Positions 1-64,000 of a stretch of 64,000 nucleotides of DNA are shown piece by piece (within the stretch, counting starts at the first letter, position 1; every line of letters begins with the position of its first letter). Made by a program: the position numbers and the translations under genes. This stretch comes from Paracoccus shandongensis. GTDB lineage: Bacteria; Pseudomonadota; Alphaproteobacteria; Rhodobacterales; Rhodobacteraceae. Location of the stretch: NCBI RefSeq assembly GCF_017315735.1, contig NZ_JAFLRK010000001.1:186001-250000 (forward strand), written 5' to 3'. The notes under the pieces are model-generated. The model worked only from the letters and a program-made list of their open reading frames with translations. It did no database searches and was not told the origin of the DNA.

Positions 1-1
1 G

Positions 2-301
2 GCCGTGTTCGAGGCCCTGGGCCGGGGCGACGACGTCCGCATCGGCCGCGACTGGCTGGAAATCGACGGTTTCTACCTGGACCAGGCCGATGCCCATACC
101 CCGCCCAGCCGGATCCACCTGGCCTTCATTGCCCATTCCCGCGAGGCGGTGCAGACCTTCCACGCCGCCGGCCTGACCGCAGGCGGCACCGACAACGGCG
201 CGCCGGGATTGCGCGATTACCATCCCGGCTATTACGCCGCCTATCTCTGCGACCCCGACGGCAACAATATCGAGGCGAAGTTCGACGAACGCGCCGCCTA
301 G
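2..301 (+). CDS. VOC (glyoxalase/dioxygenase) family protein, 5' end outside window
   Basis: This is the C-terminal part of a vicinal-oxygen-chelate fold protein; the reading frame is open to the left edge, so the start lies outside. The remaining ~99 residues carry the family's closing pattern: a His in 'RIHLAFIA', then '[18 protein letters not shown]', where the DPDGN turn and the Glu two residues later match the usual metal-ligand position of glyoxalase/bleomycin-resistance proteins. Full members are usually 120-140 residues, so only about 25-40 are missing. The substrate cannot be told from this fragment. Its stop overlaps that of convergent aroA by 4 nt. Confidence 0.8.
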
Positions 302-1629
302 CCCAGATCCGCCCCCAACCCCTGCATCAAGGGCAGGAAGTCGGGGAACGAGGTCGCGATGGGCGCGCCGTCGTCGATGGAGACCGGCGCCTCGGTCGCC
401 AAGCCCAGCACCAGGAAGGACATGGCGATCCGGTGGTCCAGATGCGTGACCGCCATGCCGCCGCCCGGCACGCGGCCCATGCCGTGAACGGTCAGGCTGT
501 CCCGGGTTTCCTCGACCGTCACGCCATTGGCTTCCAGCCCGCGCGCCATGGCGTCGATGCGGTCGCTTTCCTTGACGCGCAGTTCCGCCACGCCGTTCAT
601 CACGGTCGCGCCCTCGGCAAAGGCAGCAATCACGGACAGGATCGGGAATTCGTCTATCATGCTGGCCGCGCGTTCCGCCGGAACGGTGACGCCCTTCAGG
701 GGGCCATGGCGGACCAGCAGGTCGGCCACCGGCTCGCCCCCTTCCTCGCGCGGGTTTTCAAAGGCGATGTCCGCGCCCATGTCCAGCAGCGTGACATACA
801 GCCCGTCACGGGTCGGGTTGCGGCTGACGCCGGGCACGCGGATCTCGGATCCTGGCACGATCAGCGCGGCGGCCACCGGAAAGGCCGCGCTGGACGGATC
901 GCGCGGCACGGCCACCGGCTGCGCGCGCAGTTCGGGGCGGCCTTGCAGCGTGATGACATGGCCTTCGTCCGTCGTCTCGGTTCGGATATCCGCGCCAAAG
1001 CCCGCCAGCATCCGTTCGGAATGATCGCGGGTGGGTTCGGATTCAATCACCACCGTCTCGCCCGGCACATTCAGGCCCGCCAGCAGGATCGCCGACTTGA
1101 TCTGCGCGCTGGCGACCGGCGTGCGGTAACACACGGGCAGCGGATCGGCCGCGCCTTCGATGGTGATCGGCAACCGCCCGCCTTCGCGCGCGGTGATCTG
1201 CGCGCCGAACAGGGCCAGCGGATCGGTCACGCGGGCCATCGGGCGGCGCGACAGGCTGGCATCGCCGGTGAAGGTCGCGGTGATCGGCGTCGTGGCCATG
1301 GCCCCCATGATCAGCCGCACGCCGGTGCCGGAATTGCCGCAGTCGATCACGCCCTCGGGTTCGGAAAACCCGCCGACGCCCACCCCATGCACCGACCATT
1401 CGCCCTGCCCCAGCCGTTCGACCTGGGCGCCAAAGGCCGCCATCGCCTTGGCCGTGTCCAGCACGTCCTGGCCTTCCAGCAATCCGGTGATCCGCGTCTC
1501 GCCCACCGACAGCGCGCCCAGGATCAGCGCGCGGTGGCTGATCGACTTGTCGCCCGGAACGGTCGCGACCCCGCGCAGGGCGCCGCTGCGGCGGGCGGTC
1601 ATGGGGCGGGGATCGGACGAATGGGACAT
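298..1629 (-). CDS. aroA: 3-phosphoshikimate 1-carboxyvinyltransferase (EPSP synthase), class II
   Basis: AroA transfers the enolpyruvyl group of PEP to shikimate-3-phosphate, the sixth step of the cytosolic shikimate pathway. The 443-residue product is class II: it aligns almost without gaps at the N-terminus with the Agrobacterium CP4 enzyme, including 'PGDKSISHR' with Lys28, and has 'LRVKESDRI' and '[11 protein letters not shown]' near the C-terminus. At the position of CP4 Ala100, the residue tied to glyphosate insensitivity, this protein has Gly101 ('GNSGTG'). I chose the ATG at 1629 (MSHSSD), which matches CP4, over an in-frame GTG two codons upstream. It is convergent with the VOC gene and divergent from the AlkD-like gene. 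Confidence 0.97.
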
Positions 1630-1711
1630 GGGCACACCTGTTGATTGCGCGGGTCTTTTACCGCTGGCGCGTGACCTCTGCCACCCCTAGAACAGCGGGA
1701 CGGAGGCCGTG

Positions 1712-2386
1712 ATGAACGAACTGGATGCGCTGCGGGCGCTGGCGGATGCCGGCAAGGCCGACGAGATGCTGGCCTGGCACAAGGCGGCGCGGACCTATCT
1801 GGGCGTCGCGAACCCGCAGATCGACGACCTGGTGGCCGAATGGCGCGCCTCCCGCGACCTGGACGGGCGCATTGCCCTGGCGGCAGCCTTGTGGAACAGC
1901 GACATCCACGAGGCGCGCCTTGCCGCGGCCAAGCTGCTGACGCAGGCCCGCATCCGCCCCGACGAGGCCGCGTGGGCGCTGATCGCCTCATGGGTGCCGC
2001 AGTTCGACGGCTGGGCCATCGCCGACCACGCGATGATCGCAGGGCAAAAGCGGCTGGTGGCCGATCCCGCCCGGCTGGATCAGGTCGAAGCCTGGCTGGA
2101 TCACCCGAACCCCTGGACCCGCCGCGCGGCCCTGGTGGGCACCCTGCCCTGGGCCAAGATGAACAACCCCAAGCCCGCCGATCTGGAGGCGCGCGAACGC
2201 GTGCTGGACTGGGCCGCACGGCTGGCGGACGACCGGGACACCTTCATCCAGAAGGCCATCGCCTGGTGGCTGCGCGATCTGTCCAAACGCGACGCGCCCC
2301 GCGTCCGCGCCTTCCTGGCCGATCACGGGGCGCGGATGAAGCCCTTTGCGCGCAAGGACGTGGCGCGGCTGGTTCAGGACCGATAA
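1712..2386 (+). CDS. DNA alkylation repair protein, AlkD-like HEAT-repeat family
   Basis: The 224-residue product is built of short amphipathic helices rich in Ala, Trp and Arg ('WLDHPNPWTRRAALVGTLPW', 'TFIQKAIAWWLRDLSKRDAP'), the pattern of AlkC/AlkD glycosylase-like HEAT-repeat proteins (PF08713). The paired Trp residues before 'LRDL' and the C-terminal 'ARKDVARL' are typical. Members remove bulky or positively charged alkylated bases such as 3- or 7-methylpurines; activity here is inferred from family only. The ATG at 1712 is preceded by GGAGG at 1702-1706 with a 5-nt spacer; the GTG at 1709 would be too close. The 3' end overlaps the convergent lipoprotein gene by 13 nt. Confidence 0.85.
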   Translation: MNELDALRALADAGKADEMLAWHKAARTYLGVANPQIDDLVAEWRASRDLDGRIALAAALWNSDIHEARLAAAKLLTQARIRPDEAAWALIASWVPQFDGWAIADHAMIAGQKRLVADPARLDQVEAWLDHPNPWTRRAALVGTLPWAKMNNPKPADLEARERVLDWAARLADDRDTFIQKAIAWWLRDLSKRDAPRVRAFLADHGARMKPFARKDVARLVQDR

Positions 2387-2877
2387 ACCTCGATCGTCGG
2401 CAGGTCGGTCAGCGACACGCCCAGCAATTGCAGGGCGGGCAAGGACACCTGCGATCCGCCGCTGGCCGGGCCGTCCAGCGGGATCAGGTCCACCTTGGCC
2501 GACTTGCCGGTCGCCGGATCCACGATCCGGCCCAGTCCGCGTTCCTTGACCAGCGGCGTCTTGATCCAGAACCCGCCCTCGGTCGGATCGCCAAGCGAGG
2601 CGATGGTGCTGCCCAGCTTCGTCTCGGCCGCCTGGGCGGGCCTTGCGGCCTCGGCCCGCTGTTCCGGCGTGGTCGTGTCCAGTTGCGCCGCCGTTGCGCG
2701 GGCCGCCGGACGCGGCGCGGGTGCGCGGGTGACGGCGGTCGCCGCCGCCACCTGTTCGGTCGTCATCTGCGTCTTCGGGGCCGCCGTGCTGCGGCTGGCG
2801 GTCATCGCCCCTTCGGTGCAGCCCGCCAGAAGGCCCGCAGTCAGGATCAGCGCCGGTGCGGCGGTGGTGATACGCAT
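2374..2877 (-). CDS. conserved lipoprotein of unknown function
   Basis: This 167-residue protein begins with a type II signal peptide ending in the lipobox 'LLAGC', so it should be lipid-anchored, in the inner or outer membrane. An Ala/Thr/Pro-rich, probably disordered stretch (about residues 25-75) follows, then a compact C-terminal part with 'LGSTIASLGDPTEGGFWIKTPL', 'VDLIPLDGPASGGSQVSLPA' and 'LTDLPTIEVYR'. From memory, similar Rhodobacteraceae proteins are sometimes labelled D-galactarate dehydratase, but nothing here resembles that enzyme. A much longer reading frame continues upstream antisense to moaA; the lipoprotein start at 2877 is the one that makes sense. Function unknown. Confidence 0.8.
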   Translation of the reverse strand: MRITTAAPALILTAGLLAGCTEGAMTASRSTAAPKTQMTTEQVAAATAVTRAPAPRPAARATAAQLDTTTPEQRAEAARPAQAAETKLGSTIASLGDPTEGGFWIKTPLVKERGLGRIVDPATGKSAKVDLIPLDGPASGGSQVSLPALQLLGVSLTDLPTIEVYRS

Positions 2878-2985
2878 GGATTGTCCCTTCTGTCCCGTTC
2901 TCGCGCGCAGCCTAGCCTGCCCGGCGCGACCCCGTCCAGCCGCTCGCCGCTTGTGCGCGGCCTCGCGCGCGCCTAGATTGGGACC

Positions 2986-3993
2986 ATGCAACAGTCGGCC
3001 CCCCTTATCGACCCCTTCGCGCGGCCGATCACCTATCTGCGGGTGTCGGTCACGGACCGCTGCGATTTCCGCTGCGTCTATTGCATGGCCGAACACATGC
3101 AGTTCCTGCCCAAGGCCGAGCTTCTGACGCTGGAGGAACTGGACCGCCTGTGCAGCGCCTTCGTGGACCTGGGCGTGCGCAAGCTGCGCATCACCGGGGG
3201 CGAGCCGCTGGTGCGGCGCAACATCATGTCCTTCTTCCACGCCATGTCGCGCCATCTTGGCACGGGGCTGGACGAACTGACGCTGACCACCAACGGCAGC
3301 CAGTTGGGTCGATACGCCAGCGAGCTGGCCGATTGCGGCATCCGACGGGTCAATGTCTCGCTGGACACGCTGGACCCCGACAAGTTCGCGGCGATCACCC
3401 GCTGGGGCCGCCTGCCGCAGGTGCTGGACGGCATCCGCGCCGCCACCGCCGCAGGCCTTCGGGTCAAGATCAACGCCGTGGCGCTGAAAGGCGTGAACGA
3501 CAGCGAGTTGTTCGACCTGGTCCGCTGGTGCGGCGACCAAGGCCACGACCTGACCTTCATCGAGGTCATGCCGATGGGCGATCTGGGGAACGAGGATCGG
3601 CTGGACCAGTATTGGCCGCTGTCCGACCTGCGCGCGCGACTGGCCGAACGTTTTACCCTGATCGACCTGGCCGAACGCACCGGCGGCCCGGCCCGCTATG
3701 TCCGCCTGCAGGAAACCGGCCAGAAGATCGGCTTCATCACGCCGCTGACCCACAATTTCTGCGAAAGCTGCAACCGCGTGCGCCTGACCTGCACCGGGGA
3801 ACTTTACATGTGCCTGGGCCAGGAAGATCGCGCCGACCTGCGCGCGCCCTTGCGGGCCTCCGCCGACGATGCGGCGGTGAAAGATGCCATCCGCGCCGCC
3901 ATCGCGCACAAGCCCAAGGGCCACGATTTCGACTATTCCCGCCAGACCGTCGCCGGCCAGATGTCCCGCCACATGAGCCATACCGGCGGATAG
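2986..3993 (+). CDS. moaA: GTP 3',8-cyclase
   Basis: MoaA is the radical-SAM enzyme that converts GTP to 3',8-cyclo-7,8-dihydro-GTP, the first committed step of molybdenum cofactor synthesis, acting with MoaC. The 335-residue protein has the N-terminal SAM cluster motif Cys26-X3-Cys30-X2-Cys33, the SAM-binding 'ITGGEPL', and the C-terminal second cluster motif Cys259-X2-Cys262-X13-Cys276. It ends in 'SHTGG', the C-terminal Gly-Gly tail required by the family. Both 4Fe-4S clusters would come from the Suf system encoded at 37-44 kb. No other moa gene is adjacent. Confidence 0.97.
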
Positions 3994-4013
3994 GGTGCGT
4001 GCCTGCACGCACC
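3994..4013. terminator. hairpin between convergent moaA and ispG
   Basis: Perfect 8-bp inverted repeat GGTGCGTG / CACGCACC around a CCTG loop, starting right at the moaA stop and 11 nt from the ispG stop. There is no clear T-run, so termination efficiency is uncertain; by position it could serve both strands. Confidence 0.5.
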
Positions 4014-4023
4014 GGAACGTACC

Positions 4024-5151
4024 CTACTCGGCCGCTTGAACGCCTGCTTCCGCCTCGATCTTCTCGGCCCGTTCCTCGACCAGTTGCACGATATGGTCGA
4101 TCATCTGCGCGTTCGTCATCTTGTGGCTCTGCCGCCCGGCCATATAGACCATGCCGCTGCCCGCGCCGCCGCCGGTGAAGCCGATATCGGTCATCAGCGC
4201 CTCGCCCGGGCCGTTAACCACGCAGCCGATGATCGACAGCGACATGGGCGTCTTGATGTGTTCCAGCCGCTTTTCCAGCGCCTCGACGGTGCGAATCACG
4301 TCGAACCCCTGCCGCGCGCAGGACGGGCAGGAGATGATCTGCACCCCCCGCGTCCGCAGGCCCAGCGACTTGAGGATCTCGAACCCGACCTTCACCTCCT
4401 CGACCGGATCGGCGGACAGGCTGACGCGGATCGTGTCGCCGATGCCCATCCACAGCAGGTTGCCAAGCCCTATGGCCGACTTCACCGTGCCGCCGACGAA
4501 TCCGCCCGCCTCGGTGATGCCCAGATGGATCGGCGCGTCCGTCGCATCCGCAAGCTGCTGATAGGCGGCGGCGGACAGGAACACGTCGCTGGCCTTCACG
4601 CTGATCTTGAATTCGTGGAAATCGTTGTCCTGAAGGATCTTGATGTGATCCAGACCCGACTCGACCATCGCATCCGGGCAAGGCTCGCCGTATTTCTCCA
4701 GCAGGTGTCGTTCCAGCGAACCGGCATTGACACCGATGCGGATCGAACAGCCGTGGTCCTTGGCTGCCTTGATGACCTCGCGCACGCGGGTGGCATCGCC
4801 GATATTGCCGGGGTTGATGCGCAGGCAGGCCGCGCCCGCCTCGGCGGCCTCGATGGCGCGCTTGTAGTGGAAATGGATGTCGGCCACGATCGGCACCGGG
4901 CTTTCGCGGCAGATCTCGCGCAGCGCCCGCGTGGTTTCCTGGTCGGGCGCGGAAATCCGCACGATGTCGGCCCCCGCGTCGGCGGCGCGGATCACCTGGT
5001 CCAGCGTGGCGCGCACGTCATGGCCGTTGGTGTTGGTCATAGTCTGCACGCTGATCGGCGCGTCGCCCCCCACGGGAACGCGGCCCACCATGATCTGGCG
5101 CGACTTGCGACGCTCGATGTTGCGCCAGGGACGGATGGGGTTCAGCGACAT
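4024..5151 (-). CDS. ispG: 4-hydroxy-3-methylbut-2-en-1-yl diphosphate synthase
   Basis: IspG (GcpE) reduces MEcPP to HMBPP in the MEP isoprenoid pathway using a 4Fe-4S cluster. The 375-residue protein starts '[18 protein letters not shown]' and carries '[11 protein letters not shown]', 'RINPGNIG' and the C-terminal cluster ligands 'SCPSCAR' and '[10 protein letters not shown]'. The start at 5151 is supported by GGAGG with a 6-nt spacer; the longer frame adds 16 unconserved residues. The ~370-residue length is the usual bacterial form without the insertion seen in plants and Chlamydia. Confidence 0.97.
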
Positions 5152-5226
5152 GCAAGGCCTCCGCGGGTTCGCCCTTTGCAGATAAGCCATCGCGGCCAAA
5201 CCGGCAACCGCCGCACGGGGCTTTGA

Positions 5227-5889
5227 TCAGGCAGGCAGCCGCAGGGCCGTCATCACCGTGGCCAGCGTGCTGCGCGGCAGCATCAGCAGCATCTTGCCCT
5301 CGATCCGCAGGGTGACGACGCCGTTCGCCCTGTTGGACGTGCCCACACGTCCGCCCGGCGCGAACTCGATCCCCTCGATGGGCCATTCCAGGCCCGTGCT
5401 GATCCCCCGCGCCGGTCCCATGGGATACAGCGACACGCGCGTCCCCGGCATCAGCGGCAAGGTCAACCGGGACGGTGCCACAAACACCACGTCATCCGAG
5501 GCCAGCAGGATCACGAAGGGCCGGGGGGTATAGGCCATGGTGGTCAGCGCCGACAGCGTGTGATCCAGCCGCAGGCCCGCAAATCCCACCGCCATCACGA
5601 AGGGCGCGGCGATGCGGGTCAGGCATTTGGTGAAATCGGTGCTGTCCTGCTCGGCCACGTGATGGATGCGCCCCGCCGGGATCAGCTTCCTCGCCCCCGG
5701 GGTGATGCTGTCCAGATCGCCGATCACCCAGTCCGGCGTTCGGCCCAGGGCAAGCGCCCGGTCCGCGCCCCCATCCGCCGCCACCAGGGTGGGCGCCACC
5801 ACAAGCGCCGTCTGCAGGTCATAGGGCGTGGCCGTGCCCCCGCCGATCACCGTCACCCCCCGGTCCGAGATGACCAGCGGCGGAATCAT
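5227..5889 (-). CDS. thiN: thiamine diphosphokinase
   Basis: This enzyme transfers pyrophosphate from ATP to thiamine to give thiamine diphosphate. The 220-residue protein has the family hallmarks 'VAADGGADRAL' (about residues 36-46), 'PDWVIGDLDSI' and 'QDSTDFTKCL', followed by a C-terminal beta domain with 'GLEWPIEG' and 'GTSNRANG', the thiamine-binding part. The ATG at 5889 overlaps the stop of the DUF2842 gene (ATGA), so the two are translationally coupled. I see no TPP riboswitch upstream; expression should follow the small operon. Confidence 0.93.
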   Translation of the reverse strand: MIPPLVISDRGVTVIGGGTATPYDLQTALVVAPTLVAADGGADRALALGRTPDWVIGDLDSITPGARKLIPAGRIHHVAEQDSTDFTKCLTRIAAPFVMAVGFAGLRLDHTLSALTTMAYTPRPFVILLASDDVVFVAPSRLTLPLMPGTRVSLYPMGPARGISTGLEWPIEGIEFAPGGRVGTSNRANGVVTLRIEGKMLLMLPRSTLATVMTALRLPA

Positions 5890-6098
5890 TCCCCGCGCCC
5901 GATGCCGGAAAAGACCCGCTTGAAGGGAAGGATCCACAGGATGCCAAGGCCCACATAGATCGCGACCTCGACCAGGATCGGCTGGCGGCCAAAGCGCGCA
6001 TCCATCCAGTTGACCAGCGTCACCGCCGCCACGACATACAGCGGCATCCCGACTACCAGGATCAGCAGCGACAGCCGTTTGCGCGTCTTCAGGTTCAT
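5886..6098 (-). CDS. DUF2842 small membrane protein
   Basis: A 70-residue protein with two hydrophobic segments (about residues 8-30 and 43-60) separated by a short polar stretch with 'RFGRQPILVEV', matching the alphaproteobacterial DUF2842 family. It presumably sits in the inner membrane as a two-helix hairpin; its function is unknown. GGAGG lies 5 nt before the ATG at 6098, so that start is preferred over the GTG at 6101. Its stop overlaps the thiN start. Confidence 0.85.
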   Translation of the reverse strand: MNLKTRKRLSLLILVVGMPLYVVAAVTLVNWMDARFGRQPILVEVAIYVGLGILWILPFKRVFSGIGRGE

Positions 6099-6111
6099 CA
6101 CCGCCTCCCCT

Positions 6112-6163
6112 TTTCACTTTGGTCTAAATATCCCACGGGGGTCCGGGGGTGTGAAACCCCCGG
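6112..6163 (+). repeat. intergenic hairpin repeat, copy A
   Basis: The segment contains AAATATCC, a G-run, then an 8-bp perfect stem CCGGGGGT (6143-6150) / ACCCCCGG (6156-6163) with a 5-nt loop. It lies between the purA stop and the DUF2842 start. The order AAATATCC, G-run, hairpin is the same as in the copies at 12538-12603 and 35595-35667, but here the element is antisense to both flanking genes. On the minus strand the hairpin comes 9 nt after the purA stop and may attenuate read-through. Confidence 0.6.
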
Positions 6164-6172
6164 CTTGCGCCC

Positions 6173-7465
6173 TCAATCGGCAAAAGGATCCGTCACCAGG
6201 ATCGTATCGTCCCGCTCGGGACTGGTCGAGAGCAGCGCGACCGGGCATTGGATCAGTTCCTCGACCCGGCGCACATACTTGATCGCCGCCGCCGGAAGAT
6301 CGGCCCAGGACCGCGCCCCCTGGGTCGACTCCTGCCAGCCCTCCATTTCCTCATAGATCGGCGTGACCTTGGCCTGCAAGGCGGCGGCGGTCGGCAGGTA
6401 ATCGTATTTCACCCCGTCGATCTCGTATCCCACGCAGATCTTCAGAGTCTCGAACCCGTCCAGCACATCCAGCTTGGTCAGGGCGATGCCGTTCACGCCG
6501 CTGATGGCGCAGGTCTGGCGCACCAGCACCGCGTCGAACCAGCCGCAGCGCCGCTTGCGGCCCGTGACGGTGCCGAATTCATGCCCCCGCTCGCCCAGAC
6601 GCTGGCCGTCGCCGTCGTGCAATTCGGTCGGGAACGGCCCCTCGCCCACGCGGGTGGTATAGGCCTTGACGATCCCCAGCACGAAGCCGATGGCCGACGG
6701 CCCCATGCCGGTCCCCGAGGCCGCCATCCCCGACATCGTGGTCGAGCTGGTGACATAGGGATAGGTGCCGAAGTCGATGTCCAGAAGCGAGCCCTGCGCG
6801 CCCTCGAACAGGATGCGCTTTCCGGCCTTGCGGGCGTCGGCCATGATCTTCCAGACCGGCTGGGCATAGGGCAGCAGCTTCGGCGCGATCTCCAGCAATT
6901 TGGACTTCAGATCCGCCCGGTCGATGGGTTCCGCGCCAAGGCCCTGGCGCAGCGCGTCGTGATGGGCCAGCAGACGGTCCAGGCGCGCGTCCAGCGTTTC
7001 CTCGTCGCCCAGGTCGGCCACGCGGATCGTGCGGCGGCCCACCTTGTCCTCATAGGCGGGGCCGATGCCGCGCCCGGTGGTGCCGATCTTCGAGGCACCG
7101 GCCGCTTCCTCGCGCAGCTTGTCCAGATCCTGGTGCAAGGGCAGGATCAGCGGGGTATTTTCCGCGATCATCAGGTTGTCGGTGCTGATGGCGACGCCCT
7201 GCCCCGCCAGCTTGTCGATTTCGGAAAACAGCGACCAGGGGTCCAGCACCACGCCGTTGCCGATCACCGCCAGCTTGCCTTCCCGCACGATGCCCGACGG
7301 CAGCAGCGACAGCTTGAAGACCTTGCCGCCGATGACCAGCGTGTGCCCGGCATTGTGGCCGCCCTGGAAGCGGGCGATCACGTCGGCCCGCTCGCTCAGC
7401 CAATCGACGATCTTGCCCTTGCCCTCGTCGCCCCATTGCGCGCCGACAACCACCACATTGGCCAT
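6173..7465 (-). CDS. purA: adenylosuccinate synthetase
   Basis: PurA couples IMP and aspartate using GTP to make adenylosuccinate, the first AMP-specific step of purine synthesis. The 430-residue protein begins '[20 protein letters not shown]', containing the GTP-binding loop with catalytic Asp, followed by 'QGGHNAGHT', '[14 protein letters not shown]', 'FEGAQG' and 'PTELHD'. Length is exactly typical. I placed the start at 7465; the longer frame adds five residues with no family support. It is divergent from ftsY and upstream of the DUF2842-thiN pair on the same strand. Confidence 0.97.
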
Positions 7466-7606
7466 GAACGGTCCTTCCATCTGCCCGGAAAATGTCCGGG
7501 GCAGGGTCTAGCGCAAGGGCGGGCCGGGGGAAAGCCGGGATTTGCCGCCCTTTTCCTTTCGGTCCGCAGCGATTAGGGTCCGGGCTGGACTTGGAAAGGT
7601 GCGGGC

Positions 7607-8611
7607 ATGTCGTTTTTCACCAAATTGCGCGACCGGCTGACGCGGTCTTCGGCGAAGATCGGCGAAGGCCTGGACGACATCGTCGAGGCCGCGCCCGAGG
7701 CAGCCCCTGCCCCGGCACCCGCCGCCCCCGCGCCGGGCCTTGTCGGCCGCTTGTTCGGCACCTCGCCCAAGCCCGAGGAACCCCGCCGCGCCCTTGACGA
7801 CGCCATGCTGGAGGAACTGGAGGACATGCTGGTCCAGGCCGACCTTGGCGTGGACACCGCCCTGCGCGTGACCGCCAACATCGCCGAGGGGCGCATGGGC
7901 CGCCGCCTGTCCTCCACCGAACTCAAGGAACTGCTGGCGGGCGAGATCGCGCGGATCATGACCCCCGTCGCGCGCCCCCTGCCCCTTTATCCGAAAAAGC
8001 CGCAGGTCGTTCTGGTCGTGGGCGTGAACGGCGCGGGCAAGACCACCACCATCGGCAAGCTGGCCAGCCAGTTCCGCGCGGCGGGCAAGTCGGTGATGAT
8101 CGCGGCGGGCGATACCTTCCGCGCGGCGGCGGTGGAACAGCTGCAGATCTGGGGCCAGCGGGCGGGCGTGCCGGTGATGGTCGCGGCCCAAGGCAGCGAC
8201 CCGGCCAGCCTGGCCTATGACGCCATGGCGCGGGCCGAGGCCGAAGGCGCCGACCTGCTGATGATCGACACGGCAGGCCGTCTTCAGAACCGCCAGGATC
8301 TGATGGAGGAACTGGCCAAGATCGTCCGCGTGATCCGCAAGAAGGATCCGACCGCCCCGCACAACACCCTGCTGGTGCTGGACGCGACCACCGGGCAGAA
8401 CGCGCTCAATCAGGTGGAAACCTTCCGCCAACTGGCCGACGTGTCGGGCCTTGTGATGACAAAACTGGACGGCACCGCGCGGGGCGGCGTTCTGGTGGCG
8501 CTGGCCGACCGCTTCGGCCTGCCGATCCACGCCATCGGCGTGGGCGAGCAGATCGACGACCTGGACGCCTTCGACGCGAACGATTTTGCCCGCGCCCTGG
8601 TCGGGCTTTAG
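7607..8611 (+). CDS. ftsY: signal recognition particle receptor FtsY
   Basis: FtsY is the SRP receptor GTPase that docks ribosome-nascent chain-SRP complexes at the inner membrane and hands them to SecYEG. The 334-residue product has a short acidic Ala/Pro-rich A region (about residues 1-60), an N-domain helix bundle, then the G domain: 'GVNGAGKTTTIGKLA' (G1), 'DTFRAAAVEQL' (G2), 'DTAGR' (G3) and 'TKLDG' (G4). The A domain is much shorter than in E. coli, as usual in alphaproteobacteria. A strong hairpin follows the stop. Confidence 0.97.
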   Translation: MSFFTKLRDRLTRSSAKIGEGLDDIVEAAPEAAPAPAPAAPAPGLVGRLFGTSPKPEEPRRALDDAMLEELEDMLVQADLGVDTALRVTANIAEGRMGRRLSSTELKELLAGEIARIMTPVARPLPLYPKKPQVVLVVGVNGAGKTTTIGKLASQFRAAGKSVMIAAGDTFRAAAVEQLQIWGQRAGVPVMVAAQGSDPASLAYDAMARAEAEGADLLMIDTAGRLQNRQDLMEELAKIVRVIRKKDPTAPHNTLLVLDATTGQNALNQVETFRQLADVSGLVMTKLDGTARGGVLVALADRFGLPIHAIGVGEQIDDLDAFDANDFARALVGL

Positions 8612-8641
8612 GGCGCGGCCGACGGGATCACCCGCAAAGAC

Positions 8642-8670
8642 AAAGGCCGGATGTCGTTCATCCGGCCTTT
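8642..8670. terminator. bidirectional terminator between ftsY and the DUF2171 gene
   Basis: Perfect 12-bp stem AAAGGCCGGATG / CATCCGGCCTTT with a 5-nt TCGTT loop. The A-run on the left and T-run on the right allow Rho-independent termination in both directions, and the two flanking genes are convergent. Confidence 0.85.
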
Positions 8671-8677
8671 CGTCATG

Positions 8678-8947
8678 TCACATGCCATCCTCGATCGGCG
8701 AGCCGTCCTTTTCCTGAAGCAGCTGCCCCGCATTGGCGGCATTGGCCGACAGCCACAGCTTGCCCCCATCGACCGACGCGACATCCGCCAGGGGCAGATA
8801 ATGGTGGTGGTCCATGGACTGGCCATGCGCCTCGTCCTTGCGGGTCAGCTTGATGCGGTCGCCGTCCAGGTGGTCCACCTTGCCCACATGCACGCCGTCG
8901 GCGCCCACGACCTCCATATGCTCCTTGATCTGGCTTGCATCGACCAT
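8678..8947 (-). CDS. DUF2171 domain protein
   Basis: An 89-residue soluble protein starting 'MVDASQIKEHMEVVGADG' and containing 'VGKVDHLDGDRIKLTRKD' and 'HHHYLPLADVASVDG', the pattern of the DUF2171/PRC-barrel-like small proteins found in many alphaproteobacteria, often beside stress genes. The fold is expected to be a small beta-barrel; no enzymatic residues are obvious. The ATG at 8947 has GGAGG seven nt upstream. A longer frame to 9031 has no support. Confidence 0.8.
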   Translation of the reverse strand: MVDASQIKEHMEVVGADGVHVGKVDHLDGDRIKLTRKDEAHGQSMDHHHYLPLADVASVDGGKLWLSANAANAGQLLQEKDGSPIEDGM

Positions 8948-9040
8948 TGCGAATCCTCCGCTTTCCGCCGCGTCCTTGTGCGGCACCGCGATAACGTCCG
9001 GTCCGGCCGATTCGATCCGTGCAGCGCGCAAGGCGCGGCC

Positions 9041-9721
9041 TTACCTGCCCGTCAAAAGGGACAGGAACGCCTGCGCCTCGGCCGTTTCAGCGGCGGCGCG
9101 GTTGGCGAACAACGTCGCCTGGCTGGCAAGGATCAGGGCATCGGGCAGGATTTTCAGGTGATTGGCCCGCAGGGTTTCGCCCGAACTGGTGATGTCCGCG
9201 ATCGCTTCGGCCGTCTGGTTGGCCACCGTGCCCTCGGTCGCACCCTGCGAATCGACCAGCTGGTAATCGGCGACCTCGTGGCCCGCCAGCCAGGCGCGCA
9301 CCAGGCGGTGATACTTGGTGGCGATCCGCAGGCGGAACCCGTGGGCCGCGCGGAAATCGCGGGCGATGGCGGCGAAATCGTCCAGGTTCTCGCAATCGCG
9401 CCAGCACTCGGGTACCGCCAGGATCAGGTCTGCATGGCCGAAGCCCATCGGCGCGACCTCGGCCACGTCGGACCGCCAGCCCGCCAGCTTTTCGCGCACC
9501 AGGTCGGTGCCGGTCACGCCCAGTTCGATCCGGCCCGCCGCCAGGTCGCGCGGGATCTCGCCCGCCGACAGCAGGACCAGCGACACGCCGTCCGCACCCT
9601 CGACCCGGCCCGCATATTCGCGGTCCGACCCGCTGCGCGACAAGGCCACCCCGCGCGCGGCGAACCAGTCGAAGGTCTGTTCCATCAGCCGCCCCTTGGA
9701 CGGCACGCCCAGCCGGATCAT
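9041..9721 (-). CDS. hisG: ATP phosphoribosyltransferase catalytic subunit, short form
   Basis: HisG condenses ATP and PRPP in the first step of histidine synthesis. At 226 residues this is the short form, which lacks the C-terminal regulatory domain and works only in complex with HisZ, encoded immediately upstream. Visible motifs: '[12 protein letters not shown]' at the N-terminus, 'GVTGTDLV', and 'DSQGATEGTVANQTAEAIADI', which holds the PRPP-binding loop. The start overlaps the hisZ stop by 4 nt (ATGA), consistent with stoichiometric production of the two subunits. Confidence 0.96.
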   Translation of the reverse strand: MIRLGVPSKGRLMEQTFDWFAARGVALSRSGSDREYAGRVEGADGVSLVLLSAGEIPRDLAAGRIELGVTGTDLVREKLAGWRSDVAEVAPMGFGHADLILAVPECWRDCENLDDFAAIARDFRAAHGFRLRIATKYHRLVRAWLAGHEVADYQLVDSQGATEGTVANQTAEAIADITSSGETLRANHLKILPDALILASQATLFANRAAAETAEAQAFLSLLTGR

Positions 9722-10782
9722 GCGGCCTCCAGTTCGGCGACAAGGCCCGGTCGGATGATGCCGCCCACGGCGGGGATCGCCCGCCCGCCGCGACCCAGCA
9801 CGGCGGTCAGCGCGTCATACCGCCCCCCGGTTGCCACGGGGGGCCAGCCTGCGCGTCCTTCGGCCAGGAAGCTGAAGGTGAGGCCGTCGTAATATTCCAT
9901 CGTGCGGTGGCCGTGGCTTGCATCGAACAGGACCGTTTCCGGCGCGACACCCCTGTCGGCCAGCATCCCCGCCCGTTCCTCGACACGCCCGATGGCGGGC
10001 GTCAGGGCGGGCCAGTCCCGCGCCAGGTCCGACAGTTGCGCCAGGGCGTCCGGCATGGGCGCACTGATGGCGAACAGCCGGTCCAGCCGCGCAATCCAGA
10101 CCGGATCCAGAGGCGCGGCGTCCCGGTCGGCCATCAGCCGGGCCATGCGCCGCTCCATCTCGTCCTCGGACCGCAGCCCGGCCCAGGGGGCGGCGCTGTC
10201 GGCAAAGACGCGCGGCGCGGCGGGCTGCGAGAACCGCTTTAGCAGCCGCCCGAACCGACCGGGCCGCCAGACGTGATGCAGCAGCGCATCCCGCCGGGCA
10301 TCCGGCAGAGGCAGCGCGCGCACGGCATCCATCACCAAGCCCATGTCGCCCGTCACCGCGCGCAAGCGGTATGGCGCCAGCAGCCGGTGGAACAGCGCGA
10401 AGACCTCGGCATCGGCCTGGGGGTCATGGGCGAACAGCTCGAAACCGGCTTGCAGGTATTCGTTGTCGCGCGGGTTGGCGGGGCGTTCCTCACCCGGATC
10501 CTGCTTGCGGAAGACCTCGCCCAGATAGCAGTAGCGCGCGGGTTCCGCACCCCCCGCCATGTGCATCTGCACCACCGGCACGGTGAAATCCGGGCGCAGC
10601 ATCACCTCTCCCCGCAGGGGATCGGTCGAGGTATAGGCGCGGGCGCGGATATCCTCTCCATACAGATCCAGCAGGGTATCGGCGGGCAGCAGGATGTCGG
10701 GCGCGACCTCGGCCGCGCCTGCCTCGCGGAAGGCCGCCAGGAAGCGTTGGCCGATGGCCTGCTTGTCGCGCTTGGGGATCAT
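9718..10782 (-). CDS. hisZ: ATP phosphoribosyltransferase regulatory subunit
   Basis: HisZ is a catalytically inactive paralogue of the histidyl-tRNA synthetase core that binds HisG and confers histidine feedback control. The 354-residue protein keeps class II synthetase features: '[13 protein letters not shown]' (motif 2 region), '[11 protein letters not shown]', and a C-terminal '[14 protein letters not shown]'. It lacks the anticodon-binding domain, which is why it is about 140 residues shorter than HisS next door. The start at 10782 overlaps the hisS stop by 4 nt. Order hisS-hisZ-hisG puts the ancestral paralogue pair side by side. Confidence 0.94.
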
Positions 10783-12260
10783 CCGATGATCCGTTTCACT
10801 TCCGCGGCCAGATCGGCGCGCGGAACCTCGGTCTGGGCGGGCTGCGCCTTCCATTCGTCATGGCTGGCCTCGGCCGCGATGCGCGCGCCCAGGACCAGAT
10901 CCTTGACCTGCACCACGCCGCGCGCGGCCTCGTCCCCGCCCTGGATGATCGCGACCGGCGCGCCGCGCTTGTCGGCATATTTCAACTGGTTGCCGAAGTT
11001 CTTCGGATTGCCCAGGTAAACCTCGGCCCGGATGCCCGCCGCGCGCAGGTCGGCGGCCATGGCCTGGTAATCCGCCATCCGGTCGCGGTCCATCACCGTG
11101 ACGACGACCGGCCCCTGCGCCTGCGTTCCAGCCAGCCCCTTGGCGCGCAAGGCGGCCAGCAGACGGTCCACACCGATGGACACGCCCGTCGCGGGCACCT
11201 TCTGGCCCGTGAAGCGTTCCACCAGCCCGTCATAGCGCCCGCCGCCCGCGACCGATCCGAACTGCCGCTTGCGGCCCTTCTCGTCCAGGATCTCGAAGGT
11301 CAGTTCGGCCTCGAAGACAGGGCCGGTGTAATAGCCAAGGCCGCGCACGACCGAGGGGTCGATGACCGCGCGATCCTCGGCCACGCCCATCGCGGCCAGC
11401 ATCCCGGCGATCTCGGCCAGTTCGTCCACGCCCTCGGCCCCGATGGCCGACGCGCCGACCGCCGCACGCAGGTTCGCCAGCGTCGCCGCGTTGTCCGCGC
11501 CTTTCGAGGTCAGGAAGGCCAGCACCGGGGCGGCCTGCGCCTCGGACAGCCCCACGCCCTCGATCATCGCGCCGCTGTCGTCCTTGCGGCCCGTGGTCAG
11601 CAGCGCCAGCACGCCATCGCGGCCAACCTTGTCGAACTTGTCGATCTGGCGCAGCACGTCGTCGGCCTGATCCGGGCGGACTTCGGCCGCCTCCAGCACG
11701 CCGTTCAGAACCTTGCGGTTGTTGATCCGCACGATGTAGTCGCCGCGCGCGATCCCCACGGCCTCCAGCGCATCCGCCAGCATCGCGCAGATCTCAGCAT
11801 CCGCCGCCACGCTGGCCGACCCGACCGTATCCGCATCGCATTGATAGAACTGCCGGAACCGTCCCGGCCCCGGCTTCTCGTTCCGCCAGACCGGCCCCAT
11901 GGCATAGCGGCGATAGGGCGAGGGCAGGTCATTGCGGAACTGCGCCGCCACGCGGGCCAGCGGCGCCGTCAGGTCGTATCGCAGCGCCAGCCAGTCGCCC
12001 GACCCGCCCCCGGGCACCGCTTCCTCTTGCCAGGCAAAGACGCCGGCATTGGGGCGGTCCACGTCGGGCAGGAACTTGCCCAGGGCCTCGACCGTCTCGA
12101 CGGCGCTGGTTTCCAGGGGATCGAAGCCATGGCGGTGATAGATTTCGGCGATCCGGTCCAGCATCGCCTTGCGTTCGGTCACGTCCGCGCCGAAATAGTC
12201 GCGAAAGCCCTTGGGCGTTTCCGCCTTGGGACGGGGCTGTTTTTTCTGATCTTTCGCCAT
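10779..12260 (-). CDS. hisS: histidine--tRNA ligase
   Basis: HisS charges tRNA-His. The 493-residue protein has '[11 protein letters not shown]' near the N-terminus, '[12 protein letters not shown]' and '[29 protein letters not shown]' (motif 2), '[14 protein letters not shown]' (HisA motif) and '[15 protein letters not shown]' (motif 3 region), then an anticodon-binding domain with '[23 protein letters not shown]'. It is first in a three-gene unit with hisZ and hisG. A basic N-terminal tail ('[14 protein letters not shown]') precedes the synthetase core. Confidence 0.97.
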
Positions 12261-12310
12261 GGTCCTGCCTTTCCGGCCAATCCGTGGCTGCCTTAACCGA
12301 AGGGGCCGAT

Positions 12311-12529
12311 ATGGACAAGGATACCCACGCGCGATTCCAGCAGCTTGAGGAAACGCTGGCCCACCTGACCCGCGTGACCGACGAGTTGCACGAGGTCATC
12401 GCCCGCCAGGATGGCGAGATTGCCTTGCTGACCCGCCGCGTCGAAATGCTGATGCGCTTCGCCGCCGAACAGCAGGCCGATGCCGAAGGCCAGATCCCCT
12501 TGGCCGACCAGCGCCCGCCGCATTGGTAG
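12311..12529 (+). CDS. slyX: SlyX family protein
   Basis: A 72-residue protein, almost entirely a predicted coiled coil ('[29 protein letters not shown]') with the SlyX signature C-terminus 'QRPPHW'. In E. coli slyX lies beside slyD and its role is unknown. The start at 12311 is favoured over an upstream frame from 12284, which would begin inside the divergent spacer to hisS. Only about 50 nt separate it from hisS, so the two promoters must be close or overlapping. Confidence 0.85.
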
Positions 12530-12537
12530 GCGGCAGG

Positions 12538-12603
12538 ACTTCTTCTTCACGGAAATATCCTCGGGGGGAATTCCCGAAGGGAATGGGGGGCAGACAGCCC
12601 CCC
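12538..12603 (+). repeat. intergenic hairpin repeat, copy B (slyX terminator)
   Basis: The element starts 9 nt after the slyX stop: CTTCTTCTTCA, then AAATATCCTC with a G-run (12553 onward), a small stem ATTCCC (12570-12575) / GGGAAT (12579-12584), and a 7-bp stem GGGGGGC (12585-12591) / GCCCCCC (12597-12603) with an AGACA loop. It lies between convergent slyX and pgi. It is near-identical in organisation and conserved words to the copy at 35595-35667. Confidence 0.75.
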
Positions 12604-12614
12604 AGCACTGTGTC

Positions 12615-14225
12615 CTACCCGCGCATCTGCCGGAACAGGCTTGCCAGATGCTCGGTCGAAGGATCATGCCCCGGCGCGGCCTCGCCCTTCAGCAGCGGCT
12701 CGACCTTCAGCGCCAGTTCCTTGCCCAGTTCGACCCCCCACTGATCGAAGCTGTTGATCCCCAGGATCACGCCCTCGACGAACACGCGGTGTTCATACAG
12801 CGCGACGATCTGGCCCAGGGTGAAGGGGGTCAGCTTCTCGATCAGCAGCGTGGTCGAGGGGCGGTTGCCCGGGAACACGCGGTGGCGCGCCTGGCGGTCC
12901 AGTTCCGCGCCTTCCAGGCCCTTGGCGGCCATCAGGGCGCGCGCCTCCTCCAGCGTGCGGCCGCGCATCAGCGCCTCGGACTGGGCGAGGCAGTTCGCGG
13001 CCAGCAGGATGTGGTGGTGGGCCAGGTCATCCTCGTGCCCGCGCGCGGCCAGGATGAATTCGCAGGGAACGGGCGTCGTGCCCTGGTGGATCAGTTGATA
13101 GAAGGCGTGCTGGCCGTTGGTGCCGGGCTCGCCCCAGACGACCGGACCGGACGGCAGGGCCAGATCGGACCCGCCCATCGCCACGCGCTTGCCGTTCGAT
13201 TCCATCTCAAGCTGTTGCAGATAGGCGGGCAGGCGCAGCAGGCGGTTGTCATAGGGCAGCACCGCACGCGTCGGATAGCCGCAGACCTGGTGGTGCCAGA
13301 TGCCGACCAGGGCCAGCAGCACCGGCAGGTTTTCCGCCAGCGGCGCCGCGCGGAAATGCGCGTCCATTGCCGCGCTGCCCGCCAGGAACTCGTCGAAACG
13401 CTGGTCCCCGATGGCCAGCATCAGCGACAGCCCGATCGGCCCCCAGACGGAATAGCGCCCGCCGACCCAATCCTCGAACCCGAAGACGCGCGACGGGTCG
13501 ATGCCAAACTCGGCCGTCCTGTCCGTGGCCGAGGACAGGGCCACGAACTGCGCCGCCGGATCCGTCACCACGCGCCCCATCCAGTCCCGCGCGGTCTGGG
13601 CGTTGGTCATCGTCTCGATGGTGGTAAAGGTCTTGGAGGCGACGATCACCAGCGTCGTCGCCGGGTCCAGCCCCTTCAGCGTGTCGGCAATGTCGGCGCC
13701 GTCCACGTTGCTGACGAAATGGCAGCGGGGCCCGTCGTGATAGGGCGCCATCGCCAGCACGGCCATGTAGGGACCAAGGTCGGACCCGCCGATGCCGATA
13801 TTGACCACGTCGGTGATGGTGCCGCCCTGCCCCGTGAAGGCGCCCGACCGCACGTCGCGGGCGAAATCTGCCATGCGGTCATGGGTTTCCCGCACGGCGG
13901 GCATCACGTCCTGGCCGTCCACCATGACGCTGCCGCGCAGGTTGCGCAGGGCGGTGTGCAGGACGGCGCGGCCTTCGGTCTCGTTGATCTTCTGGCCGGT
14001 GAACATCGCCTCGCGGCGACCCGCCACGTCCGCGCCCTCGGCCAGTTCGACCAGCAGGTCGCGCGCGCCCGCATCGATGGTCGTCTTGGACCAATCGAAG
14101 ACCAGGCCGTCGGCTTCGGTGCAGAAGGCGCGGGCGCGGTCAGGGTCGGCATCGAACAGGTCGGTGATGCGTCGGCTGCCCTGCGCCTGGCGGTGGGATT
14201 TCAGGCGGGTCCAAAGGTCGGTCAT
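12615..14225 (-). CDS. pgi: glucose-6-phosphate isomerase
   Basis: Pgi interconverts glucose-6-phosphate and fructose-6-phosphate; in an organism using the Entner-Doudoroff route it lets fructose-6-phosphate feed back into Zwf. The 536-residue protein carries 'VVNIGIGGSDLGP', 'VASKTFTTIETMTNA', 'FGFEDWVGGRYSVWGPIGL' (PGI signature 1) and 'GINSFDQWGVELGK' (signature 2). The start at 14225 (MTDLWTRLK) is supported by family length; a longer frame reaching 15101 is antisense noise. It is the last gene of zwf-pgl-pgi, 11 nt after pgl. Confidence 0.97.
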   Translation of the reverse strand: MTDLWTRLKSHRQAQGSRRITDLFDADPDRARAFCTEADGLVFDWSKTTIDAGARDLLVELAEGADVAGRREAMFTGQKINETEGRAVLHTALRNLRGSVMVDGQDVMPAVRETHDRMADFARDVRSGAFTGQGGTITDVVNIGIGGSDLGPYMAVLAMAPYHDGPRCHFVSNVDGADIADTLKGLDPATTLVIVASKTFTTIETMTNAQTARDWMGRVVTDPAAQFVALSSATDRTAEFGIDPSRVFGFEDWVGGRYSVWGPIGLSLMLAIGDQRFDEFLAGSAAMDAHFRAAPLAENLPVLLALVGIWHHQVCGYPTRAVLPYDNRLLRLPAYLQQLEMESNGKRVAMGGSDLALPSGPVVWGEPGTNGQHAFYQLIHQGTTPVPCEFILAARGHEDDLAHHHILLAANCLAQSEALMRGRTLEEARALMAAKGLEGAELDRQARHRVFPGNRPSTTLLIEKLTPFTLGQIVALYEHRVFVEGVILGINSFDQWGVELGKELALKVEPLLKGEAAPGHDPSTEHLASLFRQMRG

Positions 14226-14236
14226 GGGGAAGGCTC

Positions 14237-14914
14237 CTATTCGGCCCAGTGAACGGTCGCGTTGTCCAGAAAGGCGCGGATCGGCGCCTCCAGCGGGTCC
14301 AGCTTTTGCGCGCGCTCCAGCGCCTCGCGCTTTTCCGGGCCCATGATCAGGACATGGACATTCATCGCATCGGCCAGGGCCGGGCGCGTCAGGGTGATGC
14401 GCGGTTCCTCCGCCCCTTCGGCGCGGATCGGCAGGACCAGGGGGGCGTCGGCCGCCAGCCCCTCGGCCAGGCGGTCGGCGCCGGGGAACAGGCTGGCGGT
14501 GTGCATGTCGTTGCCCATGCCCAGCAGGACCACGGTGATCGGCAGGTGCGGGCGGATCGCCTCGGCCAGTGCCGGGGCAGCCTCGTCCGGGGTCTCCGTG
14601 CCGGTGTAGAGGTCGATGTAACGCGCCCTCGCCGCCTTGTCGCGCAGCAGGTGGCGGCGCAGCAGGCGGCCGTTCGACCGCTTGTGGTCGCCGTCCACCC
14701 AGCGTTCGTCGCCCAGAAAGACCGTCACGCGGTCCCAGTCCAGATCCGCCCCGCTCAGTGTCTCGAAGACCAGCGTGGGCGAGGTGCCGCCGGGCACGCA
14801 AAGGCTGGCGATGTCGCCCGTGCGCAATTGCTGCGCCAGTTGCGAGGCCATCTGGTCGGCCAGCGACAGGGACAGCATCTCGCGGTCGGGGTATTCCTTG
14901 AAGGTCATGCTCAT
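14237..14914 (-). CDS. pgl: 6-phosphogluconolactonase
   Basis: Pgl hydrolyses 6-phosphogluconolactone to 6-phosphogluconate, between Zwf and Edd. The 225-residue DevB-type protein shows 'SLCVPGGTSPTLVFETL', 'VTVFLGDERWVDGDHKRSN' and 'VLLGMGNDMHTASLFPG'. The usual 'GxGxDGHtASLFP' has Asn-Asp-Met where many family members have Asp-Gly, with the following His and the ASLFPG tail intact. The start at 14914 overlaps the zwf stop (ATGA). Confidence 0.94.
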   Translation of the reverse strand: MSMTFKEYPDREMLSLSLADQMASQLAQQLRTGDIASLCVPGGTSPTLVFETLSGADLDWDRVTVFLGDERWVDGDHKRSNGRLLRRHLLRDKAARARYIDLYTGTETPDEAAPALAEAIRPHLPITVVLLGMGNDMHTASLFPGADRLAEGLAADAPLVLPIRAEGAEEPRITLTRPALADAMNVHVLIMGPEKREALERAQKLDPLEAPIRAFLDNATVHWAE

Positions 14915-16362
14915 CCGCGGATTTCCCTCCATCGGCGATTGTCGCGATGCAGCAGGCGCAACGCTTCCTCGGGGCCGGAAGATCCCGCATCATAGGGTTC
15001 GGGCCGGCGCTTGCTGTCTTCCCAGGCGGCGATGATCGGGTCGGTCCAGGCCCAGGCGGCCTCGACCTCGTCGCCGCGCATGAACAGGGTCTGGTTGCCA
15101 CGGATCACGTCCATGATGAGGCGTTCATAGGCGTCGGGCATGTCGCTGCCGTCGGTCCCCAGGGCCTGCGCGAAGGACATGTCCAGCGGCACCTGCACCA
15201 GCCGCATCCCCCCCGGCCCCGGTTCCTTGATCATCACCTTGAGGTTCATCCCCTCGTTCGGTTGCAGGCGGATGACCAGTTCGTTGGCCTTGGGCGCGCC
15301 GCTGTCGTCGAAGATGGAATGGGGCGGCTCGCGGAAGACGATGGCGATCTCGCTGGTGCGGGCGCGCAGCTTCTTGCCGGTGCGCAGGTAGAAGGGCGTG
15401 CCCTGCCAGCGCCAGTTGGAAATGCAGACCTTCATCGCGACATAGCTTTCGGTCCGCGAATCCGGGTTTTCCGAATCCTCAAGATAGCCGGTGGACTTGC
15501 CGTCCGCCTGATACTGGCCGCGCACGATGTCGCCAGGTTCCACGGGTTGCAGCGCGCGGATCACCTTCAGCTTTTCGTCGCGCACGGCGTTGGGGTCGAA
15601 GTGATAGGGCGGCTCCATCGCGATCAGGCACAGAAGCTGCATCATGTGGTTCTGGACCATGTCGCGGATCGCGCCCGACTTGTCGTAATAGCTGCCGCGC
15701 CCGGCCACGCCCACGGTTTCGGCGACCGTGATCTGGACGTGATCGACGTATTGGGAATTCCACAAGGGCTCGAACAGGATGTTGGCAAAGCGGACGGCCA
15801 TCAGGTTCTGGACGGTTTCCTTGCCCAGGTAATGGTCGATGCGATAGATCTGTTCTTCCCGGAAATGCTGGGCCAGCATGGCGTTCAGCGCGCGCGCCGT
15901 CTTGAGGTCGCGGCCAAAGGGTTTTTCGACCACGATGCGACTGTCCGCATCCGCGATGCCGTTCGCCGCCAGCCGTTCGGCAATGTCCCCGAACAGCGCC
16001 GGCGCGACCGAGAAGTAGAAGGCATGGACCGCCCCGTCGCGCATCCGGGCCTTGAGATCCGCCCACCCCCCGTCGCCCTTGGCGTCAATGGGGGTATAGC
16101 CCAGCAGTTGCAGGAACTGCGCCAGGCGGGGATCGTCGTCCTGCACGCCCGCGAATTCCACGATGGCCCTGGCCGCATCCTCGCGGAAGGCATCGTCGTC
16201 CTGTTCGGTGCGCGCCGCGCCGATGATCCGGGATGTTTCGGGGAACTGCCCTGCCACGAAGCGCCGGAACAGGCCGGGCAGGATCTTGCGGCGCGCCAGA
16301 TCGCCCGTGGCGCCGAAAATCACCAGATCGAAGTCATCAACGGGAATGACGCGCGAGACCAT
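14911..16362 (-). CDS. zwf: glucose-6-phosphate 1-dehydrogenase
   Basis: Zwf oxidises glucose-6-phosphate to the lactone with NAD(P)+, committing carbon to the Entner-Doudoroff or pentose phosphate route. The 483-residue protein has the nucleotide-binding 'VIFGATGDLARRKI', the substrate site 'RIDHYLGKETVQNL' with catalytic His, and 'EKPFGRDL'. The ATG at 16362 follows AAGGAGG by 5 nt, so the longer frame is rejected. First gene of zwf-pgl-pgi. A 12-bp near-palindrome 38 nt upstream also occurs before edd. Confidence 0.97.
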   Translation of the reverse strand: MVSRVIPVDDFDLVIFGATGDLARRKILPGLFRRFVAGQFPETSRIIGAARTEQDDDAFREDAARAIVEFAGVQDDDPRLAQFLQLLGYTPIDAKGDGGWADLKARMRDGAVHAFYFSVAPALFGDIAERLAANGIADADSRIVVEKPFGRDLKTARALNAMLAQHFREEQIYRIDHYLGKETVQNLMAVRFANILFEPLWNSQYVDHVQITVAETVGVAGRGSYYDKSGAIRDMVQNHMMQLLCLIAMEPPYHFDPNAVRDEKLKVIRALQPVEPGDIVRGQYQADGKSTGYLEDSENPDSRTESYVAMKVCISNWRWQGTPFYLRTGKKLRARTSEIAIVFREPPHSIFDDSGAPKANELVIRLQPNEGMNLKVMIKEPGPGGMRLVQVPLDMSFAQALGTDGSDMPDAYERLIMDVIRGNQTLFMRGDEVEAAWAWTDPIIAAWEDSKRRPEPYDAGSSGPEEALRLLHRDNRRWREIRG

Positions 16363-16399
16363 GCTGTCCTCCTTGCGGTTGGCGGTCGCCATGTCCCTC

Positions 16400-16411
16400 G
16401 TTAGCGTTAAC
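16400..16411 (-). promoter_or_regulatory. predicted operator upstream of zwf, shared with edd
   Basis: Read on the minus strand this is GTTAACGCTAAC, GTTA/TAAC arms around a central CG, a shape typical of LacI-family operators. The identical 12-mer occurs at 18245-18256 upstream of edd. A TTGAAC hexamer (minus strand, 16421-16426) lies 9 nt upstream and could be the -35 element, with the operator covering the -10 region. The regulator is not encoded in this window. Confidence 0.6.
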
Positions 16412-16422
16412 AGCACCTCTGT

Positions 16423-16962
16423 TCAACCTCTCAGGGCCTTGGCCAGCCGGGGCAGGCGGCAGCGTTTGAGCATTTCGTGGGCGGTCATGTCGCCCCCCAT
16501 GGCGGCCGCCTTGTCGCGCGCCGCCTGGACGGCCTTGCCGACAGCGGGCGGATCCGCCGCCAGCAGATCCAGCAGGAAGGCATCGGGATGGATCGCCCGC
16601 AAACCAAGGCCCGCCATCAGGACTTGGGGAAAATCGCGCAGGTTCGCGGTCACGATCAGGGGGGCGTTCCCTGCCAGCGCGGCTTCGACCACATGGCGGT
16701 CGGCGGGGTCAGGGAAAGGCAGGTCGATGGCACGCGTGCCGTCGTCGGGCAGTTCGGCCCCGGGAAAGCGATCGCGCAGCAGCGCGATCTCGGCCCCTGC
16801 TACGGCATCCTGATCCGCCCCAAGCCGGGCGGCGGCATGGCGCCATTCGGCCAGGATGCGCGGCGACCACAGCGGCACGAACAGCCCCGCCCCTGCCAGA
16901 TCGGTCAGGATCTCGCGCAGGATGGTCGGGAACAGGACGTTGGCGTCAAGAACCGCGCGCAT
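16423..16962 (-). CDS. PIN-domain protein
   Basis: A 179-residue protein starting '[19 protein letters not shown]', where Asp6 is the first PIN acidic residue; further acidic positions appear in '[17 protein letters not shown]' and '[10 protein letters not shown]'. This is the pattern of the 'PIN family toxin component' group of Mg-dependent ribonucleases. No VapB-like antitoxin gene is adjacent. Instead the start shares one base with the stop of the upstream rRNA methyltransferase gene (TGATG), suggesting coupled translation. The C-terminal ~60 residues, with '[23 protein letters not shown]', lie beyond the PIN core. Whether it acts as a toxin or in RNA processing is unknown. Confidence 0.75.
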
Positions 16963-18155
16963 CAGTCCAGCCGGAAGAACAGCGCCTTGAGGTATCCGGT
17001 TTCCGCCAGTTGCGGCAGCATCGGGTGATCCGGCCCAGCTTGGCCCGTATGGATCAGGACGCTTCGACGCCCGCCCCGCCCGATGCCGCGCGCGCTGACA
17101 TTGCGAAAGGCCGTCAGGTCGGCGGCGTGGGAACAGCTGCACAGCCCCAGATAGCCGCCGGGCGCGACCAGCGGCGCGGCCAGTTTCGCCACACGCTCAT
17201 AGGCGCGCAGCCCAGCCTCCAACGCGAGTTTCGAGGGCGCGAAGGCCGGCGGGTCGCAGACCACGACATCGAAGCGGCGGCCTTCGGCGGCCAGTTGTTC
17301 CATGGCCTTGAAGGCGTCGGACTGGATGGTGTCCAGCCGGCCTTCGGCACCCATCCGCCCTGCCCCGCCCTTGGCCAGATCCAGCGCCGCCGCGCTGCCG
17401 TCGATGCAGGTGGCATGGGTCGCACCTGCCGCCAACGCCGCAAGCCCGAAGCCACCCACATGGCTGAAGATATCCAGCACCGTGGCCCCCTTCGCCAGCC
17501 GTTGCGCAAAGGCCTGGTTCGGCCGCTGGTCGAAGAACAGCCCGGTCTTCTGTCCGCCCATCAGGTCGGCCAGATAGATCGCGCCATTCATCGGCACAGC
17601 CACGGGTTCGGCGGGCGCATCGCCACGCAGAACCTCCATCCGTTCCTCCAGGCCCTCCAGGCCCCGCGCGCGGCCCTGCCCGTTCAGGATCACGGTCGCC
17701 ACCCCCGTAACCTGCATCAGCGCATCGGCCAGATCCTGGGCCATGCGGTCGGCCCAGGCGGCGTTGGGCTGGATCACCGCCGCATCGCCGAAGCGGTCGA
17801 TCACCAGGCCGGGCAGCCCGTCCGCCTCGGCATGGACCAGGCGGTAGAAGGGCGCGTCATACAGCCGTTCCCGCATCTGCAAGGCGCGGGCCAGCTTGGC
17901 GCGCAGCCAGTCGCCGTCGATCACAGCTTCGGGATCGGCATCCATCACCCGCCCTACGATCTTGGAAGCGGTGTTCACCGTCACCAGGCCCAGGGGCTTG
18001 CGCTCCGCATCCTCCAGCACGGCGAAACCGCCCACAGGAATGTTGCGGCTGCGGCGGTCCAGCACGGCCTCGTCCGCGAAGACCCAGGGAAAGCCGTGGC
18101 GGATCGCCTGGGGCTTGGATTTCGGGCGCAGGCGCAGCACGGGCAGATCGGTCAT
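16962..18155 (-). CDS. class I SAM-dependent rRNA methyltransferase, RlmI-like
   Basis: The 397-residue protein has an N-terminal PUA-like domain ('[14 protein letters not shown]', about residues 1-80) and a Rossmann methyltransferase domain with '[10 protein letters not shown]', '[20 protein letters not shown]' (motif I), and '[14 protein letters not shown]' (motif IV). That order and length match RlmI, which makes m5C1962 in E. coli 23S rRNA; the exact target here is inferred. A Cys pair 'LCSCSH' follows motif IV as in RlmI. The start at 18155 has AAGGA 8 nt upstream; the ATG three codons earlier has no spacer to a ribosome-binding site. Confidence 0.88.
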
Positions 18156-18237
18156 CGGGTTCATCCTTTTCGCAGGCGGGATCTGGCACGCCGCCCCGCC
18201 CGGCACAAGACCGCAGCCCGCCACGTCACAAGAGACA

Positions 18238-18266
18238 TTGAACCGTTAACGCTAACACCCTATATT
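18238..18266 (+). promoter_or_regulatory. edd promoter with operator in the spacer
   Basis: TTGAAC (18238-18243) and TATATT (18261-18266) are separated by exactly 17 nt and lie just upstream of edd. The spacer contains GTTAACGCTAAC (18245-18256), identical to the 12-mer upstream of zwf. A repressor bound there would block RNA polymerase directly. Confidence 0.65.
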
Positions 18267-18290
18267 CTTCTTACGCAGAAGGAGCCAGCC

Positions 18291-20093
18291 ATGACCCTGC
18301 ACGCCACCATCGACCGCGTCACCGACCGGATCCGCGCCCGGTCCCGGCCCACGCGCGATGCCTATCTGGCCAAGATCGCCCGCGCGGCCGCCGAAGGCCC
18401 GCGCCGCGCCCACCTGTCCTGCGGCAACCAGGCCCATGCCTATGCCGCGATGCCCGACAAGGACGACTTGGCGCTGACGTGCAAGCCCAACATCGGCATC
18501 GTGACCGCCTATAACGACATGCTGTCGGCCCATCAGCCCTATGAACGTTTCCCCGACCTGATCCGGGCGGCGGGCCATGCGGCGGGCGCCACGGTCCAGG
18601 TCGCGGGCGGCGTTCCCGCCATGTGCGACGGCGTGACCCAGGGCCGCGCAGGGATGGAGCTGTCGCTGTTTTCCCGCGACGTGATCGCATTGGCGGCGGG
18701 CGTGGCGCTGTCGCACGACTGCTTCGACGCGGCGGTCTATCTGGGCGTCTGCGACAAGATCGTGCCGGGCCTAGTCATGGCCGCCGCGACCTTCGGCCAT
18801 GTCCCGGCGGTGTTCCTGCCTGCCGGTCCCATGCCCTCGGGCCTGCCCAATGACGAGAAATCCCGCATCCGCCAGCAATTCGCGGCAGGCGAGGTCGGAC
18901 GCGACGCGCTGATGGCGGCCGAGATGGCGTCCTATCATTCCCCCGGCACCTGCACCTTCTACGGCACCGCCAACAGCAACCAGATGCTGATGGAGTTCAT
19001 GGGCCTGCACCTGCCCGGGTCCAGCTTCGTGAACCCCAACACCCCCCTGCGCGACGCCCTGACCGTGGCCGGCGTCCAGCGCGCCGCCGCGATCACGCGG
19101 CTTGGCAACGACTACCTGCCCGCGGGCGAGGTTCTGGACGAAAAGGCCTTCGTGAATGGCATCGTCGGCCTGATGGCGACGGGCGGGTCCACGAACCTGG
19201 TGATGCACATCCCGGCCATGGCCAAGGCCGCGGGCATCCTCCTCGACATCCAGGACTTCCACGACATCTCGGAATCGGTGCCGCTGATGGCCCGCGTCTA
19301 TCCCAACGGCCTGGCCGACGTGAACCATTTCCACGCGGCGGGCGGCATCGGCTACATGATCGGCCAACTGCTGAAGGCCGGACTGCTGCACCCGGACGTG
19401 AAGACCATCAATGGCACCGGCCTTGACGGCTATACCGCCGAGCCCAAGCTGGACGGCGAGGCCATCCGGTGGGAGGAAGGATCCCGCGACACCCTGAACG
19501 ACAAGATCCTGCGCCCCGCGCACACCCCCTTCGCCAGGACCGGCGGGTTGAAGCAGCTTGGCGGCAACCTGGGCCGGGGCGTCATCAAGGTCAGCGCCGT
19601 CGCCCCCGAACGCCACGTGATCGAGGCCCCCGCCCGTGTCTTTTCCGACCAGGACCAGGTCAAGGACGCCTTCAAGGCGGGCGAGTTCACGAAAGACACC
19701 GTGGTCGTCGTCCGCTTCCAGGGCCCGCGCGCCAACGGGATGCCCGAGCTTCACTCGCTGACCCCGATCCTGGCCGTCCTGCAGGACCGAGGCCTGAAGG
19801 TCGCCCTTCTGACCGACGGCCGCATGTCCGGCGCCTCGGGCAAGGTTCCCGCCGCCATCCACATCTCGCCCGAGGCATCCGTCGGCGGCCCCCTCGCCCG
19901 CGTCCGCGACGGCGACCTGATCCGCCTGGACGCCTCTTCCGGCACCATCGACTGCCTCGCCCCGGATTTTGATTCCCGCCCTGCTGCGGCGCACGATCCC
20001 GCCCCCAGCAGCGAAGGCATGGGCCGCGAGCTGTTCGCCGCCTTCCGCGCGGTCGCCGGCCCTGCGACCGAAGGCGCGGGCGTGGTGGTGTAA
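18291..20093 (+). CDS. edd: 6-phosphogluconate dehydratase
   Basis: Edd dehydrates 6-phosphogluconate to KDPG, the first enzyme unique to the Entner-Doudoroff pathway; it needs an Fe-S cluster. The 600-residue protein is IlvD/Edd family: '[20 protein letters not shown]', '[12 protein letters not shown]', '[16 protein letters not shown]' and '[18 protein letters not shown]'. The cluster-ligand cysteines are in those motifs. The ATG at 18291 follows AGGAG; a longer frame upstream is antisense to the methyltransferase gene. The usual partner eda does not follow: tRNA-Ser is the next gene. Confidence 0.97.
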
Positions 20094-20136
20094 GGGATCT
20101 TGGCAATCGCCCTGCCAGGGGTTACGCAGCCCCGAC

Positions 20137-20226
20137 GGAGCAGTGGCCGAGCGGTCTAAGGCAGCGGTCTTGAAAACCGCCGGGCCAGCAATGGTCCCGT
20201 GGGTTCGAATCCCACCTGCTCCGCCA
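20137..20226 (+). tRNA. tRNA-Ser(UGA)
   Basis: A 90-nt cloverleaf: acceptor GGAGCAG / CTGCTCC, discriminator G and an encoded CCA end. The anticodon stem GCGGT/ACCGC holds loop CTTGAAA with anticodon TGA (reads UCA). It has a long variable arm and T-arm 'GTGGGTTCGAATCCCAC'. A long variable arm is diagnostic of tRNA-Ser. The decayed accessory segment begins directly after it, as expected if the 3' end once served as an integration site. Confidence 0.97.
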
Positions 20227-20306
20227 CTTGCCTGCGCGAAAGCGTTCTCCCGATCAGGCTGCGGCCAGATTTTTCCGTTGTTTCGTGGGTTATGCGGGAG
20301 GGGCTG

Positions 20307-20735
20307 TTAACAAGCTCCCGCTTCGGAAGGCGCATACGTGTTCTCTCCGGACTCAAATTCTCCGGACCTGTTAACCAGACCCATTCCAGTTATACGGGTT
20401 AAGTGTCTGTCTCGGCTTAATTTATCCCTGGATGGCGCTTCACTTTTGCAATGATAAACGCCTGCCGCTCGTCGCATAGATCGAAAAAGATAATGGCTCA
20501 GACCAAGTAGTCCGACGCATGCGCCTCCTTCATACAGCGCCTTGATGGATGTTGCAGCCAAGACTGCTGCACGCGTTGCCGCTTCCTTCAGGTCGAGGAT
20601 CCGAAATATATCGGCGATCTTCGCGACAGCATATATCCGTAGATACTGGACGCCGAAGCGTTCTACATACTGGGCAAGGCCCTTCAACTTAGGAATGGCG
20701 TCACCGAACTGGTTGCCGTAAAATACGAAAAGGTG
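20307..20735 (-). pseudogene. unrecognised gene fragment of lower GC content
   Basis: An open frame on the minus strand encodes about 140 residues that look like real protein: 'FYGNQFGDAIPKLKGLAQY', 'RIYAVAKIADIFRILDLKEA', 'AATRAAVLAATSIKALYEG'. The base composition is visibly more AT-rich than the rest of the window. There is no start codon with a ribosome-binding site: upstream the frame runs antisense into the cas3 fragment, so this appears to be the C-terminal part of a larger gene cut at about 20735. I do not recognise the family. The last ~40 residues read less like conserved protein and may follow an older frameshift. Confidence 0.45.
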
Positions 20736-20737
20736 GG

Positions 20738-20910
20738 GAGAGGTGTTTCCGCAACCTGCCCGGCGCGACCACCATGACAACACGGCACCGCCGGGCCGTG
20801 CTGGCCGAGGTGCGAGAGCGGCTGTCCGCAGGGCAGCCGGTCTGGCTGGTCAGCACCAGCCTGATCGAGGCGGGGGTGGATATCAGCTTTCCGCGGGTGT
20901 TCCGCGCGCC
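20738..20910 (+). pseudogene. cas3 helicase fragment (type I-C)
   Basis: The frame reads 'RCFRNLPGATTMTTRHRR', then 'AVLAEVRERLSAGQPVWL' and 'VSTSLIEAGVDISFPRVFRA'. This matches the second RecA-like domain of Cas3 helicases, where an H-R-x-x-V-L-x-E-[IV]-R stretch precedes helicase motif V '(V)STSL(I/V)EAGVD(I/V)xFPxV'. About 57 of the ~750 or more residues of a full Cas3 remain. On the left the match stops near 20738, where the unrelated low-GC fragment begins. On the right it runs directly into a Cas5-like C-terminus, so the cas3 3' end and the cas5 5' part are deleted. Confidence 0.7.
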
Positions 20911-21026
20911 TGGATGCTTTACGACATAGCCCAGGCAAGGGGCCACGAGGCTCGGTTCTTTTGCGCTAGGCTGGGGACGGCATCATCGACGTGGCCCGCT
21001 CCCGGTCCGAACGGCTGGCGCAATGA
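20911..21026 (+). pseudogene. cas5 (type I-C) C-terminal fragment
   Basis: The frame gives 'WMLYDIAQARGHEARFFCAR', continuing after a one-base shift near 20973 as 'DGIIDVARSRSERLAQ' and a stop. Cas5 of subtype I-C typically ends with a 'GWMLYDIDF...FFRARxxDGxIDV' segment, so this looks like its last ~38 residues. Restoring one base in the G-run at 20973-20976 rejoins the two halves. The TGA stop overlaps the cas8c ATG (ATGA, 21023-21026), preserving the cas5-cas8c order of type I-C operons. Confidence 0.6.
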
Positions 21027-21480
21027 CGATCCTGTCGGCTTTGAACAGCCTTGACGACCGGATCGCCCAGGCGGGCGAGGCGCCGCGCCGTGGCTATTCC
21101 TCGGAACGGATCGGCCCGAAGTGGTGATCGACCGCAACGGCAACCTTGTGGCGATCAATTCCAAGCTGGTCGCGGACGGCAGCAGTCGCGCCCCGGATGG
21201 GCGCGTGGATACCGATCACGACCGCGCGCTGACGGTTGCCCGGCTATCCTGCCAGCCACAAGACTCCAGGCCTTTCGCAAACACGCCCTTGTCATGCACA
21301 AAAAACCTGCGCCGACCCCGCGCTTGTCCCAACCGCAATGCTGCCATGCAGCATCGGCGGTTGCGGCCGGCAGTCGGAAGGACGACCTTGGGCGACAGGG
21401 AGGAAACGGCTTTGTCCTTGGCAAGGAGTTTCCGCAGGGTGATCATCGCTTCCGCTCATCACAGGCTGGCCGGGTTTTCG
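21023..21480 (+). pseudogene. cas8c (csd1) fragment with frameshifts
   Basis: The start reads 'MTILSALNSLDDRIAQAGEA' then 'PRRGYSSERIGPK', close to the conserved Cas8c/Csd1 N-terminus (MTILxALNxYYDRLxxxGExPxxGFSxExI). A stop appears at 21125, but a shift of one base restores 'VVIDRNGNLVAINSKLVADG'. Near 21390-21420 a further single-base shift gives a TAFVLGK-like segment resembling the LWDKTAYVLG motif of Csd1; this second match is weak. Similarity then fades, so the right-hand limit is approximate. Full Cas8c is about 550-600 residues. No cas7, cas4, cas1, cas2 or repeat array follows. Confidence 0.6.
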
Positions 21481-21684
21481 GCTGCCTTGCCGCTGTCTCG
21501 ACCTTGCGCAGCAGGCTGCCTTATGACGATGCCGGATGCCTCCCGGGCACGGACCCGGATCCGAAGGCGGACCGCGACCTGCTGTCCAAGCGCCTGCCCC
21601 GGCAAGCCCCTTGACCGTCCCGCAGGAACCGTTTGCGCCGCGCGCCACCCTGGACCCTGCCCTAAATCCAGAAAGAACCTGACC

Positions 21685-22032
21685 ATGAAAACCATTCTTT
21701 TGACCGCTGCCGCCGCCCTTGCCCTTGCGGCGCCCGCTTCTGCCGAAGTCGTTGCGCTTTCGGCGCCGCTCCAGGCGGGAAGCCTTCATACCGGCGCGCT
21801 GGACATGGTGGCCTATCGCACGGATCTGCCCGACGGGGCGCATGAAGTCACCGCCATGTTCCGCGGCCGCGGCAACCAGAAGCCGCAGCGTGTCGTGATG
21901 CGCCTGGATGGCGGGGACGAGGTGCGGTTCTCGATGCCGGGCAAGCCGCAGACGCTTTATACCTTCGCGGACAAGGGCGATGTGGTCGAGATTTCGGCCC
22001 AGGGCGCAGCGGTGCAACTGGCCACGCGCTAA
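21685..22032 (+). CDS. small secreted protein, unknown function
   Basis: A 115-residue protein with a clear Sec signal peptide: 'MKTILLTAAAALALAAPASA', cleavage predicted after ASA at residue 20. The mature ~95 residues are soluble and beta-rich ('GAHEVTAMFRGRG', 'RVVMRLDGGDEVRFSMPG', 'TLYTFADKGDVVEISAQG'), with no cysteines. I do not recognise a family. It has normal GC and codon use, so it is probably the first regular chromosomal gene after the decayed segment. Ribosome-binding signal is weak. It is convergent with glpR. Confidence 0.7.
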   Translation: MKTILLTAAAALALAAPASAEVVALSAPLQAGSLHTGALDMVAYRTDLPDGAHEVTAMFRGRGNQKPQRVVMRLDGGDEVRFSMPGKPQTLYTFADKGDVVEISAQGAAVQLATR

Positions 22033-22085
22033 GGCCCGGGCTTCCTTCCAGGTGCTGACCCCCAGGGGTCGGCGCCAAAGGCGGT

Positions 22086-22850
22086 TCAACTGCCGGGGGA
22101 CGCCACCACCACGCGCGTTCCCCCTTCGGCGCAGACCCTGCGCAACCCTTCCGGCACCGGTCGGTCGATGAAGACCGCGTCCAGTTCGGCCAGCGACACC
22201 ACCCGGATCGGGGCCTTCTGCGCCAGCTTGGCCGAATCCGTCACCAGCCAGCGTTCGCGCGCCTGCCGCAGGATCGCGCGACTGACCCGCACCTCGGCCA
22301 GGTCGAAGTCCAGGATGTCGCCGTCCTCGTCCAGGGCGGAACAGCCGATGATGGCATAGTCGGTCTTGAAGTTGGCCATGAACTCGCTGGTCAGATCCCC
22401 TACCAGCCCGCCGTCGGATCGGCGCAGCAGGCCGCCCGCCACCAGAACCTCGCAACTGTCGTTGGCGGCCAGGATGTTGGCCACGTTCATGTTGTTCGTC
22501 ACGACCGTCAGGTTGCGGTGGCGCAGCAGGGCGCGGGCCACGGCCTCGGTCGTGGTGCCAATGTTCAGGATGACCGAGCTGTTGTCGGGGATCTCGGCGG
22601 CGCAGGCGCGGCCGATGGCGGCCTTGGCGTCCTCGTTCATGCGCCGGCGTTCCTCATAGGCGATGTTGCTGGCGCCGCTGCGCAGGATCGCGCCGCCATG
22701 GACGCGGTCCAGCACGCCCTGGTCGGCCAGCTCCGCCAGGTCGCGTCGGATCGTCTGGGGCGTGACCTCAAGCCGCGCCGACAGTTCCTCGACGCTGGCC
22801 CGGCCCGAGGCGCGCACGACTTCCAGGATCTGCATCTGCCTGATGTTCAT
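22086..22850 (-). CDS. glpR: DeoR-family repressor of glycerol genes
   Basis: The 254-residue protein has an N-terminal DeoR winged helix ('RASVEELSARLEVTPQTIRR', about residues 18-37) and the C-terminal sugar-phosphate sensor domain with 'ILNIGTTTEAVARAL', 'VVTNNMNVANIL' and 'FDLAEVRVSRAIL'. GlpR binds glycerol-3-phosphate and releases its operators. It is divergent from glpD, with repeated TTCG/CGAA half-sites in the 121-bp gap. I chose the ATG at 22850 (MNIRQMQIL), the usual DeoR beginning, although neither candidate start has a strong ribosome-binding site. Confidence 0.9.
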   Translation of the reverse strand: MNIRQMQILEVVRASGRASVEELSARLEVTPQTIRRDLAELADQGVLDRVHGGAILRSGASNIAYEERRRMNEDAKAAIGRACAAEIPDNSSVILNIGTTTEAVARALLRHRNLTVVTNNMNVANILAANDSCEVLVAGGLLRRSDGGLVGDLTSEFMANFKTDYAIIGCSALDEDGDILDFDLAEVRVSRAILRQARERWLVTDSAKLAQKAPIRVVSLAELDAVFIDRPVPEGLRRVCAEGGTRVVVASPGS

Positions 22851-22878
22851 ATGTCCAGAAGACCGCGCAAGGATCATC

Positions 22879-22944
22879 TGTCAAGCGAAACAAAATGCGC
22901 AGGAACGAACATCCATGTTGACAGAATCTGCGCGCGGATGTTCG
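22879..22944. promoter_or_regulatory. glpR-glpD divergent control region
   Basis: Two TTGACA -35 hexamers face away from each other: plus strand 22918-22923 toward glpD, and minus strand 22879-22884 toward glpR. An inverted repeat CGAACATCC (22906-22914) / GGATGTTCG (22936-22944) brackets the glpD -35. Its ATGTTCG / CGAACAT cores resemble the E. coli GlpR half-site. A third related word, TGTTTCGCTT (minus strand), lies at about 22883-22892. -10 elements are not clear. Confidence 0.5.
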
Positions 22945-22971
22945 ACTTCCCTGCAAGGGAGTGAGGCTGCC

Positions 22972-24522
22972 ATGTCGCAAGCGACGGATCTGTTCGTCAT
23001 CGGCGGTGGGATCAACGGCACGGGCATCGCCCGGGACGCCGCCGGGCGGGGCCTTTCCGTGCGGCTGGCGGAACAGGGCGACCTGGCCGGGGCGACCAGC
23101 AGCGCATCCACCAAGCTGTTCCACGGCGGGCTGCGATACCTGGAGTTCCTGGAACTGCGCCTGGTGCGGGAATCGCTGCGCGAACGCGAGGTGCTGCTGC
23201 GGGCGATGCCGCATATCGCCTGGCCGATGCGCTTTGTCCTGCCGCTGGACCCGCAGATGCGCTTTGCCGGGGGGACGCCGGTGTCGCGGCTGCTGTCGGT
23301 CGCGATGCCCTGGGCGCGCGGCCACCGTCCCGATCTGGTGATCCGCGCGGGGCTGTTCCTGTACGACCATCTGGGCGCGCGGGAAATCCTGCCGGGCACC
23401 TCCTCGCTGGATTTGCGCCATGCGCCCGAGGGCGTGCCGTTGCAGGACCGGCTGGTGCGGGCCTTTGAATATTCCGATGCCTGGGTGGACGACGCGCGGC
23501 TGGTGGTGCTGAACGCGCGGGACGCGGCGGCGCGCGGGGCCGACATCATCGTCGGCGCCCGCGTGACCGAGGCCCGGCGCGAGGGAGAGGGCTGGACGAT
23601 CCGTCTGGCCGACGGGCGCAGCTTCCGCGCGCGCGTCCTGGTGAATGCGGCGGGGCCGTGGGTGGGACAGGTGATCCGCGACGTGGCGCATCTTCCGTCC
23701 ACCGAAGGGGTGCGGCTGGTGCGCGGCAGCCATATCGTGACACGCAAGCTGTTCGATCATCCGAAATCCTATTTCCTGCAAGGCCAGGACGGGCGGATCG
23801 TCTTTGCCATTCCCTATGAAGGCGACTTCACCCTGATCGGCACGACCGACGTGGACCATGACGGCCCGCCCGGGGCCGCCATCTGCACGCCCGGGGAAGT
23901 CGATTACCTGTGCCGCTTCGTATCAGACTATTTCAGGACGCCCGTGACGCCCGCCGACGTGGTCTGGACCTATTCGGGGGTCAGGCCGCTTTACGACGAC
24001 GGCTCGTCCTCGGCCACGGCGGCGACGCGGGATTACGTGCTGTCGCTGGACGCGGACGGCCCGCCCTGCCTGCACGTCTTCGGCGGCAAGATCACCACCT
24101 ACCGCCGCCTGGCCGAGGCCGCGCTGGCAAAGCTGGCCCCGCATCTGCCCCATGCGGGCGCGGCCTGGACGGCGGGCGCCCCCCTGCCCGGCGGCGACTT
24201 TCCCGTGGACGGGGCGGGGGCGCTGGCGGATGCGCTGATGCGCGACCATCCCTTCCTGACCCCCGGCTGGGCCAACCGGCTGATCCGCGCCTATGGGACC
24301 GAGGCCGCGCAGGTGCTGGACGGCGCCCGGACCGCCGCCGACCTGGGCCGCGACTTCGGCGCGACGTTGACCGAAGCCGAAGTCCGCTGGATGATCGGGC
24401 GCGAATGGGCGCAGGACGCCGAAAGCGTGCTGTGGCGCCGCTCCAAGCTGGGCCTGCGGCTGACGCCCGAACAGGCCGCGGCGGTCGAGGATTACATCGC
24501 AAGCGAAAGGGTCGCCGCATGA
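22972..24522 (+). CDS. glpD: glycerol-3-phosphate dehydrogenase, FAD-dependent
   Basis: GlpD is the membrane-associated flavoenzyme that oxidises glycerol-3-phosphate to DHAP and passes electrons to quinone. The 516-residue protein has the dinucleotide fold 'FVIGGGINGTGIARDAAGRG', 'SSASTKLFHGGLRYLE', 'VLVNAAGPWV', 'GTTDVDHDG' and a C-terminal DAO_C domain with 'GKITTYRRLAE'. The start at 22972 follows a GGGAG site. The stop overlaps glpS by 4 nt, so dehydrogenase and transporter are one operon, as in Rhizobium leguminosarum. Confidence 0.96.
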   Translation: MSQATDLFVIGGGINGTGIARDAAGRGLSVRLAEQGDLAGATSSASTKLFHGGLRYLEFLELRLVRESLREREVLLRAMPHIAWPMRFVLPLDPQMRFAGGTPVSRLLSVAMPWARGHRPDLVIRAGLFLYDHLGAREILPGTSSLDLRHAPEGVPLQDRLVRAFEYSDAWVDDARLVVLNARDAAARGADIIVGARVTEARREGEGWTIRLADGRSFRARVLVNAAGPWVGQVIRDVAHLPSTEGVRLVRGSHIVTRKLFDHPKSYFLQGQDGRIVFAIPYEGDFTLIGTTDVDHDGPPGAAICTPGEVDYLCRFVSDYFRTPVTPADVVWTYSGVRPLYDDGSSSATAATRDYVLSLDADGPPCLHVFGGKITTYRRLAEAALAKLAPHLPHAGAAWTAGAPLPGGDFPVDGAGALADALMRDHPFLTPGWANRLIRAYGTEAAQVLDGARTAADLGRDFGATLTEAEVRWMIGREWAQDAESVLWRRSKLGLRLTPEQAAAVEDYIASERVAA

Positions 24523-25583
24523 CGCTGGAGCTTCGGGGCGTTTCCAAGGAGGTCGCCGGCCAGGTCTGGATCCACCCCGCCGACCTGACGCTTGCGCCGG
24601 GCAGCATGAACGTCCTGCTGGGGCCGACCCTGTCGGGCAAGACCACGCTGATGCGGCTGATGGCGGGGCTGGACCAGCCCAGCGCCGGGCAGGTCCTGTG
24701 GCAGGGCCGGGACGTGACCGGCCAGCGCGTGCAGGACCGGGGGGTGGCGATGGTCTATCAGCAGTTCATCAACTATCCATCCATGACCGTTTACGACAAC
24801 ATCGCCTCGCCCCTGCGGCTGCAACGCGTGGCGCGGGCCGAGATCGACGCCCGCGTGCGCCGGACGGCCGAGATGATGCGCCTGACGCCCATGCTGCACC
24901 GCCGCCCGCTGGAACTGTCGGGCGGCCAGCAGCAGCGCACCGCCCTGGCGCGTGCGCTGGTCAAGGGCGCGGGCCTGGTGCTGCTGGACGAGCCGCTGGC
25001 GAACCTCGACTACAAGCTGCGCGAGGAGTTGCGCGCCGAAATCCCCCGCATCTTCGAGGCCTCGGGCGCGATCTTCGTTTATGCCACGACCGAACCCGAG
25101 GAGGCGCTGCTGCTGGGCGGCAACACCGCGACCCTGTGGGAAGGCCGCGTGACGCAGTTCGGCCCGACGCCGCAGGTTTACCGCGCGCCGCAGGATGCCG
25201 TGACCGCGCGCGTCTTCAGCGACCCGCCGATGAATTTCAAGCGCATCGCGGTGGCGGGGGGCGAGGCGGCTTTGGACGATGCCCGCTGGCCGGTGGATGT
25301 GGCTGACGGCCCCTACACCGCCGGTTTCCGCGCGCCCCATCTGACGCTGGAGCCCACTCCGCAGGCCATCCCCCTGCCCGCCCGGCTTGACGCGACCGAG
25401 ATCACCGGGGCCGAGACCTTCCTGCACCTGTCCCATGGCCAGGACCGCTGGGTCGGGCTGGTGCCTGGGGTGCGCCGACTGCCGCAGGGTCCGGTGACGG
25501 TGTGGCTGGATCCGGCGCATGTCTATCTGTTCGACCAGGGCGGCAGGCTTGCCCGCGCCGCCCCCTATGCACGGGCGGCGTGA
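24519..25583 (+). CDS. glpS: glycerol ABC transporter ATP-binding protein GlpS
   Basis: The 354-residue ATPase has Walker A 'GPTLSGKTT', Q-loop 'VYQQF', signature 'LSGGQQQR', Walker B 'LVLLDEPLANLD' and an H-loop region where 'ATTEPEEAL' stands in place of the usual 'THD', so the switch His is replaced by Thr. A C-terminal OB-like MalK domain follows (about residues 235-354). The glp transporter uses two different ATPases, GlpS and GlpT. Here GlpS keeps the intact signature while GlpT keeps the H-loop His, so the pair probably forms one complete and one degenerate ATP site. Overlaps glpD by 4 nt; glpT follows without a gap. Confidence 0.9.
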   Translation: MTLELRGVSKEVAGQVWIHPADLTLAPGSMNVLLGPTLSGKTTLMRLMAGLDQPSAGQVLWQGRDVTGQRVQDRGVAMVYQQFINYPSMTVYDNIASPLRLQRVARAEIDARVRRTAEMMRLTPMLHRRPLELSGGQQQRTALARALVKGAGLVLLDEPLANLDYKLREELRAEIPRIFEASGAIFVYATTEPEEALLLGGNTATLWEGRVTQFGPTPQVYRAPQDAVTARVFSDPPMNFKRIAVAGGEAALDDARWPVDVADGPYTAGFRAPHLTLEPTPQAIPLPARLDATEITGAETFLHLSHGQDRWVGLVPGVRRLPQGPVTVWLDPAHVYLFDQGGRLARAAPYARAA

Positions 25584-26662
25584 ATGGCGCGGATCACCCT
25601 GGACAACCTGGCCCACAGTTACAGCCCCGCGCTGAAGGGCGATGCCGACTGGGCGCTGAAGCCGATGTCGCTGACCTGGCGCGACGGGGGCGCCTATGCG
25701 CTGCTGGGATCGTCCGGCTGCGGCAAGACCACGCTGCTGAACATCATCTCGGGGCTGCTGCACCCCTCGCGCGGGCGGGTGCTGTTCGGCGACCGCGACG
25801 TGACGGACCTGCCCACGGCGGACCGCAACATCGCGCAGGTGTTCCAGTTCCCGGTCGTCTACGACACCATGACCGTCCGCCAGAACCTCGCCTTTCCGCT
25901 GAAGAACCGGGGCCTTCCGGCGGCGCAGATCGCCGCGCGTGTGGATGCGGTGGCGCGCATGATCGGCATGACCGACACGCTGGACCGCCGCGCGCGCGGC
26001 CTGACGGCGGATGCCAAGCAGAAGATCAGCCTGGGCCGCGGCATGGTCCGCCAGGACGTGAACGCGATCCTCTTCGATGAACCCCTGACCGTGATCGACC
26101 CGCAGATGAAATGGGAGCTTCGCACCCAATTGAAGGCCCTGCACCGCGAGTTCGGCCATACGATGATCTATGTCACCCATGACCAGACCGAGGCCCTGAC
26201 CTTCGCCGACGAGGTCGTCGTCATGTCCGAGGGCCGTGTCGTGCAGGCGGGCACCCCGCAATCGCTGTTCGACAGCCCGGCGCATACCTTCGTGGGCTAT
26301 TTCATCGGCTCGCCCGGCATGAACCTGCTGGACGCGCGGGTCGAGGGCGCGACCGCCTATGTCGCCGGAACCACGATCCCCCTCGGCGCCCCCTATGCCC
26401 CGCCCAAGGGCCGCGTGCAGATCGGCATCCGACCCAACGCCGTGCGCCCCGCACCCGAGGGCCTGCCCTTCCGCCTGATCCGTGCCGAGGACGTGGGCCA
26501 CCACCGCATCCTGCGCGGCGAGGTCGCGGGCGCGCCCTTCAACCTTGTCGTCCCCGAGGACCAGCCGATCCCCGCCGGTTTCGACCGCGTGGCCCTGGAC
26601 CCCGCCCGCATCGGCGTCTTCGTGGACGACTGGCGCATCGAGCCGCTGGAAAGGGCCGCGTG

Positions 26663-26663
<1 letters not shown>
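25584..26663 (+). CDS. glpT: glycerol ABC transporter ATP-binding protein GlpT
   Basis: A 359-residue ATPase with Walker A 'GSSGCGKTT', Q-loop 'VFQFPVVYD', Walker B 'AILFDEPLTVID' and H-loop 'YVTHDQTEAL'. The ABC signature is missing: the place of LSGGQ reads 'LTADAKQKISLGR'. Rhizobial GlpT shares this feature as far as I recall, so it is probably a property of the family. The C-terminal ~120 residues form the regulatory beta domain. The glpS-glpT junction is TGA-ATG with no spacer. The name should not be confused with the unrelated E. coli G3P antiporter GlpT. Confidence 0.9.
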
Positions 26664-28334
<1,671 letters not shown>

Positions 28335-28335
<1 letters not shown>

Positions 28336-28733
28336 TGCGCCGGTCCGTCAACTCGGGCTTTGCCGCCGCCGCCCTGCTGATGGGGGGCGTCCTGGCCTGG
28401 CTGGTCATGCTGGTTCCCGCCAAGGACGGCGTGCGCGAATGGACCGGCAGCCTCAATCCCGGCGGCTGGATGGCCTGGACCTTTCCGACCGCGCTGTTCT
28501 TCTGGGTGATCGCGGCGCTGCTGCTGGTCTTTACCTGGGCCGCCATCCGGTCCCCCGAGACACCCCGCAAGGGGCTGTTGCGGATCTGGACCACGCGGGG
28601 CGACCGGCTGTTCATCAGCCTGCTCGGCTCGGCCTTTATCAACCTCGCCTGGCTGGGATTCGGAGGAACCCCGGCCTGGGGAGGATTGATCCTGTCACTG
28701 ATCTACGCCGCGGCGGTGTTCCGCTGGGTGTGA
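28335..28733 (+). CDS. glpU: DUF2160 membrane protein GlpU
   Basis: A 132-residue protein with four hydrophobic segments (about residues 10-30, 45-70, 92-110 and 112-130), of the DUF2160 family that occurs next to glycerol/G3P ABC permeases. Its role is unknown; the fixed position between permease and binding-protein genes argues for an accessory membrane subunit. The ATG shares one base with the glpQ stop (TGATG). Confidence 0.8.
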
Positions 28734-28773
28734 AAACCGGGCCGCAAAAGGCCCATCCTGGGGAGGAGACGAC

Positions 28774-30489
28774 ATGAGACTGCACCTGACGACCGCCATG
28801 GCGCTTGCGCTGATGGCAACCGGCGCGCAGGCCGGGATCGAGGAGGCGAAGGCCTTCCTCGATGCCGAGATCGGCGACATGTCCAGCCTGGACCGCGCGG
28901 GGCAAGAGGCCGAGATGCAATGGTTCATCGACGCCGCCCAACCCTTCGCGGGGATGGAGATCAAGGTGGTGTCGGAAACCATCACCACCCATGAATACGA
29001 ATCCAAGACCCTCGCCCCCGCCTTCACGGCCATCACCGGGATCAAGGTCACCCATGACCTGATCGGCGAAGGCGACGTGGTGGAAAAGCTGCAGACGCAG
29101 ATGCAGTCGGGCGAGAATATCTATGACGCCTATGTCAACGACAGCGACCTGATCGGCACCCACTGGCGCTATCAGCAGGCCCGCAACCTGACCGACTGGA
29201 TGGCGAATGCCGGGAAGGACGTGACCAACCCGAACCTCGACATCGACGACTTCATCGGCAAGTCCTTCACCACCGCGCCGGACGGGAACCTCTATCAACT
29301 GCCCGACCAGCAGTTCGCCAACCTCTACTGGTTCCGCAAGGACTGGTTCGACGACCCGAAGAACCAGGAGGAGTTCAAGGCCAAATACGGCTATGACCTG
29401 GGCGTGCCCGTCACCTGGTCGGCCTATGAGGACATCGCCGAGTTCTTCACCGGCCGCGAGATCGACGGCAAGAAGGTCTATGGCCACATGGACTATGGCA
29501 AGAAGGACCCCTCGCTTGGCTGGCGCTTCACCGACGCCTGGCTGTCCATGGCCGGAAACGGCGACAAGGGCATTCCCAACGGCAAGCCCGTGGACGAATG
29601 GGGCATCCGCGTGGATGAGAACAGCCGCCCTGTCGGCAGCTGCGTGGCGCGCGGGGGCGACACCAACGGCCCGGCGGCGGTCTATGCGATCCAGAAATAC
29701 CTCGACTGGATGGCCAAATACGCCCCCCCGGCCGCGCAGGGCATGACCTTCAGCGAAAGCGGCCCGGTCCCCAGCCAAGGCGAGGTCGCCCAGCAGATGT
29801 TCACCTATACCGCCTTCACCGCCGATTTCGTCAAGGAAGGCCTGCCCGTAGTGAACGAGGACGGCACGCCCAAGTGGCGCTTCGCCCCCTCGCCCCACGG
29901 CGCCTATTGGCAGGACGGCATGAAGCTGGGCTATCAGGACGCGGGGTCCTGGACGCTGCTGAAATCGACGCCTGACGACCGCGCCAAGGCCGCCTGGCTT
30001 TACGCGCAGTTCGTGACCTCGAAGACGGTGGACGTGAAGAAAAGCCATGTCGGCCTGACCTTCATCCGCCAGTCCACGCTGGACCACCAATCCTTCACCG
30101 ACCGCGCCCCCAAGCTGGGCGGCCTGATCGAGTTCTACCGCAGCCCCGCCCGCCTGCAATGGTCGCCCACGGGCACCAACGTGCCGGATTATCCCAAGCT
30201 CGCGCAGCTGTGGTGGCAGGCCATCGGCGACGCGGCATCCGGCGCCAAGACCGCGCAAGAGGCGATGGACAGCCTGTGCGCGGAACAGGAAAAGGTGCTG
30301 GAGCGGCTGGAACGCGCGGGCGTCCAAGGCGACATCGGCCCGAAGATGGCCGAGGAGCATGACCTGGAATGGTGGAACACCTACGCCAAGGAACACGGCA
30401 GCCTCGCCCCCCAGCTGAAGCTGGAAAACGAGGATCCGCAGCCCGAAACCATCAGCTATGACGAACTGGTGAAAAGCTGGCAGCAATAG
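28774..30489 (+). CDS. glpV: glycerol ABC transporter substrate-binding protein GlpV
   Basis: The 571-residue periplasmic protein has a Sec signal peptide (residues 1-20, cleavage after 'GAQA') and a family 1 solute-binding fold: 'DAYVNDSDLIGTHWRYQQ', 'DGNLYQLPDQQFANLYWFRK', 'DAGSWTLLKSTPDDRAKAAW'. It is longer than typical sugar-binding proteins, as are other GlpV members. GGGGAGG stands 7 nt before the ATG. It is the last gene of glpDSTPQUV and has its own strong ribosome-binding site, in line with the excess of binding protein over membrane subunits. A hairpin follows. Confidence 0.92.
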   Translation: MRLHLTTAMALALMATGAQAGIEEAKAFLDAEIGDMSSLDRAGQEAEMQWFIDAAQPFAGMEIKVVSETITTHEYESKTLAPAFTAITGIKVTHDLIGEGDVVEKLQTQMQSGENIYDAYVNDSDLIGTHWRYQQARNLTDWMANAGKDVTNPNLDIDDFIGKSFTTAPDGNLYQLPDQQFANLYWFRKDWFDDPKNQEEFKAKYGYDLGVPVTWSAYEDIAEFFTGREIDGKKVYGHMDYGKKDPSLGWRFTDAWLSMAGNGDKGIPNGKPVDEWGIRVDENSRPVGSCVARGGDTNGPAAVYAIQKYLDWMAKYAPPAAQGMTFSESGPVPSQGEVAQQMFTYTAFTADFVKEGLPVVNEDGTPKWRFAPSPHGAYWQDGMKLGYQDAGSWTLLKSTPDDRAKAAWLYAQFVTSKTVDVKKSHVGLTFIRQSTLDHQSFTDRAPKLGGLIEFYRSPARLQWSPTGTNVPDYPKLAQLWWQAIGDAASGAKTAQEAMDSLCAEQEKVLERLERAGVQGDIGPKMAEEHDLEWWNTYAKEHGSLAPQLKLENEDPQPETISYDELVKSWQQ

Positions 30490-30502
30490 CATGATCGCGA
30501 TC

Positions 30503-30528
30503 GGGGAACCCGGGCCGCCGGGTTCCCC
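30503..30528 (+). terminator. hairpin after the glp operon
   Basis: Perfect 10-bp stem GGGGAACCCG / CGGGTTCCCC with a 6-nt loop, 13 nt after the glpV stop. There is no T-run downstream. About 165 nt then separate it from the next gene, in which I see no clear feature. Confidence 0.6.
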
Positions 30529-30693
30529 TGCAAGGCACCGCCCGCTGCCTGCATTCTGCGGGTGCCGTTGCGGCATAACCCTGCGGCACCCTTGCAGCTT
30601 CACGTCCCTCACGCGAATATCCCTGCATTCCGGCCCGGGTTAACCCTTTGACCTTGGGGCGATTCCGGCAAGACGCGCGATCAGGACAGACAG

Positions 30694-33326
30694 ATGAACA
30701 TCGAAAGGCCCGCCTATACCTGGCTGCCTGCCACCAACAGCCAGGTCGCGCGGCAGATCGCCTGCCGCGACTGGCAGGCCTCAGGCCTGGGGCCGCTTGA
30801 CGGCTGGCCGGTGTCCCTGCGCGCCATCCTGTCGGCCATGCTGACCTGCCCGACGCCGATGTACATGGCCTGGGGGCCGGATCTGGTGTCCTTCTACAAC
30901 GACGCCTACCGGCCGATCCTGGGTTACAGGGAACCCCATGCGCTTGGCTGCCCGTTCCGCGACCTGTGGGCCAGCATCTGGGACGAGATCGCGCCCCTGG
31001 TCGACGGTTGCCTGCGCGGCGAAAGCCAGCGGATGGTGGACATGCGCCTTGACCTCAGCCGCCAAGGCGAGCCCGAGGAAAGCTACTGGACCTTCACCTA
31101 TTCGCCGGTCTTCGACGACGCCGGGCGCATCTGCGGCCTGCTGTGCGTCACGAACGAAACAACGGCCCGCATCCTGGCCGAACGCGCGCGCGCCGAGGCC
31201 GCCGAACGGCTGGACCTGGCCATGTCGGCGGGCAACAGCGTCGGCATCTGGGATTGGGACGTGGCCCGGGACCGCGTCACCTCGGACAAGCGTTTCGCCA
31301 CGCTCTACGGCGTGGACGAGGCTGTCGCCGAAGCCGGTGCCCCGATCGAGTCGTTCTTCAAGGGCATCCATCCCGACGACCGCGCCCGGGTGCAAGCCGA
31401 GGTGGCCCAAACGATCCGCACCGTCGGGGCCTTCAGTTCGGAATACCGCCTGCTGCGCCCGGACGGAACGGTGTCCTGGGTCTCGGCCCAGGGGCGCTGC
31501 ATTCCCGGCCCCGACGGGCGCTGCATCCGCCTGCCCGGCGTCAGCTATGACATCACCGCCCTGAAGGAAGCCGAGTTGAAGCTGCGCGCCGCCGCAGAGG
31601 AACGCGAGTTCGTGCTGGAACAGATCGCCCACCAGCGGATGCTGACCGACCCGCGCGAAATCCTGCACAGTTCCTCCGAGGCCTTGGGCAGGCGGCTTGG
31701 GGTGAACCGCGTCGGCTTTTATCGCCTGACGGGACCGGACAGCATCTGCCACGAGGCGTCCTGGACCGACGGCACGCTGAAGCCGCTGATCGGGATGCAG
31801 GCCACGAATTACTATGGCGACCATGCCGATACCGAACGCCGCGCGGGCCGCGCGCTGGTCTTCGGCGACAGCCGCAGCGATGCGGAAGGCCAGCTTGCGC
31901 CCTATGCCGGCGACGGCGTGCTGGCGGGGATCTGCGTGCCGCTGCTGACCGACGGACGCTGGGCGGCGGGCATCTATCTGCACCAGGCCGCCGTGCGCAA
32001 CTGGACCGAGCCCGAGATCACCCTGGCCAAGGAAATCGTCCAGCAGACCTGGCTGGCAATGGAACGGGCCGAGGCGCTGCGCAGCCTCAACCGCCGGGTC
32101 GAGGAGCAGGAGGCCGCCCTTGCCCAGCGGGAAATCGTCCTGCGCGAGGAGTTCGAGCGCCGCGAGGCCGCCGAACGCCAGCTGCGCCAGTTGCAGAAGA
32201 TGGAGGCCGTGGGCCAGCTGACCGGCGGCATCGCGCATGACTTCAACAACATGCTGGCCGTGGTCATCAGCGGGCTGAACCTGACGCAGCGCCAGCTTGC
32301 ACGGGGCAACAGCGATGTCGGCCCTTATATTGAGGGGGCGCTGGAAGGCGCCAACCGCGCCGCGGCCCTGACGCAGCGGCTGTTGTCCTTTTCCCGCCAG
32401 CAGCCGCTGGAACCGGCGGTGGTCGATGCCAACGGCTTGCTGACCGGGCTGTCGGACATGCTGTCGCGGTCGCTGGGGGAAACGGTGGTGCTGGATGCGC
32501 AGTTGCAGCCGGATCTGTGGGCCATCAAGGTTGACCGGAACCAGCTGGAAAACGCCATCGTCAACCTGGCCGTCAACGCCCGCGACGCGATGCCCGATGG
32601 CGGGCGGGTGGTGCTGCAAACGGCCAATGCCCACCTGGACGGCGGCCAGGCCCGCGACCTGGGGATCGAGCCGGGCGATCATGTCCGCATCCGCGTCGCG
32701 GACACCGGCGCGGGCATGACGCCCGAGGTTCTGTCCAAGGCCTTCGACCCCTTCTTCACCACCAAGCCGACGGGCCGGGGAACCGGGCTTGGCCTCAGCC
32801 AGGTCTACGGCTTCATCCGCCAGTCGGGCGGGCATGTCTCGATCAGGTCGCAGGTCGGACAGGGCACCATCGTCGACCTGTATCTGCCCCGCTGCCTTGA
32901 AGGCGCCGCGCCGGTGCCTGGCGATCAGGCGGCAGACGCCCCACCGGGCCGCCCCGAGGACGTGATCCTGGTGGTCGAGGACGAGGACCGCGTGCGCGGC
33001 TTCACCGTCTCGGCGCTGCAAGACCTGGGATACACGGTGCTGGAGGCGGGTTCGGGCGCTGCCGCCCTGGCCCTGCTGGAGGCGCGGGGGGACATCCGGC
33101 TGCTGTTCACCGACGTGGTCATGCCGCAGATGACCGGCCCGCAACTGGTCGAACAGGCCCGGGCGATGCGCCCCGACCTGACGGTCCTTTACACCAGCGG
33201 CTATACCGGCAAGTCGCTGGAAACCGCCGACCGGGTCAGGGCTGGCGGAAACTTCCTGCCCAAGCCCTTCAGCTTCGACCAGCTAGCGCGCAAGATCCAC
33301 GAAGCCCTGGCCCGGCAGGCGGCGGT

Positions 33327-33330
<4 letters not shown>
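30694..33330 (+). CDS. hybrid sensor histidine kinase (PAS-PAS-GAF-HisKA-HATPase-REC)
   Basis: The 878-residue protein has no membrane segment, so it senses a cytoplasmic signal. Order: a PAS-like domain (about 40-155), a second PAS ('SVGIWDWDV', about 175-290), a GAF domain (about 308-455), a coiled coil (about 455-510), HisKA with phospho-acceptor His515 in 'GGIAHDFNN', HATPase (N-box '[14 protein letters not shown]' near 623, 'DTGAGM', 'GTGLGLS') and a receiver (about 755-870) with Asp807 in '[10 protein letters not shown]'. No response regulator gene is adjacent, so the output partner is unknown. The 3' end overlaps convergent uvrB by 4 nt. The GAF domain has no obvious bilin-binding Cys. 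Confidence 0.9.
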
Positions 33331-35513
<2,183 letters not shown>

Positions 35514-35594
35514 GGGCGACCCTTGTGCGGCAGAGCCTTAAGGTGTGTCGCCGCGCGCGAAAGTCAACCGGGGCTGCTGACGGAACGCGGCAGC

Positions 35595-35667
35595 AGAAGG
35601 GGGCTGTCTGCCCCCTTCTTGGCCTGCGGCCAATTCATCCCCCGAGGATATTTGGTTGAAGAAGAAG
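35595..35667 (-). repeat. intergenic hairpin repeat, copy C
   Basis: On the minus strand, starting 4 nt after the stop of the D-amino-acid dehydrogenase-like gene: CTTCTTCTTCA, AAATATCCTC with a G-run, a 6-bp stem TTGGCC/GGCCAA (35619-35633), and a 10-bp stem around TGTCT (35595-35604 with 35610-35619). The order and the AGACA loop (minus-strand reading) match copy B. It also lies upstream of uvrB, so it separates two same-strand transcripts. Confidence 0.75.
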
Positions 35668-35670
35668 CGC

Positions 35671-36885
35671 CTACCGCTTGAACCGCGTCGGCTGCAGTTC
35701 CGCCCAGCCTTGGCCGCCGTCCATCTCCTCGGCCAGGATTTCCGCCGTGACCGGACCCAGGGTGAAGCCCTGGTGGCCGTGGCCGAAATGCGCCCAAAGG
35801 TTCGATTGGTCGGGCACGCGGCCGATCACCGGCAGCATGTCGGGGATGCAGGGGCGGCGGCCGGTCCAGGGTTCGGCCTCGACCGGGGAACCAATGTCGA
35901 ACAGTTCGCGCGCGGCCTTTTCGCCGTGCTTCAGTTGCGGCGGCGTCAGGCGCGGGTGGCTGGTCAGTTCGGCGGCGGTGGCGATCCGCAGGCCCCGGCG
36001 CATCGGTGACAGCACGACCGAATTGCCGAAGTCGGCGATGGGATGGTTCGGCGGCGTTTCCATGCGGTAATGGCGGTGATAGCCGCGCTTGAACACCATC
36101 GGCACGGTCAGCCCAAAGCGTTGCAGCAGCATCGGCGACCAGGGGCCAAGCGCCACGACGGCATGTTCGGCGGTCTCATCGCCGACGCGCCAGCCATTGC
36201 CCGCGCGGTGCAGGTCGCCCGCATCGGCGTTGACGATCCGCCCGCCACGCTTTTCAAACAAGCCTGCATAGGCGGCGACCAGGCCGCCCGGATCGGAACA
36301 GGCCCAGGCATCCGACCAATGGGTCGCGCCCTCGACCTCGATCTTGATGGCCGGTTCCAGCGCGCGCAGCGCGCGGCCGTCCATCAGCTTGGCCTCGACC
36401 CCGAATTCGTCCAGGAACCGCTTGGCGGTGATGCGCGCCTTTTCCATGCGGGCGGGGGTGCGATGCACCTCGATATAGCCGTCGCGGCTGATGATGTTGT
36501 CGGCGCCCGCCGCCTGAACCAGGGGCGCGTGGCGTTCGGTCGATTGACGGATCAGCTTGCCCCAGGTCAGCGTGGCCCGGCGGTGGCCTGCGGGCAGAGA
36601 GTTGATGGCATAGGTCCAGACCGCGTTCAGTTGCGACATCAGGCCCGGCAGGTTCCATTTCACGTCATAGCCGCGCCCCATGGCGATCTGGATCAGCGCG
36701 GCGGGGGCCAGCGGCATGGCATAGGGTTCCACCGCCTCGGTCTGGATCAGGCCGGCATTGCCATAGCTGGTTTCCCGCCCCGGCACGCCGCGTTCGATGA
36801 TCGTGACCTGATGCCCGCGCGCCTGAAGGGCAAGCCCGGTCGAAACCCCGACCATTCCCGCACCCAAGACCAAAATCTCTGCCAT
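35671..36885 (-). CDS. FAD-dependent D-amino-acid dehydrogenase-like oxidoreductase
   Basis: The 404-residue protein is a DAO-family flavoenzyme: N-terminal 'ILVLGAGMVGVSTGLALQARGHQVTI', then 'GNAGLIQTEAVEPYAMP' and a C-terminal 'WAHFGHGHQGFTLGPVTAEI' that closes the FAD site. Length and motifs match DadA-like dehydrogenases, which oxidise D-amino acids to keto acids with electron transfer to quinone. Substrate is not certain: the usual alanine racemase partner is absent and sarcosine- or proline-oxidase-like relatives share these motifs. Single gene, ending in repeat copy C. Confidence 0.82.
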   Translation of the reverse strand: MAEILVLGAGMVGVSTGLALQARGHQVTIIERGVPGRETSYGNAGLIQTEAVEPYAMPLAPAALIQIAMGRGYDVKWNLPGLMSQLNAVWTYAINSLPAGHRRATLTWGKLIRQSTERHAPLVQAAGADNIISRDGYIEVHRTPARMEKARITAKRFLDEFGVEAKLMDGRALRALEPAIKIEVEGATHWSDAWACSDPGGLVAAYAGLFEKRGGRIVNADAGDLHRAGNGWRVGDETAEHAVVALGPWSPMLLQRFGLTVPMVFKRGYHRHYRMETPPNHPIADFGNSVVLSPMRRGLRIATAAELTSHPRLTPPQLKHGEKAARELFDIGSPVEAEPWTGRRPCIPDMLPVIGRVPDQSNLWAHFGHGHQGFTLGPVTAEILAEEMDGGQGWAELQPTRFKR

Positions 36886-36977
36886 GTCCGCACCTTGACC
36901 TGTGTTTCGGTCAGGGATGCAGACATTCCGTCATTGGACAAGAGGATCTTCGGCGACCCCTAGAAACTTTGCAAGAT

Positions 36978-38189
36978 TCAGGCGAAAAGCTCGTGGCAGA
37001 AGGTCAATCCTTCGACCAATGCGTCCACTTCCTGCCGGGTATTGTACATGGCGAAGGACGCCCGCGCGCTGGCGGTGATTCCGAAGAACTCCATCAGCGG
37101 CATGGCACAATGGCTACCCGCGCGCACGGCGATGCCGCGCTTGTCCAGGATGGTGGACAGGTCATGGGCATGGGCGCCCTGCATGGTCATGGAAAAGATC
37201 GCGCCCTTGTCCGGCGCGTCGCCCTGGACCTGAAGCCAGTTGAGGCTGCGCAGCCGGTCGCGGGCGTAATCGCGCAAGTCCCGTTCATGGGCGGCGATGT
37301 TGTCCATCCCCAGGTCCATCATGTATTCCAACGCCGCGCCAAGGCCGATCTGGTTGACGATGCCGGGGGTGCCCGCCTCGAACCGCAGCGGCGGGTCGGC
37401 ATAGTCGATGGCCTCGCGCGTGACCGTGCGGATCATGTCGCCGCCGCCCAGGAAGGGCCGCATCTCGGCCTGGCGGTCGCGGCGGATCCACATCGCGCCC
37501 GAGCCTGACGGCCCGTAAAGCTTGTGCCCCGTGATGCAGTAGAAATCGACGCCGAGCGCGGCCAGATCGACCGGCATGTGGACCGCCGCCTGCGATCCAT
37601 CGACCAGAACCGGCACATCCGTGCCGCGCGCAATCGCCCCAACGTCCACGATGGTGCCGGTCACGTTCGACATATGCGTGACGGCGATCAGCTTCGTGCG
37701 CGGCCCCACGGCGGCCAGCACCTTTTCGGGCGGCAACGATCCGTCGGGTTCGGGTTCGACCCATTTCAGCACCACCCCCTGCCGTTCGCGCAGGAAATGC
37801 CAAGGCACGATATTGGCGTGGTGTTCCAGCACGGACAGCACGATCTCCTCCCCCGCAGCCATGCGCGGCGCGGCCCAGCCATAGCTGACCAGGTTGATGC
37901 CCTCGGTCGATCCGCTGGTGAAGATCACCTCATCCTCGTGCGGAGCGTTCAGGAAGCGGGCGACAATCGCGCGGACGCGTTCATAGTTGTCGGTCGCCAG
38001 GTTCGACAGGAAATGCAGGCCGCGATGCACGTTGGCATATTCGCCTTCGTAAGCGCGGGTAATCGCCTCGATCACCTGGCGCGGCTTTTGCGCGCTGGCG
38101 CCGCTGTCCAGATAGACCAGCGGGCGCTTGTTCACCTGCCGCGACAGGATCGGGAAATCGGCGCGGACGGCATCGACATCAAAGCTCAT
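36978..38189 (-). CDS. sufS: cysteine desulfurase SufS
   Basis: SufS is the group II PLP-dependent desulfurase that supplies persulfide sulfur to the SufBCD scaffold. The 403-residue protein has 'LVYLDSGASAQKPRQVI', 'VHRGLHFLSNLATDNYE', the PLP-lysine motif 'ITGHKLYGPSG', 'RAGSHCAMPLM' with catalytic Cys361, and 'RASFAMYNT'. The start at 38189 overlaps the upstream membrane gene (ATGA). It is last in the suf unit. No sufE, sufT or A-type carrier gene follows. Confidence 0.96.
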   Translation of the reverse strand: MSFDVDAVRADFPILSRQVNKRPLVYLDSGASAQKPRQVIEAITRAYEGEYANVHRGLHFLSNLATDNYERVRAIVARFLNAPHEDEVIFTSGSTEGINLVSYGWAAPRMAAGEEIVLSVLEHHANIVPWHFLRERQGVVLKWVEPEPDGSLPPEKVLAAVGPRTKLIAVTHMSNVTGTIVDVGAIARGTDVPVLVDGSQAAVHMPVDLAALGVDFYCITGHKLYGPSGSGAMWIRRDRQAEMRPFLGGGDMIRTVTREAIDYADPPLRFEAGTPGIVNQIGLGAALEYMMDLGMDNIAAHERDLRDYARDRLRSLNWLQVQGDAPDKGAIFSMTMQGAHAHDLSTILDKRGIAVRAGSHCAMPLMEFFGITASARASFAMYNTRQEVDALVEGLTFCHELFA

Positions 38190-38779
38190 TGCGGCATCTC
38201 CGGCATGATCCCAAGGGCGGCGGCAAGGATGGAAAGAAGGAACCCGGCGGCGATGGCGGTGCCGATCAGGCCCATCGTGACCTTCAACGTGCTGGAAAAG
38301 CCGTGCAGCGCCTTGGTGAACTGCACGGTCAGCCACAGGAACAGGGCCATCGCCATGATACCCAGCAACCCCGCGACCGAGGGCAGGACCAGCGACAGCA
38401 CGATCTGGACGGCCTGAACCAGCAGCAGCAGAACCTCGATCCAGACGGTCAGCAGCAGCGCGTCCTCGAACCGGCCCTGGCCGCCGAACATGCGGCCCAC
38501 GCCCGACATCAGGCCCGCCGCGATCACGATGGCGCCCATCTGCATGACGGCCAGGACCATGGGCTGCTGGCTCAGCAGGACGACCTGCACGTCCTCATCG
38601 GAGGGGGCGGCGAACATCGCGCCCGCCAGCCAGGCCAGCAGGGCCGAGACCGACACCGCCGCCAGCAGCGCCATCCAGCGCGCCTGGACCGGCCAGCCCT
38701 GCCCCATCAGCGCCTGCGCCGCCCGTTGCGGATCGCGGAAGGACAGGCCGACCAGGGCCTTGAAGTCGTCGAACGTCAT
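38186..38779 (-). CDS. YIP1-family membrane protein
   Basis: A 197-residue protein with five hydrophobic stretches after a soluble N-terminal ~35 residues ('MTFDDFKALVGLSFRDPQRA'), fitting the bacterial Yip1 family. It sits between sufD and sufS and overlaps both neighbours by 4 nt (ATGA), so it is cotranslated with the Fe-S assembly genes. A role in Suf function is only inferred from position. Confidence 0.75.
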   Translation of the reverse strand: MTFDDFKALVGLSFRDPQRAAQALMGQGWPVQARWMALLAAVSVSALLAWLAGAMFAAPSDEDVQVVLLSQQPMVLAVMQMGAIVIAAGLMSGVGRMFGGQGRFEDALLLTVWIEVLLLLVQAVQIVLSLVLPSVAGLLGIMAMALFLWLTVQFTKALHGFSSTLKVTMGLIGTAIAAGFLLSILAAALGIMPEMPQ

Positions 38780-39237
38780 TTTCGCCTCGCCAGCGCCGCG
38801 ATGCCGGCGCCCCAGATCACCAGAAAACCGATGCCGCAGATTGCCTGGACAACCGCCAGGGCCGGACCCTGCCCGACCATCCCCTCGACCAGCCCGGCCA
38901 GCAGCATCGCGGGCGCCACGGCCAGCAGCGCCCAGAACAGGGCCAGCCGCGAATCCTCCTGCCGCAGGTGCCAGGGTGTCAGGCGGGACAGGATCGTCAC
39001 CAGGGATGCCACCGCATAGGCCAGGATCGGCATCATGAACATCACCGCCAGCAGCGCGCCCCCCATCCGGGCCTGGAAGGGGACCGAGGGGTCAAGCTGC
39101 GCCAGCCGCGCATGGGCGGGGGCCTGCGCGATCAGGAAGACCAGCATCGCGGCCATCAGCACCGCCAGCTTGGACCCTTCCGGCATGGCGGAAAGGCCCC
39201 GCACCACCCGGCGCGGGGCCCACCAGCTTTGCAGCAC
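38776..39237 (-). CDS. small membrane protein in the suf operon
   Basis: About 153 residues with four hydrophobic segments, starting near 'SWWAPRRVVRGLSAMPEG' and ending 'GAGIAALARRK'. The start is uncertain: no ATG is suitably placed, and I favour the GTG at 39237, 29 nt after sufD. A GTG at 39294 would overlap sufD and adds a polar, family-unlike tail. It looks like a distant relative of the YIP1 protein that follows with a 4-nt overlap. Function unknown. Confidence 0.6.
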   Translation of the reverse strand: MLQSWWAPRRVVRGLSAMPEGSKLAVLMAAMLVFLIAQAPAHARLAQLDPSVPFQARMGGALLAVMFMMPILAYAVASLVTILSRLTPWHLRQEDSRLALFWALLAVAPAMLLAGLVEGMVGQGPALAVVQAICGIGFLVIWGAGIAALARRK

Positions 39238-39266
39238 CCGAGGGACGATGCCCTCTGGCGCGCGCC

Positions 39267-40600
39267 TTATTGAACCGCGTTCAGGGTCAGCCACACGTCA
39301 AGCCGTTCATAGATGCAGTCGCGGATCGCTTCGTCCTCGACCTCGGCCAGGGCGTCGGCCAGGAAGGACAGGACCAGAAACACGATGGCGCGTTCCCGAG
39401 GCACCCCGCGAGAGCGGAGATAGAACAATGCTTCCTCGTCGATCGCGCCGGTGGTCGATCCATGCGAACATTTCACGTCGTCGGCATAGATTTCCAGCTC
39501 GGGCTTCGCCAGGAACTGGCTGCGTTCGTCCAGCAGCAGCGCCTGGCTGATCTGGTAGCCGTCGGTCTTCTGCGCGCCGGGCTTGACCAGGATCTTGCCC
39601 TGGAACACGCCCTCGGCCCCGTTCTTCAGCACCTTCTTGAAGACCTGGCGGCTTTCGCAACGCTCGGCCCCGTGGGTGATGAAGACGGTGTCGTCCTGAT
39701 GGAAGGGCGCCTTGCCCCCGTCGCCCAGGACGGCCGCCGCGATATGGGCCACGGCGTCGTCGCCCGCGATGTCGATCACGGCCTCGTTGCGCATGGTCGT
39801 GCCGTTCACCGACAGGGTGAATGACTTGAACTGCGCGCGCGCCGCGACGCGGGCGAAGATGTGGCCGATGCCGACCTTGGCATCCACGGCGCGTTTCGAC
39901 GCGACATGGTGGAAGCGCGCGCCGGGGGCCAGATCGACCTCGATCACGCTGTTGGACCGCGCGCCCGACATGCCGGTTTCCAGCAGGGTCAGTTCGGCGC
40001 CTTCCTCGACGCGGATGACATGGTGCCAGACCGCATCCGCGCTGTCCGAGGCGCGGCGATGCACCACATGGATGGGCTTCGACGGCTTTCCGGTGACGCG
40101 GATCAGCAGCCCGTCCTGGGCGGCAGCCGTGTTCAGCACCGCGAAGGGCCGCTTGACCGGATTCTGGCCCGCCGCCTCCAGGGTGCCATAGAGATCCGCC
40201 GCCCAGCTTCCCGCGCCATCGGCCTGGGCAAGGGTCGCGATCTCGACCCCGTCCAGCGCCAGGTCGTCGGACGCCGCCTCGTCAAAGAGGCCGTCCACGA
40301 AGACAAGGGTCAGCTTGTCCAGCCCGTCGAACAGCGGGGTTTCCTGCCCCTCAGGGATCGGCATCGCGGCGGTCACCGGCGCGTTGAACGGGCGCGGATC
40401 GGTATAGCGCCAGTATTCGTCGCGCGGACCGGGCAGGCCCATGTCGCGCAACCGCGCCAGCGCATCGCGCCGCGCCGCTGCGGTGAACCCGCCCTGCGGC
40501 AGGGCCAGCGCGGCCAGCCGCGCATCCAGCGCGTTGGCGGGCCTGGACGCACCCTCGACCGAGGGGGTCTGGTCCTTTCTTCTGACTGCGGTATCCGCCA

Positions 40601-40601
<1 letters not shown>
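39267..40601 (-). CDS. sufD: Fe-S cluster assembly protein SufD
   Basis: SufD partners SufB and SufC in the SufBC2D scaffold. The 444-residue protein shows an N-terminal helical part with 'RDEYWRYTDPRPF', then the beta-helix core and C-terminal 'DDVKCSHGSTTGAIDEEALFYLRSRGV', where the conserved 'KCSHG' holds the SufD His at the cluster-assembly interface. Start at 40601 shares one base with the sufC stop (TGATG). Confidence 0.95.
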
Positions 40602-41356
<755 letters not shown>

Positions 41357-41422
41357 CTTTTCCTCATCAGATGGTGGCGTCGGTGCCGAAAGCCCGGCAC
41401 CATCATCAAATCCTTCGCGGCC

Positions 41423-42943
41423 TCAGCCGACCGAACCTTCCAGCGAAATGGCGACCAGCGCCTGCGCCTCCATGGCGAACTCCATGGGCAGGGCCTGCAA
41501 CACCTCGCGGCAGAAGCCGTTGACGACCAGGGCCACGGCCTCCTCCTCGTCCATGCCGCGCTGGCGGCAATAGAACAACTGGTCGTCATCGACCTTGCTA
41601 GTGGTCGCCTCGTGTTCCACGCGGCTGCTGGTGTTCTTGACCTCGATATAGGGCACAGTATGCGCCCCGCATTGGTCGCCGATCAGCAGACTGTCACATT
41701 GCGTATAGTTGCGGCTGTTGGTGGCGCGCGGGTGCATCGTCACCAGGCCGCGATAGGTGTTCTGGGCGCGGCCCGCCGAGATCCCCTTGGACACGATGCG
41801 CGACCGGGTGTTGCGGCCCAGATGGATCATCTTGGTGCCGGTATCGGCCTGCTGATGGTTGTTGGCGATGGCGATGGAATAGAACTCGCCCTGGGATTCC
41901 TCGCCCCGCAGGATGCAGGACGGGTATTTCCAGGTGATCGCGCTGCCGGTTTCCACCTGCGTCCACATCACCTTGGCGCGGGCCTCGCGGCAGTCGGCGC
42001 GCTTGGTGACGAAGTTGTAGATGCCGCCCTTGCCTTCCTCGTCGCCCGGATACCAGTTCTGGACGGTGGAATACTTGACCTCGGCATCCTCCAGCACGAC
42101 GATTTCCACGACCGCCGCGTGCAATTGGTGGGTGTCGCGCTTGGGCGCGGTGCAGCCTTCCAGATAGCTGACATGGCTGCCCTTGTCGGCGATGATCAGC
42201 GTGCGTTCGAACTGGCCGGTGTTTTCCGCGTTGATGCGGAAATAGGTGGACAGTTCCATCGGGCAGCGCACGCCCTTGGGAATGTAAACGAACGATCCGT
42301 CGGAAAACACCGCGCTGTTCAGCGTGGCGAAATAGTTGTCCGACTGCGGCACGACGCTGCCCAGATACTTCTTCACCAGCTCGGGATGCTCGCGGATCGC
42401 CTCGCTGATGGAACAGAAGATCACCCCGGCCTTGGCCAATTCCTCCTTGAAGGTCGTGCCCACCGACACGGAATCGAACACCGCATCGACGGCCACGCGG
42501 CGGCCGTCGGCGCGGCCCTCCTCGGTCGTCTCGACCCCGGCCAGGATCAGTTGTTCATTCAGCGGGATGCCCAGCTTTTCATAGGTCGCCAGCAGCTTGG
42601 GATCGACCTCGTCCAGGGACTTGGGCTTCGTTTCCATGCTTTTCGGGCGGGCATAGTAATACTGGTCCTGATAGTCGATCTCAGGATAGTTCAGCATCGC
42701 CCATTTCGGTTCCGTCATGGTCAGCCAGCGGCGATAGGCTTCCAGCCGCCATTCCGTCATCCATTCCGGTTCGTTGTTCTTGGCCGAGATCAGGCGGACG
42801 ATGTCTTCGTTCAGCCCCTTGGGGGCATAGTCCATCTCGATCTCGGTATCCCAGCCGTATTTGTAGCTGCCAATGCTTTGCACGGCCTCGACCGTTTCGC
42901 GGTCAACGCCCTCGCGCACGTCAAGATCGGTGGTTGCAGTCAT
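41423..42943 (-). CDS. sufB: Fe-S cluster assembly scaffold SufB
   Basis: SufB carries the nascent Fe-S cluster with SufC and SufD. The 506-residue protein has '[20 protein letters not shown]' at its N-terminus, '[30 protein letters not shown]', '[20 protein letters not shown]' with the conserved Cys, and '[27 protein letters not shown]'. The start at 42943 has AAGGA upstream. It follows the desulfurase gene by 31 nt. Confidence 0.97.
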
Positions 42944-42974
42944 CCTTTGTCCTTCCTCAGGCCGGGTGTGTCGC

Positions 42975-44012
42975 CTAGCCGTTCCGTTCGCGCCAACGTG
43001 AATACGCGCTTTCCCACGCATCCGCAAATCGGTTCACCTGATCGTCGCCCATAGCCGGGCTTATCGAGATCCGAATTGCCGATTGCGCGGCCTTATCGTC
43101 GAAACCCATGGCCCCCAGCACGCCGCTGGCCCGGACCTTGCCCGAAGAACAGGCCGAGCCCGCCGAAATGGCAAAGCCCGCCAGATCCATCTGCATGACC
43201 TGGGTTTCACCCTTCCATCCCGATGTAAGAAGGCAGGTCGTGTTCGGCAAGCGCCTGGCGCCCTTTCCGGCGACGATTGTGCCGGGCAGCGACAGCATCC
43301 GTTCCTCCAGCGCGTCGCGGCGGGCGGCGACCTGGTCCCACAGGCCCGCCTCCAGATCCTTCTGCGCCGCCGTGGCCGCCGCGGCAAAGCCCAGGATGCC
43401 GATCAGGTTCTCGGTCCCGCCGCGGCGGCCCTGTTCCTGGCCCCCGCCGCGGATCAGCGCGGGCACGTCGGTGCCGCGTTTCACGATCAGCGCGCCGATG
43501 CCCTTGGGCCCGCCCAGCTTGTGCGCGCTGACGAAACCGGCGGTGATGTCCAGCCAGTTAAAGGCGAAGGGGATCTTGCCGAAGGCCTGCGTCAGGTCGC
43601 TGGACGCCAGCCCCTGCGGCAGATCCTGGATCACGCCGGTTTCGTTGTTCGCCAGTTGCAGGCTGGCCTGCGCGGGATCGGGCACCGTGACGATGCCGTC
43701 GCCGTCCACCGCCAGATCCTGTTCGCACCAGACCTTGACCGCGCTGTGTTCCACCGGCGCGCAATGGATGCCGCCCCCCGCCAGTACCATGGCCGCAGCC
43801 TCGGTCGTGCCCGAGGTGAAGATCACGTCCGCCCCCTCCGCGCCCAGGGCGGCGGCCAGTTCCTCGCGCGCGCGTTCCATCGCCATCTTGGCCGCGCGCC
43901 CCTCGGTATGGACGGATGAGGGGTTGCCCACGATCTCCATCCCCGCGCGCATCGCGGCCTTGGCCTCGTCGCGCAGGGGCGTGGTGGCGTTCCAGTCCAG
44001 ATAGGTTCTCAT
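42975..44012 (-). CDS. cysteine desulfurase family protein (NifS/IscS-like)
   Basis: A 345-residue class V aminotransferase: '[19 protein letters not shown]', '[11 protein letters not shown]', '[13 protein letters not shown]', PLP-lysine in '[16 protein letters not shown]', '[15 protein letters not shown]' and the catalytic loop '[17 protein letters not shown]'. These make it a group I desulfurase, shorter than IscS (~404). It is the second desulfurase in this operon besides SufS. Its 4-nt overlap with coaBC shows that no iscR/Rrf2 gene lies between them. Confidence 0.9.
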
Positions 44013-45241
44013 CCGATCACCCCCGCGATCTTCTGCGCCAGGCGGCGGGCCACGGCGTCCTTGGCCATGCGCGGCCATTCCTCGGCGCCCTCGTCGGTGA
44101 TGACGGTCACGGCGTTTTCCGTCCCGCCCATGATGCCGGTGCCTTCGCTGACATCGTTGGCGACGATCCAGTCGCAGCCCTTGCGCAGGCGCTTGTCGGT
44201 GGCGTGCGCCACCACGTCGTTGGTTTCCGCCGCAAAGCCCACCACCAGCGGGGGACGCCGCGCGCCCGGCTGGCTGATCCAGGCCAGGATGTCGGGGTTC
44301 TCGGTCATCTCCAGCACCGGCGGCTTGCCGGTCCCGTCCTTCTTCATCTTCTTCGCCGATGAGTTGCGGATCCGCCAATCCGCCACGGCCGCCGCCATCA
44401 CCGCCGCATCCGCAGGCAGCGCGGCTTCCACCGCGTCGCGCATCTGCCGGGCGGTCTGGACGCGGATCACCTCGACCCCCTCGGGCGGGACCACGTCCGC
44501 CGGGCCGGTGACAAAGCTGACCCGCGCGCCCATGTCGCGCAGCGCGGCGGCAATCGCCGTCCCCTGCGCGCCAGAGGATCGGTTGGCGATGTATCGCACC
44601 GGGTCGATGGGTTCATGCGTGGGGCCCGAGGTCACGATCACATGCCGCCCCGACAGCGCGCCCGTGCGCACCTGCGCCTCGGGCAGAAGCTTCAGGGGCT
44701 GCGGGGCCAGTTCGTCGCGGATCGCCTCGACGATCGCCTCGGGTTCGGACATGCGGCCGGTGCCGTATTCGCCGCAGGCCATGTCGCCGTCCTCGGGACC
44801 GACGAACAGGATGCCGTCGTCGCGCAGGGTCCGCAGGTTCCGCTGCGTCGCCGGGTGGTGCCACATCCGCACGTTCATCGCGGGCGCGACCAGCACCCGC
44901 TTGTCGGTCGCCAGCAGCAGCGTGGACGCCAGGTCGTCCGCCAGCCCATGCGCCATCTTGGCCAGCAGATCGGCGGTGGCGGGCGCCACCACCACCAGGT
45001 CGGCATTGCGCGACAACTGGATATGGCCGATCTCGGCCTCGGCCGCGATGTCCCACAGGCCCTCGTGCGCGGCCTCTCCGGCCAGCACCGATACCGTCAT
45101 GGCGGTGGTGAACTGCGCCCCCGCCTGCGTCAGAACCGGGGTCACGGCGGCGCCCTCGGCGCGCAGCAGGCGGATCAGCGCCGGCACCTTCATGGCCGCG
45201 ATGCCGCCGCCCACGATCAGCAGGATACGCTTGCCGTTCAT
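44009..45241 (-). CDS. coaBC: bifunctional phosphopantothenoylcysteine decarboxylase / phosphopantothenate--cysteine ligase
   Basis: CoaBC performs two consecutive steps of coenzyme A synthesis from 4'-phosphopantothenate. The 410-residue protein has the N-terminal FMN-dependent decarboxylase CoaC (about 1-190; 'APAMNVRMWHHPATQRNL', 'GDMACGEYGTGRM' with catalytic Cys) and the C-terminal CTP-dependent ligase CoaB ('VIVTSGPTHEPIDPVRYIAN', 'AAVADWR', 'KRLRKGCDWIVAND'). The start at 45241 is supported by family length. It is the first gene of the suf unit; panB and panC, acting earlier in the pathway, are at 59.6-61.2 kb. Confidence 0.96.
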   Translation of the reverse strand: MNGKRILLIVGGGIAAMKVPALIRLLRAEGAAVTPVLTQAGAQFTTAMTVSVLAGEAAHEGLWDIAAEAEIGHIQLSRNADLVVVAPATADLLAKMAHGLADDLASTLLLATDKRVLVAPAMNVRMWHHPATQRNLRTLRDDGILFVGPEDGDMACGEYGTGRMSEPEAIVEAIRDELAPQPLKLLPEAQVRTGALSGRHVIVTSGPTHEPIDPVRYIANRSSGAQGTAIAAALRDMGARVSFVTGPADVVPPEGVEVIRVQTARQMRDAVEAALPADAAVMAAAVADWRIRNSSAKKMKKDGTGKPPVLEMTENPDILAWISQPGARRPPLVVGFAAETNDVVAHATDKRLRKGCDWIVANDVSEGTGIMGGTENAVTVITDEGAEEWPRMAKDAVARRLAQKIAGVIG

Positions 45242-45367
45242 CTTGCCCCCATGACCTTGCGCCCCTGTCACATAGCCCCCCGGCCCCTGCCTCGCAAGCA
45301 AGGGCCGCCCGTTAACCTTTCCTTAAACCCGCCCCGTTAACCATCCCCGGAACGCAAAGGGGAAGCC

Positions 45368-46882
45368 ATGGTCGCAATCGCCTATTCCGTCGCCTTCGAG
45401 GGGATCGAGGCGCGGCTGGTCGAGGTTCAGTGTTCCGTCGCGGCGGGCCTGCCGGGCTTCGCCATCGTGGGCCTGCCCGACAAGGCCGTCAGCGAGGCGC
45501 GCGAGCGGGTGAAGGCCGCCTTCGGCGCACTGTGCATCGCCATGCCGAACCGGCGGCTGACGGTGAACCTGTCGCCCGCAGACCTGCCCAAGGAAGGATC
45601 CCATTTCGACCTGCCCATCGCCCTTGCGATCCTGGCCGCGCTTGAGATCATCCCGTCCGAGGAACTGTCGCGCTGCGTGGCCTTGGGGGAACTCGCGCTG
45701 GACGGACGGCTGGTCGCGGTGACGGGCGCCCTGCCCGCCGCCATGGCCGCGGCCGAAGATGACCGCGCCCTCATCTGCCCCCGCGCCTGCGGACCCGAGG
45801 CCGCTTGGGTCGATGCCGTCCCGGTCCTGGCCCCCGCCACGCTGCGCGAGGTCATCGACCACCTGACCGACCGCGCCCCCATCGCCCGCGCGCAGCCAGG
45901 CATGATCGACGGCACGGTCAGCAGGGGCTGCCTGTCCGAGGTCAAGGGCCAGGAACGCGCCAAGCGCGCCCTGGAGATCGCGGCGGCTGGCCGGCATCAT
46001 CTGCTGATGGTCGGACCGCCGGGCGCGGGCAAGTCGATGCTGGCCGCCCGCCTGCCCGGCCTGATGCCACCCCTGGGCGCGGCCGAGGCGCTGGAAACCT
46101 CGATGATCCATTCCCTTGCGGGCACCCTTGACGACGGGGGCATCTCGCGCCGCGCGCCCTTCCGCGAACCGCATCACACCGCGTCCATGGCCGCCATCGT
46201 CGGCGGCGGGCGCGGCGCCAAGCCGGGGGAAATCAGCCTTGCCCATAACGGCGTCCTGTTCATGGACGAGTTTCCCGAATTCCCCCGGCAGGTTCTGGAA
46301 ACCCTGCGCCAGCCGATTGAAACCGGCGAAGTCGTGGTGGCCCGCGCCAATGCCCATATCCGCTATCCCTGCCGCTTCCTGCTGATCGCCGCCGCCAATC
46401 CCTGCCGCTGCGGCTATCTGGCCGATGCGGCCCGCGCCTGTTCGCGCGCACCCACCTGCGGGGGCGACTACATGGGCAAGATCTCGGGCCCGCTGATGGA
46501 CCGCTTCGATTTGCGGCTGGAGGTTCCGGCGGTCAGCTTCCTGGACCTGGAACTGCCCTCGGGCGGGGACACGTCCGCGCAGATCGCCGCGCGGGTGGCG
46601 GCGGCGCGGCAGGTACAGGCCGCGCGGTTCCGCGACCATCCGCAGGTCCGCGTGAATGCCGAGGCCTCGGGCAGCCTGCTGGACCAGATCGCCGCGCCGG
46701 ACGAGGAAGGCCGCGCGCTGATCCTGAAGGCATCCGAACGGCTGGGCCTGACCGCGCGCGGCTATCACCGCATCCTGCGCACCGCGCGCACCATCGCCGA
46801 CCTGGCCGGGTCCGCCACCGTCCGTTCGCCCCATCTGGCCGAGGCGATCAGCTATCGCCTGCCCTTTGTCGCGGGCGGCTGA
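45368..46882 (+). CDS. comM: ComM/YifB-family AAA+ ATPase
   Basis: The 504-residue Mg-chelatase-like protein has an N-terminal Lon-like domain ('GLPGFAIVGLPDKAVSEARERVKAA', about 1-170), an AAA+ core with Walker A 'MVGPPGAGKSML' and Walker B 'VLFMDEFPEF', and a zinc-finger-like cluster 'NPCRCGYLADAARACSRAPTC'. In Vibrio, ComM is a hexameric helicase that promotes branch migration during natural transformation. GGGGAAG lies before the ATG. It is divergent from coaBC. Confidence 0.93.
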   Translation: MVAIAYSVAFEGIEARLVEVQCSVAAGLPGFAIVGLPDKAVSEARERVKAAFGALCIAMPNRRLTVNLSPADLPKEGSHFDLPIALAILAALEIIPSEELSRCVALGELALDGRLVAVTGALPAAMAAAEDDRALICPRACGPEAAWVDAVPVLAPATLREVIDHLTDRAPIARAQPGMIDGTVSRGCLSEVKGQERAKRALEIAAAGRHHLLMVGPPGAGKSMLAARLPGLMPPLGAAEALETSMIHSLAGTLDDGGISRRAPFREPHHTASMAAIVGGGRGAKPGEISLAHNGVLFMDEFPEFPRQVLETLRQPIETGEVVVARANAHIRYPCRFLLIAAANPCRCGYLADAARACSRAPTCGGDYMGKISGPLMDRFDLRLEVPAVSFLDLELPSGGDTSAQIAARVAAARQVQAARFRDHPQVRVNAEASGSLLDQIAAPDEEGRALILKASERLGLTARGYHRILRTARTIADLAGSATVRSPHLAEAISYRLPFVAGG

Positions 46883-46940
46883 CGAATTGCGCAGCGTGCA
46901 AGGCGGCGCTATGGCGGGATGACCCTGACGGAGCCGGACC

Positions 46941-48338
46941 ATGCCCCCCATCAGCGCCCGGATCGGCGGCATCCTGACCGCCCTCGCGCTTTTGGCGACG
47001 ATCCCGCACGAATACGGCGCCGGGCAAGGCTTCGCCATCGTTGCCGCCATGCTGCTGGTGGGCGCCCTGGCGCTGTTTTCACTGACCGCGCCCCCGTCGC
47101 GGCTGGCCTTCGTGGCGGTCGGGCTGGCGCTGGTCGCCTGGGCCGCTGCTACCCGCCCCGACTGGGTCGACGCCACGCTGACGGCGCTGACGCGCGGCGC
47201 CTTCATCATCGCCCTGTTCACCGCGCTGTCGGCCCTGCGCAGCGCCGCCATCGGGTCGCAGGCGATCCTGGATTGCGGCCGCTTCCTGGCCCGCCAGCCG
47301 CCCGGCCGCCGCTATCTGGCGCTGACCGTCGGGGGGCACCTGTTCGGGCTGATCCTGCTTTACGGGTCCATCTCGCTGCTGGGATCGCTGGCGGCCGAAA
47401 GCACCGCGCAAGAGGCGGACGGCGACCTGCGCCGCCACCGGCTGCGCCGGATGCTGGTGGCGATCCAGCGGGGCTTTGCCTCGACGATCTGCTGGTCGCC
47501 GATGGCGCTGTCGATGGCGGTCACGATCCCGGTGGTGCAGGGCGCGTCCTGGCCGCAGGCCGTCGGCTTCTGCCTGGTCAGTTCCGCCCTGATGATCGGC
47601 ATCGGCTGGCTGCTGGATACGCTGTTCAGGCCGCACCTGTCCGCCCCGCCCCCGCCGCGCGCGGTAGAGACCGACAGTTGGCTGCTGCGCCTGCGCCCCC
47701 TGCTGGTGCTGCTGGCCATCGTCGTGGGCAGCACCCTTGCGCTGCACCTGGCGACCGGCGTTGCCGTGACCGGCGCAGTCATGACCGTGGTGCCGCTGAT
47801 CGCCATGGCCTGGATCCTGATCCTGCCGCCCCTGCCCGGCGGACGCGCGGCCACGCTTGGCGCGCGCATCGGCCAGTTCGCCACGCGGGACATGGCGGGC
47901 TATCGCGGAGAGGTCATCCTGCTGTTCATGGCGGGCTTCATCGGCAGCCTGGGGTCAACCCTGCTGGTGCCCGTCATGCAGGCGCATGGGCCGGACCTGT
48001 CGGCCATCCCGCCCCTGCTGATCCTGGCGGCGCTGGTCTGGATCATCCCGCTGACCGGCCAGATCGGCATGAACCCGATTCTGGCCGTGTCGCTGCTGGT
48101 GCCGCTGCTGCCCGCGCCCGCCGCGCTTGGCATCCATCCCACGGCCATGGTCGTGGCGATCACCGGAGGCTGGGCGATCAGCGGCAACACATCGCCCTTC
48201 ACCGCATCCGTCCTGCTGGTCGGCAAGCTGGGCGGGGTGGATGCGCGCCAAGCCGGGACGCGCTGGAACGGTCTTTACGCGCTGGCGACGGGCGCGGCGC
48301 TGACCCTGTGGGTGCTGACCGCCGCGGCCCTGCTGTAG
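46941..48338 (+). CDS. polytopic membrane protein, transporter-like
   Basis: The 465-residue protein has about 11-12 hydrophobic segments with an RRHRLRR basic loop near residue 163-169. The C-terminal half contains 'WIIPLTGQIGMNPILAVSLL' and 'ITGGWAISGNTSPFTASVLL'. The Gly/Asn/Ser/Pro-rich broken-helix pattern in the last motif resembles ion-transporter (IT) superfamily members such as citrate, gluconate or C4-dicarboxylate carriers. I cannot name a substrate. It stands alone between comM and convergent pyc. Confidence 0.6.
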   Translation: MPPISARIGGILTALALLATIPHEYGAGQGFAIVAAMLLVGALALFSLTAPPSRLAFVAVGLALVAWAAATRPDWVDATLTALTRGAFIIALFTALSALRSAAIGSQAILDCGRFLARQPPGRRYLALTVGGHLFGLILLYGSISLLGSLAAESTAQEADGDLRRHRLRRMLVAIQRGFASTICWSPMALSMAVTIPVVQGASWPQAVGFCLVSSALMIGIGWLLDTLFRPHLSAPPPPRAVETDSWLLRLRPLLVLLAIVVGSTLALHLATGVAVTGAVMTVVPLIAMAWILILPPLPGGRAATLGARIGQFATRDMAGYRGEVILLFMAGFIGSLGSTLLVPVMQAHGPDLSAIPPLLILAALVWIIPLTGQIGMNPILAVSLLVPLLPAPAALGIHPTAMVVAITGGWAISGNTSPFTASVLLVGKLGGVDARQAGTRWNGLYALATGAALTLWVLTAAALL

Positions 48339-48342
48339 GCAC

Positions 48343-51300
48343 CTACTCCACTTCCACGAGCAGATCCTTTGCGTCGATCTGTTCTCCGGGTTTGACGTGG
48401 ATGGCCTTGACGGTGCCGTCGCGGTCGGCGTGGAGGGCGGTTTCCATCTTCATGGCCTCGATGGTCAGCAGGAGGTCGCCCTGGCGGACGCGTGCGCCCG
48501 CGCTGGCCGCGACCGAGGCCACCACGCCCGGCATCGGCGCGGCGACATGGCCCGCGTTCGACGGGTCGGCCTTGGGGCGGGCGGCCTTCGTGCCGGTGGC
48601 CTTGCGGTTGGGGACGCGGACCTGGCGGGGCTGGCCGTTCAGTTCGAAGAAGACCTTGACCTCGCCCTTCTCGTCGGTCTCGCCCAGGGTTAGCAGGCGC
48701 ACCTCCAGGGTCTTGCCCGGGTCGATCTCGACGCTGATCTCGTCTCCCGGCTCCATGCCGTAGAAGAAGGTGCGGGTGGGCAGGACGCGCACCGGGCCAT
48801 AGGTCTCGTGGCGGGCGCGGTAGTCGGTGAAGACCTTGGGATACATCAGCCAGCCGTTCAGGTCCTCGTCGTCGATCTCGGCGCCCAGGTCTTCGGAAAG
48901 CTTGGCGCGCGCGGCCTCGATGTCCACGGGGGGCAGATGCGCGCCGGGGCGGTCGGTGATGGGCGCCTCGCCCTTCAGGACCTTCCGCTGCAAGGCCTCG
49001 GGCCAGCCGCCGGGGGGCTGGCCCAGGTTGCCCTTCATCATGTCCACCACGCTGTCGGGGAAGCTGACCTCGACGGCCGGGTCCATGACCTGCTGGGGCG
49101 TCAGCCCCTGGGCCACCATCATCAGCGCCATGTCGCCCACGACCTTCGAGGACGGCGTGACCTTGACGATGTCGCCGAACATCCGGTTCACGTCGGCGTA
49201 AGCCTGCGCCACCTCGTGCCAGCGGTCCTCGAGCCCCATGGATCGCGCCTGCGCCTTGAGGTTGGTGAACTGCCCGCCCGGCATCTCGTGGAGATAGACC
49301 TCGGAGGCGGGCGACTGCAGGCCGCTCTCGAAGGCCGCGTATTGCTCGCGCACGCGTTCCCAGTAGTTGCTGATCTGGCGGATCGCCGCGATGTCGAGGC
49401 CGGTGTCGCGCTCGGTCCCCTCCAGCGCCGCGACGATCGAGCCGAGGCAGGGCTGCGAGGTGCCGCCCGAGAAGGCGTCCATGGCCGCATCCACCGCGTC
49501 CACGCCCGCATCAGTGGCGGCCAGGATGGTCGCCCCGGCCAGGCCCGAGGTGTCGTGGGTGTGGAAGTGGACGGGCAGGCCGACCTCCTCCTTCAGCGCA
49601 CGGATCAGGATGCGGGCTGCGGCGGGCTTCAGAAGGCCCGCCATGTCCTTCAGGCCCAGCACATGGGCGCCCGCGGCCTTCAGGTCCCGGGCGGTGCGGA
49701 CGTAGTAGGCCAGGTCGTACTTGGACCGCTCGGGGTCCAGCATGTCGCCGGTATAGCAGACCGTGCCTTCGCAGATCTTGCCGGTCTCGATCACCGCGTC
49801 CATGGCCACGCGCATGTTCTCGACCCAGTTGAGGCTGTCGAAGACGCGGAACACGTCGACGCCGCTTGCCGCCGCCTGCCGCACGAAGCTTTGCACCACG
49901 TTGTCGGGATAGTTGGTGTAGCCCACGCCGTTCGAGGCCCTGAGCAGCATCTGCGTCATCAGGTTGGGCATCCGCGCGCGGATGTCGCGCAGCCGCTGCC
50001 AAGGGCATTCCTGCAGGAAGCGATAGGCCACATCGAAAGTCGCGCCCCCCCAGCATTCGACGCTGAACAGGCCGGGCAGGTTGGCGGCATAGGCGGGCGC
50101 CACGCGGATCATGTCGATGGAGCGCATGCGGGTGGCCAGCAGCGACTGGTGGCCGTCGCGCATGGTGGTGTCGGTGACCAGCAGGCGCGTCTGCGCGGCC
50201 ATCCAGTCGGCCACCGCCTGCGCGCCCTTCTCCTCCAGCATCTGCCGGGTGCCGGGCGCGGGATCGCCCTTCGGCGCGGGGGGCACGGGGGGCCGGGCTT
50301 GGGCGGGCGGCCTCGGGCGCCCCGCCGTCTCGGGATGCCCGTTCACGCTGATGTCGGCCAGATAGGTCAGGATCCGCGTGGCGCGGTCCTGGCGCTTGTC
50401 GAACTGGAACAGCTCGGGCGTGGTGTCGATGAACTTGGTCGTATAGGTGTCGTCGAGGAAGGTCGGGTGCTTCAAGAGGTTGATCACGAAGTCGATGTTC
50501 GTCGAAACCCCCCGCACCCGGAATTCGCGAAGGGCGCGGTCCATGCGCCGGATCGCCCCCTCGGGCGTCTGCGCCCAGGCCGTGACCTTGACCAGCAGCG
50601 AGTCGTAGTAGCGCGTGATCACGCCCCCCGAATAGGCCGTGCCGCCGTCCAGCCGGATGCCGTTGCCGGTGGCGCTGCGATAGGCGGTGATGCGGCCGTA
50701 ATCGGGGATGAAGTTGTTCAGCGGATCCTCGGTCGTGACCCGGCATTGCAGCGCGTGGCCCGAGAGGGTGATCTTGTCCTGGCTGGGGACGCCCGTCGCC
50801 TCGGCCAGCGTCGCGCCCTCGGCGATGCGGATCTGGGACTGCACGATGTCGATGCCGGTGACCTCCTCGGTCACGGTATGCTCGACCTGCACGCGCGGGT
50901 TCACCTCGATGAAGTAGAACCGCTGGCTGTCCATGTCCATCAGGAACTCGACCGTGCCCGCGTTCTGGTATCCCACCGCGCGGCCGATCCTCAGCGCCAG
51001 CTCGCAGACCTCGGCGCGCTGGTCGGGCGTCAGATAGGGCGCGGGCGCGCGTTCCACGACCTTCTGGTTGCGGCGCTGCACGGTGCAGTCGCGTTCATAC
51101 AGGTGATACAGCCCGCCATGCGTGTCGCCCAGAAGCTGCACCTCGACGTGCCGCGCGCGCAGGATCATCTTCTCCAGATAGCCCTCGCCATTGCCGAAGG
51201 CGGCTTCCGCTTCCCTGCGGCCCTCGCGGACCTTGTCCACCAGTTCCTCGGGCCCGTTGATCGGGCGCATGCCCCGCCCGCCGCCGCCCCAGGAGGCCTT

Positions 51301-51774
51301 GAGCATCAGCGGATAGCCGATCTCTGCCGCCTCGGCCCTGATCGCCTCGAAGTCCTCGCCCAGCACCTCGGTCGCGGGGATCACCGGCACGCCCGCCTGA
51401 ATGGCGACGCGCCGGGCGCTGGCCTTGTCGCCCAAGGCCCGCATGGTGTCCGCGCGCGGGCCGATGAAGGTGATCCCGGCAGCCACGCAGGCATCCACGA
51501 AGTCGGGGTTCTCGGAAAGCAGCCCATAGCCCGGATGGATGGCATCGGCGCCCGACTCCCTGGCCACCCGGATGATCTCGGGGATCGACAGATAGGCCGC
51601 CACCGGCCCCAAGCCCGCGCCGATCCGGTACGCCTCGTCCGCCTTGAAGCGGTGCAGGCCCAGCTTGTCCTCCTCGGCGTAAACCGCAACCGTCCGCTTG
51701 CCCAGCTCATTGGCCGCCCGCAACACGCGGATCGCAATCTCGCCACGGTTCGCTACAAGGATCTTCTGAAACAT
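48343..51774 (-). CDS. pyc: pyruvate carboxylase
   Basis: Pyc is a biotin enzyme carboxylating pyruvate to oxaloacetate, refilling the TCA cycle, and fits a cell that makes pyruvate by the Entner-Doudoroff route. The 1143-residue single chain contains biotin carboxylase (about 1-450; 'KASWGGGGRGMR', 'FIEVNPRVQVEHTVTEE'), a linker rich in Pro, carboxyltransferase (about 530-800; 'DTTMRDGHQSLLATRMR', 'HFHTHDTSG'), and the C-terminal carrier with biotinyl Lys1109 in 'EAMKMET'. The start at 51774 (MFQKILVANRGEIA) is standard. Divergent from uvrA, convergent with the transporter-like gene. Confidence 0.97.
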   Translation of the reverse strand: MFQKILVANRGEIAIRVLRAANELGKRTVAVYAEEDKLGLHRFKADEAYRIGAGLGPVAAYLSIPEIIRVARESGADAIHPGYGLLSENPDFVDACVAAGITFIGPRADTMRALGDKASARRVAIQAGVPVIPATEVLGEDFEAIRAEAAEIGYPLMLKASWGGGGRGMRPINGPEELVDKVREGRREAEAAFGNGEGYLEKMILRARHVEVQLLGDTHGGLYHLYERDCTVQRRNQKVVERAPAPYLTPDQRAEVCELALRIGRAVGYQNAGTVEFLMDMDSQRFYFIEVNPRVQVEHTVTEEVTGIDIVQSQIRIAEGATLAEATGVPSQDKITLSGHALQCRVTTEDPLNNFIPDYGRITAYRSATGNGIRLDGGTAYSGGVITRYYDSLLVKVTAWAQTPEGAIRRMDRALREFRVRGVSTNIDFVINLLKHPTFLDDTYTTKFIDTTPELFQFDKRQDRATRILTYLADISVNGHPETAGRPRPPAQARPPVPPAPKGDPAPGTRQMLEEKGAQAVADWMAAQTRLLVTDTTMRDGHQSLLATRMRSIDMIRVAPAYAANLPGLFSVECWGGATFDVAYRFLQECPWQRLRDIRARMPNLMTQMLLRASNGVGYTNYPDNVVQSFVRQAAASGVDVFRVFDSLNWVENMRVAMDAVIETGKICEGTVCYTGDMLDPERSKYDLAYYVRTARDLKAAGAHVLGLKDMAGLLKPAAARILIRALKEEVGLPVHFHTHDTSGLAGATILAATDAGVDAVDAAMDAFSGGTSQPCLGSIVAALEGTERDTGLDIAAIRQISNYWERVREQYAAFESGLQSPASEVYLHEMPGGQFTNLKAQARSMGLEDRWHEVAQAYADVNRMFGDIVKVTPSSKVVGDMALMMVAQGLTPQQVMDPAVEVSFPDSVVDMMKGNLGQPPGGWPEALQRKVLKGEAPITDRPGAHLPPVDIEAARAKLSEDLGAEIDDEDLNGWLMYPKVFTDYRARHETYGPVRVLPTRTFFYGMEPGDEISVEIDPGKTLEVRLLTLGETDEKGEVKVFFELNGQPRQVRVPNRKATGTKAARPKADPSNAGHVAAPMPGVVASVAASAGARVRQGDLLLTIEAMKMETALHADRDGTVKAIHVKPGEQIDAKDLLVEVE

Positions 51775-51875
51775 CGCGCCGTCCCCATCCGATTTGCGCG
51801 GAAGACTAGCGATGCCGCAGCGCGGCGCAAGCGCCACCACACTTGTCCTGCAACAAAAGGTTTACGCAAGGTCGT

Positions 51876-51890
51876 GTTCGCGGGATGTTC
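51876..51890 (+). promoter_or_regulatory. SOS box (LexA site) upstream of uvrA
   Basis: GTTC-GCGGGAT-GTTC exactly fits the alphaproteobacterial LexA consensus GTTC-N7-GTTC. It lies 66 nt upstream of the uvrA ATG, a usual distance, and inside the pyc-uvrA divergent gap. Confidence 0.8.
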
Positions 51891-51956
51891 CCATTTTGCG
51901 GTTGCTTTTTGGAACCGCGCCCCTATGTGATGCGCTTGGTCGGCCAGGGACATGTC

Positions 51957-54809
<2,853 letters not shown>

Positions 54810-54813
54810 GGGT

Positions 54814-55203
54814 TCAGCCGGGCTGGCCCACCACGATCCGTTGCACGGTGCAGCCCGATTCGTCGCGGCCCTGCCCGGGCATGTCCGGCTGTGTCTCGTA
54901 TCCGGCGCACAGGCGGATGCTGTCGGGCGGCACCAGTTCGATCCGGTAAGGCGCGCTGGTAAAGGGATCGGCCAGGCGCGGCGTCATCGGGCAGGCCTCG
55001 ATGGGCGTGGGGTCGGTGCCCACCCGGCCCGCCTGCTGCGCCTTGCAGAACAGCAGCGACTGGATTTCGGACAGGTCGCGGTCGCGCGTCCGGTCGCGCT
55101 TTTCCGCCCTGCCCTGCGCGGGTCCGCCGGTCGTGGCGATGCCAGCCGCCAGGACCGCCAGCGACAATGCGGTCAATCCCCATATGGGCCAGCGCCTAGC
55201 CAT
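54814..55203 (-). CDS. hypothetical exported or membrane-anchored protein
   Basis: A 129-residue protein with an N-terminal hydrophobic segment ('WGLTALSLAVLAAGIATTGG') and then a polar domain containing three cysteines ('LFCKAQQAG', 'IEACPMTPR', 'RLCAGYE') plus a fourth near the C-terminus ('ESGCTVQRIVV'). The four Cys suggest disulfides in the periplasm. I do not recognise a family. It overlaps the DUF5671 gene by 8 nt and is probably co-expressed with it. Confidence 0.6.
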   Translation of the reverse strand: MARRWPIWGLTALSLAVLAAGIATTGGPAQGRAEKRDRTRDRDLSEIQSLLFCKAQQAGRVGTDPTPIEACPMTPRLADPFTSAPYRIELVPPDSIRLCAGYETQPDMPGQGRDESGCTVQRIVVGQPG

Positions 55204-55813
55204 CCAGATCCTCGCGATAGCAGGCGGCCACCAGCAGGCCCATGACGGCCACCAGGGCGCATTTCGCCGCCAGCCGCGGCGTCAGGTCGCCCGACAGGAA
55301 GGCATAGATGACCGACACGGCATCGCCCAGCAGCACCAGCGCGGCGGCAAGAACCGTGATCGAGGCAAAGACCCGCCGCGCCTGCGACCGGCGCCGCTGC
55401 TCGCCCCCGCCGATCCGCCGCGCCATGCGATGATCCAGAATCACGAAAAGCGGCAGGAAGGCCAGGATGGCCGCGATCGAGAACCGCATCGACCAGGTGT
55501 CGGGCGGCCCCGCCTCGGCCAGGTCGGGGATGGCCAAGTCGATGACCCGGAAGCCCAGGCTGATCACATGAAAGCACACCAGCACCAGCGCGATCATCAG
55601 CAACGCATAAAGCATCGCCTCGCGCGCCGAGACATAGGGGCGCGGGCGCGGCACCGGCGGCAGCCCGCCCCCATCCTGCCAGGCGGTCATGGCGCCCTCG
55701 ATCTCGGGCGCGGTCCAGCCGGCCCCCTGCAACGCCGCGCGGATGCGCAAGCCGTCGTGGCCCGCCGCCAGGGCGTCGCGCACGAAATCCGACAACTGCT
55801 CGGCTGCGGCCAT
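55196..55813 (-). CDS. DUF5671 membrane protein
   Basis: The 205-residue protein has an N-terminal soluble helical part ('MAAAEQLSDFVRDALAAGHD', 'LQGAGWTAPEIEGAMTAWQD'), the linker 'GLPPVPRPRPYVSAREAMLY', and then four hydrophobic helices. This architecture fits DUF5671-type proteins. The N-terminal module resembles a short UBA-like or SHOCT-like adaptor, but no function is known. The start at 55813 fits the conserved beginning; the longer frame reaches into the tRNA promoter. Confidence 0.75.
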   Translation of the reverse strand: MAAAEQLSDFVRDALAAGHDGLRIRAALQGAGWTAPEIEGAMTAWQDGGGLPPVPRPRPYVSAREAMLYALLMIALVLVCFHVISLGFRVIDLAIPDLAEAGPPDTWSMRFSIAAILAFLPLFVILDHRMARRIGGGEQRRRSQARRVFASITVLAAALVLLGDAVSVIYAFLSGDLTPRLAAKCALVAVMGLLVAACYREDLDG

Positions 55814-55903
55814 GGCCCTTCCCCTGTTCCGGCCCGCAGGTTCGCGTGCCTTGCAGGGTTCTGTCAACGCCTGGAAAATTTCGCATCGAAGATGATTTTT
55901 CCT

Positions 55904-55931
55904 CTTGCGCCCCCCGGCGCAGTCCCATAAA
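55904..55931 (+). promoter_or_regulatory. candidate promoter of tRNA-Gly
   Basis: CTTGCG (55904-55909) and CATAAA (55926-55931) are separated by 16 nt and lie about 50 nt before the mature tRNA 5' end. This is the only sigma-70-like pair in the gap. Confidence 0.4.
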
Positions 55932-55982
55932 TCACCGCTCACCGAAGGCGAGACGGCAAGACGAAGCGCCAACGGAACGGAT

Positions 55983-56057
55983 GCGGGTGTAGCTCAGGGG
56001 TAGAGCATAACCTTGCCAAGGTTAGGGTCGTGAGTTCGAATCTCATCACCCGCTCCA
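55983..56057 (+). tRNA. tRNA-Gly(GCC)
   Basis: A 75-nt cloverleaf: acceptor GCGGGTG / CACCCGC, discriminator T and an encoded CCA end. Anticodon stem ACCTT/AAGGT holds anticodon GCC; T-arm contains GTTCGAATC. A strong terminator follows 4 nt later, so it is a single-gene transcript. Confidence 0.97.
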
Positions 56058-56061
56058 ACAT

Positions 56062-56093
56062 AAAAAGGCCGGACCTTCGGGTTCGGCCTTTTT
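56062..56093 (+). terminator. Rho-independent terminator of tRNA-Gly
   Basis: A 14-bp stem AAAAAGGCCGGACC / GGTTCGGCCTTTTT with one G-T wobble and a TTCG tetraloop, followed by more T residues. Confidence 0.9.
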
Positions 56094-56325
56094 GTTTTGC
56101 GCAAACAAAAACCTTCGACCGGAGGTTGCAGAATCTGCATTGGCGCTTATGATGCCGCAAGAAGGCTCTAGCCTGATCACCGTTGAAACAAAAACACGAA
56201 CAATATCAGACCAGAGCCTAAGCGGGCATCCCGGAAACCCTTTACCCAGGACACAAGCTGGCACGGCTGTCTCGCTTTCCAGCATGCCGTTAACCAACCG
56301 GGACAAGCCACCATCCGCGATTGGC

Positions 56326-56338
56326 TTTACACTGTCAA
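56326..56338. promoter_or_regulatory. predicted operator of the adjacent TetR regulator
   Basis: TTTACACTGTCAA is an imperfect palindrome (10 of 13 positions symmetric) of the TTGACA-N-TGTCAA type bound by many TetR proteins. It ends 8 nt before the regulator's ATG, where binding would block its own expression. The rest of the ~270-nt gap after the tRNA terminator is AT-richer than average and holds no gene that I can support. Confidence 0.45.
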
Positions 56339-56346
56339 GTTGAGTG

Positions 56347-56913
56347 ATGAACAAGATGCCGATGCGCGGAGATCTGCCACAGCTGTTGATCAAGACCGGA
56401 CTGGATCTTCTGGACGAGGAAGGCACGGAGGGCCTGACCTTGCGCCGGATCGCCGCGCGGGCGGGGGTATCCCATGCCGCGCCCGCCCATCATTTCAACG
56501 GACTGCCCGGCTTGCGCACGGCCATCGCCACCCAAGGGTTCCGCAGCTTTCTGCATGAACTGGTCAGCGCCCGCGACGCCCTGCCCCCGGATGCCGATCC
56601 GTTCCTGTGCCTGCTGGCGGTGAACCAGGCCTATATCCGCTTTTCCCGGCGCAGGACGGCCTTGTTCCGGCTGATGTTCGACCAGTTGCCGACCGAGGAC
56701 AACGACCTGCGCCAGGCGGCGCTCGCCGCCTATGCCATCCTCCAGGACCACTGGACGCCCTTCGTAGGGGACCGCCATCCTGCGTCCTTTGAAACGGCGA
56801 TCTGGGCGCTGACCCATGGCTTCGCCGCGCTCAGCATGGACCGGCCCTATCCCCCAGACACGCCCGTCAACCTGTCCTCCTACGAGGATGCCCTGCGCCT
56901 GCTGGTCGGCTGA
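56347..56913 (+). CDS. TetR/AcrR-family transcriptional regulator
   Basis: A 188-residue regulator with the TetR helix-turn-helix at about residues 10-55 ('LLDEEGTEGLTLRRIAARAG', 'VSHAAPAHHFNGLPGLRTAI'). The C-terminal ligand domain has a TetR_C33-like pattern ('RFSRRRTALFRLMFDQLP', 'IWALTHGFAALSMD'). The ATG at 56347 is preferred over the GTG one codon before. A palindrome just upstream suggests autoregulation. It is convergent with the dimethylglycine dehydrogenase-like gene, so regulation of that gene is not implied. Confidence 0.85.
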   Translation: MNKMPMRGDLPQLLIKTGLDLLDEEGTEGLTLRRIAARAGVSHAAPAHHFNGLPGLRTAIATQGFRSFLHELVSARDALPPDADPFLCLLAVNQAYIRFSRRRTALFRLMFDQLPTEDNDLRQAALAAYAILQDHWTPFVGDRHPASFETAIWALTHGFAALSMDRPYPPDTPVNLSSYEDALRLLVG

Positions 56914-56927
56914 CGCAGGGCGGCTTT

Positions 56928-59420
56928 TTAGCCGTCCACGCGGATCCGCGCGTTCTGCGGGTCGTAGGGGCTGTCCTCGGTGACTTCGGCGTCCCACAGC
57001 TCGCGGAACATGCGGACCTTGACCTTGGTCCCCGGCGCGGCCAGGTCGGGGCGGACATAGCCCATGCCGACCTGCTTGCCAAAGGCCACGGAATAGCCGC
57101 CCGAGGTCAGGCGCCCGACCTTTTGCCCATCAAGAAAGATCCCTTCGCGCCCCCATGGATCAGCGTCCTGCGGCCCGTCGATCAGCAGCGTGACGCACAT
57201 GCTGCGGATGCCCTTGGCCTGCATCGCGGCCTTGCCCCGGAAATCCTTGGACAGATCGACGAAGCGGTCCAGCCCGGCCTCCAGCGGGGTGGCGTCGCGG
57301 CCCAGTTCCGTGCCGAAGGCGCGATAGGATTTTTCCTGCCGCAGCCAGTTCTGCGCCCGCGCGCCGACCAGCTTCATGCCCAGCGGCTCGCCCGCCTCGA
57401 TCAGGCGGTCGAACAGGTGGTTCTGCATCTCGATCGGGTGGTGCAGTTCCCAGCCAAGCTCACCCGTATAGGCGACGCGGATGGCGTTCACGGGCACCAT
57501 GCCCAGTTCGATCTGTCTGGCCGACAGCCAGGGGAAGCGCTTGTTCGACAGCGCGGTTTCGGGCTGCGCATCGCGGATCAGACCCGCCAGGATGTCGCGG
57601 GATGCCGGACCCGCCAGGGCAAAGACGCCCCACTGGGTCGTCACGTCATGGATGCTGACGTAGCCGCCGCCCGCCGCCATGAAATCCTCGGCCGATTTGA
57701 CCAGGTGATCGCCGTCATAGGCCGCCCAGGCACCGGCGGACACCAGGTAATAGCTGTCCTCGGCCAGCCGGACGATGGTGTATTCGGTCCGCGTGGTGCC
57801 CGCGTCGGTCAGCGCATAGGTCAGGTTGATGCGGCCCACCTTGGGCAGCTTGTTGGTGGTCAGCCAGTCCAGGAACGCCGTCGCGCCCGGTCCCTTGACG
57901 GTGTGCTTGGCGAATGCCGTGGCGTCGATCAGGCCCGCCGCGTTGCGGACAGCCTCGGCCTCGGCCCTGGCATGTTGCCACCAGCCGCCGCGCCGGAAGC
58001 TGCGGGACGCGTGGTCGTCGAAGTCCTGCGGGCCGTAGTAGTTCGGACGTTCCCAGCCGTTCACCTGCCCGAACTGCGCGCCCCGCGCCTTCTGCCGGTC
58101 ATAGGCGGGCGAGGTGCGCAGCGGGCGACAGGCTTCGCGTTCCTCGTCAGGGTGGTGCAGGATGAAGACGTGCTCATAGGCCTCTTCGTTCTTCCGCGCC
58201 GCGTATTCGGTGGTCATCCAGCCGCCGAACCGGCGCGGATCCAGCGAGGCCATGTCGATCTCGGCCTCGCCATTTACCATCATCTGCGTCAGGTAATGGC
58301 CGACGCCGCCAGCCGCCGTGATGCCGAAGCTGAACCCCTCGGCCAGCCACATGTTGCGCAGGCCGGGCGCGGGGCCGACCAGCGGGTTGCCGTCGGGGGT
58401 ATAGCAGATCGGGCCGTTGTAATCGTCCTTCAGCCCCACCGTTTCCGAGGTCGGAATGCGGTGGATCATGGACATGTATTCCTCCTCGATCCGTTCCAGA
58501 TCCAGCGGGAACAGGTCGGCGCGGAAGGATTCGGGCACGTCATACAGGAAGCGCGCGGGGGCGTTGCGTTCATAGGGGCCAAGGATCCAGCCGCCGCGTT
58601 CCTCGCGCACATACCACTTGGCGTCGGCATCGCGCAGGACCGGGTGTTCCGGGTTGCCCTCGGCCCGCCACTTCACCAGCGCCGGGTCGGGTTCGGTGAC
58701 GATATACTGGTGCTCGACCGGGATCGCGGGGATCTTGATGCCCAGCAGGCGCGCGGTGCGCTGCGCGTGGTTGCCGGTGGCGGTCACGACATGCTCGGCC
58801 CGGATCTCGAAAGTCTCGCCCGATCCGACCAGGTTGCCGCCCTTTTCCACCAGCTTTTCGCAGGAAACGATCCATTCGGACCCTGTCCAGCGGTATCCGT
58901 TGACCTGGACCTTGCGCTCGATGGTGGCGCCGGCCATGCGCGCGCCCTTGGCCATGGCCTGCGTCACGTCGGCGGGGTTGATATAGCCGTCGGTCGGGTG
59001 GAACAGCGCGCCCTTCAGATCCTCGGTGCGGACAAGCGGCCAGCGGTCCTTGATCTGCTGGGGGGTCAGGAACTGGTGCTCGATCCCCACGGTTTCAGCC
59101 GTGGCGGAATACAGCATGTATTCGTCCATGCGCGCGTCCGTCTGCGCCATGCGCAGGTTGCCGCAGCGGGTGAAGCCCGCGTTCAGCCCGGTCTGCGATT
59201 CCAGTTCCGCATACAGCTTGACCGAATAGTCGTGGATATGGGTCGTCGCATAGTTCATGTTGAACAGCGGCAGCAGGCCCGCCGCGTGCCAGGTGGATCC
59301 GGCCGTCAGCTCGTCACGCTCGACCAGCATCGTGTCCCACCCGGCGCGGGCCAGATGGAGCGCGATGCCGCAGCCGACCGCGCCGCCTCCGACGACAAGA
59401 ACCTTCACATGCGACTTCAT
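56928..59420 (-). CDS. dimethylglycine dehydrogenase-like flavoprotein (DAO + GcvT)
   Basis: The 830-residue protein fuses an N-terminal FAD oxidoreductase (about 1-370; 'VLVVGGGAVGCGIALHLARAGWD', 'LTAGSTWHAAGLLP', where the His is the usual flavin-attachment residue) with a linking FAO domain (about 370-430) and a C-terminal GcvT-like folate-binding aminomethyltransferase (about 430-830; 'YTGELGWELHHP', 'RAFGTELGRDATPLEAGL'). This is the architecture of dimethylglycine and sarcosine dehydrogenases, which demethylate N-methylglycines and pass the one-carbon unit to tetrahydrofolate. In this group betaine breakdown is common, but the true substrate is not proven. It is divergent from panC. Confidence 0.88.
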   Translation of the reverse strand: MKSHVKVLVVGGGAVGCGIALHLARAGWDTMLVERDELTAGSTWHAAGLLPLFNMNYATTHIHDYSVKLYAELESQTGLNAGFTRCGNLRMAQTDARMDEYMLYSATAETVGIEHQFLTPQQIKDRWPLVRTEDLKGALFHPTDGYINPADVTQAMAKGARMAGATIERKVQVNGYRWTGSEWIVSCEKLVEKGGNLVGSGETFEIRAEHVVTATGNHAQRTARLLGIKIPAIPVEHQYIVTEPDPALVKWRAEGNPEHPVLRDADAKWYVREERGGWILGPYERNAPARFLYDVPESFRADLFPLDLERIEEEYMSMIHRIPTSETVGLKDDYNGPICYTPDGNPLVGPAPGLRNMWLAEGFSFGITAAGGVGHYLTQMMVNGEAEIDMASLDPRRFGGWMTTEYAARKNEEAYEHVFILHHPDEEREACRPLRTSPAYDRQKARGAQFGQVNGWERPNYYGPQDFDDHASRSFRRGGWWQHARAEAEAVRNAAGLIDATAFAKHTVKGPGATAFLDWLTTNKLPKVGRINLTYALTDAGTTRTEYTIVRLAEDSYYLVSAGAWAAYDGDHLVKSAEDFMAAGGGYVSIHDVTTQWGVFALAGPASRDILAGLIRDAQPETALSNKRFPWLSARQIELGMVPVNAIRVAYTGELGWELHHPIEMQNHLFDRLIEAGEPLGMKLVGARAQNWLRQEKSYRAFGTELGRDATPLEAGLDRFVDLSKDFRGKAAMQAKGIRSMCVTLLIDGPQDADPWGREGIFLDGQKVGRLTSGGYSVAFGKQVGMGYVRPDLAAPGTKVKVRMFRELWDAEVTEDSPYDPQNARIRVDG

Positions 59421-59582
59421 CCGCGCGACTCCTTGATGCGTTGTGGGATCGTTACTGCCACGGCCTGCGCCAGCCGGTTCGTTGGGCCCGACCTATAATG
59501 GCCAAAAACGACATGCTGCAACGCAGCACTTGTGCGAATCCGTCGTGGTCTATTAGGGTCCGCGCCATCAAGGGGGGACGGG

Positions 59583-60449
59583 ATGCAGATTTGCCGCGAC
59601 AAGCAGGCGATGCGCGACTGGCGGCGGGGCGCGGGCCGCGTGGCCCTGGTGCCCACCATGGGCGCGCTGCATGACGGGCACCTGTCGCTGGTGGCCCATG
59701 CGCGCCGCTGGCTGGATGCGCGGGGCGGCGGGCGGGTGGCCGCGTCGATTTTCGTCAACCCCACGCAGTTCGGCCCGAACGAGGATCTGGCGACCTATCC
59801 CCGGGACGAGGAAAACGACATCGCCCTGCTGCGCCACGCGGGTTGCGACGCGGTGTTCCTGCCCACGGTGGCCGACATCTATCGCCCCGGCGCGCAGACG
59901 GTGGTCGAGGTCACAGACCTGTCCCGGATGCTGATGGGCCGGCTGCGCCCCGGCCATTTCCGGGGCGTGGCGACGGTGGTGACCAAGCTGTTCAACATCG
60001 TCGGGCCGGACGCGGCGGCCTTTGGCGAAAAGGATTATCAGCAGCTTGCGGTGATCCGCCGGATGGTCGCGGACCTGGACGTTCCGGTCGAGATCCTGCC
60101 CGTGCCCACCATGCGCGAACCCGACGGCCTTGCCATGTCGTCCCGCAACCGCCGCCTGTCGCCCGCCGAACGCGCCGCCGCCCCGGTGCTGAACCGCGCG
60201 CTGGACCAAGCGGCGCGGATGGTGGCCGAGGGCGCGGGCCTGCCCGCCGTCCGGGCCGCGCTGCGCCGCATCATCGGGGCGGAACCGCTGGCCGATATCC
60301 GCTCCATCGACATCCGCGATGCCGCCACCCTGTCGCGCATCGCCACCATCCAGGCGCCCGTGGTGATCCTGCTGGCCGTCCGCTTTGGCGACGTGCTGCT
60401 GATCGACCAGCGCGTCGCCCATCCGAAAGGCGCCCCCGATGTCCGTTGA
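59583..60449 (+). CDS. panC: pantothenate synthetase
   Basis: PanC condenses pantoate and beta-alanine with ATP to pantothenate. The 288-residue protein has '[19 protein letters not shown]' with the HxGH nucleotide motif, '[18 protein letters not shown]', '[19 protein letters not shown]', 'FGEKDYQQL' and '[13 protein letters not shown]' (KMSKS equivalent). The start at 59583 follows AGGGGGA. Overlaps panB by 11 nt. Confidence 0.97.
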
Positions 60450-61248
60450 AACCCGCATCAAGCGCGTGACCGCCCCGCAGATCGCGGATCGCAAGGGCGG
60501 CACGCCCATCGTCGCGCTGACCGCCTATACCGCGCCGCTGGCCGCGATGGTGGACCAGCACGCCGACCTGATCCTGGTGGGCGACAGTCTGGGGATGGTG
60601 GTTCACGGCTTGCCCTCGACCATCGGCGTCACGTTGGAGATGATGATCCTGCACGGCCAGGCGGTCGTCCGCGGCAGCCAGCGCGCCATGGTGGTCGTGG
60701 ACATGCCCTTCGGCAGCTACGAGGAATCCCCCCAGCAGGCCTTCCGCAACGCCGCGCGCATCATGGGCGAAACCGGCTGCGGGGCGGTGAAGCTGGAAGG
60801 CGGCAGCCGCATGGCCCCCACCATCCGCTTTCTGACGGAACGCGGCATCCCGGTCATGGGCCATGTCGGCCTGACGCCGCAGACCACGCATACCCTGGGC
60901 GGCTTCAAGACCCAGGGCCGCGATGCGGAAAGCTGGCCCCGCCATGTCCAGGATGCCGTGGACGTGGCGGGGGCGGGCGCCTTCGCCATCGTGGTCGAGG
61001 GCGTGGTCGAGCCCCTGGCTGACCGCATCACCGAAACCGTGGCGGTGCCCACCATCGGCATCGGCGCATCCGTCCGCTGCGACGGGCAGATCCTGGTGCT
61101 GGACGACATGCTGGGCCTGACCGGCCGGGTGCCGCGCTTTGTGCGCCGCTTCGCGGACCTGGGCGCGCAGGCGGACGGGGCCATCGCCGATTACGCCGCC
61201 GCCGTGCGCGAACGGCGCTTTCCCGGCGCGGATCACGTTTACCGCTGA
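60439..61248 (+). CDS. panB: 3-methyl-2-oxobutanoate hydroxymethyltransferase
   Basis: PanB adds a hydroxymethyl group from methylene-tetrahydrofolate to alpha-ketoisovalerate, the step before pantoate. The 269-residue protein has '[20 protein letters not shown]', '[20 protein letters not shown]', '[20 protein letters not shown]', 'VKLEGG' and 'GHVGLTPQ'. The Asp in 'GDSLGMV' and Glu in 'KLEGG' are metal and active-site residues. Order is panC-panB, with the two cistrons overlapping by 11 nt. Confidence 0.97.
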
Positions 61249-61251
61249 GGC

Positions 61252-62427
61252 TCAGCCGCCCCCCTGAAAGTCCGCCGTCCGCGCCAGGCGCGACAGCAGC
61301 AAGGGCACCAGCAGCAGCAGCGACAATCCTGCGTAGATGACGGAAAAGCTGGTCCGTTCGGCCAAAAAGCCGATGGTGCCGGGGGCCAGCAGGATCCCGG
61401 AATAGCCCATGGTGGTGACGACCGACAGCCCCACGCCATGCGCCAGTCCCGGCACGTTGCCCGCCGCCGAAAAGGCGATGGGCACCATGTTGGCGATGCC
61501 GATGCCCGCCAGGGCAAAGCCCGCGATGGCGGTCAGGGGCGAGGGCGCCAGCGCCGCCAGCGCCAGGCCCAGCATGGCGATCCCGGTGCTGACCTGCAGC
61601 GTCCGGACCGCGCCGAACCGGCCCCGGATCCCGTCCCCCAGGAACCGCATGACCGCCATCGTTCCCGCGCAGGCGGCAAAGCCCCATCCCGCCACCGCCA
61701 GCGAGGCGCCCATTTCCCGCTGCAGATAGACCGCCGCCCAGTCGAGGATCGCGCCTTCCGGGATCATCGAGGCCAGCGCCATCACCCCGATCAGATAGGG
61801 CAGCGGCGTGCGCGGCAGGCGCAGGGGCGCGTGTGCGTGGTCCGCCGAGGGCTTGTCCCGCAGCAACAAGGGAAAGGCCAGCGCCAGGACCGCCGCGACG
61901 ATCAGCGTCACGATGACGGCATGGGTCAGTTCGCCCAGGGCCTGGATCGCCACGCCCCCTGCCCCCGCGCCCGCCAGGCCCCCCAGGGACCAGAACCCGT
62001 GGCAGGACGACATGATCGCCCGCCGCCGGGCGCGTTCCACCGCCACGGCATTGGCGTTCATGGCGACATCCATGGCCCCGATCAGCCCGCCAAAGGCCAG
62101 CACGGCGGCGGCGGCCCACCAGGGACCGGGGGCGAGCGAAATCCACATCAGGCTGGGCGTGGCCAGCATCGCCGCCAGCCGGACCGCATGGGCCGAACCC
62201 CGCCGCGCGACCAGCGCGCCAAAGACCGGCATCATGCAGATCGAGCCGACCCCAAGCGCCAGCACGATCAGGCCCGCCACCTGCTCGCCGATGCCAAGCC
62301 GCGCCATCAGGGCGGGCAGCTTGGGCGCCCAGCTTCCGACCAGAAGCCCGTTGCAGAAGAACAGCGCCGACACCGCCCACCGCGCCTTGATCCCGACAAG
62401 GCCCGTCCTGGCCATGGTCCCATCCAT
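61252..62427 (-). CDS. MFS transporter, YbjJ-like
   Basis: The 391-residue protein has 12 predicted helices and begins the membrane region with 'RWAVSALFFCNGLLVGSWAP', a pattern of the small MFS group related to E. coli YbjJ and fucose-permease-like carriers. The central loop is short and basic ('LLLRDKPSADHAHAPLRLPRT'). Substrate unknown. The start at 62427 has GGAAGGA upstream; a GTG at 62451 overlapping the dehydrogenase stop is an alternative. It is convergent with panB and may be co-transcribed with the upstream dehydrogenase. Confidence 0.78.
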   Translation of the reverse strand: MDGTMARTGLVGIKARWAVSALFFCNGLLVGSWAPKLPALMARLGIGEQVAGLIVLALGVGSICMMPVFGALVARRGSAHAVRLAAMLATPSLMWISLAPGPWWAAAAVLAFGGLIGAMDVAMNANAVAVERARRRAIMSSCHGFWSLGGLAGAGAGGVAIQALGELTHAVIVTLIVAAVLALAFPLLLRDKPSADHAHAPLRLPRTPLPYLIGVMALASMIPEGAILDWAAVYLQREMGASLAVAGWGFAACAGTMAVMRFLGDGIRGRFGAVRTLQVSTGIAMLGLALAALAPSPLTAIAGFALAGIGIANMVPIAFSAAGNVPGLAHGVGLSVVTTMGYSGILLAPGTIGFLAERTSFSVIYAGLSLLLLVPLLLSRLARTADFQGGG

Positions 62428-62447
62428 CCCCGGGGTTCCTTCCCCTG

Positions 62448-63449
62448 TCACAACATGCTGGGCACGACCAGATCGGGCGGGCGATGGCCGTCGGCAAAGG
62501 TCTTGATGTTGATGATGACCTTCTCGCCCATCTCGGCCCGCCCCTCGACCGTGGCCGATCCCATGTGCGGCAGAAGGACGACATTGGGCAATTCGCGCAG
62601 GCGGGGGTTGATCTCGTGCCCATGCTCGAACACGTCAAGGCCCGCGCCCGCGATTTCCCCCGCGCGCAGCATCCGGGTCAGGGCGTTTTCGTCGATGACT
62701 TCCCCGCGTGAGGTGTTCACCACCACCGCCGTGGGCTTCAAGAGCCTCAGCCGCCGCGCGTTCAGCAGGTGAAAGGTCGATGGGGTATGCGGCGCGTTCA
62801 CGCTGATGATGTCCATGCGCGCCAGCATCTGGTCCAGGCTTTCCCAGTACGTCGCCTGCAACTCCGCTTCGATTTCAGGGCGCAGGCGGCGGCGGTTGTG
62901 GTAATGGACCTGCATCCCGAAGGCATTGGCCCGCCGCGCCACGGCCTGCCCGATCCGGCCCATGCCCAGGATCCCCAGGCGGCGCCCGCCCACGCGCCCG
63001 CCCAGATGCGCGGTCGGCGCCCAACCGGCCCAGCGGCCCGCCTGCATCTCGGCCATGCCCTCGGGGATGCGGCGCACCACGCCCAGGATCAGCGCCATGA
63101 CCATGTCGGCGGTGTCCTCGGTCACGACGCCGGGGGTGTTCGTCACCAGCACGCCGCGCTGGCGGGCGGAATGAACGTCGATATGGTCCACGCCCGCGCC
63201 GTAATTGGCGATCAGCTTCAGCCGCTCGCCCGCCTGGGCCAGCATGGCGGCGTCGATATGGTCCGTCACCGTGGGCACCAGCACATCCGCCCCGCGCATC
63301 GCCGCCGCCAGATCGTCGCGCGACATCCTGGCGTCGGTGTCGCGCAGGACCACGTCGAACAGTTCCTTCATGCGCGTCTCGACCGCCTCGGGCAGGCGGC
63401 GCGTCACCACGACACGCAGTTTCTGGCGCGAGGGCTGCGGGCTGTGCAT
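62448..63449 (-). CDS. D-2-hydroxyacid dehydrogenase (glyoxylate/hydroxypyruvate reductase-like)
   Basis: The 333-residue NAD(P)-dependent enzyme has the Rossmann motif 'LGILGMGRIGQAVARRANAF', followed by 'NTSRGEVIDENAL' (catalytic Arg), 'GAGLDVFEHGHEINPRL' (Glu) and 'LLPHMGSATVEGR' (His), the usual Arg-Glu-His set. 'ANYGAGVDHIDVHSARQRGV' is typical of the glyoxylate reductase GyaR group. Exact substrate (glyoxylate, hydroxypyruvate or another 2-oxoacid) is not determined. Confidence 0.88.
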   Translation of the reverse strand: MHSPQPSRQKLRVVVTRRLPEAVETRMKELFDVVLRDTDARMSRDDLAAAMRGADVLVPTVTDHIDAAMLAQAGERLKLIANYGAGVDHIDVHSARQRGVLVTNTPGVVTEDTADMVMALILGVVRRIPEGMAEMQAGRWAGWAPTAHLGGRVGGRRLGILGMGRIGQAVARRANAFGMQVHYHNRRRLRPEIEAELQATYWESLDQMLARMDIISVNAPHTPSTFHLLNARRLRLLKPTAVVVNTSRGEVIDENALTRMLRAGEIAGAGLDVFEHGHEINPRLRELPNVVLLPHMGSATVEGRAEMGEKVIINIKTFADGHRPPDLVVPSML

Positions 63450-63620
63450 GATGGCCTCACTTTCTCGATGTCATGTCGGGGCGGCCTTTCAAAGCGGCGC
63501 CGGTTTTGGCAAACTGCCCGCGATATGGGGCGCGCACAAGACCCCATCGGGGCGCCTTGCGTGTTCCGGCAGAGGGCAGACGGGGCCGCCCGAAGGCGGT
63601 CGGCAGGAACGGACGGGTTG

Positions 63621-64000
63621 ATGAGAATACGGACGCTTTTGGGTGGCGGGGCGGCGGTTCTGGCCGCATCGGTGGGTTTGGCGCTGGCCCAGGCGGACAC
63701 CGTGCCGCAATCGGCCGACGCGCAGATCCTCCGCGTCCAGGACGGGGGCGGCGCGGCGCGCGGTCCCGTGACCAACCTGCCGGTGCCCCGCTATGTCAGC
63801 CTCAAGGGGTCCGAGGGCAACGCGCGGCGCGGCCCCAGCCTGTCGCACCGCATCGACTGGGTGTTCCGCCATGCCGGGATGCCCCTGCGCGTGGTGGCCG
63901 AGTTCGGCCACTGGCGCCGGGTCGAGGACAAGGACGGCGCGGGCGGCTGGATCCACTATGCGCTGCTGTCGGGCGTGCGCACCGCCCTGGTGACGCAGGA
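63621..64000 (+). CDS. secreted bacterial SH3-domain protein, 3' end outside window
   Basis: An ATG at 63621 opens a frame that runs to the window edge (126 codons). It begins with a signal peptide ('MRIRTLLGGGAAVLAASVGL', cleavage after 'ALAQA'), a short Gly/Ala-rich linker, then a bacterial SH3 (SH3_4-type) domain: 'PVPRYVSLKGSEGNARRGPS', 'WVFRHAGMPLRVVAEFGHWR', 'DGAGGWIHYALLSGVR'. Such proteins bind cell-wall material in the periplasm. The 170-nt gap to the dehydrogenase holds no other feature that I can support. Confidence 0.82.
   Translation, partial: MRIRTLLGGGAAVLAASVGLALAQADTVPQSADAQILRVQDGGGAARGPVTNLPVPRYVSLKGSEGNARRGPSLSHRIDWVFRHAGMPLRVVAEFGHWRRVEDKDGAGGWIHYALLSGVRTALVTQ

Follow-up and report, generated by a model that had tools for sequence, protein, structure and literature searches.

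Evidence for a decayed type I-C CRISPR-Cas operon beside a tRNA-Ser gene in Paracoccus shandongensis

The window, a 64 kb stretch of the P. shandongensis genome, carries a tRNA-Ser gene that is followed by the tail of a type III restriction (Res)-like gene on the reverse strand and by a dead CRISPR remnant of ~450 bases on the forward strand (Table 1). The remnant consists of scraps of three genes, cas3, cas5 and cas8c, and one array repeat. Profile matches, the repeat and the tRNA called by ARAGORN support the original prediction, made from the letters alone, of a decayed type I-C CRISPR-Cas operon next to tRNA-Ser. The repeat and the truncated Res gene that abuts the cas3 scrap go beyond that prediction, and its extent of 20738–21480 has to be narrowed, similarity to Cas proteins running from ~20765 to 21180.

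Table 1. Features at the tRNA-Ser locus, in window coordinates.
Feature	Position	Strand	Remarks
tRNA-Ser (anticodon TGA), putative insertion site	20137–20226	+	ARAGORN; Rfam tRNA 59.6 bits
Region downstream of the tRNA, with putative island end	20227–20501		Division between island and flank putative; match to genome G042 stops at 20274
Type III restriction (Res)-like gene, C-terminal 87 codons, truncated	20502–20762	−	63% identity to the Res of locus L094
cas3 fragment, helicase motif region	20765–20908	+	Profile residues 495–542 of 756
cas5 C-terminal fragment, two frames	20908–21026	+	Frame change at ~20968–20976; stop TGA 21024–21026
cas8c/Csd1 N-terminal fragment, ~53 codons	21023–21180	+	Frame change near 21120
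Single type I-C CRISPR repeat	21185–21210	+	Bases 1–26 of 32 remain, with a degenerate 3' end
Stretch before the flank that G042 shares	21211–21319		Match to G042 resumes at 21320; possibly some weak similarity, judged by eye, already from ~21285

Profiles for Cas3, Cas5, Cas8c, Cas7, Cas4 and Cas1 were built from 25 intact I-C loci, the fragment in genome G121 being left out, and a nearest-clade set was built from up to 11 loci. These loci came from Csd1 matches within the genus and from a search of 394 genomes of the family with the Cas3 scrap; of the 18 further genomes in which this search had a match, ten were used. Not every locus gave every gene, and families comprised 20 to 26 sequences each. 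The first Cas8c profiles included bases upstream of the start codon; a trimmed profile was made from 105 loci, 46 of whose 95 N-termini could be trimmed to the start. The targets were the six-frame translation of the window and five control sets (one reversed and four triplet-shuffled windows), with all E-values taken at one fixed database size.

The original prediction had proposed profile searches as its check, and in these Cas3 and Cas8c stand far above the controls. In the six-frame translation of the window, the nearest-clade profiles gave E-values of 5.4e-22 for Cas3 (best control 0.54) and 1.1e-11 for Cas8c over 21023–21115 (best control 3.7). All-locus profiles gave 1.1e-21 (control 0.84) and 3.7e-8 (control 2.8), respectively, the start-codon-trimmed profile matched Cas8c from residue 1 (E 3.5e-7, control 0.44) and a wider profile set matched Cas3 at 3.3e-23 (control 0.56). 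Pfam and NCBIfam models, which are too insensitive for such short fragments, returned weak Cas3 and helicase matches for the cas3 piece, whereas the Cas5 and Cas8c pieces had none. The Cas3 scrap is 77% identical to its best relative in the family set and at best 72% identical among 80 of the 212 loci of a public species collection. When the same scrap was searched against plasmid proteins, 35 records matched; of the 20 that were listed, 19 carry a Cas3 or Cas3'' annotation at the matching position, and one has no listed gene there. A plasmid DNA search with 20400–21700 found nothing.

The cas5 scrap is represented by two short pieces. With the nearest-clade profile, residues 202–223 and 225–239 of 240 were matched at E 0.025 and 0.46 (best control 1.5). 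The corresponding values with the all-locus profile, 0.14 and 2.3, are no better than the best control (0.13), and the wider set matched the first piece only (E 0.12, control 1.4). Against locus L060 the identity of 52.6% amounts to 10 of 19 aligned residues (E 0.042). Since Cas5 is weak alone, its identification rests on three observations: the pieces are the window's two best Cas5 matches with both the nearest-clade and the all-locus profiles, they are adjacent in the profile, and they stand side by side in the right place, between Cas3 and Cas8c.

The last part of the cas8c scrap, 21121–21180, is supported by a read-through alignment to the Cas8c of locus L082 that extends up to 'LVADG'. 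This part had no match of its own in the profile searches of the window. Translated similarity is weak from 21121 onwards (best E 0.049), with no match on any Cas8c of the 16 loci searched and three of the six listed matches inside CRISPR arrays. Reading 21181–21300 as further Cas8c was rejected, since the sequence there holds the CRISPR repeat.

The stop of cas5 and the start of cas8c overlap as ATGA at 21023–21026, and the order of a I-C operon is kept. The three plus-strand pieces had been predicted in this order and are borne out by the locus-derived profiles, and the ATGA overlap and the frame changes expected near 20973 and 21120 are all in the sequence. An internal deletion had been proposed to fuse cas3 to cas5; the two genes do abut, at 20908, and a deletion would be the presumed cause. 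Intact open frames for Cas3, Cas5 or Cas8c were not found at the locus, truncations and the two frame changes interrupting them; the latter point to an end of selection on the Cas proteins.

The repeat at 21185–21210 reads GTCGCGCCCCGGATGGGCGCGTGGAT and matches the pattern GTCGCGCCCCNNNNGGGCGCGTGGAT without mismatch at its 22 fixed positions. When up to three mismatches were allowed, shuffled windows contained 0.01 sites on average (one in 100 shuffles). With the variable stem pair left open, the same site was again the only one in the window, against 0.05 expected. Both patterns were written after the site had been seen; published I-C repeats were found afterwards and so provide independent support. 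The repeats of Pseudomonas aeruginosa ST235 (GTCGCGCCCCGCACGGGCGCGTGGATTGAAAC; PMC7761518) and Legionella pneumophila (GTCGCGCCCCGTGCGGGCGCGTGGATTGAAAC; PMC5071653) have the same 22 bases, agreeing with the site at all fixed positions within the first 26 bases. On 26 fixed positions the site is the window's best, at 21 of 26, the next reaching 17. The 32-base consensus of intact loci in the genus, GTCGCCCCCC-N4-GGGGGCGTGGATYGAAAC, has no match in the window within three mismatches, owing to one swapped stem pair and the loss of the repeat's 3' end. No second repeat stands out nearby: the best local site reaches 16 of 26, whereas the best background sites reach 17; the window thus holds one repeat and not an array of two or more. 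The prediction that no array remains was wrong in so far as this repeat persists. Because Cas8c similarity ends at ~21180, four bases before the repeat, cas8c was apparently joined almost directly to it, and there is no room for cas2 between them.

The rest of the window and of the genome was searched for further parts of the system. In the window, nothing matched the Cas7, Cas4 and Cas1 profiles better than the controls did, in line with the prediction that these genes are missing. In the genome as a whole, the Csd1 family search gave no match, and an orphan I-C array, which had been suggested as something to look for, was not found: no site lies within three mismatches of the standard I-C repeat pattern. 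The family search is blind to the remnant itself and the pattern to the degenerate repeat, and so further short scraps are possible. The genome's own Cas1 lies on contig 5, in a type I-E locus whose Cse1, Cas7 and Cas1e exceed NCBIfam cut-offs and whose Cas3 exceeds the cas3_core cut-off, with an array of 29 repeat copies. We compared 509 spacers with the window, 28 from this I-E array and the rest from eight I-C loci. Matches were short and partial, up to 24 bases at E 0.01, and none lay inside 20500–21300.

The truncated Res gene and the sequence behind the tRNA place the remnant in a wider context. The Res fragment matches residues 776–862 of the 862-residue Res of L094, a protein that itself matches PF04851 (ResIII) and has a neighbour matching PF01555 (DNA methylase). 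Two bases separate the end of the Res match (20762) from the first base of the Cas3 match (20765). This abutment, behind the 3' end of tRNA-Ser, indicates that the I-C operon was probably cargo of a defence island at the tRNA. A genome of the genus that has the window's flanks at 86–88% identity, G042, lacks 20275–21319 and has 164 other bases instead.

A first DNA search of the genus, with three candidates scored per genome, left 30 loci for comparison. The stretch at ~20211–20376 recurs behind a full or partial tRNA-Ser in 23 of them, the window's own included. Twelve of the 30 loci, among them the window's own and that of G042, have an intact tRNA-Ser call. In many of the remaining loci the last bases of the tRNA alone precede the shared end, and contig ends truncate some loci. 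The tRNA end has no second copy in the window, and the shared 13-base core is not repeated in 20001–23000. The far-side direct repeat and the recombinase of an integrated element were likewise not found at the locus, the remnant of 1.1 kb having no room for the latter; both are taken to have been deleted.

Several further observations concern these ends and flanks. The genus tRNA-Ser genes with anticodons TGA, GGA and CGA share an end sequence of ~140 bases. The loci with the shared end are L018, L020–L034, L036, L039, L041, L042, L045 and L046, and L044 is counted by Res similarity only. The partial tRNA ends suggest tandem insertions, and restriction or TcmP-type genes follow the shared end in several genomes, making it a likely site of defence islands. 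A probable tRNA terminator at 20240–20275 (CCGGCTGCGGCCGG plus a T run in most of the relatives shown, the window differing at two bases) also recurs behind tRNA-Ser copies and partial copies. On the other side of the remnant, 21320–21463 is a conserved stretch with a GC-rich inverted repeat, CCGCAATGCTGCCATGCAGCATCGGCGG, upstream of a gene at 21685; it occurs in several genus genomes at ~72–85% identity and has no Rfam match. Across 19900–22300, Rfam reported the tRNA alone at curated strength.

The cargo at the other loci is varied. Within ~1.5 kb on each side, Res is present in five of the 30 loci, the window's own included, and the first or both members of a gene pair known from L119 are present in nine. 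In L119 the second member of the pair scores above cut-off as TcmP; the first resembles radical SAM mobile pair protein A, at a score below cut-off. In the other 16 loci none of the six tested proteins is present, apart from a Mod match of 26% in L042. Six of these 16 (L019, L035, L037, L038, L040 and L043) entered the set through other parts of the query or have no more than the start of the shared end. Among longer regions with the shared end, L120 and L124 carry a resolvase-type recombinase in addition to type I restriction genes, as judged by eye on the translations, whereas L119 has type I restriction genes and an IS-like transposase, with no resolvase-type recombinase in the 14 kb read. 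The window's end sequence is also that of the islands of L093, L094, L119, L120 and L124, where it follows a complete or partial tRNA-Ser 3' end. A Res gene, moreover, ends next to the shared end in L093 and L094, as it does in the window, although L094 has long open Res and Mod frames and the window's Res is truncated. Unlike the window, these five stretches have no I-C genes that we could see.

The original prediction had suggested comparing the locus in related Paracoccus genomes in search of an intact operon. Intact I-C loci exist elsewhere in the genus; the remnant itself was seen in no other genus genome when four candidates were scored per genome. Csd1 family matches occur in 16 of 125 genus genomes (P. 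shandongensis being one of the 125), and 15 of them are full length. A second decayed-looking Csd1 lies in G121 (L016/L062), where a match of 54 residues (profile 156–209) has one in-frame stop and no array was detected in the 19 kb fetched. The closest Cas3 proteins are those of L060 (G045) and L082 (G444), with 71% and 77% identity to the scrap, and by eye L082 has the most similar Cas8c N terminus. Both loci have cas3, cas5, cas8c, cas7, cas4 and cas1, with 85 and at least 19 repeat copies, respectively; their cas5/cas8c overlap is GTGA, in contrast to ATGA in the window. Only one of the 25 I-C loci, L057 (G105), has a tRNA-Ser in the fetched stretch. There, a tRNA-Ser (CGA) at 1576–1665 is followed by a serine recombinase (PF00239 and PF07508) and then by a I-C operon whose array has about 50 repeat copies. 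Three other I-C loci have tRNA-Gln, tRNA-Pro or tRNA-Gly in the fetched stretch. L057 demonstrates that I-C can sit near tRNA-Ser in the genus; the sequence after its tRNA differs from the window's, and so it is no proof of the same element here.

Measured against complete type I-C systems, the remnant is a small residue. The systems of P. aeruginosa ST235 (PMC7761518) and L. pneumophila (PMC5071653) are arranged as cas3-cas5-cas8c-cas7-cas4-cas1-cas2 plus an array. The pieces that survive here are in the same order, and the repeat form GTCGCGCCCC-N4-GGGCGCGTGGAT of those systems is found in the remnant too. With parts of three genes and one partial repeat, unlike a complete locus, it is not functional. 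It has no immune function, as it cannot make an effector complex, acquire spacers or make crRNA.

The remnant is very probably what is left of a defence island that was once inserted at the 3' end of tRNA-Ser and has since collapsed. The cargo of such an island would have been a type III restriction-like gene on the reverse strand and a type I-C operon with its array on the forward strand. Deletions, one after another, would then have brought Res up against cas3 and cas3 against cas5, fused cas8c with an array repeat and left the array next to the old flank, while frameshifts would have disrupted what remained of cas5 and cas8c. Several internal deletions of one island fit the observed order of Res (reverse strand), cas3, cas5, cas8c, repeat and flank, in which each part is cut and joined to the next; the sequence in which the deletions occurred is part of the same proposal. 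Res and I-C may have arrived on one element, although no genome that we looked at has both together on one tRNA-Ser island and L057 differs after its tRNA. Selection to keep I-C may have been relaxed by the I-E locus that the genome has elsewhere.

The main rival is that a small I-C fragment was captured already broken, perhaps through recombination with foreign DNA, and never formed a working system in this lineage. A DNA search of the genus with 20730–21310 found some match at E 0.01 in 78 of 125 genomes, P. shandongensis included. With four candidates scored per genome, the listed matches outside its own genome reached at most ~108 of the 581 bases of the query, and several of the best fall on cas3 genes. 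This short coverage speaks for capture, as does the failure to find a Csd1 family match or a standard I-C repeat elsewhere in the genome. The native order from cas3 to array and the tail of Res nevertheless fit decay in place by several deletions better, and we consider capture unlikely and less economical than the decay of one island. It is very improbable that the repeat is retained in a small regulatory or crRNA-like RNA instead of being debris: its 22 fixed positions are free of mismatches although the adjacent coding pieces have changed frame, but its 3' end is lost, no neighbouring site rises to the background level and the Csd1 family search of the genome was empty. Finally, an origin in chance or in another helicase family, to which the weak Pfam and NCBIfam results with their general helicases might point for the Cas3 piece, is taken as refuted by the profile searches and the repeat match together, since no control for the Cas3 and Cas8c profiles fell below 0.44 and order, overlap and repeat are all those of a I-C system.

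The decayed type I-C operon is confirmed as real, and it is an ordinary case of decay in a well-known system; a tRNA-Ser defence island is its probable setting. Loss and decay of CRISPR-Cas loci are familiar, and the gain is therefore mainly one of annotation, together with a comparative question about the site. Among the titles and beginnings of abstracts listed by literature searches, none describes this locus. It is possible, though we offer it tentatively, that tRNA-Ser genes of the genus are a common landing site for recombinase-driven islands that share an end of ~140 bases, at which defence modules (type III restriction, type I restriction with the TcmP pair, type I-C) are swapped and then eroded, the window being an eroded end state. 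The locus documents that one CRISPR type was lost from a genome in which another, I-E, is retained, and it indicates tRNA-Ser as a site of defence islands in the genus.
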